Shown one piece after another: positions 1-38,949 of a stretch of DNA of 38,949 bases. This stretch comes from Kiritimatiellia bacterium (GTDB lineage Bacteria; Verrucomicrobiota; Kiritimatiellia; RFP12; UBA1067): positions 1 through 38,949 of the forward strand of contig JAGBTH010000051.1 of assembly GCA_017631385.1 (NCBI GenBank), given 5' to 3'. Below the pieces are notes generated by a model, which was not told where the DNA came from, did not search any database, and worked only from the letters and a program-made list of their open reading frames with translations. Position 1 is the first letter of the stretch, and the number at the start of each line of letters is the position of its first letter. Position numbers and translations under genes: made by a program.

Positions 1-35
1 AATCATCTAGGAGATTCTGAAAGTAAACGCACGTC

Positions 36-51
36 CCCTCCCCGGGGAGGG
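36..51. repeat. 16-base GC palindrome in the leader region
   Basis: A perfect, loopless palindrome, CCCTCCCCGGGGAGGG, sits in the noncoding stretch before the first operon. It has no T-tract, so it is not an obvious intrinsic terminator. It could be a protein-binding site or the end of an upstream unit outside the window. Nothing else in 1-213 looks coding. Confidence 0.5.
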
Positions 52-99
52 TAGAGGGAGAAATCTTGTACTCTTCTGTTATAGCTAATCTTTATGGGT

Positions 100-128
100 A
101 GTAAACGAACGTAATTTATTCGTTTACT
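100..128. promoter_or_regulatory. Inverted repeat, candidate operator of the CARF operon
   Basis: The arms AGTAAACGAA (100-109) and TTCGTTTACT (119-128) form a perfect 10-base inverted repeat with a 9-base spacer. An extra half site, AGTAAACGCACG, lies at 22-33 and matches 100-111 in 11 of 12 bases. The repeat is about 70 bases before the -10 box of the operon, whose first gene appears to encode a CARF protein with a winged-helix end. A role as binding site for that protein is an inference. Confidence 0.45.
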
Positions 129-195
129 TTTGGAAACCACAGGTCTTTTATGGCGAAATCATTGAGATGTTTATTATTTGCAGGCATGGAATTTT

Positions 196-203
196 GGTAT
201 AAT
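196..203 (+). promoter_or_regulatory. Extended -10 promoter, near-leaderless
   Basis: The sequence TTTTGGTATAAT ends at 203, giving a perfect -10 hexamer TATAAT (198-203) preceded by TGG (extended -10). The best -35-like string is TTGCAG at 178-183, with a 14-base spacer that is too short. The ATG at 214 lies only 10 bases after the hexamer, so transcription should start about 3-4 bases before the start codon. Confidence 0.7.
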
Positions 204-213
204 ATTCGTGAAA

Positions 214-1338
214 ATGAATGATAAAAAGATAGTTTTAGTTGTCGGTATGGGGACGTCTCCCGCGGTGATGACGGAGACGGTTTGGGCGCTTGCGCATCAG
301 AGTGACCCTGTTGTGCCAGATGAGGTTGTTGTTATAACGACGAAGTCTGGTAAGGACGCTTTGCGCACGGCGATTATGTCGGGTGCGCCAAGCGTATGGA
401 ATAGACTTAAAACCGCTCTCGCGAAAGAGAAGATCGCGATAGACGGTAAATTAGTTTTCGGAGATACTTCAATTCGGGTGATTCCAGACGCGGACGGGAA
501 TGAGGCGAGCGATTTGCGCACGGGCGCGGATAACATGCGCGCGGCGGACTTTATGCTTGGAGAACTACGCAAGTATACTGCGGATTCGGCGACTACTATT
601 CTCTGTTCTATTGCTGGTGGCCGCAAGACAATGAGTGCGCTTCTCTTTTCGTGCATGTCGCTTCTTGGGCGAGAGGAAGATAAAGTGTATCACGTGCTTT
701 TGCCGCCGGAGTTTGAATCTGGCACAGAACCGCCATTCTTCTTTCCTGAACCGGGTGTGACATACACATCTAAAAAGACCGAGAAGAAATACAGGGCGAA
801 AAAGATACAGAGTGAATTGTTTGAGGTGCCTTATGTGCGTATGCGCGGCTGGTATCAAGATAAGTTTAAGGGCGAACCGCCGAGCTACAAGTCGCTTATT
901 TCAAAGGTGCAAAGTGTTGCGCCCCCAGCCGTTGTATATCCTGAGATTGAGATTGACGCATGGAACGGATGGGTGAAGGTGAATGGCGCGGATGTTAAAA
1001 TGAGTCGGCCGTGTTTCGCTGCGTTATTGCTTTTAGCGAGTGGATGTGAACCGAAGAAGCTTCATGCGCGGCTATGTGAGCTTCATGCTCAACACGGTGC
1101 TGCAGAATGTGATTGGCTCTCTACATTTAGGGCTGGTACGCTTTTTACTAATCTCGATTTTGTTGAAGATCTCACAAAAACACTATCAAATCTTCGCAAG
1201 AGCTTGTCCGCGGCAGGTTTTCAAAATGTTGAAACACTTGTCCCGCAACGTTTTAGACCTGTGACATTTTTGATTTCCAACATTAAGTGGTCTAATAAAA
1301 AGAGGATTTTGATATGTAATGAGGAGAGTTCTAAATGA
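214..1338 (+). CDS. CARF-domain protein, Cas_NE0113/Csm6-type ring-nuclease family
   Basis: This 374-residue protein looks like the CRISPR-associated NE0113 family (TIGR02584/PF09623). The N-terminal CARF-like Rossmann fold shows GMGTSPAVMTET at residues 11-22 and the second ligand-loop motif CSIAGGRKTMS at 131-141. Such domains bind cyclic oligoadenylates made by type III CRISPR complexes, and some members degrade them. Residues about 245-350 (IEIDAW...VKVNG...LLLLAS) resemble a winged-helix domain, so it may bind DNA. The start at 214 is preferred over an upstream TTG at 178 because the -10 box lies between them. It overlaps the next gene by 4 bases (ATGA) and heads a four-gene operon. No cas10 or CRISPR array is visible, so any cyclic-nucleotide signal must come from elsewhere. 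Family assignment is fairly confident; regulator versus ring nuclease is open. Confidence 0.75.
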   Translation: MNDKKIVLVVGMGTSPAVMTETVWALAHQSDPVVPDEVVVITTKSGKDALRTAIMSGAPSVWNRLKTALAKEKIAIDGKLVFGDTSIRVIPDADGNEASDLRTGADNMRAADFMLGELRKYTADSATTILCSIAGGRKTMSALLFSCMSLLGREEDKVYHVLLPPEFESGTEPPFFFPEPGVTYTSKKTEKKYRAKKIQSELFEVPYVRMRGWYQDKFKGEPPSYKSLISKVQSVAPPAVVYPEIEIDAWNGWVKVNGADVKMSRPCFAALLLLASGCEPKKLHARLCELHAQHGAAECDWLSTFRAGTLFTNLDFVEDLTKTLSNLRKSLSAAGFQNVETLVPQRFRPVTFLISNIKWSNKKRILICNEESSK

Positions 1339-1949
1339 AAAGAAGATTGCAAATGGGTAAGGTTAAGCGAGTTAAAGATGCGGTTTGTGTTGCGCTTGGA
1401 GCTGTGTATAAAAATGAGTTTCGACTTATACAACAACAATGCCATGAATTAAATATTGTGGGTGCTTTTTATCATTATTTTAGGAGTATGTTTGAAAGAG
1501 ATTTTGAATCGTACTCTATTGATATGGAATATAGCCGCATGGGAGAAAGAAAAATGTCTAAGTCGATTAGTGTTTCAGCAGAGAAAAGGAAGTGTTCTTA
1601 CTGTCATGAAAAACATTCTCGGAGAGTTAGGTCAGATTTTATAATTCACAAGCCTGGTACGGATGATAATTTAGTAGTAATTGAGTTTAAAGGAGAATGG
1701 TCAAAAGGGTGCTTTGCGTGGGATAAAAAGAAATTACAGGAATTGACTAAGCCTCTATCAAGTCGTTCGGATACGGATGATTATGTATGTGGTTATCAGT
1801 TAGGAGTGTCAATTGTGTTGAATAATCAAAGAGTGGTGATGAGTTTTTATCCTGATAATAATGATAACGCAAATCTTAATTCGGAAGAGATATCGAAGGA
1901 TGAGCTGATTGATAGATATGAATCATATTTATCAAGGTCTGTTGAATGA
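1335..1949 (+). CDS. Small PD-(D/E)XK-type nuclease candidate
   Basis: The protein has 204 residues. The core R-S-D101-F-I-I-H followed 16 residues later by E117-F-K119 matches the D...ExK active-site pattern of PD-(D/E)XK nucleases. The hydrophobic strand YQLGVSIVLN follows at 154-163, as in many members. A CxxC...H cluster (C87, C90, H94) just before the first Asp could bind a metal. The gene starts inside the end of the CARF gene and has a GAGGAG ribosome-binding site at 1321-1326. It is probably the DNA- or RNA-cutting subunit of the operon. I do not recognise the exact family, and the nuclease call rests only on the motif. Confidence 0.6.
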   Translation: MKRRLQMGKVKRVKDAVCVALGAVYKNEFRLIQQQCHELNIVGAFYHYFRSMFERDFESYSIDMEYSRMGERKMSKSISVSAEKRKCSYCHEKHSRRVRSDFIIHKPGTDDNLVVIEFKGEWSKGCFAWDKKKLQELTKPLSSRSDTDDYVCGYQLGVSIVLNNQRVVMSFYPDNNDNANLNSEEISKDELIDRYESYLSRSVE

Positions 1950-1965
1950 TTAAAGGAGATTTCAT

Positions 1966-4900
1966 ATGTCGGATATTGGAAAAGCTTTTGACGAAAAATT
2001 CGGGCTGACAGGAGTTGCGATAGTTCCAAAATATAAAAAGTCGCATTGTTTTTCAAAGAAGAACGGTCCAAAGTTTCGTAACTCTACTAGGATTGAATTA
2101 TCTCCTTTTCAAAAGTCTTTTTGTGAATATTTAAGTTTGAATGCATACACGGATAATGGTGATATGCTTTATGAATTTATTGTAAAATTAACACAAGAGT
2201 GCGGTTCTGTTGTCCTGAAGGAAATTCGACTTTTGGATTTTGCGCGAATTGAACGATATATAACTGAAATCAATGGAAAGATGTCAGATCCTATTGAAGG
2301 ACATTTCAAAATTCATGGTAATTGGAGCTCTCTTAAGGAATTTACCGAAGATGGATATTATCGTATTAAATGGAGGTTTAAAGGAAAATCTTGTGATGTG
2401 GCGCTTGATTCGAATGTTAAAATACGAAAATTAGGTGCGAAAGATATTGTTAAATGTAAATATAATGCCGCAAAGAATATGTCTGCTGGTACGGCTAAAG
2501 ACATAAGTAAACTGCACGATACGCTTGATAAGCAATTGCAAGAAGCGGGAGAAGATGTATTTATCTATGAGCTTTTACAAAATGCGAATGATTATCCTTG
2601 CGGAAATGAAAAGGTTGATGCTGAATTCAGAATATGTCAAGATGAACATTGTTCAGGTTATTTGGCTTTTTGTCATACGGGATCAGAGTTTTCTGCTGCA
2701 AATGTAGCTGCTATTTGTTCTGCAAATGATGAAGATAAAGCTCATAATTTGAAAGCAATAGGATATAAAGGTATTGGGTTTAAAACGGTATTTAGATTTA
2801 ATGATCGTGTGGAAGTGCATTCTGGGGGGTATGGTTTTGCTTTTGACAAGGCAACTCAGAAGGAGAAAGCTTTTATACCATGGCGGACAACACCTGTTTG
2901 GGTTGGTCCAAAATGTTCTAAAGATTATCGTGTTGAAATACGGATGATGCCGCGCGACAGAAAGATGTTATCCGATGGATGCGGGTATGCGGCACAACTT
3001 GAAAGGTTGTTTTCCACAGAGCGTCCGCTATTATTTATACCAAATCTTAAGAGTGTAAGAATTAAAACATCGATTAATGGCGAAGTTATCAACAGAGAAG
3101 TTCGAGATAGTGAATGGTGCATTAGCGCTCAAATGATAGCAAAAGTTGATGATAAGATTCGTCAAAAAATAAATGAAGCATTGCTAGATGTTGATCATTG
3201 TCGTATTCCTCCAAAGTATAAGGATTTAGACAAAACAGCTATTTCCTTCGCTTGTCAACGTAATGGTCGAAACTTAATTCCAGAAGAGGATGGTTGTTTA
3301 TATTGTTATCTTCCTGCAAAAGACGCAAAGTGGGGATTTAGGTTTTTAATGAATACTGATATGATTCCAAATGGTCCTCGTAATGATATTGAGTATTCAT
3401 TGGAAGTTAATAAGTATTTTGCGAGAGTTGCAGGTGAGAAGTTTTTTGCGTGGATTGATTCGCTTATACGTTCTGGTGAGTATGACTATGATTCCATATT
3501 TGCATTGATACCCGACTTTGATGAGTGCAAGAAAAATAGAGCATCAGAGGTTGTTGAGTTCATTGAAGAATTTCAGGGTGGGTTTGAATCAAGATTGCTC
3601 GGGCTTCAGATTCCTTCATCGAAGAACAGTCTCGTTCCTGCTTCGGAAATCGCATTTGATTCTACAGGAATTCTCAAGGCATTTGGTGAGCCTGTATGGG
3701 AACGCCTTGGATATAGAGGTGCTGTCCCTCATAAGTTATTACGCGACAGCAAAGACTTTGATTCGTTTGTTAAGCGGTATAAGACATTGTTGAAGATTCA
3801 AGAGTTTGGTTTTGACGATCTTGTGAAAGCAGTAGGCAATGGGTCATTCCAGGAATGGCTTGAAAACCCGAATGCCAACCAACAGTTCTTTAAATATTTA
3901 GATGGTAAGGGTAAGATAGAACTGTTTAGGTCTGCTAGAATATTTCTCGATGACAAGAGGAGACTTGGTGCGCCGCAAGATATGTACTACCATCCAGATG
4001 TAGAAAAGTATTTGAAACCGTTTTCTGACTGTTTCCGGTATTTGCCCTCATCAGCGCCATGTTATGATAAACTTAGTAAAGACTGGTTCATTCCACTTTA
4101 TCCCAAGAAACTTGTTTGCGATATTTTGTTTTCCAGCGTTAACGAAGGGCGGACGCGTGAGCGGCTAAAAGATGTGTGCGCAGCACGTATGTTTTTTTGC
4201 TTTCTTGCAAAGTACAAAACTTATACTCGCACTTATACCGACTCTTACGTCTATTATGGACGACAACGTATGCGACAAGTGCCAAAGCAAGAGGAAAGGT
4301 TTACACGAGAATTTCTTGAAAAACTTCCTGTCGTTCTTGAAAGCGGCGAAGCCGTTACTGCAATTGTTACTGCTGAGTATTCTATTTTTCTTCCCGAACA
4401 AGTAGCTGCACAATCTGTTGTTGCAAATTACCGTTGGATTAATCATGGATGGGTGCGTTTTCTAAATGATGGTTATTTTGATTGTGAAGATGGCAACTCG
4501 ATCCGGGAATGGTTCTTGGAAGACCATGGGCAAGGAAATAACGCATGGAAACTTGTTCATGCATGGAATACAAGAGATGTATTGTCGGCAATCGCCGACA
4601 AGTTTAAAAGCGATATTCGCAGAAGAATAATTGATTTGCGAAACGATCTTGGATTTTATGATTTCATCAGCAAATGTATAGATGAGAGATGTATTAATTT
4701 GGGCTGGGTAAAGCAACAGTTGTCAGGGTGGCCAGTACTTGATGGTGGCGAGGTGATTGTAGAAAGTTCAGATAAGGTAATGTTCTACAGTAACAGTAGC
4801 ATATTGCACTGGGTGAACTCTGGCTGGCTTGATGATATGGTTCTCGTCTTAAATGAGAGGTATTCTGCACAAAAGAAGTTGTTCGATGTTTTGGGTGCGC

Positions 4901-7512
4901 AAGAGTTTGAGGAAGGAAATTTTGGAGAGATATTTAGGACATTGCTTGCGCCGCATTTAAATTTGGATTCGCGTGAGAAGGTGATAGCATTCCATCGGTT
5001 CATGGCAACGAAGAAGGAGTCGTTCGTCAGTACCAATCAGATAGAAGTACTTAAGAGGTTGCCCACGCTTATTAGTGGGGATGAGAACCCGACTGATGGC
5101 CTTGATGGGGTGTATCTTCCGACTAAGACTAAGATTGATATTGACAGCGAGATTGCGGCAGGATACATTTCTACGGAAATCAAGGTCCTTGATGATGCTC
5201 TTTGTGACGATGGTACGATGGAGTATTGGAAGTGGCTTGGGGTTAAGTCTTTAAATGAAGTGGAAATACTAAAGAAGCGTCTTGAAAAATATCTTGGAAT
5301 CCAAAAGGAGTTTACAGAGAATGGTGCAAATGATGCAACCTTCAAGGAATATCATATAGGATTGATTAATACATTGGCTTCTAGCGATGTGCTGCAAACG
5401 CTCAAAGATAACGGATGCGGTGACTTGATAGAAAAAGTTCGGTTGTTCTCAAAAGGTGGCGAATTGCTTTTGCCGACCGAAATGAGATGGTCGAAAGAAT
5501 ATCACCCATTGTGGGATTTTGAGTCGTTCAACAGTGGTGGTGTCTATACGTCGGAGATGTACTGTGGGATTGAAGGAATAAAAGAACTCTTCAAGGAGCT
5601 TGGTATCAAAGATAAGTTCTCGAAATCGGATGTTGCGTTGCTGGCGAACAAGGAGTTCTGTGAATATTTTTGGAAGAACTATCTACTATTGAATGAGTCG
5701 GAGTGGGATAAAGTTAAAGATTACCTTAATGCGGACTTGCCGTGCGTGTTGGATAGGCGTGGCGTAGTACGTAAGCCTGAAGAACTTTATCATCTTGAAA
5801 TCGAAGATTATGTTTTGAAGTTGCCCGATAGCGAATCAAAGTTACCGATGGTAGATGGGATGGACAAGAATCGTCTGTCGCAACTTGAAATGAAAACAGC
5901 CTTGTCTGTCGGAGACTCATTGGCGTTTTTACTTGCCGATTCAGATTGTAAGATGTACAAGATGCGAGGCAAGGTGTTGGAGTGGATTGCAAAGGGGGGT
6001 GCTACGGCATCCTGTGATTTGGTTGATAAATATAGAAGCGACGAACGTGCCAAATGGCGGAACGGGCAGAAGGATTCTGTGAGTGTCAAAGAGCTGTGTG
6101 CTATTCGTCGGAAGAATTCCGGGCAGGTCCGGCTTTTTGCAAGTGACCCACACGTTATGGATTTGACTGGGCTTGGCATTGGCGGCGACGGTCTTGATGC
6201 CATGCGGACCGAAGTTGAGAAGGCGCTTGTGTGGTTAGGGGTTAAATTAGTTGATGATGGCAGCATTGAAATTGAGCCGGCTAATGAAATTGTAAAAAGT
6301 GATAAAGTGATATCTGATATTGCGGTACGAATGCTAGTGTTTCTTGCCGAACGTTATCCTGACGGGTGGGAACAGGAATTCTCTGCTGTCTATTCACGAC
6401 TTAAGGATTTTAAATTCATCAAATGTAGTGGTTTGATCGTTCGCTGCAAGGACAATGATTGGTTGCGTGCTGAACACGGCACTTTTCTCTCTAAAGGTGA
6501 TAGTATTTACTTTGTCGAGGATTGGCAAAGCAAATTCGTATATGGTGATATGGTTGCCGAATTATGGGAGAAAGCTTGCAAAAAGCAATACTCTCTTGAC
6601 GATCTCAAAATGGCGCTTGATACAAGTGGTGGAGACTATCAGTTGGTCAAAAGGATAGTGTTGGACAAAAAGAACTTGTTGGATGATGAACAGTTCGTGC
6701 AGACGCTAAAAGAGCAATTTCCAAATGTTCACAGTATGGTATGTGATTGGTTGCGCGAAAAGGAATGCGCGCCCACTCCATCGACAGATAGCTTGAATGA
6801 TAGACAAGCCGTTGTAGAAGACACTCAACCATCCGGCGAAGAAAAGGAACAAAGCGAAGCGCCGATCCACGAACCAGAGATCAAGAGAAACTACTCTGAA
6901 GATGAGCAGGAACAGATGTTCCGCATATTCGGGAACGGATTGACGGTGGACCAGATGAACGATGAGAACCGCTTAGTTTGCATTCGTTTGTTCAATAGTC
7001 TGAAGGCACAAGGATATGAACCTCGGATGTTAGAAGCGGATTTCGTTCGGGATGTCTATGATAACAGGAAGACGTTTCGCGCTTCCACAATAGAAACTAA
7101 TGATGGACGACAGATACATGTAATCAGTGCCCGCAAGGGAGTTGCGTATTTGCCGCCAAGATGGTGGACGCGTTTGGCAGAGCCCAATAACACTAAGTAT
7201 GTTGTATGTGCAGTGTTGAATCATCTGCCAGATGGTTTTAAGTATTTTAGATGCCGTGACGATTTGTTGACGGTAATAGGTGATAATCTTGGTGTCATAC
7301 GGGTTCATGGAGAAACGGCGGAATCACGCTTAGATCGCACCCTGCGTTTGTTTGAGTTTGATCCCGAGCTTTCTGATTTCAGTATATATTCTCTTTTGCG
7401 TGTGAAAGCTACTTGTAATTATGATGCTGCATTTAAGGAGGATATGAAGTTTGCTGATTCTATAGGCCGCGAAATGGGCGTGGAAGAAGAGCAAGATAAC
7501 GATGCTTATTGA
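1966..7512 (+). CDS. Giant sacsin-like (Hsp90-type GHKL) ATPase protein
   Basis: The protein has 1848 residues. The N-terminal part carries a Bergerat-fold ATP-binding domain of the sacsin type: the N-box ELLQNANDYP (202-211), the loop FCHTGSEF (about 235-242) in place of the usual DNGxGF, and the glycine motif IGYKGIGFKTVF (265-276). The remaining ~1500 residues show no family I know. The last ~150 residues, after an acidic linker (about 1610-1640), resemble a PD-(D/E)XK or NO VEIN-like alpha/beta fold, but a clear catalytic set is missing. Sacsin-like ATPases recur in bacterial defence islands; their exact role is little known. A strong AAAGGAG site precedes the start. It lies 16 bases after the nuclease gene and 9 before the helicase gene, so the proteins probably form one complex. 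It is visibly more AT-rich than the housekeeping genes. Confidence 0.75.
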   Translation: MSDIGKAFDEKFGLTGVAIVPKYKKSHCFSKKNGPKFRNSTRIELSPFQKSFCEYLSLNAYTDNGDMLYEFIVKLTQECGSVVLKEIRLLDFARIERYITEINGKMSDPIEGHFKIHGNWSSLKEFTEDGYYRIKWRFKGKSCDVALDSNVKIRKLGAKDIVKCKYNAAKNMSAGTAKDISKLHDTLDKQLQEAGEDVFIYELLQNANDYPCGNEKVDAEFRICQDEHCSGYLAFCHTGSEFSAANVAAICSANDEDKAHNLKAIGYKGIGFKTVFRFNDRVEVHSGGYGFAFDKATQKEKAFIPWRTTPVWVGPKCSKDYRVEIRMMPRDRKMLSDGCGYAAQLERLFSTERPLLFIPNLKSVRIKTSINGEVINREVRDSEWCISAQMIAKVDDKIRQKINEALLDVDHCRIPPKYKDLDKTAISFACQRNGRNLIPEEDGCLYCYLPAKDAKWGFRFLMNTDMIPNGPRNDIEYSLEVNKYFARVAGEKFFAWIDSLIRSGEYDYDSIFALIPDFDECKKNRASEVVEFIEEFQGGFESRLLGLQIPSSKNSLVPASEIAFDSTGILKAFGEPVWERLGYRGAVPHKLLRDSKDFDSFVKRYKTLLKIQEFGFDDLVKAVGNGSFQEWLENPNANQQFFKYLDGKGKIELFRSARIFLDDKRRLGAPQDMYYHPDVEKYLKPFSDCFRYLPSSAPCYDKLSKDWFIPLYPKKLVCDILFSSVNEGRTRERLKDVCAARMFFCFLAKYKTYTRTYTDSYVYYGRQRMRQVPKQEERFTREFLEKLPVVLESGEAVTAIVTAEYSIFLPEQVAAQSVVANYRWINHGWVRFLNDGYFDCEDGNSIREWFLEDHGQGNNAWKLVHAWNTRDVLSAIADKFKSDIRRRIIDLRNDLGFYDFISKCIDERCINLGWVKQQLSGWPVLDGGEVIVESSDKVMFYSNSSILHWVNSGWLDDMVLVLNERYSAQKKLFDVLGAQEFEEGNFGEIFRTLLAPHLNLDSREKVIAFHRFMATKKESFVSTNQIEVLKRLPTLISGDENPTDGLDGVYLPTKTKIDIDSEIAAGYISTEIKVLDDALCDDGTMEYWKWLGVKSLNEVEILKKRLEKYLGIQKEFTENGANDATFKEYHIGLINTLASSDVLQTLKDNGCGDLIEKVRLFSKGGELLLPTEMRWSKEYHPLWDFESFNSGGVYTSEMYCGIEGIKELFKELGIKDKFSKSDVALLANKEFCEYFWKNYLLLNESEWDKVKDYLNADLPCVLDRRGVVRKPEELYHLEIEDYVLKLPDSESKLPMVDGMDKNRLSQLEMKTALSVGDSLAFLLADSDCKMYKMRGKVLEWIAKGGATASCDLVDKYRSDERAKWRNGQKDSVSVKELCAIRRKNSGQVRLFASDPHVMDLTGLGIGGDGLDAMRTEVEKALVWLGVKLVDDGSIEIEPANEIVKSDKVISDIAVRMLVFLAERYPDGWEQEFSAVYSRLKDFKFIKCSGLIVRCKDNDWLRAEHGTFLSKGDSIYFVEDWQSKFVYGDMVAELWEKACKKQYSLDDLKMALDTSGGDYQLVKRIVLDKKNLLDDEQFVQTLKEQFPNVHSMVCDWLREKECAPTPSTDSLNDRQAVVEDTQPSGEEKEQSEAPIHEPEIKRNYSEDEQEQMFRIFGNGLTVDQMNDENRLVCIRLFNSLKAQGYEPRMLEADFVRDVYDNRKTFRASTIETNDGRQIHVISARKGVAYLPPRWWTRLAEPNNTKYVVCAVLNHLPDGFKYFRCRDDLLTVIGDNLGVIRVHGETAESRLDRTLRLFEFDPELSDFSIYSLLRVKATCNYDAAFKEDMKFADSIGREMGVEEEQDNDAY

Positions 7513-7521
7513 GGAGCTAAA

Positions 7522-9861
7522 ATGAACGAGACGCTGACAAACTATACTTACTTTTTCAAGGACCAGATACATGAAATGCTTGCCGAGTATCGGCGGTTGC
7601 TTCGTGCGCCAATTAAGCAATTGGTAGAAAACGATCAAGTTTACTATGCGACGGTACATGGCATAAGCGAGGAACGCGGACATGTGGTATTCCGTTTCGA
7701 TAAGGCGAATACACCTCGTTTAAAAGTCCAGAGATCGTTCGTGCTTATTAAGCGGTCGGCCCGTGAACGTTGGGGTGAGTCTCCGCGCAGCTGGAATTGT
7801 TCGTTCGAGGAGTTTTTGTGCAAGGCGGAATTTCATTCGTCTTCTTCCTATGTTTTACCATTGTATCATCTTGGCGGCAATGATCCCCAGGGCGCGATTG
7901 TTGGTTGCTCATCCGTTGGCTCAAGGATGTTCAGAAAGATAAAGGGTGCGTTGACGGAAGGGATTAAACTGCATGTTTTAATGTTTGAGTCTGAGCCTCC
8001 AACGCGGTATCTGGCGAATCTCATTGACTATATTGAGAAGAATCCAGATGACGGTGTGCTGATGTGCAGACCGGCCATTCGCTATGACGAATGGAAGCCA
8101 CAACTGTTGGCATATAATCCAAAGAATGCGGACGTAATTTCAAAGACGTTGCTAAACGCCTTGATGGAGAAGGGTAAAATCGTTCTACAAGGTCCGCCTG
8201 GCACAGGCAAGAGTTTCAATGCCGCACAAGTGATTGCAGATTATCTTGCAAATAATAAGTCTGTTTGCATGGCGGCGATGGCCAATAAAGCCTTGATGGA
8301 GCTTATACTGCAACCGCCATTGTCGAGTTACTTGGCGGCTGGGAAGTTATACAAGACCATGCTGACGTCTGACGAGTCCCTGTCTGCAAAAGGGCTAAAG
8401 GATGCAGAGTCTGACTTTGTTGCGCCCAAAGGGTCGGCGGTATTTGCAACATATTATAAAGTCTCTAGTCAGTTTAGACATATCAAGGAGGCTAATTGGG
8501 CGCCTTTGTATGATCTTGTTGTTGTTGAGGAGGCATCGCAGGCATATTTGACAACCATCGCTGCGCTGCTGCGGCTTGGAACGAGATGTCTTGTCGTTGG
8601 CGATCCAATGCAACTTGCGCCGATTGTTGTTGCAGAGGACAAACCAGAGTACAATCGTTGGAATGCGGTGACACAGGCTGATGGTTTGACATCGTTTGTG
8701 TTGGGATCTAGTGTAGACAGTTTTAGAATTACAACCACATTCAGATTGACGCCAGCATCGGCTGAATTGACCGGCGTTTTCTACGGAAATACACTTAGGT
8801 CTGTTGCATCAAACAAACTCGATTGGCCAAGGATTGACAACCGTTATTTCCCGGCCAGCGGAGGCGTTGTCTTGGAAGTGTTGTCTGGTGGTGAAGATGG
8901 TGTTCTTTCCCCGGCTGCAGTTAAGGTTCTTGGGATTGTACTTGACAAGATCGAGTCAAACTTTGCAGATGCTAGAGTCGCGGTTATTACACCGTTCAAG
9001 GATTCTGCGAGAGCTATACAAAGGCGGTTCGCCATAGCGGGGCGCAACTTGGACTTGTCAATTGAGACAATAGATCGTGTACAGGGAGCAACGGTTGATT
9101 ATGCAATTCTTTATTTCCCGCTACGCAATGTAGCTTTCTCGTTTGATGAACGACGGTTTAATGTTGCAACAAGTCGTTCACGTACAACTACGCTGATATT
9201 GAGTGATTATGAATTGTTGGAGATGCGGTCTATAACGGGCAGGGTGAGAGAGTTTTTAGAGAAGGTGAAGGGTGTTTATAGGGATACGTTTCCAGATGAT
9301 TTAGATAAGCCAAGGTCAAAATTAATACAACCATTGACAAAAAATATTGTAGAATTGTCTTCTAAGCCCACGCTCGCCGATGTTCAATCGTTGTTGGACA
9401 AGCTTCAGGCTCGCTTGGCATTGTGGCTCCAAGCATGGCTGGATATTATCCATCCAATCAATCTCTGGCAGAATGCAGTTGTTCCAAATCTAAGTTCATT
9501 ACAATTACAGAACTCTAAAGATGACGGAGCCAAGCAAATTGTAGATTTAGATTTAACCGCATTGCTTTCCGTGTTTATAGGCAATTTTAGAGCGTTGCGT
9601 TCGAGGGCGCACATTAAGTCGGAAATGCAAACTATGGCTTTTCATATAAAGGACGTTCGTCATGATTACGCGCATAAGAAGACAACCGTAATATTGAATG
9701 TTGAACCCAAGACGTTGCAATACCATATTGACACGATGACACGTTTCTTAGATGGGCTTTCTGAAATGCCTCTTGAGATAGAGCTTTCGAAGCCAGCTGT
9801 CGTGATAAAGAGGAGCGGTATTACAATAACAGCATCATCACATTATGAAGCTCGAAAGTGA
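7522..9861 (+). CDS. UPF1-like SF1 helicase with C-terminal HEPN-like domain
   Basis: The protein has 779 residues. The superfamily 1B helicase motifs are in order: Walker A GPPGTGKS (224-231), Walker B VVVEEASQ (333-340), motif III GDPMQLAPIV (360-369), motif IV TTTFRLTP (404-411), ETIDRVQGATVDYAIL (515-530) and the arginine motif RRFNVATSRSR (544-554). This is the DNA2/UPF1 (AAA_11/AAA_12) type, acting on single-stranded nucleic acid. Residues about 615-745 look like a Swt1-type HEPN domain, ending in DVRHDYAHK with an R713-X4-H718 motif, the usual HEPN RNase active site. So the helicase may carry its own RNA-cutting part. The start has a GAGGAG site 6 bases upstream. It is the last gene of the four-gene operon. 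Confidence 0.85.
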   Translation: MNETLTNYTYFFKDQIHEMLAEYRRLLRAPIKQLVENDQVYYATVHGISEERGHVVFRFDKANTPRLKVQRSFVLIKRSARERWGESPRSWNCSFEEFLCKAEFHSSSSYVLPLYHLGGNDPQGAIVGCSSVGSRMFRKIKGALTEGIKLHVLMFESEPPTRYLANLIDYIEKNPDDGVLMCRPAIRYDEWKPQLLAYNPKNADVISKTLLNALMEKGKIVLQGPPGTGKSFNAAQVIADYLANNKSVCMAAMANKALMELILQPPLSSYLAAGKLYKTMLTSDESLSAKGLKDAESDFVAPKGSAVFATYYKVSSQFRHIKEANWAPLYDLVVVEEASQAYLTTIAALLRLGTRCLVVGDPMQLAPIVVAEDKPEYNRWNAVTQADGLTSFVLGSSVDSFRITTTFRLTPASAELTGVFYGNTLRSVASNKLDWPRIDNRYFPASGGVVLEVLSGGEDGVLSPAAVKVLGIVLDKIESNFADARVAVITPFKDSARAIQRRFAIAGRNLDLSIETIDRVQGATVDYAILYFPLRNVAFSFDERRFNVATSRSRTTTLILSDYELLEMRSITGRVREFLEKVKGVYRDTFPDDLDKPRSKLIQPLTKNIVELSSKPTLADVQSLLDKLQARLALWLQAWLDIIHPINLWQNAVVPNLSSLQLQNSKDDGAKQIVDLDLTALLSVFIGNFRALRSRAHIKSEMQTMAFHIKDVRHDYAHKKTTVILNVEPKTLQYHIDTMTRFLDGLSEMPLEIELSKPAVVIKRSGITITASSHYEARK

Positions 9862-9871
9862 AGAGCTTCAT
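9845..9871 (+). terminator. Hairpin across the helicase stop codon
   Basis: ATGAAGCTC (845-853 of the 9 kb block) and GAGCTTCAT (863-871) form a perfect 9-base stem with a 9-base loop that holds the helicase stop codon. No T-tract follows directly, so it may be a weak terminator or protect the 3' end rather than act as a classical intrinsic terminator. Confidence 0.4.
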
Positions 9872-9903
9872 GACTGAGTAGGTCTATTATTTTAGATATG
9901 ATG

Positions 9904-9917
9904 TGCGGATATCCGCA
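9904..9917. promoter_or_regulatory. 14-base palindrome, possible operator of the RT cassette
   Basis: TGCGGATATCCGCA is a perfect palindrome, flanked at 894-899 and 919-924 of the same block by AGATAT and ATATCT arms. It lies about 35 bases before the proposed -10 box of the reverse-transcriptase cassette. It could bind a dimeric repressor; no candidate regulator is adjacent other than the CARF protein. Confidence 0.35.
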
Positions 9918-9950
9918 GATATCTTAAGTCACATATTGCAATTGAAGATA

Positions 9951-9959
9951 TGCGATAAT
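9951..9959 (+). promoter_or_regulatory. Extended -10 promoter of the RT cassette
   Basis: TGCGATAAT fits the extended -10 pattern TGnTATAAT seen elsewhere in the window, with one change in the hexamer. TTGCAA at 9936-9941 is the only -35-like string and is too close. Transcription would start near 9966, about 38 bases before the first small ORF. Confidence 0.45.
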
Positions 9960-10003
9960 ACTCTCGCAATCGTCAAAGAAGGCGATGCAGAAAGGAGCTA
10001 ATA

Positions 10004-10087
10004 ATGCGAGAGTTCTGGGTAACTGTTGGAGCAATGGTGCTAGGGTATATTCTTTATCTTGGGATCAAGTCGATGTCTAAGAAATAA
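10004..10087 (+). CDS. 27-residue membrane peptide
   Basis: This tiny ORF begins MREFWVTVGAMV and ends in GIKSMSKK. One hydrophobic helix spans about residues 5-21 and a lysine-rich tail follows, so a single-span membrane peptide is likely. A near-ideal AAAGGAG site lies 6 bases before the ATG, which strongly supports translation. It is the first gene of the cassette that continues with a second membrane peptide, a folded RNA and a reverse transcriptase. Its size and charge pattern recall small membrane toxins such as TisB, but there is no visible sequence relation. Confidence 0.65.
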   Translation: MREFWVTVGAMVLGYILYLGIKSMSKK

Positions 10088-10104
10088 GGACAAGGGGGCG
10101 TATT

Positions 10105-10182
10105 ATGTTAATACAATACATTGCTGCAGCAATGATTGTCGCGTTAATAGGAATTATCGTGGCAGTTATTAAGCGGAAATGA
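10105..10182 (+). CDS. 25-residue membrane peptide
   Basis: The ORF begins MLIQYIAAAMIV and ends in AVIKRK. Residues about 3-22 form one hydrophobic helix, followed by a basic tail. AAGGGGG at 10092-10098 lies 6 bases before the start. It sits 17 bases after the first peptide gene, and its stop codon is only 4 bases before the folded RNA. Its last codons (AAGCGGAAA, 10171-10179) are complementary to TTTCCGCTT inside that RNA (10301-10309). The pair with the same layout suggests two subunits or two variants of a membrane effector. Confidence 0.65.
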   Translation: MLIQYIAAAMIVALIGIIVAVIKRK

Positions 10183-10186
10183 TTTT

Positions 10187-10330
10187 ACGGAGGGGGCGGG
10201 CGAAGGGCTTGCTACCGTGGGTAGCTATTAGTCCGGGGCTTAGGGATGTAGGTTGAAAAGCCTGCATTCTCCTGGGAGATCGAAAGTCGAGATCGAAAAC
10301 TTTCCGCTTCGCCAGCGCCCCTCCGTTTTT
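10187..10330 (+). ncRNA. Structured RNA upstream of the reverse transcriptase
   Basis: A long closing stem pairs 10187-10205 with 10307-10326: 18 base pairs, with one bulged G (10196) and a two-base bulge (10314-10315). Inside are a hairpin with arms GCTACC (10211-10216) and GGTAGC (10220-10225), and a hairpin with arms ATGTAGG (10246-10252) and CCTGCAT (10261-10267). There is also a tandem 10-base repeat GAGATCGAAA (10276-10285 and 10289-10298). The closing stem runs into TTTTT (10326-10330), so it can also act as an intrinsic terminator that ends the RNA before the reverse transcriptase. No ORF crosses it. Position and structure fit an RNA partner or template of the reverse transcriptase. 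Confidence 0.75.
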
Positions 10331-10337
10331 AGGTAAT

Positions 10338-10343
10338 ATGTAA
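10338..10343 (+). promoter_or_regulatory. ATG-TAA start-stop just before the RT gene
   Basis: The bases ATGTAA lie one base before the RT start codon at 10345. The only Shine-Dalgarno-like string, TAGGT (10330-10334), is closer to this start-stop than to the RT start. Ribosomes may be held or lost here, keeping RT levels low. Confidence 0.3.
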
Positions 10344-10344
10344 T

Positions 10345-11889
10345 ATGAAATCGTTTGAAGATTATTTTTCGTTTGAGGCGATACTAGGCGATCTTGTCCG
10401 ATGGCGTGTAGCTGGCAAGAAAGGTGTCGACTCAGTATTGCCGCCGCGTAAAAGTTGGATGCGCGATGGGTATGCTTCGCGTAAGAAGATGTCGCCAGAA
10501 TCGGTTCGTCGTCGTTCTATTTTGCGTCGTGTCAATTATGAGCGCTCTCAAGGGATGATGGAGCAGATTGAATGGGGTCAGAAATTGGTGGCGCTTGTAG
10601 CGAATATTCAAAGCGCAGTGATGGGAGGCAGCGTTAAGTTTGAAGCGCCACGTATGATTCAAATTCCCAAAGGGCTTAAGAATGGGGTGATGGAATATCG
10701 TAATGTTGCTTCGTTTGAACGCCTTGAGGATAGGCTTATTTTAAGTCGCGCTACTGCTTATGTGCGCGATGTTTTAGAAGATGTATTGCATTCTAATTGT
10801 TATTCGTTTCGGGTGAATAGAGAAGTTTCGCATAAAAAGGCGATAGCGGATTTGCAGAGTTGGAGAAAGCGGTTCGCGGCAGAAGAGATGTGGGTCGCAG
10901 AGTGTGATATAAAGAAGTTTTTTGATAATATTTCTCATGAGTCTGTAAGAAGAGCGTGGCGGAGGATTGGTATTGATAAATTCGATTCTAGGGCTGAACG
11001 TATTCTGGACGCATATTTAGATGTGTTCTCATCTACCGAAGGTGTAAAACGCGGCATTCCTCAGGGAGGGTCGTTTTCGACGGTGCTCGCCAATTTAGTT
11101 TTGCATGAGGCAGATTCAGCAGTTCTTAATAATGCGGATGATAAACTGTTTTATGCGCGGTATTGCGATGATGTAATTATTGTAAGTCCTAATAAAGAAG
11201 ATTGCGCGCATGCTATCGAGGCGTATGCTGAAGTGTTGTGTTCAATTGATTTAGAGATGCATCCAATTATGCCGTTTGAGTATCTCCCAGGTGATGATGC
11301 ATCTACGAAGTATTACTCGATTAAAAGCAAGGGACCCTTCGCTTGGCGAAATGCAGATGTTAATGAAGAGGATGTAGCGCCGTGGATTTCGTTTTTAGGG
11401 TGCCATATCAAGTTTAATGGGGATACTCGTATTCGTAAGGAGTCCATAGAAAAACATAAGCGCTCTTTAGGTCAAGAAACAGCAAAAGCGGTTTGCTCGA
11501 TTAAGCGAGGTGAGCTGTCGGGCGTGTCGCTAGCTAATCGCCGCGCATGGTTCGCGTGGTTTAGAAATCGCCTTATCGCGAAAGGCGTAGGGTCTGTGAC
11601 TCAGAAGGTGAGTGATTGCGATATGTGCTGGGCCGGAGCATTTCCTCATGTCACAATTTGCAAAGAAACTGAAATGCAAATGCGTATGTTGGATAGGGTG
11701 CGTGAAGGGCTGCTTTTGAAGGTTTGGCGAATGGTTTCTGAGAGTTTTCCAAAGTCCTACAGAGAAACTAGGCATAAATTCAAAGGGCGTCCATACAGTT
11801 ATTACGCGTTTTTGCATAAAGCAGTGCGTCCATCGAATATGGCATTTTTGAGGCGAGCGGCGCGTACTTTGCCGTATTCTGAGTTATAA
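10345..11889 (+). CDS. Reverse transcriptase of defence-associated (UG/DRT-like) type
   Basis: The protein has 514 residues. The RT core shows the first catalytic Asp in AECDIKKFFDNISH (D188), the RT4 motif GIPQGGSFSTVLANL (237-251), the active site YARYCDDVII (D275, D276) and WISFLGCHI at about 347-355. RT0/RT1 features RNVASFERLEDRLI precede. A C-terminal extension of ~115 residues (W402 to the end) has no domain I know. No endonuclease, maturase X/D or integrase part is seen, and the retron NAxxH and VTG motifs are absent. It therefore resembles the unknown-group RTs of phage defence rather than a group II intron or a retron. Its leader is the folded RNA and the two peptide genes. The ribosome-binding site is poor. 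The UG subgroup cannot be set by eye. Confidence 0.85.
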   Translation: MKSFEDYFSFEAILGDLVRWRVAGKKGVDSVLPPRKSWMRDGYASRKKMSPESVRRRSILRRVNYERSQGMMEQIEWGQKLVALVANIQSAVMGGSVKFEAPRMIQIPKGLKNGVMEYRNVASFERLEDRLILSRATAYVRDVLEDVLHSNCYSFRVNREVSHKKAIADLQSWRKRFAAEEMWVAECDIKKFFDNISHESVRRAWRRIGIDKFDSRAERILDAYLDVFSSTEGVKRGIPQGGSFSTVLANLVLHEADSAVLNNADDKLFYARYCDDVIIVSPNKEDCAHAIEAYAEVLCSIDLEMHPIMPFEYLPGDDASTKYYSIKSKGPFAWRNADVNEEDVAPWISFLGCHIKFNGDTRIRKESIEKHKRSLGQETAKAVCSIKRGELSGVSLANRRAWFAWFRNRLIAKGVGSVTQKVSDCDMCWAGAFPHVTICKETEMQMRMLDRVREGLLLKVWRMVSESFPKSYRETRHKFKGRPYSYYAFLHKAVRPSNMAFLRRAARTLPYSEL

Positions 11890-11915
11890 AAAGAGATTTA
11901 TAGAAGCTTTTTTAG

Positions 11916-11921
11916 TATACT
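11916..11921 (+). promoter_or_regulatory. -10 box TATACT
   Basis: TTTAGTATACTATT contains a good -10 hexamer about 40 bases before the next gene, with no TG extension and no clear -35. It would give the membrane protein gene its own transcript after the RT cassette. Confidence 0.35.
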
Positions 11922-11962
11922 ATTAGTGGTACAAAGATTTGAAAGACAAGGATAAAGAAAAT

Positions 11963-12904
11963 ATGAGCGAAGTGAGAGTCAATAGATGTCAGGTGATGAA
12001 GCGCTATTGGATTGCGTTTGGTGTGTTGGCTGTTTGTTTTTGCCTGAGTCTTGTGCTTTGCTTTGTGCTGCTTGTAGATAAGATGAATGCTCGAATGGTG
12101 GAGGAAAGATTGTGTGAAGCTCAAACCAATGCTGGTCATTTGTTATTGGGGAGTAGTGCTACGGATGCTGACATTGAAATTACTAGAAGGATGCTGCATG
12201 CGGCATATAAAGTCGATTTTGATGATTTCAATGCGTCTCATAAGAATATGGGTGGTGGTAGATATTCATACGTAATGGCTACTAATGCTGAGAAGGACTT
12301 TGAAGATGGATGGCATAAGGTAGTGACGAACTGGTTTTACGCTACGGCAAGGGACGATTTTGAATTGAGGCAGATGCAGGAGTATAACATCGGCGTATCA
12401 GACTTAAAGTATACACGCGATGAATTACGACAGGTTATGGCAGGTTGGAAGTCGGTTTCATCGGGGAGGGGAGTTTTTGAGGGGCAAGATTTGTGTTTTA
12501 CCAATGGAGTTGCGATGTATACAAATAAGGAATTTGATTGCCAGATGGAGTTGTGTCTTCTTAAGGAGCAGATTTGGGTGTATAATGAGAATGTGTATAT
12601 TTTCGCTAGTTCAGACATTGCTGCCAATAGAGGTGCTTATATTGCGAGCGAAGCTTTGAATGATAATTGGTTCTTGCGTTTTAAGGGAGGCAGGATTGTG
12701 GATTGTTGCAAGTTTAGACATGGATATGGAGCGTTCGAGAATCTGCGGTATCATTTTCAGGTCGATAACGATATGATTTTGATTACTTCGGTGAAGTCTG
12801 GCAATATTGTTGGAGAGTTGTCTCTCGGCTTGAGAGAAAGGGTGGATTCTAAAGGTGTCAAATCAAGAGATTTCAAGTATGAAGGTTCGCATGCGGAGGA
12901 GTAA
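11963..12904 (+). CDS. Single-span membrane protein of unknown function
   Basis: The protein has 313 residues from the ATG at 11963. This start is chosen over an in-frame TTG at 11939 because AAGGA lies about 10 bases before the ATG. One transmembrane helix runs from about residue 15 to 39 (WIAFGVLAVCFCLSLVLCFV). The remaining ~270 residues are predicted outside the cytoplasm by the basic N-terminus. I recognise no family. The tryptophan- and tyrosine-rich C-terminal domain looks globular. It sits between the RT cassette and the DUF1810 gene; a role in the island is possible but not shown. Confidence 0.6.
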   Translation: MSEVRVNRCQVMKRYWIAFGVLAVCFCLSLVLCFVLLVDKMNARMVEERLCEAQTNAGHLLLGSSATDADIEITRRMLHAAYKVDFDDFNASHKNMGGGRYSYVMATNAEKDFEDGWHKVVTNWFYATARDDFELRQMQEYNIGVSDLKYTRDELRQVMAGWKSVSSGRGVFEGQDLCFTNGVAMYTNKEFDCQMELCLLKEQIWVYNENVYIFASSDIAANRGAYIASEALNDNWFLRFKGGRIVDCCKFRHGYGAFENLRYHFQVDNDMILITSVKSGNIVGELSLGLRERVDSKGVKSRDFKYEGSHAEE

Positions 12905-12972
12905 ATAGACTCTTGATGAATGTGTTCTAAATAATTTCAGGAGAGGTGAGTAAAATAGGAGGAGGTAAAAGT

Positions 12973-13473
12973 ATGATAAATAATAATAATCTTGAAAAAG
13001 TGGCGGAGTTGAAATCAAAGCCTGGGGCTGTGCGTTCTAATGTCGCAACGCAGTTGGAAGGGGTAGAGCGCTTCGTTTCAGCACAGAAGGACATTTGGGA
13101 TGTGGTCCTTTCTGAACTTCGGGCAGGAGAGAAGCGTGGGCATTGGATGTGGTACATTTTTCCGCAGATTATCGGCCTTGGTTGTAGTTATATGGCGAGA
13201 AGGTATGCAATACAGGATATGGCTGAAGCACGGGAGTATCTGTCGCACCCTGTACTTGGCACGCGGCTTCGCGAGGCGATGTCTATGGTGCTGACGCATC
13301 GCGGCAGAAAGATGCCAAGGGATATTTTCTCCGATATTGATGCGTTGAAGTTGCGCTCATCGGCAACGCTATTCAATATCGTATCTCCTGACGATGTGTT
13401 TAAGGAGGTGCTTGATGTCTTTTATGGCGGGAAGCCTTGCGAAAAGACGCTTGCGATTCTGGGATTATCTTAG
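12973..13473 (+). CDS. DUF1810 family protein
   Basis: The protein has 166 residues. The hallmark string GHWMWYIFPQIIGLG (56-70), then ARRYAI and EAREYLSHPVLGTRLREA, matches the DUF1810 family, a small alpha-helical domain of unknown biochemical function. The ATG at 12973 is preferred over a GTG at 12946 because AGGAGG stands about 7 bases before it. The first ~28 residues are an extra tail before the family domain. Members are found sporadically in bacteria, which fits an accessory region. Confidence 0.8.
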   Translation: MINNNNLEKVAELKSKPGAVRSNVATQLEGVERFVSAQKDIWDVVLSELRAGEKRGHWMWYIFPQIIGLGCSYMARRYAIQDMAEAREYLSHPVLGTRLREAMSMVLTHRGRKMPRDIFSDIDALKLRSSATLFNIVSPDDVFKEVLDVFYGGKPCEKTLAILGLS

Positions 13474-13497
13474 TCGGTGGGCGCTGTGTAAGATTTG

Positions 13498-13543
13498 CCG
13501 CTGAGCGGAAAAGTTACCGCCGCTTTTATATAAATGCGGTGGT
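13498..13543. repeat. Two consecutive hairpins after the DUF1810 gene
   Basis: CCGC-TGA-GCGG (13498-13508) is followed by ACCGCCGC (13516-13523) pairing with GCGGTGGT (13536-13543) over a 12-base AT loop. They lie 25 bases after the DUF1810 stop codon. No T-tract follows on the plus strand. They may mark the 3' end of that transcript. The rest of 13544-13887 holds no gene. Confidence 0.35.
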
Positions 13544-13637
13544 CAGCGGGAGTTATGTCCGTGTTGGCAAAATAGTAAGACTATCGGTTTCGAGTATGTT
13601 TTCTAAAATGAGAATCTTATGCGGAAAATTCTTGAAT

Positions 13638-13662
13638 GGGGGTGGGGATGGGGGAATTAGGG
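13638..13662 (+). other. G-quadruplex-type G-run cluster
   Basis: Four G runs (5, 4, 5 and 3 Gs) are separated by loops of 1, 2 and 5 bases, which fits the standard G-quadruplex pattern. It lies about 175 bases before the main pbpC promoter. Confidence 0.35.
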
Positions 13663-13809
13663 TGGTAATTGTATGATTTGGGCGATTGTGCGGGTATTAT
13701 TGGGTTGCGGTTTAAGGGGTATAATTCCTAGAGTAAGTGATTTTTTGTTTTCTTTTGTAAAAAAATGCGAATTTTGTCAAAATGTGTGTGGATGATAGGT
13801 GAGAATTGT

Positions 13810-13817
13810 GGTATAAT
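13810..13817 (+). promoter_or_regulatory. Extended -10 promoter of pbpC
   Basis: TTGTGGTATAATTCC contains TGG plus a perfect TATAAT (13812-13817). A near copy, GGGGTATAATTCC, stands at 13716-13728. Transcription from the nearer one would give a leader of about 65 bases to the pbpC start. Confidence 0.6.
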
Positions 13818-13887
13818 TCCGTAAGAGATTAAGACGATGTGAATAGTTGAATAAATATGGCTAGGACAGTCGAGATAACTAGGAGAA

Positions 13888-16062
13888 ATGATTAAAAAAC
13901 TACTAAAAATATTCAAAATTTCAATTTTTGCGGCATTTGGTGCCGCGCTGATATTTATTGTATTATCGTTTGCTCTTATTTCTTGGAATGATGAGGGCTC
14001 TGAGGATTATGCTGGTGGTGTTATTTTGCGTGATGCTGCGGGTGAGGTAATGCGCGTTAGCCTTGGCGAGGGTGATGTTGATTGTAGGCCTTATTATCTC
14101 GCTCATGAGGATGATTGGATCGTTAAAGCGCTTGTTGCTTCTGAAGATGGTGAATTTTGGTCGCATTATGGCGTCAGACCCCTTAGTATGATTCGCGCTT
14201 TTTTTCAGAATATGTTTTATGGTAAAAGGATTTCAGGCGCTTCGACCATTACTATGCAGGCCGTGCGACTTATTAAGCCTCATCCTAAAACGATTTGGTG
14301 GAAGTGGAAAGAAGCTGTCAAGGCCGTTAAAATGGATTTTAAGAAGTCTAAAATCTGGATTCTTTCGCAATATTTGAACCGTGCGCCTTTTGGAGCTAAC
14401 TTCGTTGGTATTGAGGCCGCGTCGCGCGGTTGGTTCGGTAAAGCGCCTAAAGAACTAGGTATTGGTGAAGCTGCGATGCTCGCTGGTATGGTGCAGGCGC
14501 CTTCGCGTTTTCGCCCAGATAGAAGATATGAGCGAGCGTTTAAACGTCGCGAATACGTTCTTAATCGGATGAAAAAATTAGGCTATATTACTGAGGAACA
14601 ATGTTCCGCCGCGCGTAGTGTTAAGCCTGTTATTTGTCGCTCTCCTAGACCTTTTAAACATCCGTATTTTTGTGATTATGTTTTAGCGAGTTTAGGTAAA
14701 GATCGGACACTTCAGAAGAAAAGCGGGATAATCGATACTGCTCTTGATGCTGATATTCAATCAATTGTTAGCTCTTCGGTCGATAGCGCGGCTAAGGAAG
14801 GCGGATATTCCGTAGCGGCGGTTGTTATGAAAGCTTCAACAGGTGATGTAGTCGCTCTTCATTGTAGCGGCGATTACTTTGGGGGTAAAGACGGCCAGGT
14901 TAATACTGCTCTTTCGCCGCGGCCAGCGGGCTCAACGCTTAAGCCCTTTCTCGCAGCTCAGGCGATGGATTTAGGCTTCGTGACGCCTTCTACGCGCCTT
15001 ATGGATTCGCCTATGTCGGTTAAGGGTTATCGCCCTGCTAATTTCGATTCGGCTTATCGCGGGCGTGTTACGTTATCTGACTCGCTTATTCTTTCGCTTA
15101 ATATTCCCTTTGTTAGGCTGGCGGCTAAAATTGGCGTTGAGCGCTTTGCCGATAAGTTGCGTCAGCTCGGGTTTAAGCATCTTAATGATAATGATTTAGA
15201 TTCAGGTCTAGGTATAGCCATTGGTAATGTAGAAGTGACTCTTGTTGAATTGACGAGCGCTTATCAGAAGTTAGCTAGTGGTGGGGGTGGTATTTTTTCG
15301 CGCGAATCTAGTTTTTTAGTTTCGGAGATTCTTTCAGGTCAGGAGCGCTCGAGCGCGGCATTGGGCCATATAGCTGATGTTGTAACATCGCGCTTTGCAT
15401 GGAAAACCGGAACATCTAGCGCCTATCGCGATGCTTGGACGGTAGCGTGGAATCCGGAATATGTAATCGGCGTTTGGTGTGGGCATAAGCGCGGCGGATT
15501 TGGCGATAAGACGCTCGTTGGCGCGAAGGCGGCTGCTCCTCTTTGTTGGAAGATAGCGCGGCAGCTTTATCCCCAGAATAACGGGCCATGGTACGTAAAG
15601 ATGGGGACTATAAAAGAGGTTGATGTTTGCTCCTTAACGGGCGAGATAGCCTCGCAGGATTGCCCTAAGAGAGAAAAGGGCGATTTTATTTCGGGCGTAA
15701 GTTCGCCGCGACCATGTTCGAGCCATAGGCTAGGAGCTGATGGTGAGGTCATAGAGCTTGATGAAAGTAAGAGTGAGCGGTTTAAGATTCTATCTCCCGA
15801 GAATGGCGCGAAATTTCAGCTCGTTGAGGGCACTCTTCGTGAGCGGATTGTCTTTCGTGCTCATAATGTTAAAGAGGGCGAAGAGCTTTGGTGGTTTGTC
15901 GACGGAGTTCAATGCGGTAAGACTAAGGCATTGGAGCCGTTTATATATGAGATGGAAGTAGGTTCGCACACGGTTCTCGCGGTGAGTGCTGCTGGCGATT
16001 CATCTAAAGTTGATTTTGAAGTTTTAAAAGGTAATCTTAATAGAGAGGCTAATAATAAATGA
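13888..16062 (+). CDS. pbpC: Penicillin-binding protein 1C (bifunctional glycosyltransferase/transpeptidase)
   Basis: The protein has 724 residues. It builds or repairs peptidoglycan from the outer face of the inner membrane. A transmembrane anchor lies at about 10-32. The GT51 glycosyltransferase domain shows EDGEFWSHYG (catalytic E86) and GASTITMQ (117-124). The transpeptidase domain has STLK (S349 nucleophile, K352), SLN (403-405) and KTG (506-508). The C-terminal ~100 residues match the BiPBP_C domain found only in PBP1C-type proteins. The AGGAG site lies only 2 bases before the ATG, closer than usual. Its stop overlaps the alpha-2-macroglobulin start by 4 bases, the conserved partner arrangement. 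Confidence 0.93.
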   Translation: MIKKLLKIFKISIFAAFGAALIFIVLSFALISWNDEGSEDYAGGVILRDAAGEVMRVSLGEGDVDCRPYYLAHEDDWIVKALVASEDGEFWSHYGVRPLSMIRAFFQNMFYGKRISGASTITMQAVRLIKPHPKTIWWKWKEAVKAVKMDFKKSKIWILSQYLNRAPFGANFVGIEAASRGWFGKAPKELGIGEAAMLAGMVQAPSRFRPDRRYERAFKRREYVLNRMKKLGYITEEQCSAARSVKPVICRSPRPFKHPYFCDYVLASLGKDRTLQKKSGIIDTALDADIQSIVSSSVDSAAKEGGYSVAAVVMKASTGDVVALHCSGDYFGGKDGQVNTALSPRPAGSTLKPFLAAQAMDLGFVTPSTRLMDSPMSVKGYRPANFDSAYRGRVTLSDSLILSLNIPFVRLAAKIGVERFADKLRQLGFKHLNDNDLDSGLGIAIGNVEVTLVELTSAYQKLASGGGGIFSRESSFLVSEILSGQERSSAALGHIADVVTSRFAWKTGTSSAYRDAWTVAWNPEYVIGVWCGHKRGGFGDKTLVGAKAAAPLCWKIARQLYPQNNGPWYVKMGTIKEVDVCSLTGEIASQDCPKREKGDFISGVSSPRPCSSHRLGADGEVIELDESKSERFKILSPENGAKFQLVEGTLRERIVFRAHNVKEGEELWWFVDGVQCGKTKALEPFIYEMEVGSHTVLAVSAAGDSSKVDFEVLKGNLNREANNK

Positions 16063-19000
16063 AAATAAAAAAAATAGTAGGTGTTTCGGCCGTCATATTA
16101 TTGGCGGCGACTACAATCGCCCTTGGGACTGCGCTTGGCGTAGTCTACCATAAGGTCGCGGCGTTTGATCGTAAACATGGTTCGGACGTGTTCGCGAACT
16201 TATCGCCATTTGAGCTATTTACTAAAACTAATGTGGTTACTGCCGCGGTAACGGCTACTACTCAAGTAGATAATTCATCGGCGGTAAAAGAAGCTGCGGT
16301 GAGTGAAGAAGTAGCCTCTCAGAGTAACGAGAATACTTCTCCAGAACTAAAAGTCGTTGATGTTGAATATGATGATGATAATGAAATCGCTCTTTCGCTC
16401 TCCGAACGACCTGATATGGATGTAGTTAGAAATTATGTTAAAGTTGAGCCTTTGATCGAAGGGCATTTAACATTTAGATATACTACGCCATATAAATATG
16501 TTGAGGATGAATTAAAAGTCGTGCCGACACTACGTATACGTGGTGAATTCGCATATCGCACTAATGTTACGCTTCGCGTTATGAAGGGTTTTCCGCTTTA
16601 TGGTAAAAGCGTAAATCCCAACGCAGAAGGTTCGCTTAAGGAGGATTTTGTTTATACATTTAAGCGCAAGGATAAGGAGCCTTATGTTAAGTTTGCGGAC
16701 TTGGGGCGTTATTTACCACCGAGCGGACTCGGCGCAATCGCTCTTGAAGCGATGAATGTTACTAATTTATCTGTTGGCGTTCGCCGCGTTGAGCCAAATA
16801 ATGTTGTGCAGATGCTGGCGCGTGAAGAGAAGGTTTATGCGCGTTATGATTATAGCGCGAATATTGATGATGAAGAGACGGCCGAGTTAGCTGGTGAATT
16901 AGAGAGAAAAACCATACCATGTAAAAACGAAGCTAATGTGAAGGAGAATATTCCTTTTACTGTTTCAGTTAATGACGGTAAGCCACGCAATGGTATTTAT
17001 CTTGTAGATACTTATATGGCCGATTATCCAATTTGCGAATGGGATTATTACGGGAGAAAGGTTCATAATCCTAACCGTTATCGATTAGTTTGTGTTTCTG
17101 ATTTAGGCTTAAGCGTTCGCAGATGGGAAAAAGATGGTTTAGGCGTTTGGGTTACTTCTCTTACTACTGGTAAGCCGCTCGCCAATACTGAAATAAGCGT
17201 TTATTCGTCAGCGCGCGTTAAAATTATGGAGGGCGTTACCGATGAGAATGGTTGGTGCGAGCTAAAGCGTATTGATAAGGGCGAGATGTTCGCGCTCGTC
17301 GCTGTTGCGCCTAAGGGCGTTGATATGACTTTTATGGCGCTGCGCGAATCAATGATTGTAGAAGAGAATTATGATGACGGTAAGCGTAGCGCGTATCTAG
17401 CTAAGGATGAGTGCGCGGCGTTTCTTTGGACGGAGCGCGGCATTTATCGACATGACGAGAAGATCTTTGTTCATGCGATTTTCCGTAATGGTGTACGAAA
17501 GGCGCCAGCTACATTCCCAATTGAATTGCAACTTATTTCGCCTGAAGGCAATGTTAGAGCTCGCGAGCGAGTAATGACGGATGAAAACGGAATTGTAAAA
17601 AGTGAAAAATTTACCGTTCAAGCTGATTTGCCAAGTGGAACTTGGACGATTAGAGCGGTTCTGCCCGAAGCTGAAGGATCTAAAAATCAGAAGGTTTTTG
17701 GTGAGCGTCAGATAAAGGTCGAGGAATTCGCACCTCCGCAAATTCGCGTCAAAGTTGAAGTGGATGAATCGCTTAAATTGCCTGATTTTGAATTTAAGAT
17801 TTTTGGCGAACATCTCTTCGGAGGAGCTGCTCATAATCTATGCTGCAACGCGGCGGTTGTGTTTGAGGATGTGCCTTTCGCTCCGATTGAATGGAAGGGC
17901 TGGAATTTCGGTAATGAGATGCTCGGCCTTAAGCCATCGTTTCGCAGATTGAAGGAAAATGAGAACGTGGTGCTCGACATAAATGGTGAGGCGGAGTATT
18001 TAGCTCCATTATGGGCTGACTCAGGTTTACCTAAAGCTGCGGTGCGTGCGACAGCCGAGGGAACGGTGTTGGAAGATGGCGGTAGACCCGCGACAGCACG
18101 CAAAAGCGTAATTCGCCATTATTATCCCTTTTATATCGGCTCGACTATGCCAAGCTGGATTAAACTTGGTGAAGGCGGTAACCCGTCAATTAAGATCGCT
18201 TGTGTAACTCCTGATGGTAAGCGCCTTAATGAAAGTAAAAAGCTCACGGTAAAAATTGAAGCAATCGATTCGCTTTATTCGTATAAAAAAGATGAACGAG
18301 GCTGGGCGACATGGCATTGTGAACGCGTGCGCAGCACAATAGTAGAAGGTGTTCAAATTGAAACAGCTACGGATAAAGATACTGTTTATGAGTTACCTCT
18401 GAATACGTGCGGTGATTATGCTATTACGATTACTGATAATGAGAGTCGCTCTTCGTTCGGGCGCGAATTCTACTTAAGCTCATGGGGTGATAATGTTGTT
18501 CGCGCTCCACTATCGGATCCGTCTAAAGTTTCGATTAGTCCTGATAAAGCGTTTTATCGCGCTGGCGAAAAGCCGCGACTTATCGTAAAGTCGCCATTTA
18601 CCGGGAGCGCGCTTTTATCGGTATTACGTGATACTCATTGTTACACAGAGGTTATCGCGCTTACGAACGCGACATCGGAGGTTGTTTTGCGTCCTCTTAA
18701 AGCGGATGACGCGCCGAATCTTGATGTGTACTTAAGTGTTGTTCAGGGAGTCGATGCGAACTTAAAGCGATTGGCAGTGCGCGCTCATGGTCAGACGACA
18801 GTTGCAGTTAGACCAATAGAGAATGAAATCGCAGTTGATCTTAAAGGTAAGGTTAATATCGGTAAGGATGGTTCGACGGTTAAAGTTGATGTTACAGCCC
18901 CAGAAGCTTCAGAAGTTGTAGTAACGCTCGTAGATGAAGCGATTAATCTTTTAACTGGTGCGGCGACTCCAAATCCTGTTGGATATTTCTCTCAATGGCG

Positions 19001-20927
19001 CGAAGCGGATCACGATCTTTACGATATTTATCATCGCGTTTTACCAGTTCTCGGGTTGGATGCTCTTAAGGTAAGTGGCGTAAAAACAGGCGGAGGATTC
19101 GGCGCTGAGATGCTCTCGCGTGTAAGTCCAGTACCAACGCGACGCTTTAAACCGCTCGCTCTTTGGGAGGCGAAAGTTCCAGTGGTAAATGGTAAAGCTT
19201 CAACTGTATTTAATTTACCAGAGTTCGTCGGTGAGGTGCGTGTAACGGCGGTAGCTTATAATAAGCAAGCAACAGGCGCGAAATCAATACAACTTAAGGT
19301 TTCGCCGAATTTAGTCGCGATGCCTGATGCGCCGCGCTTCGTAGCTCCTAATGATAAGTTCGATATTACGCTACCAGTTTATAATCGTAGCGAGAAGGAT
19401 GGTGAATTTAGCTATTCTATTTTAGTGAATGGTAAAAAGGTCGCTTCAGCTGATAATCTTCGTTTCGAAAAAGACGCTTCGACGAATATTACTTGCAGAA
19501 TCGCGGCGACGGATGAAGTTGGCGAAATGGAGCTTACTTATAAGGTAACGGGTTTTGGCGAAAGTCATGTTTCTAAGATTCTTTTGCCCGTAAGACCAGC
19601 CGTCGCGTGGCGCGAGAGTTCTGGCGTAAAGCGTCTAAAAGCGGGAGAAATCTTTAAGCCTGAGCCTGGGCGCTTTACTTACCGTGAATATGATTCGCCT
19701 ATCGGGGATTTAGCGCGCTCGCTAGAGTGGCTTTGTGATTATCCGCACGGATGCCTAGAGCAGACCGTCTCGCGCGTATTCCCGCTTGTTTCGGCTGGAG
19801 GTATTCTTTCAAGCGTGAAAATCAATTCAAAAGCATCCGCAGCTGAAGTAGTTGACGCTGGCGTTAAGCGCGTCGAATCTATGATACGCGAGAAAGATTT
19901 TGTCATGTGGCCAGATGTTAATTATGCGCCATGGGATAAGGAAGTCTCGCTTTATGCGTCGCATTTTCTCGTTGCGGCCGATAAATCAGGGGTGAAAGTC
20001 TCTTCGACTGCTAAAAATAAAGTTATGGGCTTTTTATCTAAGTGGGCACTCTCAACGAATGATAATGTCTCAGCGTACGCGCTTCATACTCTCGCTATTG
20101 CCGGTAAGAGCGATAAGGATAGGATGTTCCGCCTATTTGATGCGAAGGATAAACTATCGCTTCTTTCGCGAGCGCGCTTAGCTAGAGCGTTCGTAGAAAT
20201 TGGAGATAGATTAAGAGCGAAAACACTACTTGCTAATGCCGGCTCTCCATCTTCGGTAAAAGAAGCGTCGTTTTTACTTATGGCGCTTTTAGAGCTCGAA
20301 GCTGATGATAATCGCGTTCTCCCGCTCGTTCAGTATCTTCAGAATAAGCGCGACCGCGCTAAATATTGCTGGGGTACGACCGAAGAGAATGCTCATGCGT
20401 TACTGGCGATCGGTGAGTATTACCGCTTTAAGCCACCGGTAAAGGGTGATAAGTTTGTAGCTTGGCGTAAGTTGGAACTGCCGAAGCTCGACGAAGTAAA
20501 GGCGGTTACTAATGGACTTTCGGTCGTTCGTTATTTCGAAACGCCAGAGGGCGAAAGAATAGACATCAATGACCTTAACCGCGGTAGAATGATCTATGTA
20601 GTATTTGAGATAACATCTCATGATGAGCGCGAGATAGGAGACTTGGTAATAGAAGATCTCTTCGCGGGAGCGTTAGAGCCTATTAACAGTTGGTACTTCT
20701 GGCCGGCTCAAGGAGAATGGGTAATGCGCAGCGACGCGCGTGATGATAGAATGCTCGTATTTTCGAAGCGCTTTTCACTAAAAGCTGGCGAGAAGATTGA
20801 CTTTAAGTATCCTATGCGAGTCGTTTCGTCAGGCGAGTTTACTCTTCCTGGAGTTTCGGTAGAGGCGATGTATTACCCTGAGCTTAACGCTAAATCAACC
20901 CCTAGCCGCATCAATATAAGGCGGTGA
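16059..20927 (+). CDS. Bacterial alpha-2-macroglobulin (YfhM-like protease trap)
   Basis: The protein has 1622 residues, the usual size. It is thought to trap attacking proteases in the periplasm while PBP1C repairs the wall. The thioester motif CLEQ is present (C1232 to Q1235), within YPHGCLEQTVSRVFPLV. The sequence before it shows the repeated beta-sandwich MG domains and the A2M family stretch LWEAKVPVVNGKAS. The N-terminus has one hydrophobic segment (about 6-30) and no lipobox cysteine, so it appears to be anchored by a signal-anchor helix rather than as a lipoprotein like E. coli YfhM. It is translationally coupled to pbpC. Confidence 0.92.
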   Translation: MKIKKIVGVSAVILLAATTIALGTALGVVYHKVAAFDRKHGSDVFANLSPFELFTKTNVVTAAVTATTQVDNSSAVKEAAVSEEVASQSNENTSPELKVVDVEYDDDNEIALSLSERPDMDVVRNYVKVEPLIEGHLTFRYTTPYKYVEDELKVVPTLRIRGEFAYRTNVTLRVMKGFPLYGKSVNPNAEGSLKEDFVYTFKRKDKEPYVKFADLGRYLPPSGLGAIALEAMNVTNLSVGVRRVEPNNVVQMLAREEKVYARYDYSANIDDEETAELAGELERKTIPCKNEANVKENIPFTVSVNDGKPRNGIYLVDTYMADYPICEWDYYGRKVHNPNRYRLVCVSDLGLSVRRWEKDGLGVWVTSLTTGKPLANTEISVYSSARVKIMEGVTDENGWCELKRIDKGEMFALVAVAPKGVDMTFMALRESMIVEENYDDGKRSAYLAKDECAAFLWTERGIYRHDEKIFVHAIFRNGVRKAPATFPIELQLISPEGNVRARERVMTDENGIVKSEKFTVQADLPSGTWTIRAVLPEAEGSKNQKVFGERQIKVEEFAPPQIRVKVEVDESLKLPDFEFKIFGEHLFGGAAHNLCCNAAVVFEDVPFAPIEWKGWNFGNEMLGLKPSFRRLKENENVVLDINGEAEYLAPLWADSGLPKAAVRATAEGTVLEDGGRPATARKSVIRHYYPFYIGSTMPSWIKLGEGGNPSIKIACVTPDGKRLNESKKLTVKIEAIDSLYSYKKDERGWATWHCERVRSTIVEGVQIETATDKDTVYELPLNTCGDYAITITDNESRSSFGREFYLSSWGDNVVRAPLSDPSKVSISPDKAFYRAGEKPRLIVKSPFTGSALLSVLRDTHCYTEVIALTNATSEVVLRPLKADDAPNLDVYLSVVQGVDANLKRLAVRAHGQTTVAVRPIENEIAVDLKGKVNIGKDGSTVKVDVTAPEASEVVVTLVDEAINLLTGAATPNPVGYFSQWREADHDLYDIYHRVLPVLGLDALKVSGVKTGGGFGAEMLSRVSPVPTRRFKPLALWEAKVPVVNGKASTVFNLPEFVGEVRVTAVAYNKQATGAKSIQLKVSPNLVAMPDAPRFVAPNDKFDITLPVYNRSEKDGEFSYSILVNGKKVASADNLRFEKDASTNITCRIAATDEVGEMELTYKVTGFGESHVSKILLPVRPAVAWRESSGVKRLKAGEIFKPEPGRFTYREYDSPIGDLARSLEWLCDYPHGCLEQTVSRVFPLVSAGGILSSVKINSKASAAEVVDAGVKRVESMIREKDFVMWPDVNYAPWDKEVSLYASHFLVAADKSGVKVSSTAKNKVMGFLSKWALSTNDNVSAYALHTLAIAGKSDKDRMFRLFDAKDKLSLLSRARLARAFVEIGDRLRAKTLLANAGSPSSVKEASFLLMALLELEADDNRVLPLVQYLQNKRDRAKYCWGTTEENAHALLAIGEYYRFKPPVKGDKFVAWRKLELPKLDEVKAVTNGLSVVRYFETPEGERIDINDLNRGRMIYVVFEITSHDEREIGDLVIEDLFAGALEPINSWYFWPAQGEWVMRSDARDDRMLVFSKRFSLKAGEKIDFKYPMRVVSSGEFTLPGVSVEAMYYPELNAKSTPSRINIRR

Positions 20928-20948
20928 GAGTCGTAAGTAAAGCGCATT

Positions 20949-20969
20949 TTTGTGCATCTTTTGCACAAA
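20949..20969. promoter_or_regulatory. Inverted repeat at the tig promoter
   Basis: TTTGTGCA (20949-20956) and TGCACAAA (20962-20969) form a perfect 8-base inverted repeat with a 5-base spacer. It overlaps the TTGCAC string at 20961-20966 that is the best -35 candidate for tig, so it may be an operator. It could also act as a weak 3' hairpin for the gene before it. Confidence 0.4.
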
Positions 20970-20983
20970 TTTGGCGAAAAATA

Positions 20984-20992
20984 TGATAAAAT
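20984..20992 (+). promoter_or_regulatory. Extended -10 promoter of the tig-clp operon
   Basis: TGATAAAAT is a TGn plus TAAAAT extended -10. The transcript would start near 21000, with a 30-base leader holding the AAGGAG ribosome-binding site of tig. Confidence 0.55.
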
Positions 20993-21029
20993 ATATGTTC
21001 ACCATTTTAAAACAAGGAGAAATAAGCTA

Positions 21030-22214
21030 ATGAAAACCGATGTAAAAAAACTCGAAAAGTGCCAGGTTCAGCTTAATGTTACGCTCGATGCTGACGAGAT
21101 GAAGGCTATTATCAAGGATGTTGAGAAGGTATTCGTTCGTGAGGCGAAGCTCCCTGGTTTTCGTCCTGGTAAGATACCTGTAGAGCTTATTCGTAAGGAA
21201 TTCGCCAATGGTCTTAAGGCTGAGACCGAGCGCATGATGTATCAGCGTAATATCGCCGAGGCGATTAAGGCTGAGAAGCTCGACGATGTAGCTGTCGCTG
21301 ACGTTAAGGATATGACTTTTAATGCTGAGGGCGGTTCATTCGCGGCGATTGTCGAAGTTAAGCCTGTATTTAAGCTTCCTACTTATAAGGGTCTTAAGAT
21401 CGCTGATAACGACGTTACCGTTAAGGACGCTGACGTTGATGAGCAGCTTGCTCGCCTTCGTGCAGCTTATGCTACTTACGAAGACGCTAAAGAAGGTGAT
21501 GTTGTTTCTGAGGGCGATTTCGTTCAGATCGATTACTCTGGTACTGTTGGCGGTAAGTCTATTCTTGAGATTAATCCCGAGGCTAAGGTCGTTGCTTCTG
21601 GCGAGGGCTTTTGGACCCAGGTTGAAGAGGGTCGCTTCCTCCCTGAGATTCTCGATGCTCTTAAGGGTATGAAGGTTGGCGAGACTAAGGAAGGTATTAA
21701 GGCTAAGTTCGATAAGGAGTCTGCTCCCGAGGGTCTTAAGGGCGAGAAGGCTGTTTATACGCTTACGCTTAAGAGCTTCCGCCGTCGCATTCTTCCTGAT
21801 GACGCTCAGTTCGCTCAGAAGGCTAAGGCTGAGTCGCTCGACGCTCTTAAAGCTACGATCCGTGAGCGGATGCAGAAGCACGCTACTGAGTCTGAGGCTA
21901 TGCGCCGCGAGAATGAGGCTGTTGAGCTTCTTCTTAAGAAGAGCGATTTCGATGTTCCTGGTAGCCAGGTTCGTCGTGCGATGGACGGCTATCTTAATCA
22001 GCTCGCTCAGCGCGCTCAGCAGACTGGTCTTGATGCTAGCTACTTCGAGCAGAATCGCGATAAGATTTTGAAGGACGCCGAGGAGACCGCTACGAATCAG
22101 GTTCGTCTTTGGTATATTATCGAAGAGATCGCCAAGGCCGAGAAGATCGAGGCTAATGATGAGGAGCGCGGCAAGAAGGTCGTTGAGTTCATTCTTGCTA
22201 ACGTTAAGAAGTAA
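21030..22214 (+). CDS. tig: Trigger factor
   Basis: The protein has 394 residues from the ATG at 21030, which has AAGGAG about 10 bases upstream; an upstream in-frame start at 20952 lies before the promoter and is rejected. The ribosome-binding signature GFRPGKIP is at 43-50. The FKBP-type prolyl isomerase domain starts near GDFVQIDYSGTVGG in the middle. The helical C-terminal arms follow. Trigger factor binds the ribosome exit tunnel and chaperones new proteins. The tig-clpP-clpX order is conserved in many bacteria. Confidence 0.95.
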   Translation: MKTDVKKLEKCQVQLNVTLDADEMKAIIKDVEKVFVREAKLPGFRPGKIPVELIRKEFANGLKAETERMMYQRNIAEAIKAEKLDDVAVADVKDMTFNAEGGSFAAIVEVKPVFKLPTYKGLKIADNDVTVKDADVDEQLARLRAAYATYEDAKEGDVVSEGDFVQIDYSGTVGGKSILEINPEAKVVASGEGFWTQVEEGRFLPEILDALKGMKVGETKEGIKAKFDKESAPEGLKGEKAVYTLTLKSFRRRILPDDAQFAQKAKAESLDALKATIRERMQKHATESEAMRRENEAVELLLKKSDFDVPGSQVRRAMDGYLNQLAQRAQQTGLDASYFEQNRDKILKDAEETATNQVRLWYIIEEIAKAEKIEANDEERGKKVVEFILANVKK

Positions 22215-22238
22215 TATAGGCTTGGAGGGAAAGATAAG

Positions 22239-22826
22239 ATGAATTCCTATATGATTCCTTATGTCGTTGAGCAGACTGGTAAGGGCGAGCGTACATACGA
22301 TATCTACTCTCGTCTTTTACTTGATCGTATCGTATTCATCTCTGGCGAAGTTAATGATGATATGGCTAATGCCGTCGTCGCCCAACTTCTTTTCCTCCAG
22401 TCTCAAGACCCTAAGAAGCAGATTAATGTTTACATTAACTCGCCGGGCGGCAGCGTAACGGCGGGCTTGGCGATTTATGATACGATGCAGTTTGTCTCGT
22501 GCCCTATCGCGACTTATTGCATCGGTCAGGCCGCTTCGATGGGCGCTGTATTACTTACAGCTGGCGCTAAGGGGATGCGCTATGCGCTCCCCAATTCGCG
22601 CATTATGATTCACCAGCCTTGGGGCGGGGCTGAGGGTAAGGCGAGTGATATTGAGATTACCGCCAAAGAGATTTTGAGATTAAAAGACATCCTTAATGGA
22701 ATTTTAGCTTCTCATTCTGGTAAGAAGTTTGAGGATGTTGTTAAAGATACCGACCGCGACTTCTTTATGTCGGCTGAAGAAGCTAAGAAGTGGGGTCTCA
22801 TTGATAACGTTGTGGAGTTTAAATGA
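22239..22826 (+). CDS. clpP: ATP-dependent Clp protease proteolytic subunit
   Basis: The protein has 195 residues, full length. The serine protease triad is S100 in GQAASMGA, H125 in IMIHQP and D174 in DTDRDFF, with the normal spacing of 25 and 49 residues. It forms the tetradecameric barrel fed by ClpX. GGAGGG precedes the start by about 9 bases. The stop overlaps the clpX start by 4 bases. Confidence 0.97.
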
Positions 22827-24049
22827 AGGGTTTAACCTGCTCGTTTTGCGGACGCAAAGAGGATGAAGTACCGATCATCCCTGGTGTAAAGGGTAATATT
22901 TGTTTTGATTGCGTTAAGCGCGCTAACGAAATTGTCGGCGAGTTCGATAAGTCGCCTAAAAAGGCTACAGCGCCATTACCCCCGACTCCATCGGCTAAAG
23001 AGATAAAGGCTTTTTTAGATGAGCATGTAATCGGTCATGACGAAACTAAAAAGGTACTCTCGGTAGCTGTTCATAATCATTATCGCCGTCTCGAAGCTAC
23101 CCAGGCTAAGGGCGCTAAAGGTAAGTCTAAAAAGGCTACAGCTGACGATGTCGAAATCGAGAAGTCTAATATTCTTCTTTTAGGGCCTACTGGTACAGGT
23201 AAGACCTTGATGGCTAAGACTCTCGCTAAGATTCTTGGTGTACCATTCGCGATTGGCGATGCGACGGTTCTTACTCAGGCCGGCTACGTAGGTGAAGACG
23301 TTGAGAATCTCGTTCGCTATTTACTCCAAAATGCGAATGGCGATGTGGAGCTCGCTAAGCGCGGCATTATTTATGTCGACGAAATTGATAAGATCGCCTC
23401 TAAGACCGATAATGTTTCGATTACTCGCGATGTTTCGGGTGAGGGCGTTCAGCAGGCGCTTTTAAAGATTGTCGAAGGTACTATCTGCCGAATTCCTCCT
23501 AAGGGCGGGCGTAAGCACCCTGATCAAGAATATATCGAAGTCGATACGACTAATATTCTCTTTATCTGTGGCGGCGCGTTCGTAGGTTTAGATAAGATTA
23601 TCGGCGAGCGTACTGGTAAGCGCGCGATTGGTTTCACGGCTGATGATGTCGAGACTAAGGGCGATGAGGAGACATTTTCTCCTACAGATGTTCGACCTGA
23701 AGATTTAGTTAAGTTTGGTCTTATTCCTGAGTTTACAGGGCGTCTACCTATCATCACTGCGATGAAGGAGTTGACTGAGGACGACCTCGTAAGAGTAATG
23801 ACCGAGCCTAAGAACGCGCTTATTCGCCAGTATAAGAAGCTGCTTGCGATGGATGGCGTAGACTTAGAGTTCGAGCCTAGCGCTCTTCGCGCTTTAGCTA
23901 AGGCTGCGATTGCTCGTAAGACGGGTGCGCGCGGCTTACGAGCTGAGATGGAGCGCCTTATGACTGATATTATGTACGAAGCTCCCGGTAACGATAATAT
24001 GAAAAAGGTTGTCGTAACCGAGAAGATGATTACCGAAAGATTGGGGTGA
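22823..24049 (+). CDS. clpX: ClpX unfoldase
   Basis: The protein has 408 residues. The N-terminal zinc domain has cysteines at 6, 9, 27 and 30. The AAA+ core has Walker A GPTGTGKT (121-128), Walker B IIYVDEID (182-189), pore loop GYVG (154-157) and the RKH loop in KGGRKHP. ClpX unfolds tagged proteins and passes them into ClpP. The spacer between the zinc domain and the AAA+ core is rich in lysine, alanine and proline. Confidence 0.97.
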
Positions 24050-24053
24050 TAAG

Positions 24054-24380
24054 ATGATGCTTACACTTCTTAAGTCTAAGTTGCATCGCATAAAAATTAC
24101 AGAATCTTGCCTAGATTATGAGGGCTCTCTTACGTTAGACCCTGATGATATGGAGGCTGTAGGTATTTTACCTTACGAGAAAATACTTTGCGCTGATGTC
24201 GAGAACGGTAATCGTTTCGAGACTTACGCTATAGCTGGTAAGCGCGGCTCTCATGTCTGCTGTCTTAATGGCGCGGCAGCTCATAAGGGTAAAGTAGGCG
24301 ATAGGCTCATCGTAATGGCGTTCGCCGAGATGACCCGCGAAGAAGCTGAGGGTTTTAGCCCATTAGTTAAGCATTTCTAA
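24054..24380 (+). CDS. panD: Aspartate 1-decarboxylase
   Basis: The 108-residue protein begins MMLTLLKSKLHR, typical of PanD. It keeps the self-cleavage site Y22-E-G24-S25, where the proenzyme is cut to make the pyruvoyl group. The enzyme makes beta-alanine for pantothenate and coenzyme A. It is shorter than the usual ~120-130 residues at the C-terminus. It lies 4 bases after clpX and its stop overlaps the next start by one base. Confidence 0.92.
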   Translation: MMLTLLKSKLHRIKITESCLDYEGSLTLDPDDMEAVGILPYEKILCADVENGNRFETYAIAGKRGSHVCCLNGAAAHKGKVGDRLIVMAFAEMTREEAEGFSPLVKHF

Positions 24381-26056
24381 TGAGCGACTTTTTAATGTCG
24401 ATGAAAAACGTCTCGCTCGCTTTTGGCGGGCCGAGCGTTTTAGAGAATGTTACCTTATCGGTAGATAGGGGTTTAAGAGCCGCTTTAACTGGCCGAAATG
24501 GTGAGGGTAAATCGACATTGATGAAGGTTATGGCGGGTGAGCTAGAGCCCGATACTGGCGAGATGGTTCGCGCTAATAACCTAAAGACTATTTATGTTTC
24601 TCAGGCTGTACCAGCTGATATACCTGGGGATGATGAATTTAATTCACTCTCAGGCGGTAAGCGCAGAAGACGAATTTTAGAAGAGGCATTTTTAGCGAAG
24701 CCTGATTTACTTTTGCTCGATGAGCCTACTAACCATCTCGATTTTGACGCGATTGATTGGTTAGAGGGTATGATTAGGCGACTTAGAGATTCAGCGGTAA
24801 TTATAGTAACTCATGATCGCCGATTCTTAAAGCGCGTAGCTGATAAGATTTTTGATCTAGATCGCGGGGAACTCGCTGGTTGGGAATGTGATTATCAGAC
24901 GTTCTTAAAGCGTAAGGCCGAGCTATTAGCTGATGAAGCCGTTTATTGGGAGCGAAAGTCCAAAAAGCTCGCCGAAGAGGAGGCGTGGATTCGCCGCGGA
25001 GTTAAGGCGCGTACTACGCGAAATGAAGGACGCGTAGCCGCTCTCATGAAGTTACGCGCCGAATTCGCCGCACGTCGTGGTAACACAGGCAGCGTTTCGA
25101 TGAAGCTCGATACTGCAGCGCCTGGTGGAGAGAGCGTACTTAAGATAAAGGAAGTATCGTTCTCGTATCCTAATTCAGATAAAGAGATAATTAAAGATTT
25201 TACGACGACGATTTTGCGCGGCGAACGTATAGGAGTATTGGGCTTAAATGGTGCCGGTAAGACGACATTACTTAATATATTAACTGGTAAGTTAAAGCCA
25301 ACTAAAGGAACTATAACCGAGGGTACTAATATAAAGCTCGCGTTCTTCGATCAGTTAAGAGCTGAGATGAAAAGCGAACTTACGGTAGCTGAGAATTTAG
25401 CGGGTGATCGCGATGAGGTTGTGGTAGGCGGCGTTAGAAAGCACGTATATTCATATCTAGCTGATTTTCTATTTTCATCTGAACGTTCGCGCACACCAGT
25501 TAAGGCGCTTTCGGGCGGTGAGAGAGCGCGGCTTATGCTCGCGAAGCTCTTTTTGGAGCCGGCGAATCTTCTTATTATGGATGAGCCGACTAACGATCTC
25601 GATATTGAGACTTTAGAGCTCTTAGAAGAACAACTTCTCGCGTATAGTGGAACTTTGCTTTTAGTTAGTCACGACAGAGAGTTTTTAGATAATGTAGTAA
25701 CTTCGACATTCGTTTTAGAGGGCGATGGAGAAGTTAAGCAATTCCCTGGCGGCTACGAAGATTATATTAAGCAGTCTGGCGGGGGATTCGTAGCTAAAAA
25801 GAAGGTAGTTAAGGCATCTACCGAAGAATCGAAAGTAGAAGCGCCTAGCCCTACTCGTAAAAAGCTTAGCTATAATGAAAAGCGCGAGCTAGAAGCGTTG
25901 CCTGATAAAATTGACGCGCTCGAAAAGCGTATAGCCGAAATCCTCGCCTCAGATCCTCTCGCTTGCCGCGATGATTACGCTAAAATACCCGAACTCCAAG
26001 CTGAACTCGACACCGCCGTTGAACGCTGGGCCGAGCTAGAGAGTATTTTAGGTTAA
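24380..26056 (+). CDS. ABC-F ATPase, Uup-like
   Basis: The protein has 558 residues and two ATP-binding cassettes without membrane spans. Cassette 1 has GRNGEGKS (38-45) and SLSGG (89-93), then DEPTNHLDF. The linker contains RRGVKARTTRNEGRV, the signature of the Uup branch. Cassette 2 has GLNGAGKTT, ALSGGE and DEPTNDLD, and a C-terminal coiled coil of ~60 charged residues follows, as in Uup. In cassette 1 only about 15 residues separate the Q-loop Q75 from the signature, where family members usually have about 80, so the arm and helical subdomain are missing. ABC-F proteins act on the ribosome or, for Uup, on DNA branch structures as well. Confidence 0.88.
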   Translation: MSDFLMSMKNVSLAFGGPSVLENVTLSVDRGLRAALTGRNGEGKSTLMKVMAGELEPDTGEMVRANNLKTIYVSQAVPADIPGDDEFNSLSGGKRRRRILEEAFLAKPDLLLLDEPTNHLDFDAIDWLEGMIRRLRDSAVIIVTHDRRFLKRVADKIFDLDRGELAGWECDYQTFLKRKAELLADEAVYWERKSKKLAEEEAWIRRGVKARTTRNEGRVAALMKLRAEFAARRGNTGSVSMKLDTAAPGGESVLKIKEVSFSYPNSDKEIIKDFTTTILRGERIGVLGLNGAGKTTLLNILTGKLKPTKGTITEGTNIKLAFFDQLRAEMKSELTVAENLAGDRDEVVVGGVRKHVYSYLADFLFSSERSRTPVKALSGGERARLMLAKLFLEPANLLIMDEPTNDLDIETLELLEEQLLAYSGTLLLVSHDREFLDNVVTSTFVLEGDGEVKQFPGGYEDYIKQSGGGFVAKKKVVKASTEESKVEAPSPTRKKLSYNEKRELEALPDKIDALEKRIAEILASDPLACRDDYAKIPELQAELDTAVERWAELESILG

Positions 26057-26108
26057 GTTGTAGAAGGTTGTTTATTGTATCACTATTGCCACAAAGGGTG
26101 AAATTTTT

Positions 26109-26116
26109 GGTATAAT
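26109..26116 (+). promoter_or_regulatory. Extended -10 promoter, near-leaderless
   Basis: TTTTTGGTATAAT repeats the promoter of the first operon almost letter for letter, with TATAAT at 26111-26116. TTGCCA at 26086-26091 is a possible -35 with a 19-base spacer. The ATG at 26127 is again exactly 10 bases after the hexamer. Confidence 0.7.
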
Positions 26117-26126
26117 TTTAAGCATT

Positions 26127-27788
26127 ATGACAATACGAGGCTTACTTGAAAGTTGCGCGATGCGCATTCCGAATAATGTCGCTCTTCGTTGGTGCGATGA
26201 TAAGGAGTGGAAGTTTAAGACTTGGAGTCGCTTCCTGCAGGATGTGCGCGAAGTCGCTGAGGGCTACGCCACGCGTTTTGGCATTAAGCCGCGCGAAGAG
26301 AATACTGCTATTATTTTACCTAACCATCCTAATTGGATGATTTCGTATCTCGCTCAGGCGGGCGCGGGTATTTCGGTTGTGCCGATTGATCCTAAGCTCC
26401 ATAATGAGGAGGTTCGCTATATTCTCGAGAATGCCGAGGTTACGGTAGTTACTACTGATACCGCTCACTTGAGAATGTTTATGGATATCGCGCCTAAGCT
26501 ACCTAAGCTTCGCGGTATCGTTATTGTCGATGGCGTTATTTTTGATGGTCGTAAGATCGCTCAGGCTGATGTAGTGGGTCTTAAGTCGCTTATGATTCGT
26601 GATGGCGGCGAGTGGTATGATGATAATGTCGCCCAGCCTTCTGATGTAGCCTCGATTATCTATACCTCTGGCACTACCGGTAAGCCTAAGGGCGCGATGC
26701 TTACCCATTCGAACTTCCTTCACGACATTGTCGGCTCGCTTCAGTGCTTTGGAGCTAAGATTACTGATAAGGATTCGTTCTTTGTCGTCTTGCCGCTTTT
26801 CCATGCGTTCTCATTTACGGCGAACTTCGTTTGTCCGATGGTTATGGGCGCTCAGATTTGCTTTATGCAGTCGCTAAGGACGGTTGTTCAGGATATTCGC
26901 TACTTAAAGCCGTCTATCCTTATGGCTGTTCCTTTATTAGCTGAGAAGATTTACGCTAAGATTGAAGAGGCGCTCGCCGGCTCTAAGGCGGCTAAATTCC
27001 TCTTTAAGATTGGTCTTCGCGGGCCTATTATGCACATGGTTAAGTTGCGTCTTGGCGGTAAGATGCGCTTTATCATTACTGGTGGTGCGCCTTGCCCTCA
27101 TCACGTACTAAAGGGCTTTAACCGTATGCATATCCGCTTCTTGGAGGGCTACGGGCTTACTGAATGCTCGCCCGTCGTCTCTGTATGCGGCCCCGAAATT
27201 GATGCGGTTGGCTCAATTGGTAAGGCGATTAATGGTATTGAAGTTCGTATCGCCGATCCTAATGAAGCTGGCGTAGGCGAACTTCAAGTTAAGGGTAAAA
27301 TCGTTATGAAGGGCTACTTCCATAACGAGGCTGCGACAGCTGAATCGTTCGATGGCGATTGGTTTAAGACGGGTGACTTAGCTTCGATCGATAAGGATGG
27401 CGTAATTTACATCCGCGGTCGTAAAAAGGCGCTCATCGTCAACCGCGAAGGTAAGAATATTTATCCCGAAGAGGTTGAGAATTGCATCGCTAAGGAACAA
27501 TGCGCGGCTGATATTCTGGTTCTTGGTTATACCGAGGGCGGAGTTCCCGGTGAGCGCGTCGGTGCGATTATTCACCCGAGCGAAGATTATTACAAAGAGA
27601 AGAATGGCGGTAAGATGCCTGATTGGGCGGAAGTCGAAAAGGCTACCCAGAAGGCCGTTCAGAAGCGCTGCGCCGAGCTCGCCGACTATAAGCGCCCGAG
27701 AAAGGTTATCATCTCTAAGGAACCTCTCGAAAGAACTTCGGTCGGTAAAATTCGCCGCGTAACTTATAAGGGGCAGCTCGACGAGTGA
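26127..27788 (+). CDS. AMP-forming acyl-CoA synthetase-like protein
   Basis: The protein has 553 residues. The ANL-superfamily AMP-binding motif YTSGTTGKPKG is at 179-189, the A5-type motif GYGLTECSPVV is in the middle, and the hinge region WFKTGDLASIDKDG then RKKALIVNREGKNIYPEEVE follows. It activates a carboxylic acid, probably a fatty acid, with ATP and coenzyme A. Substrate cannot be read from the sequence; an acyl-ACP synthetase is an alternative. The gene has its own promoter inside the housekeeping run and no Shine-Dalgarno sequence, in line with a leaderless mRNA. Its stop overlaps the next start by 4 bases. Confidence 0.88.
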   Translation: MTIRGLLESCAMRIPNNVALRWCDDKEWKFKTWSRFLQDVREVAEGYATRFGIKPREENTAIILPNHPNWMISYLAQAGAGISVVPIDPKLHNEEVRYILENAEVTVVTTDTAHLRMFMDIAPKLPKLRGIVIVDGVIFDGRKIAQADVVGLKSLMIRDGGEWYDDNVAQPSDVASIIYTSGTTGKPKGAMLTHSNFLHDIVGSLQCFGAKITDKDSFFVVLPLFHAFSFTANFVCPMVMGAQICFMQSLRTVVQDIRYLKPSILMAVPLLAEKIYAKIEEALAGSKAAKFLFKIGLRGPIMHMVKLRLGGKMRFIITGGAPCPHHVLKGFNRMHIRFLEGYGLTECSPVVSVCGPEIDAVGSIGKAINGIEVRIADPNEAGVGELQVKGKIVMKGYFHNEAATAESFDGDWFKTGDLASIDKDGVIYIRGRKKALIVNREGKNIYPEEVENCIAKEQCAADILVLGYTEGGVPGERVGAIIHPSEDYYKEKNGGKMPDWAEVEKATQKAVQKRCAELADYKRPRKVIISKEPLERTSVGKIRRVTYKGQLDE

Positions 27789-28741
27789 GAAACGTTTATC
27801 TCATTTGGCTAGAGTGGCCTGAAAAGTGCTTCCGTATCGATACGGAGGCACTTCGCTTCTTGCGTGAGTTGGTAGGGGAGAGGAATGCGGTGCGAGTTGT
27901 GAGGGCGAAGAGCCAAGCGGAGTTTCTTAAACTCTTGCCTAAAGCGACTCATGTTATTACTTGGCACTTTAATAAAGAATGGTATACTCTGGCGCCTAAT
28001 CTTAAACTTGTCGCGACTCCGAGCGCTGGACGCGAGCTCGTCGATTACGCTGCCGCGCCTGAGGGTGTAACCGTTCACTTTGGCGCGTATCATGGCGCGA
28101 TTATTGCTGAGGCGGTAATTGGCTTTATTTTCGCCTGGGCGCATGGATTTTTTAGGCCCGAGCTCGCTGAAGCTGATGCACGCGGTAAGGCGTGGGTTAA
28201 GACATGGCCGAGGGCTTTGTTGGGCGATAAATGTTCGCTAGTCGCTGGCTCTAAGGCCGTAATTGTTGGCTACGGGCGAATCGGTAAGACGATAGGTGCT
28301 AAATTAGAAGCTCTAGGAGTCGAAGTTGAAGGCTTTGGGCGTAAGAATCTTGATAAACTATCCGCTTCTCTTAAAAAGGCGGCTTGGCTTATTCTCGCTT
28401 TGCCTAGCGATACGGGGACTGATAATTTTGTAAACGCTAAACTTATCGCTAAATTGCCGCGGAATTGCGTAATTATTAATATTGGCCGCGGCAATGCTGT
28501 TGATGAGATAGCATTACTCGAGGCGTTAGAATCTAGTCGAATCGCTGGCGCGTACTTAGATGTATTTCATAATGAGCCAGGTCCTTTAGCGAAGGTCGGC
28601 TCAGCGAAGGGTAAGGGTATTTTATCGCTACCAAAGCGAAAGCTCCCATGGAATCTTATAAGAATGCCTCATTCATCAGCGTTTTGTGGCGAGTATCTTA
28701 AAATGTGTTTTGAGGAATTAAAAAATGACGGACTCATTTGA
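27785..28741 (+). CDS. D-isomer-specific 2-hydroxyacid dehydrogenase
   Basis: The protein has 318 residues and starts at GTG overlapping the previous stop (GTGA). The NAD-binding motif is VGYGRIGKTIG (161-171). The family's catalytic set is visible late in the protein: Arg in INIGRGNAVDE, Glu in LDVFHNEPGP and His in RMPHSSAF. It reduces a 2-keto acid or oxidises the D-hydroxy acid; the substrate is unknown. The last 17 bases overlap the start of tsaE, so translation is probably coupled. Confidence 0.85.
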   Translation: MRNVYLIWLEWPEKCFRIDTEALRFLRELVGERNAVRVVRAKSQAEFLKLLPKATHVITWHFNKEWYTLAPNLKLVATPSAGRELVDYAAAPEGVTVHFGAYHGAIIAEAVIGFIFAWAHGFFRPELAEADARGKAWVKTWPRALLGDKCSLVAGSKAVIVGYGRIGKTIGAKLEALGVEVEGFGRKNLDKLSASLKKAAWLILALPSDTGTDNFVNAKLIAKLPRNCVIINIGRGNAVDEIALLEALESSRIAGAYLDVFHNEPGPLAKVGSAKGKGILSLPKRKLPWNLIRMPHSSAFCGEYLKMCFEELKNDGLI

Positions 28742-29162
28742 AGTAAATAGCGTCGAAGAGACTTGGGAGTTGGCACGAAAATTCGCCGAGGGGCTAAAGC
28801 CAGGCGATGTCATCTGCTTAGAGGGCGATTTAGGAGCGGGTAAAACAACGTTTACCCAAGGTCTTGCCGCGGCGCTTGGCGTCTCAGGGCGCGTCACTTC
28901 GCCGACATTCTGTATCGTCCAAGAGCATTCTGGCGAGGGTAAGCTCTTAGTCCACATGGATCTCTATCGTCTTCACGGCGAAGAGGATGTAGAGGCTATA
29001 GGTTGGGAGGATTACCTAGCGCGCGGCGCAATAATGGTAGTAGAGTGGCCAGAGCGCGCAGGTTCGCTAATACCTAATAACGCCTATCATATTGCATTTC
29101 GCTATCGCGAAGGCGAAGAGAATCGTAGTATTAGAATAGAAAGTGGTTCGTTGGCGAGTTGA
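28725..29162 (+). CDS. tsaE: tRNA threonylcarbamoyladenosine biosynthesis ATPase TsaE
   Basis: The protein has 145 residues. The P-loop GDLGAGKTT (34-42), SPTF and LVHMDLYRL, then VVEWPERA, are the TsaE signatures. It works with TsaB and TsaD to make t6A37 in ANN-decoding tRNAs. GAGGAA precedes the start, which lies inside the dehydrogenase gene. It is the last gene before a terminator-like hairpin. Confidence 0.94.
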   Translation: MTDSFEVNSVEETWELARKFAEGLKPGDVICLEGDLGAGKTTFTQGLAAALGVSGRVTSPTFCIVQEHSGEGKLLVHMDLYRLHGEEDVEAIGWEDYLARGAIMVVEWPERAGSLIPNNAYHIAFRYREGEENRSIRIESGSLAS

Positions 29163-29180
29163 TCTTTTTCAAAGGCGAAT

Positions 29181-29204
29181 CTCGTTTTAATAACGAGGGT
29201 TTTT
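29181..29204 (+). terminator. Intrinsic terminator after tsaE
   Basis: CTCGTT (29181-29186) and AACGAG (29192-29197) pair over a 5-base loop, followed by GG and five Ts. It lies 19 bases after the tsaE stop and should end the tig-to-tsaE transcript. The stem is short. Confidence 0.55.
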
Positions 29205-29358
29205 GGGGTGGATTTGGGGGTGTAGTAAAATTAGGGGTTTTTAGGTGGGTAAATTATTGAGGTTTTTTCGCTCGTTTTGAGACCTCGTTTACGTGTTAAG
29301 ATTTTACGTTTCTAAATATTTTCGCGGATTATAGAATAGTTGAGAGAAGGCGAGGGTT

Positions 29359-29460
29359 AGTCGAAGTCGAAAGTTGGGAATCAGTCGAAGTTGAAGTCGA
29401 ACATTGGATTTTTAAACATCCTCTGTTCGACTTCAACTTCACTAAGAAGTCAAAATGGCC
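29359..29460. repeat. Imperfect palindromic element, copy 1
   Basis: The core stem pairs 29387-29403 with 29424-29440, 17 perfect base pairs, extended by three more after a bulge to 29383 and 29443. A small GGAT/ATCC stem sits within the loop. In front stand tandem GTCGAA units. Copy 2 at 38055-38216 shares the GTCGAAGTCGAA start, a GTGGGAAT-like spacer, CCTCTGTTCGACT and an AAAATG-like end. The remainder of 29205-29519 is noncoding and G/T rich with nothing else recognised. Confidence 0.7.
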
Positions 29461-29519
29461 GATCAAGGTCTTTTAAGAAGGAATTATTGTGATGTTTTAT
29501 ATTTGCAATGTTGGAATTG

Positions 29520-29528
29520 TGATATAAT
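29520..29528 (+). promoter_or_regulatory. Extended -10 promoter
   Basis: TGATATAAT is a perfect extended -10. TTGCAA at 29503-29508 lies 14 bases before the hexamer, the same geometry as the TTGCAG string at the first operon. The leader is about 13 bases and holds the TGAGGT ribosome-binding site of the next gene. Confidence 0.6.
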
Positions 29529-29548
29529 ATTTGCTCCTGAGGTAAAAT

Positions 29549-30205
29549 ATGAAAGTGATTAATATGTGTAAGCAAAACTTTTCGATTGTTTTGGCTATAA
29601 TTATGGCCTTATGCTCGTATAGCTTAAATGCTTGGATGGATCAATGGGCTCCTAAGATAAAAAGTACCCCAGCAAATCTTACGGTTTTTTCGAAGAATGC
29701 AGTTGAGAGATTTCTTCAGAGGAATTATGATGACTACCATTATAGTGCTCAATATTCTCAGGGGGGCGAAGTTGATTTTAATGATGATGGTATTAAAGAT
29801 TATGTTTTTATTGTTCCTTGGATGGGTAATGGGTTAAGCGCTTGCGGATATTATACTCACTTCATTGTCTCTGATGGTAAAGGCGGCAGAATTGAAAATA
29901 CTTTAGATTCGTATGGTGCTGAGCTGTCGGATATCGTAAAAATAAATGGGAAAGTCTATTTTCGTCATTCCGACTTTTTTGGATCTTTCGAGAAGAGTGC
30001 GCACAATCATTGGGTCTTTCAGTTTTTTTCGTTCGGGAAGGATGGTATTATGCGCAACGCCAATCATGAAATTGGGGATTATTTACCTGCGGTAACTATT
30101 TTTTATTCTAATCCAAAATTTAAACAGATAGAACTGACATCTTCAGATCGAAAAACAATTACTAGTCAAACAAAGCCTAAGGCTAATAGCTTTAATATTA
30201 AATAG
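29549..30205 (+). CDS. Secreted protein of unknown function
   Basis: The protein has 218 residues. A signal peptide covers about residues 1-28, with cleavage near LNA-W. The stretch EVDFNDDGIKDYVFIV (74-89) has the spacing of a calcium-binding DxNxDGxxD loop like those in FG-GAP or VCBS-type proteins. No catalytic motif is seen. It lies 8 bases before the secreted protease and probably shares its transcript, so it could be a partner, inhibitor or substrate-binding protein; this is only suggested by position. Confidence 0.6.
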   Translation: MKVINMCKQNFSIVLAIIMALCSYSLNAWMDQWAPKIKSTPANLTVFSKNAVERFLQRNYDDYHYSAQYSQGGEVDFNDDGIKDYVFIVPWMGNGLSACGYYTHFIVSDGKGGRIENTLDSYGAELSDIVKINGKVYFRHSDFFGSFEKSAHNHWVFQFFSFGKDGIMRNANHEIGDYLPAVTIFYSNPKFKQIELTSSDRKTITSQTKPKANSFNIK

Positions 30206-30213
30206 GCGGGGAT

Positions 30214-32052
30214 ATGAGTGCCTTTTCTTTAAAATTTAGGAGATTGATTTATTTCTTATTTGCTAAATTCGCTTTCCTCGTGGGCTTGTTGCTATCGGAA
30301 GGTGCGTTAGCTTTTGACGAGCCCCGAGCTGGCTATAGGCCTCACCCTAATGCGTTGACTCATTTTACAAATACGGTGAGTAGCGCGTCATCGAATGTGC
30401 GGATGATGAGAGCTGCTGCGACCTCGCTCCCAGCGAAGTATGATCTTCGCGATATTGATGGGGCGGGCACAAGTTATCTTTCTCCTGTGCGCAATCAGGG
30501 GAACTATGGTACGTGCTGGACATTCGCGGCGATGGCTGGAATCGAATATCAGATGAGGCGCGATGAGGGTATCGATGCGGATCTGTCGGAGAATAATTTA
30601 GCTAACTTAAACGGCTATGATTTCGGATACACCAATGGCGGTAATAACGAAATGGCGTCAGCCGTTTTCTTAAGAGAAGAAGCCCCTGTTTCCGAAGCGC
30701 TTGATCCGTATCCTAATATCGGTAAGAGCAGGCGCGAGCGCGGCGTGCGCATTCCGCGTAAGATTGTATTCCTTTCGGGCTTAGGCAAAATCAATAATGT
30801 TCAAGCTTCGTTAAGACCCGATCTCGATTCGATTAAAAGCGCCGTTTTTAAATATGGACCTGTTTCATCGGGATTTTATCATAATGATAAATATCACAAT
30901 GGCGCATCATATTTTTACAATGGAGCGAATTATGATGCTTCAGGCGCATATGTATTAAATCATGCCATTGCAATCGTTGGGTGGGATGATAATTATGATA
31001 AGTCGAACTTTAAAATTACTCCTCCTGGGAACGGCGCTTTTATAATTCGGAACAGTTGGGGCGCTAATTCGTCTAATACAGATAAAGGATATAACTATAT
31101 TTCCTACTACGATACGTCTTTAGGAGCGGTCGGCTCGGCGGTTTTTACATCCTTGTCTAAAGGGACTGATTACGCGCGCGTATATCAGCATGATCCTTAC
31201 GGATATATTACTAGTTACGGGTATGAACAACGCACAACGGCCGCCGGAGCGAATTTCTTTAAGGCTAAAGCCGATGAAACGCTTGATGCATTCGGTTTTT
31301 ACGCACTTTCGCCAGGAACGACTTATAAGGCGTACATTGTTAATAATGCTTCAATTTCATCTTGGTATTCGAGTCTTAGTGGAACGAAAACCTTAGTGAA
31401 GTCGGGGACTTGTGCAGATGCCGGATATGAGGTGATTCCGTTCGATAAGGAGGTCTCCGTTTCTGCTGGAGAGACATTCGCGATATGTGTTGAGATAACT
31501 ACACCAGATAATTATTACCCAATTGCGGCAATGGAGAATTTTTATGGCTATCTTTCTAAGGTTGTTCCTGAAGAAGGTAAGAGTTATATCAATTCTTCGT
31601 ATAGAACTTGGTATTGGGAAGATTTGTCAGTTGACGGGTCATATTTCTGCTGCAAGGTGTACACCAAGAGAGAAAAGGATAATTACACTACAACCAGCGA
31701 ACCGATAGTTCCGTTCTCGTGGCTTGATAGGTATTTATCTCTTCAGGAGGGCGGCAATTACTTTACCGATTATTTCTATGGTTCATATAACGCTCTTGCC
31801 GATCATATTTCCGCAAATGGATACTCAGTCTCTCAGTCGTATGCGCGGGGGCTCGATCCAGACAATGCGAACGAGACGAATCTTTTGGCGGTAATAAAAA
31901 TAGATAAAAACGGAGCGCCAGTAATTAATGCCTCTCCCGAAAATACGACGCTTTGGAATTACAGCATCAAGGGCTCAAAGGATCTTAAATCTTGGCACAC
32001 GCGCGCAGAGGATGACCGATTTTTTAAAGTCATTGCAACTCCTCATGAGTAG
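30214..32052 (+). CDS. Secreted C1A (papain-like) cysteine protease with C-terminal sorting-type domain
   Basis: The protein has 612 residues. A long signal peptide ends near residue 33 (EGALA). The papain catalytic residues are Q95 and C101 in NQGNYGTCWTFA, H250 in VLNHAIAIVGWD and N280 in IIRNSWG. A region of about 320-475 resembles the lectin-like domain often found after C1A domains in bacteria. The last ~110 residues (WLDRYL...GLDPDNANETN...RFFKVIAT) resemble a C-terminal module seen on many secreted proteins of Kiritimatiellota and related groups. It probably digests external protein. It converges with mutL, leaving only 16 bases between the stop codons. Confidence 0.88.
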   Translation: MSAFSLKFRRLIYFLFAKFAFLVGLLLSEGALAFDEPRAGYRPHPNALTHFTNTVSSASSNVRMMRAAATSLPAKYDLRDIDGAGTSYLSPVRNQGNYGTCWTFAAMAGIEYQMRRDEGIDADLSENNLANLNGYDFGYTNGGNNEMASAVFLREEAPVSEALDPYPNIGKSRRERGVRIPRKIVFLSGLGKINNVQASLRPDLDSIKSAVFKYGPVSSGFYHNDKYHNGASYFYNGANYDASGAYVLNHAIAIVGWDDNYDKSNFKITPPGNGAFIIRNSWGANSSNTDKGYNYISYYDTSLGAVGSAVFTSLSKGTDYARVYQHDPYGYITSYGYEQRTTAAGANFFKAKADETLDAFGFYALSPGTTYKAYIVNNASISSWYSSLSGTKTLVKSGTCADAGYEVIPFDKEVSVSAGETFAICVEITTPDNYYPIAAMENFYGYLSKVVPEEGKSYINSSYRTWYWEDLSVDGSYFCCKVYTKREKDNYTTTSEPIVPFSWLDRYLSLQEGGNYFTDYFYGSYNALADHISANGYSVSQSYARGLDPDNANETNLLAVIKIDKNGAPVINASPENTTLWNYSIKGSKDLKSWHTRAEDDRFFKVIATPHE

Positions 32053-32068
32053 TTTGGGGAGTGGAAAT

Positions 32069-33913
32069 TTAGTCGCGTGCGAAGCGGCGGTTTAATTCGC
32101 GTATTGAGGTGAAAATCATTGTCGGTTTGCCGCGGGGACAAAGATACGGCATTCGGCAAGAAGCTAGATCCTTAACTAGCTTTACAGCTTCTTCTTCGGT
32201 GAGGCGTAACTGCGCGCCGGCATAAGATTTGGCGATTGATTTCGCTATGAGTTCTTCTTTCCATCTTTCGCTCGCGCGCTTTGTTGAATTTTCAGATAGA
32301 TCCTTAGCTAACGTGAGGAGCATTTCGGCGGGAGGGATATCGCCGAGTATTTGCGGCACGCTATCAATCTTAAAGGTATCTGATCCAAATTCTTCTAGAT
32401 TAAATCCTACAGCCTTAATCGCTTCTAGCGAATTTTTTAGTCTAGCATAATCGGCTGGCGAGAATTTTATGGTCTCAGGAATTAAAAGATTTTGGGATAA
32501 GCTAGCATTATCATTTGTGGATGAGGCTAATATTTTCTCGTATACGATTCGCTCACGCGCAGCCCTAGGCCATAATGTCACTATCCCAGAATCTGTTTCT
32601 ATTAATAGATAACCCGATTCGGCTACTGCTAAAAATTTAAACCATTTCCAAGGACTGGATGCTGAAGAATTAGGGTCTACCGCGAATTCAATTTGGACAG
32701 CTCTCTCTTCGCTAGGTAAAGCGCTTGGAGAAGGGCGATTGAAAAACGATCGCTCTGAAGGCTCTTTCGCATAAGCTGGCGTTGATGAGGTTATAGGACT
32801 ACTAATATTATCAACGCGAGGAGCTTCAGGTAATGTTTGAGCTATTGGTGTATCTTCTAGCGCAGGCTGTGAAAATATCTCGTCATCCGCTACGATAGGA
32901 GCTGAAGGAGCAGATATCGCGAAAGTTGATTCTATCGCGTTAGTTATCGCCGCCTTAACCGCCGCGTTATCACGAAAGCGCACTTCGCGCTTCATCGGAT
33001 GGACGTTCACATCGACCTGGGTTGAAGGTAGCGTTATAAAAATGATTGTAGCTGGTCTAACGTCACCTTGTTTACGAGGATAAGCTTCCTTTAGTGCATA
33101 CGCGACTGAGGGCGCGCTCGCTGCGCGTCCGTTAATAAATACATACTGTTCTCGCCTTGTTGGATTAGATTGATTAGGCCGCTCTATAAATCCGCTTACA
33201 GAGACATCCTTAATTGACTCTGTTGATTTTACTGGCAATAAGCTCTCCATAAAATCACGCCCGAATAATTCGCAGATTCTATCTGAAATATTATCGGTCG
33301 CTGCTAGGCGCGTCGTTTCTCGCCCGTCTATGATAAGAGTAAATCCAATAGATGGGTTAGCGAGCGCAGCTACAGTTAAGACATGTCTTATGTGACTTTC
33401 TTCAGTAGCGTTGGATTTTAGGAATTTACGCCTAGCTGGGACATTGCAAAATAAGTCGCGTACTTCAACTGAAGTTCCCGGCGGACATCCAGCCGAACCT
33501 TTAGCATCTAATGAGCCAGCATTAACCTGGAGATAAAACCCCTCATCATTGTTGTGTTTTCTAGTCGTCAGCGTAAAGCGCGAAACTGACGCGATTGAGG
33601 GTATGGCCTCGCCGCGAAAGCCTAGAGTCGAAATTTTCTCAATATCATCAACATCTAATATTTTAGAAGTAGCCTGCCTTTCGAGCGAGAGAAGCGCGTC
33701 ATCGCTCGTCATACCGCTACCATCGTCTTGGACCGCTATGAGTTTTTTACCTCCCTGGGCGATAGTAACTTTAATATTCTTAGCTCCCGCATCAATTGAA
33801 TTTTCAATTAGCTCCTTCACTACGGATGCGGGGCGCTCTACTACTTCGCCGGCTGCGATTTTGTTCGCAACATGAATTGGTAAAACTCTTACGTGTCCAT
33901 CGAGAGTATTCAT
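32069..33913 (-). CDS. mutL: DNA mismatch repair protein MutL
   Basis: The protein has 614 residues. The GHKL ATPase domain shows ENSIDAGAK (37-45), DDGSGM (63-68), TLGFRGEA (97-104) and GTSVEVRDLFCNVPARRKFLK. A long serine/proline linker (about 335-410) joins the C-terminal dimer domain. The metal-binding endonuclease motif DQHAxxERxxYE is replaced by WPRAARERIVYE (448-459), and CPHGRP by CPRGKP (592-597), so this MutL is probably not a nuclease. It is the last gene of the minus-strand division cluster, 4 bases after ftsZ. Confidence 0.95.
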   Translation of the reverse strand: MNTLDGHVRVLPIHVANKIAAGEVVERPASVVKELIENSIDAGAKNIKVTIAQGGKKLIAVQDDGSGMTSDDALLSLERQATSKILDVDDIEKISTLGFRGEAIPSIASVSRFTLTTRKHNNDEGFYLQVNAGSLDAKGSAGCPPGTSVEVRDLFCNVPARRKFLKSNATEESHIRHVLTVAALANPSIGFTLIIDGRETTRLAATDNISDRICELFGRDFMESLLPVKSTESIKDVSVSGFIERPNQSNPTRREQYVFINGRAASAPSVAYALKEAYPRKQGDVRPATIIFITLPSTQVDVNVHPMKREVRFRDNAAVKAAITNAIESTFAISAPSAPIVADDEIFSQPALEDTPIAQTLPEAPRVDNISSPITSSTPAYAKEPSERSFFNRPSPSALPSEERAVQIEFAVDPNSSASSPWKWFKFLAVAESGYLLIETDSGIVTLWPRAARERIVYEKILASSTNDNASLSQNLLIPETIKFSPADYARLKNSLEAIKAVGFNLEEFGSDTFKIDSVPQILGDIPPAEMLLTLAKDLSENSTKRASERWKEELIAKSIAKSYAGAQLRLTEEEAVKLVKDLASCRMPYLCPRGKPTMIFTSIRELNRRFARD

Positions 33914-33917
33914 CGCG

Positions 33918-35018
33918 TCAGATATCGAGTGTGATGTTGCGGCGGGAGAATGTCGGCACGTCTAAATCTTCACCATTGTAGATAGTTGGTTCGACATTGG
34001 TGAAGCGCCCACGACCTTGGGGACCTTGAGATAGCGGGCTTAGATCGCGCTTACGACGCTTCTGGTTAGTTAAGCTGATTGGCTCATCAAGATTGGCTTT
34101 AACCTTATTCGCTTCGAACAACATCAAGACGGCTGAGATTCTGCCTGAGAAAATAGATTCGTCATTGACTGTAGCGATATCAAATGACGCATGAGGAGCG
34201 AAAGTTTCGCGAACGCCATCAGCGATGGAGCCAACCTCAGAAAGTCTTAAATCTTCGCCAGCGAGCACGCCTAATAGAATTGATTTTACCGAATTACAAG
34301 AAGCTAAAAGAGTAGAGCGCTTAAACCCGTCGATAATATCATTCGCTCGCGTAGCTCCCTGGGCGCTTATTGTAGCGAATTTGCCGCGGCCCGCGACAGC
34401 GATAATCTTTTTAATTCGCTCAGCGTCTAATCGAATGTAGCCGGGCTTTTCGAGCATACGCCAGAAGAGCGTTACGCCAGTAGCGATCGTATCGACAGCG
34501 CGGCGCATAGCCTCATCCATATTATCTACATTATCAATAAGCTGATCAAGCGGCGTAAAAATAGAAGCGCCCGCAACTTCTTCGAGCATTGAAGTTATAC
34601 CTTGCGCTCTGCGTGATTTCTCTTCGCCTTCGAATGAGAAGGGGAGAGTCGCGAAGATAATGCTCGGAATCCCAAGATGTCTAAGATGCTTTATGATTTC
34701 GAGTGACGCACCACCGCCCGTACCACCTCCCAAGGATGTTACAATGACAGCTAAGCGAACTCCTTCGAGATGTACGTTAAATTCATGCTTGGAGTCTTCT
34801 GCCGCGAGTCTAGCTTGGGCGACGTCGCCCCCAGAGCCTCGCCCAGAGAGTCTATTACCTCCAAGAAGAATAAAGCGGGCATTATCTCTAGCGCTTACGC
34901 TGTCGGTGTCGCAAAGGATCAATCTCATCGGTTCGCCAAATGCTCGGCTTACACCGTGAGCGATTTGGGAGCCTGCGCCGCCAACACCGATGAGCATAAT
35001 CGGAGAATCTTGGTTCAT
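33918..35018 (-). CDS. ftsZ: Divergent cell division protein FtsZ
   Basis: The protein has 366 residues. The GTP-binding loop appears as SLGGGTGGGAS (95-105) instead of GGGTGTGA, and the N-terminal GVGGAG replaces GVGGGG. The T7 loop that completes the GTPase site of the next subunit reads GYIRLDAERI (193-202); the usual N-x-D-x-x-D has become R-L-D-A-E-R, so one acidic residue is lost. The C-terminal peptide LDVPTFSRRN (352-361) matches the conserved FtsA-binding tail. Position between ftsA and mutL and the intact tail argue for a true Z-ring protein with unusual GTP turnover. Confidence 0.85.
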   Translation of the reverse strand: MNQDSPIMLIGVGGAGSQIAHGVSRAFGEPMRLILCDTDSVSARDNARFILLGGNRLSGRGSGGDVAQARLAAEDSKHEFNVHLEGVRLAVIVTSLGGGTGGGASLEIIKHLRHLGIPSIIFATLPFSFEGEEKSRRAQGITSMLEEVAGASIFTPLDQLIDNVDNMDEAMRRAVDTIATGVTLFWRMLEKPGYIRLDAERIKKIIAVAGRGKFATISAQGATRANDIIDGFKRSTLLASCNSVKSILLGVLAGEDLRLSEVGSIADGVRETFAPHASFDIATVNDESIFSGRISAVLMLFEANKVKANLDEPISLTNQKRRKRDLSPLSQGPQGRGRFTNVEPTIYNGEDLDVPTFSRRNITLDI

Positions 35019-36214
35019 TTGAATAATCCTTTGAAAAGTGAGAGAATGGGTTTACTTTCGTAGTTTCTATGGGCGAACATGAGCGCGCCAGAAATCGCCG
35101 CGAATGATTCGGGGTTTTCTATATCTGAAAGTCCATCGATATGAATGGGTTTACCAATTCTGACTGGATGACCTAATTCATTGTGAATTAGAGCGTCGAT
35201 ACCATTTAGGGCGGATCCGCCGCCAGTAAGAATAATCCCCTTATGGAGTCGGTGCAATAAATCCTGATATTCCAATTCGTGACGGATTATCGAGAAGAGC
35301 TCTTTTAGACGAAGATTTACAACCGTATCGAGCGCACGCCTCGAAATCGTACGCGCATCCATCAGCGGTGAAGACCCTTGAATAGGAACTCTCGCCGAAG
35401 ATGAACCATTAGGTGCAATTATCGCTGAAGCTTCATTCTTCTTTAAGTCTTCGGCTTGAGCGTGGGTAGTGTGGAATGCGTATGCGATATCGCTAGATAT
35501 GTGATCTCCACCAATGCCGATGACATTAGCTGCCGCGAGATATCCATCGAAGTATACTGCATAGCTGGTAGATCCGCCGCCTAAATCCAATACGAGCGCG
35601 CCTTCGTTTTTTTCGTCGTCTGTTAATACGGCATCTGCCGCGCAAGACGCCGCGAAAAGGGGATCTCTCAATTCGAGATTAGCCTCGGCCGCGGCAGTTC
35701 GCGCGTCATTGATTCTATTGGAATTGCCGTGAATATGAAGAGTATTGAGCCTGAGCATTCTGCCGCTCATACCCTTAGGTGATGAAATACCTTCAAGCGC
35801 ATCAAGACCGTACGTCTGATAAATTATGTCGAGAGTTTCGCGCTCTTTCGGTAGAACCATCATCTGGCAAGCGCGCTCGACTTCTTCAATGTCGCGATTG
35901 GTAACTTTACTGCCTTCAACCTGAATGCTGCCGCAATATGGATCGGCTTTAACATGTTGGCCAGAAATTACAAGAAAGGCGTTACCGATATTAATCGAGT
36001 CATGATCATTGTCGGGAGATTGCTCAATAGCCTTAATTAAGCCCTTTATTGATTCGGAGGCCTGCTTAATGTCCAGAATTTGGCTTTTGCGAATTCCAGA
36101 AGAATTAATTTCGGCATGACGCACTATCTTTAGCTTCTCGCCGGTTTTAGCCTCGGCTACCGCCAATACTGATCGAGTTGTACCTAGCTCTAGAGCTGCG
36201 TATATATTCGTCAT
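35015..36214 (-). CDS. ftsA: Cell division protein FtsA
   Basis: The protein has 399 residues. The actin-like ATPase motifs are ELGTTRSVLAV (9-19), LVLDLGGGST (207-216) and ILTGGGSALNG (328-338). The amphipathic C-terminal helix LSLFKGLFK is the expected membrane-targeting sequence. It tethers FtsZ filaments to the membrane. The stop overlaps the ftsZ start by 4 bases. Confidence 0.93.
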   Translation of the reverse strand: MTNIYAALELGTTRSVLAVAEAKTGEKLKIVRHAEINSSGIRKSQILDIKQASESIKGLIKAIEQSPDNDHDSINIGNAFLVISGQHVKADPYCGSIQVEGSKVTNRDIEEVERACQMMVLPKERETLDIIYQTYGLDALEGISSPKGMSGRMLRLNTLHIHGNSNRINDARTAAAEANLELRDPLFAASCAADAVLTDDEKNEGALVLDLGGGSTSYAVYFDGYLAAANVIGIGGDHISSDIAYAFHTTHAQAEDLKKNEASAIIAPNGSSSARVPIQGSSPLMDARTISRRALDTVVNLRLKELFSIIRHELEYQDLLHRLHKGIILTGGGSALNGIDALIHNELGHPVRIGKPIHIDGLSDIENPESFAAISGALMFAHRNYESKPILSLFKGLFK

Positions 36215-37098
36215 TTGATGTATTCCTTCTCGTTGGGAGAGACTGTTACGCGATTTTTACCAGTGACGATAAATGTCTGATAATGCCCAGTTTTAAGATT
36301 ATTCTTGATGATGCTGCTTATCTTAGTGATGGCATCTTGCAAATTAGTAAGGTCGTGCTCGCCTCTAGTGTAAATATATTCCCAAAGAAGAACTATCTTA
36401 TTGTAATCGCGCGTTTTAGCGATGAGATATAAGTCATCCGAAACATCAATTTCGGTTAATTGTATATTCGATATATCTTTAATGGAGCAAAACTCTATAA
36501 GCCTTAGAGCCAGCTGGGCTTTACCTTGGATTTTCTCGCCGCTGAGAGTGTAGGGTTTAGCTTGTTTTATAATAGGTAAGGTATGAGAATCATTCAGCGG
36601 AAAGTTAAAAACTACACTATTAGAGTCAACAACGAGCCAAGAAACTCTCTCGCCAGCTTCGTAATTGACGCGGGCTATGGGTTTTCGCTCTTCTACGCAT
36701 ATAGTGACTTTATTGGGTAGCTTTTTATGTATCGTAATATTACTTAGGATAGGATACTTTTTTAATATCTTTTCGCGGCATTTCTCAAAGTCTATATCAG
36801 CTAAGTGCGTACCCTTTTTTAACTTAAAAAGCTCCTTAATATTCGCCTCTGGGAAGTGCGGCGAAGCTTTTATCGTAATCTGGGCCGATTCATCGACGAT
36901 GAGAGATTGGGTATTTCTTATCGCTGAGAGTTTATCGTATACTTTTGAAAGTCCACAATACGCTAGATAACCTAAGGCAATAACTATAATCGGTAAGATA
37001 ATAGCCAATATTATGCGGCGATTCTCGGACGTGAAATTACGATCAACGTTTTTCAGTGATGCGTGGCGCCTAGTAGATGATGGTTTATTGGATTTCAT
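36211..37098 (-). CDS. ftsQ: FtsQ/DivIB-type division protein
   Basis: The protein has 295 residues: a basic cytoplasmic tail, one transmembrane helix (about 28-50), and a POTRA-type domain at about 70-135 with KKGTHLADIDFEKCREKILKK style sequence followed by the FtsQ beta domain with VEERKPIARV. It links early and late divisome proteins in the periplasm. Family identity rests on architecture and the ddl-ftsQ-ftsA-ftsZ order. Both ends overlap neighbours by 4 bases. Confidence 0.85.
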   Translation of the reverse strand: MKSNKPSSTRRHASLKNVDRNFTSENRRIILAIILPIIVIALGYLAYCGLSKVYDKLSAIRNTQSLIVDESAQITIKASPHFPEANIKELFKLKKGTHLADIDFEKCREKILKKYPILSNITIHKKLPNKVTICVEERKPIARVNYEAGERVSWLVVDSNSVVFNFPLNDSHTLPIIKQAKPYTLSGEKIQGKAQLALRLIEFCSIKDISNIQLTEIDVSDDLYLIAKTRDYNKIVLLWEYIYTRGEHDLTNLQDAITKISSIIKNNLKTGHYQTFIVTGKNRVTVSPNEKEYIK

Positions 37099-37991
37099 TT
37101 ATCGTAAGTGGCTTGTGAAAGTATCTTATCGCAGACCTCGGCGAATGTGAGCCCAGTTTTCATTCCAGCCATTGGTACGAGAGAGTGGGATGTAAAGCCA
37201 GGGGAGGTATTAAGCTCAAGGACATAGAGTCTACCGACGGGAGAGACTCTAAAATCAATTCTGGTAACCCCTCTACAGCCAAGAGCATTGTACGCTTCAA
37301 TCGCGGTTTTTTTAAGTTTTTGAGCTAAATCGCCATCTTCGAGGAAGGGGTAGCGAGTTTCATCGGATTTATATTTTTCATCAAATCCATACCACCCATT
37401 TTTAGCAACAATCTCAATTACAGGTAGCGCCTCGCCATTAATAACGCCGACAGTCATTTCGCGCCCGGGGATAAACTCTTCAACTAATATCTCGCCTTTA
37501 CCGCCTTGGGCTTCTAAAGCGGTATTAAGAGCTTCTTCCCACTGATCTTGGGTAGTGACCTTAGATATTCCAACTGATGATCCGTCACTCGGCGGCTTTA
37601 CTACTACGGGTAGCGGTAAGGGCGAAGTCTTAGTTCCGGGGCTCGCTAGTGACCACGCGGCAGTTGGAACGCCCTTCATTTCGAGGACCATCTTCGTTTT
37701 AATTTTATCCATCGCAATGCGCGAAGTCATGGCGCCAGGACCAGTATAAGGTATTTTAAGCTGATTTAAAGCTGTCTGAACGCCGCCATTCTCGCCCCAT
37801 CCGCCATGGAGGGCGATATAAACAGCATCAACATCCTTAGGTAAAGCCGTTAAATCGTCAGATTCAATAACGACAGGTATAACCTCGTACTTCCCTAAGG
37901 ATGATAACGCCTCAGCGACATTTTTGCCGCTATTAAGGGAAACCTCGCGTTCATTAGATTTCCCACCCATCAAAACCGCAATTTTCTTCAT
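37095..37991 (-). CDS. ddl: D-alanine--D-alanine ligase
   Basis: The protein has 298 residues. ATP-grasp and substrate motifs are GGKSNEREVSLNSG near the N-terminus, VVKPPSDGSSVGISKV in the middle, EEFIPGREMTVGV, and NTSPGFTSHSLVP at the C-terminal end. The enzyme makes the D-Ala-D-Ala dipeptide of the peptidoglycan stem. It is the first gene of the minus-strand cluster. The start lies 7 bases after a -10 box and has no Shine-Dalgarno sequence. Confidence 0.95.
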   Translation of the reverse strand: MKKIAVLMGGKSNEREVSLNSGKNVAEALSSLGKYEVIPVVIESDDLTALPKDVDAVYIALHGGWGENGGVQTALNQLKIPYTGPGAMTSRIAMDKIKTKMVLEMKGVPTAAWSLASPGTKTSPLPLPVVVKPPSDGSSVGISKVTTQDQWEEALNTALEAQGGKGEILVEEFIPGREMTVGVINGEALPVIEIVAKNGWYGFDEKYKSDETRYPFLEDGDLAQKLKKTAIEAYNALGCRGVTRIDFRVSPVGRLYVLELNTSPGFTSHSLVPMAGMKTGLTFAEVCDKILSQATYDK

Positions 37992-37998
37992 ACTTAAT

Positions 37999-38007
37999 AG
38001 TATATCA
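37999..38007 (-). promoter_or_regulatory. Extended -10 promoter of ddl, leaderless
   Basis: On the minus strand TTTGATATACT carries TGa plus TATACT (37999-38004). The ddl ATG follows 7 bases later, so the transcript should begin at or within a base or two of the A of the start codon. Confidence 0.65.
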
Positions 38008-38054
38008 AATTTGAGCAGTAAAATGGGTTTGAAAGTACATTATAAGTATAATAA

Positions 38055-38216
38055 AGTCGAAGTCGAAGGTGGGAATAAGTCGAAGTCGAAGTGGAAGTTG
38101 AACAGTGGATGTTTAGATTTTTAGTAGTTAGTCGAAGTGGAACAATGGAATTATAAAATTTTTTATAAAATCTATCAATTCCTCTGTTCGACTCGGCCTC
38201 GCGACTTCGACTAAAA
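38055..38216. repeat. Imperfect palindromic element, copy 2
   Basis: The end arms AGTCGAAGTCG (38055-38065) and CGACTTCGACT (38202-38212) are perfect 11-base inverted repeats. Within lie more GTCGAA units (38080-38090, 38131-38136), the nested arms GGAATT/AATTCC (38147-38152 and 38177-38182) and a TTATAA-type AT stem at 38151-38168. It shares its sub-motifs with the copy at 29.4 kb. It lies just upstream of ddl. Confidence 0.7.
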
Positions 38217-38304
38217 TGCCAAAGAGACTGTGCCACTCCTCTTCCCTTTTCCCTCTTCCCTACCTCCCACTCTGCATCGTCTCATTCGTGTCGCCGCCGG
38301 AATA

Positions 38305-38518
38305 GTCGGCAGTTTGGGGTATTTTAAGGTTGGCTGTATATGGTGAAAGTTCTTATGGTTATAGGTGAAAGAATTGTCTGGTGCTGGTGAAAGGCTTCAA
38401 AGTGCCGTCATTTTTGACAAAAGTGTCGGCAGTTTGGGGTATATTTGACGGCACTTTTCGTAAAAGTGTCGGCAGTTTGAGTGCTTTCATACGCAGTAAA
38501 ACTTTCTTTCATCAGCAC
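38305..38518. repeat. Cluster of direct and inverted repeats
   Basis: GTCGGCAGTTTGGGGTAT occurs at 38305-38322 and 38425-38442, with a third partial copy at 38468-38479. GGTGAAAG occurs at 38342, 38364 and 38386, exactly 22 bases apart. AAAGTGCCGTCA (38399-38410) is the perfect inverse of 38446-38457. GTGCTGGTGAAAG (38381-38393) pairs with CTTTCATCAGCAC (38506-38518) with one wobble pair, enclosing the previous pair. No ORF is convincing here. Confidence 0.65.
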
Positions 38519-38605
38519 TAGAGTCTGTTTTCACTTGCAATCGGTTGATTTTTCATCTGATTTTATTAGATTTTGCGTGCTCTAACCTTAAAGATTTTTT
38601 CATTT

Positions 38606-38901
38606 CCTCACGAACTTGAAGACGAGAAGTGCGCACCTTTTACCCTGGAGGTGCGCACTTCTTAGGTATGGGCTCGTGAGGGGGTGCTTCGGTTGGGACG
38701 CTGTCACTCGATCTCGTCGATCGGTTTTGTGCTTCTCATTCAAGACAAGTAGCTGCGCTTACTCAGGGGATGCCATAGGAACGTCACTGGTTGCGTACGA
38801 GCGCCTCTCTTACGCTTACAAAACCTCACTCCTCACTCGTGACACGTCCCCAACCTTCGCACCTATGGTTGCGGAATGTGGAGAGCTTTGGTTAATCCAC
38901 A
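38606..38901. other. Hairpin-rich region, possible structured RNA
   Basis: The outer arms CCTCACGA (38606-38613) and TCGTGAGG (38674-38681) enclose a perfect 14-base stem (38625-38638 with 38649-38662). Further on come a hairpin around 38856-38876 and another with arms TGTGGA (38877-38882) and TCCACA (38896-38901). A 98-codon frame crosses it but starts at TTG without a ribosome-binding site. No Rfam family is recognised by eye, and the strand is unknown. A strong AAAAGGAGGTGA stands at 38912-38923 near the window edge; any gene it serves lies outside. Confidence 0.45.
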
Positions 38902-38949
38902 CTGCGCGATGAAAAGGAGGTGAAGGGGTTAAAAATTCCTATGTTCCAC

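Follow-up and report, generated by a model that had tools for sequence, protein, structure and literature searches.

A putative CARF-winged-helix regulator, its candidate box and two linked defence-type units in a Kiritimatiellia bacterium

Most of what is known of CARF domains concerns the reading of Cas10 signals. What, then, is the role of a CARF protein that stands with defence-type genes outside type III CRISPR? The question is raised by a stretch of 38,949 nucleotides (hereafter the window) from a Kiritimatiellia bacterium, which is contig C50 (JAGBTH010000051.1) of a 2.02-Mb metagenome-assembled genome (MAG) in 183 contigs, 74% complete. An earlier note, made from the sequence alone, had described four genes with gaps of 16 bases or less at its left end and suggested a defence system led by a cyclic-nucleotide sensor. 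Indeed, all four are intact open reading frames on the plus strand and tightly packed, with a 4-bp overlap (ATGA) between the CARF gene and the nuclease candidate, followed by gaps of 16 and 9 bp. That gene list holds, and it overlooked a box, a promoter and a reverse transcriptase (RT) unit lying directly downstream (9907-11889). We propose, with modest confidence, a defence locus of two units under the control of a transcription factor, made of CARF and winged helix, that no longer belongs to type III CRISPR.

The CARF gene (214-1338, with an in-frame TTG start option at 178) encodes 374 amino acids. Its product scores 160.1 bits against TIGR02584 (cut-off 80.65) and 213 bits against PADLOC CARF5, and by these profiles it is a true member of the CARF5/NE0113 family. 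The CARF domain spans residues from about 5 to 205, and the protein has the candidate ligand-site motifs GTSP, DLRxxxDN and SIAGGRKTM; the pocket motifs are kept among the CARF members outside type III loci and altered in the one at locus L066. With scores well over cut-off and conserved pocket motifs, the assignment to a cyclic-oligonucleotide-sensor family in the earlier note stands. Whether the ligand would itself be a cyclic oligonucleotide seems to us evenly balanced.

The C-terminal part, from about residue 241 to 360, resembles an OmpR/PhoB-like winged helix. A Pfam search of this region gave nothing convincing, so the assignment relies on profile-to-PDB comparison and fold rankings. 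A profile of 20 CARF sequences matched OmpR/PhoB-type DNA-binding domains with its C-terminal part; when this part was used alone, the top six PDB matches were ArlR, SaeR and RstA, all of the OmpR/PhoB type (E 0.04-0.3). The AlphaFold model of the C-terminal part, made from two sequences, is modest to poor (mean pLDDT 55.3) and has the order beta-beta-beta-alpha-alpha-alpha; its first 29 structural matches, each at E > 0.8, are DNA-binding domains of the OmpR family, from response regulators and from EmbR. The two rankings, weak singly, are mutually consistent and look like a winged helix. A CARF model from two sequences was poor (mean pLDDT 48.8). Judged from its sequence, the protein is most likely a transcription factor and not an effector, in line with the regulator role that the earlier note offered as one option.

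A precedent is Csa3, an archaeal CRISPR regulator with a CARF domain and a winged helix. A 2022 paper (PMC9704534) names it as the sole CARF effector without nuclease activity, or CARF-HTH regulator, to have been characterised by experiment; it binds cA4 (PMC8699464). The window protein likewise joins a CARF sensor to a winged helix. However, it is bacterial, its C-terminus is OmpR/PhoB-like, its presumed box is a direct repeat, and type III CRISPR was not found in its genome. No Csa3 model was among the PADLOC or NCBIfam matches of the window CARF.

The second gene (1335-1949, 204 amino acids) encodes a PD-(D/E)XK nuclease candidate in which D101, E117 and K119 are invariant across two to three divergent homologues; the residues agree with the family proposed by the earlier note, while the profile match itself (PADLOC PD-Lambda-3_A) is weak, at 34 bits over 120 residues. 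For PD-lambda-3, the named system closest to it, a PD-(D/E)XK domain is given (PMC10952713). The window protein has a candidate motif of this kind and a weak likeness to the A subunit, and differs in the shortness of the match and in its partners. The third product, a sacsin/HSP90-type ATPase of 1848 residues (1966-7512), carries an ELLQNAND box and a GYKGIGFK box, scores 69 bits against the sacsin N-terminal domain NF047352 (cut-off 50) and matches TmtA of Tiamat (PADLOC PDLC03972) at 277 bits, in agreement with the family already named for it. Tiamat is a one-gene system. The window ATPase belongs to the same profile family, but its operon of four genes also has a CARF protein, a HEPN helicase and a small partner, which is the nuclease candidate here and another protein elsewhere. 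The fourth product (7522-9861) is a Upf1-like SF1 helicase with AAA_11 and AAA_12 domains, whose nearest solved relatives are SEN1 and UPF1. As had been suggested from its RX4H end, its C-terminal part, searched alone, matches the Swt1-type HEPN domain (HEPN_Swt1, 29.9 bits; cut-off 27.5) and has R713-x4-H718 intact, also kept in the relative G444 described below. From what is known of these families, cutting of nucleic acids by the four-gene set is predicted. At another locus (L059:6317-7876) a CARF gene adjoins a fusion of a methyltransferase-like part with a HEPN_Swt1 domain, the latter 31% identical to the C-terminal part of the helicase.

The likely promoter of these four genes lies directly before the CARF gene, with a -10 hexamer TATAAT (TTTTGGTATAAT) at 198-203 on the plus strand; the string TTTGGTATAAT/TTTGGTATACT of this promoter is also found 5' of CARF in L051, L059 and L046. 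Further upstream, at 100-128, there is a perfect inverted repeat of 10 bp, AGTAAACGAA-N9-TTCGTTTACT, of which a half-site recurs at 22-29. Beside it, near the contig end, AGTAAACGNACGT is repeated within 22-34.

The contig ends only 213 bp upstream of the CARF start. The earlier note's statement that no cas genes are near therefore holds within the window and applies to one side only, since the upstream side lies beyond the contig end. Searches of whole genomes extend this view. Neither Cas10 nor RAMP was found in the window's MAG or in the genomes G444, G441, G471, G485, G396 and G136, with G202 as a positive control for the RAMP search (its CARF adjoins a truncated Cas10-like ORF). Of the 162 genomes of the order, 24 have a CARF above the TIGR02584 cut-off, and 15 of these also carry Cas10. 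In the CARF tree the window protein falls into a clade of six (support 98/97), five of which lack type III neighbours (window, G444, G441, G471 and G396), while the sixth, that of G436, has them. The lack of Cas10 and RAMP and the composition of this clade argue for a departure from type III. As first suggested, the CARF gene leads a defence-type locus in the MAG and in G444, with no type III CRISPR found in either genome. To the CARF5/Cas_NE0113 proteins of type III loci (TIGR02584) the window CARF shows full-length homology, with up to 66% identity and the same motifs; it differs in heading an operon unrelated to CRISPR. The type III locus of G426 has two diverged CARF5 genes (L046:3657-4661 and 13629-14825).

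On the source of the signal the original suggestion was not supported. It had implied a cyclic nucleotide made in the cell, but no Cas10, RAMP, SMODS or mCpol was found in the MAG (74% complete) or in G444 (90%), so that neither holds an evident source of the type of Cas10, CD-NTase or mCpol. SMODS was absent from the genomes tested with the exception of G471, and mCpol from nine of nine. The sensor-led idea is partly supported, with the CARF as leader and regulator; a source of cyclic nucleotides turned up in neither genome.

The closest parallel to the locus is in G444, Kiritimatiellae bacterium RGIG2398, from goat ileum, where it sits mid-contig. The order is CARF (62% identity), an unrelated protein of 201 amino acids, the ATPase (45%), the helicase (79%), an AlbA_2 gene, the box and the RT (56%). 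Among the 162 genomes of the order only these two carry the ATPase and helicase together, and a scan of 84,980 species, which detects close relatives only, found no further carrier; no pair lacking a CARF gene, which would have spoken against the grouping, appeared in these searches, the sole other pair having one. Close-relative scans of viral contigs found no ATPase, helicase, nuclease or CARF, and phages gave no match to the locus genes searched. The two ATPases are 53-76% identical over residues from about 1000 to 1800 and mostly 26-54% between about 200 and 1000, and the first 180 or so residues are replaced in G444 by about 518 with a cold-shock-like stretch. The unrelated second gene and the divergent ATPase front suggest an exchangeable module between a conserved CARF and a conserved ATPase back and helicase.

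Exchange is wider still across the clade, whose CARFs head at least four unrelated operons. Besides the nuclease (or other small partner), ATPase and helicase of the window and G444, the cargo consists of a weakly DUF2971-like gene and others in G441, a HEPN-methyltransferase-like gene plus an SF1 helicase in G471, and AAA_15 and PDC-M16 genes with a UG39 RT in G396. G485 has a similar PDC-M16/RT set with a CARF from outside the clade. Operons of the PDC-M16 type with an internal UG39 RT lie behind or near CARF genes in two families of the order (L060:2257-12509 and L053:7212-19900). The idea that the CARF gene is invariably the first of its operon was rejected, as several relatives have overlapping genes upstream. 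A known parallel is BrxR/CapW, a kind of regulator found at the head of many different defence operons; the CARFs described here are alike in this respect, and differ in having a CARF domain instead of WYL and another DNA-binding domain.

What would such a regulator bind? CARF loci are marked by a rare box, GGATRTCYGCRGATRTC, a tandem repeat of 10 bp. It sits at the 3' end of the CARF gene in G396, G471 and most of the type III relatives, in the latter ahead of the cas genes; beyond the cargo it is found in the window, G444, G436, G471 and G485. A whole-genome scan of the window's MAG found a single site, GGATATCCGCAGATATC at 9907-9923 (plus strand), 45 bp after the helicase. G436 and G471 have the box at two places each, all at CARF loci, and seven of nine CARF-free genomes of the genus have none. 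There are exceptions: single sites with one mismatch lie within other ORFs in G172, G441 and G444, and in G440 a box stands upstream of a UG39 RT with no CARF, on a contig that ends 1.8 kb beyond the box. Two simpler readings of the box were rejected. It is not mere code for the peptide DICGYL, since there are intergenic copies and that of L062 lies past the CARF stop codon; nor is it a terminator, as the operon strand has no T-run at most distal copies.

At 18 of 21 physical sites the box is followed, at a distance of exactly 30 bp, by a hexamer that agrees with TATAAT in at least four of six positions. The sites are partly homologous and so not fully independent, which makes p-values optimistic, although most of their spacers are unrelated; at other offsets the mean count is 1.3 (maximum 6), and at random positions the frequency is 4%. 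The -35 region is poor at most sites (2-4 matches of six), as expected of activated promoters. In the window the hexamer is GATAAT (9954-9959, plus strand), exactly 30 bp past the box, again with a poor -35. Tandem repeats of 10 bp suit PhoB/OmpR-type domains, and we therefore propose that the CARF protein would bind the box; that it is a transcription factor acting there is probable. The box precedes the downstream unit and not the nuclease, ATPase and helicase genes, and none stands before the CARF gene.

The downstream unit is on the plus strand. It begins with two hydrophobic peptides, of 27 amino acids (MREFWVTVGAMVLGYILYLGIKSMSKK, 10004-10087) and 25 amino acids (MLIQYIAAAMIVALIGIIVAVIKRK, 10105-10182), both shared with G471, where they follow the distal box. 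Counting the stop, 22 of 28 and 17 of 26 positions are identical, and most nucleotide differences, 11 of 18 in the first and 14 of 24 in the second, are at the third position of a codon. Next comes a structured RNA (10187-10326; z = -5.05), in which 16 of 45 pairs show compensatory changes across six UG39 loci and which has no Rfam match, and then a UG39-group RT (10345-11889; PADLOC RT_UG39, 352 bits), syntenic in G444. The window enzyme is a UG39 RT of the DRT list by this match, and is set apart by what precedes it: a structured RNA, membrane peptides and a box linked to CARF. A literature search found no paper on UG39 RTs. The second box of G436 is followed by a membrane peptide and an ORF that by eye is like cas1, and the box of G441 by an ORF that by eye resembles an ADP-ribosylglycohydrolase.

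In the proposed model, the promoter directly before CARF would drive the first unit. Sensing would likely fall to the ATPase together with its small partner and exchangeable front, the PD-(D/E)XK protein being the likely DNA cutter and the HEPN domain the likely RNA cutter. A nucleotide ligand linked to infection would bind the CARF, and the PhoB-like domain would act at the tandem box that follows the helicase gene, altering the firing of the promoter with the poor -35 and most likely switching it on. The membrane peptides, the structured RNA and the RT would then be made. The sequence itself shows the genes with their motifs and conservation, the box with its fixed spacing, and the conserved peptides and RNA; from these we infer binding of the box by CARF, the way control works, the ligand and an anti-phage role. 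That both units form one system is reasonably likely. The model is favoured by the same arrangement in RGIG2398 (CARF-x-ATPase-helicase-AlbA_2-box-RT), the OmpR/PhoB-type matches of the C-terminus, the placement of the box, the -10 at 30 bp and the single box in the MAG. Counting against it are the imperfect pairing of box and CARF (G440), an exact gene set at two loci only, a MAG 74% complete, the lack of a ligand source and two poor structure models (48.8 and 55.3).

Some of the same evidence can be read differently. The CARF could be a ring nuclease or ligand sink limiting a signal, with a winged helix that merely dimerises and a box serving another regulator. NCBIfam does call TIGR02584 'CRISPR-associated ring nuclease Csm6', and the 20-sequence profile weakly matches the Cad1 CARF (E 0.0036) and the ring nuclease Crn1 (E 0.055-0.98). 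However, with no ligand source found in these genomes there is nothing evident to degrade, and in most relatives the 3' end of the CARF gene contains the box, a tandem repeat fitting a PhoB-like domain; we consider this role unlikely. It is similarly unlikely that three things working separately, a UG39 RT, a CARF on its own and a system like Tiamat, have piled up by chance in a defence island. G461 has a UG39 RT (87% identical) without CARF, and genes of the ATPase type are seen beside other partners; against this, the order is common to two species, the CARF is translationally coupled to the next gene and the MAG's only box sits between both units.

The box might instead be a recombination or insertion site for swapping cassettes behind the CARF. 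Boxes flank the cargo on both sides in G436, G471 and G485, and the CARF C-terminus is replaced at the box position in the window, G444 and G441. This is quite improbable, since the distance to the -10 hexamer is fixed at 30 bp despite unrelated spacers, the orientation of paired boxes is inconsistent and no recombinase was seen beside the locus. Still less probable is that type III genes are present in the host and were missed in assembly, as the contig end, the incomplete MAG and the 66% identity to type III-linked CARFs might suggest: in G444, which is 90% complete and where this locus is in the middle of a contig, neither Cas10 nor RAMP was found, and G441, G471, G396 and G485 likewise lack both.

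The two-unit reading with a CARF transcription factor may have a wider meaning. It is possible, though we hold this only tentatively, that a CARF-winged-helix lineage left type III CRISPR and became a portable master switch of Kiritimatiellae with its own box, controlling exchangeable cassettes (type III cas genes, cas1, HEPN-helicase, RT, membrane peptides) and answering a signal that is not from Cas10 or a known CD-NTase. CARF homologues are abundant outside CRISPR-Cas (PMC12669027), and CARF-nuclease proteins occur there as stand-alone genes or within other defence systems (PMC3710099). What seems new is a CARF-winged-helix clade over several unrelated operons, with a box at fixed spacing and a linked RT unit, part of which may already stand in the 2020 CARF classification. 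If true, a Cas10-independent CARF regulator with a definable box makes CARF signalling outside CRISPR testable, and also how multi-gene defence cassettes stay silent until needed. The box is a simple handle for finding the CARF regulon, and the locus ties a UG39 RT to a covarying RNA and hydrophobic peptides.

Some smaller observations concern the surroundings of the RT unit. In G471 the peptide pair forms a distal unit without RT (L059, from 1523 downwards, minus strand). The boxes of G444 and G485 are followed by related acidic peptides of 52 amino acids (FDDFDYD...YWNTH; L072:2873-3031 and L134 from 2831). Copies of the structured RNA lie upstream of UG39 RTs at L072:3034-3182, L092:3133-3283, L093:592-745, L094:602-745 and L097:243-395. 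Finally, a DUF1810 protein (12946-13473) adjoins the RT unit in the window, and ORFs that by eye resemble ADP-ribosylglycohydrolases stand beside the RT in several other UG39 loci.
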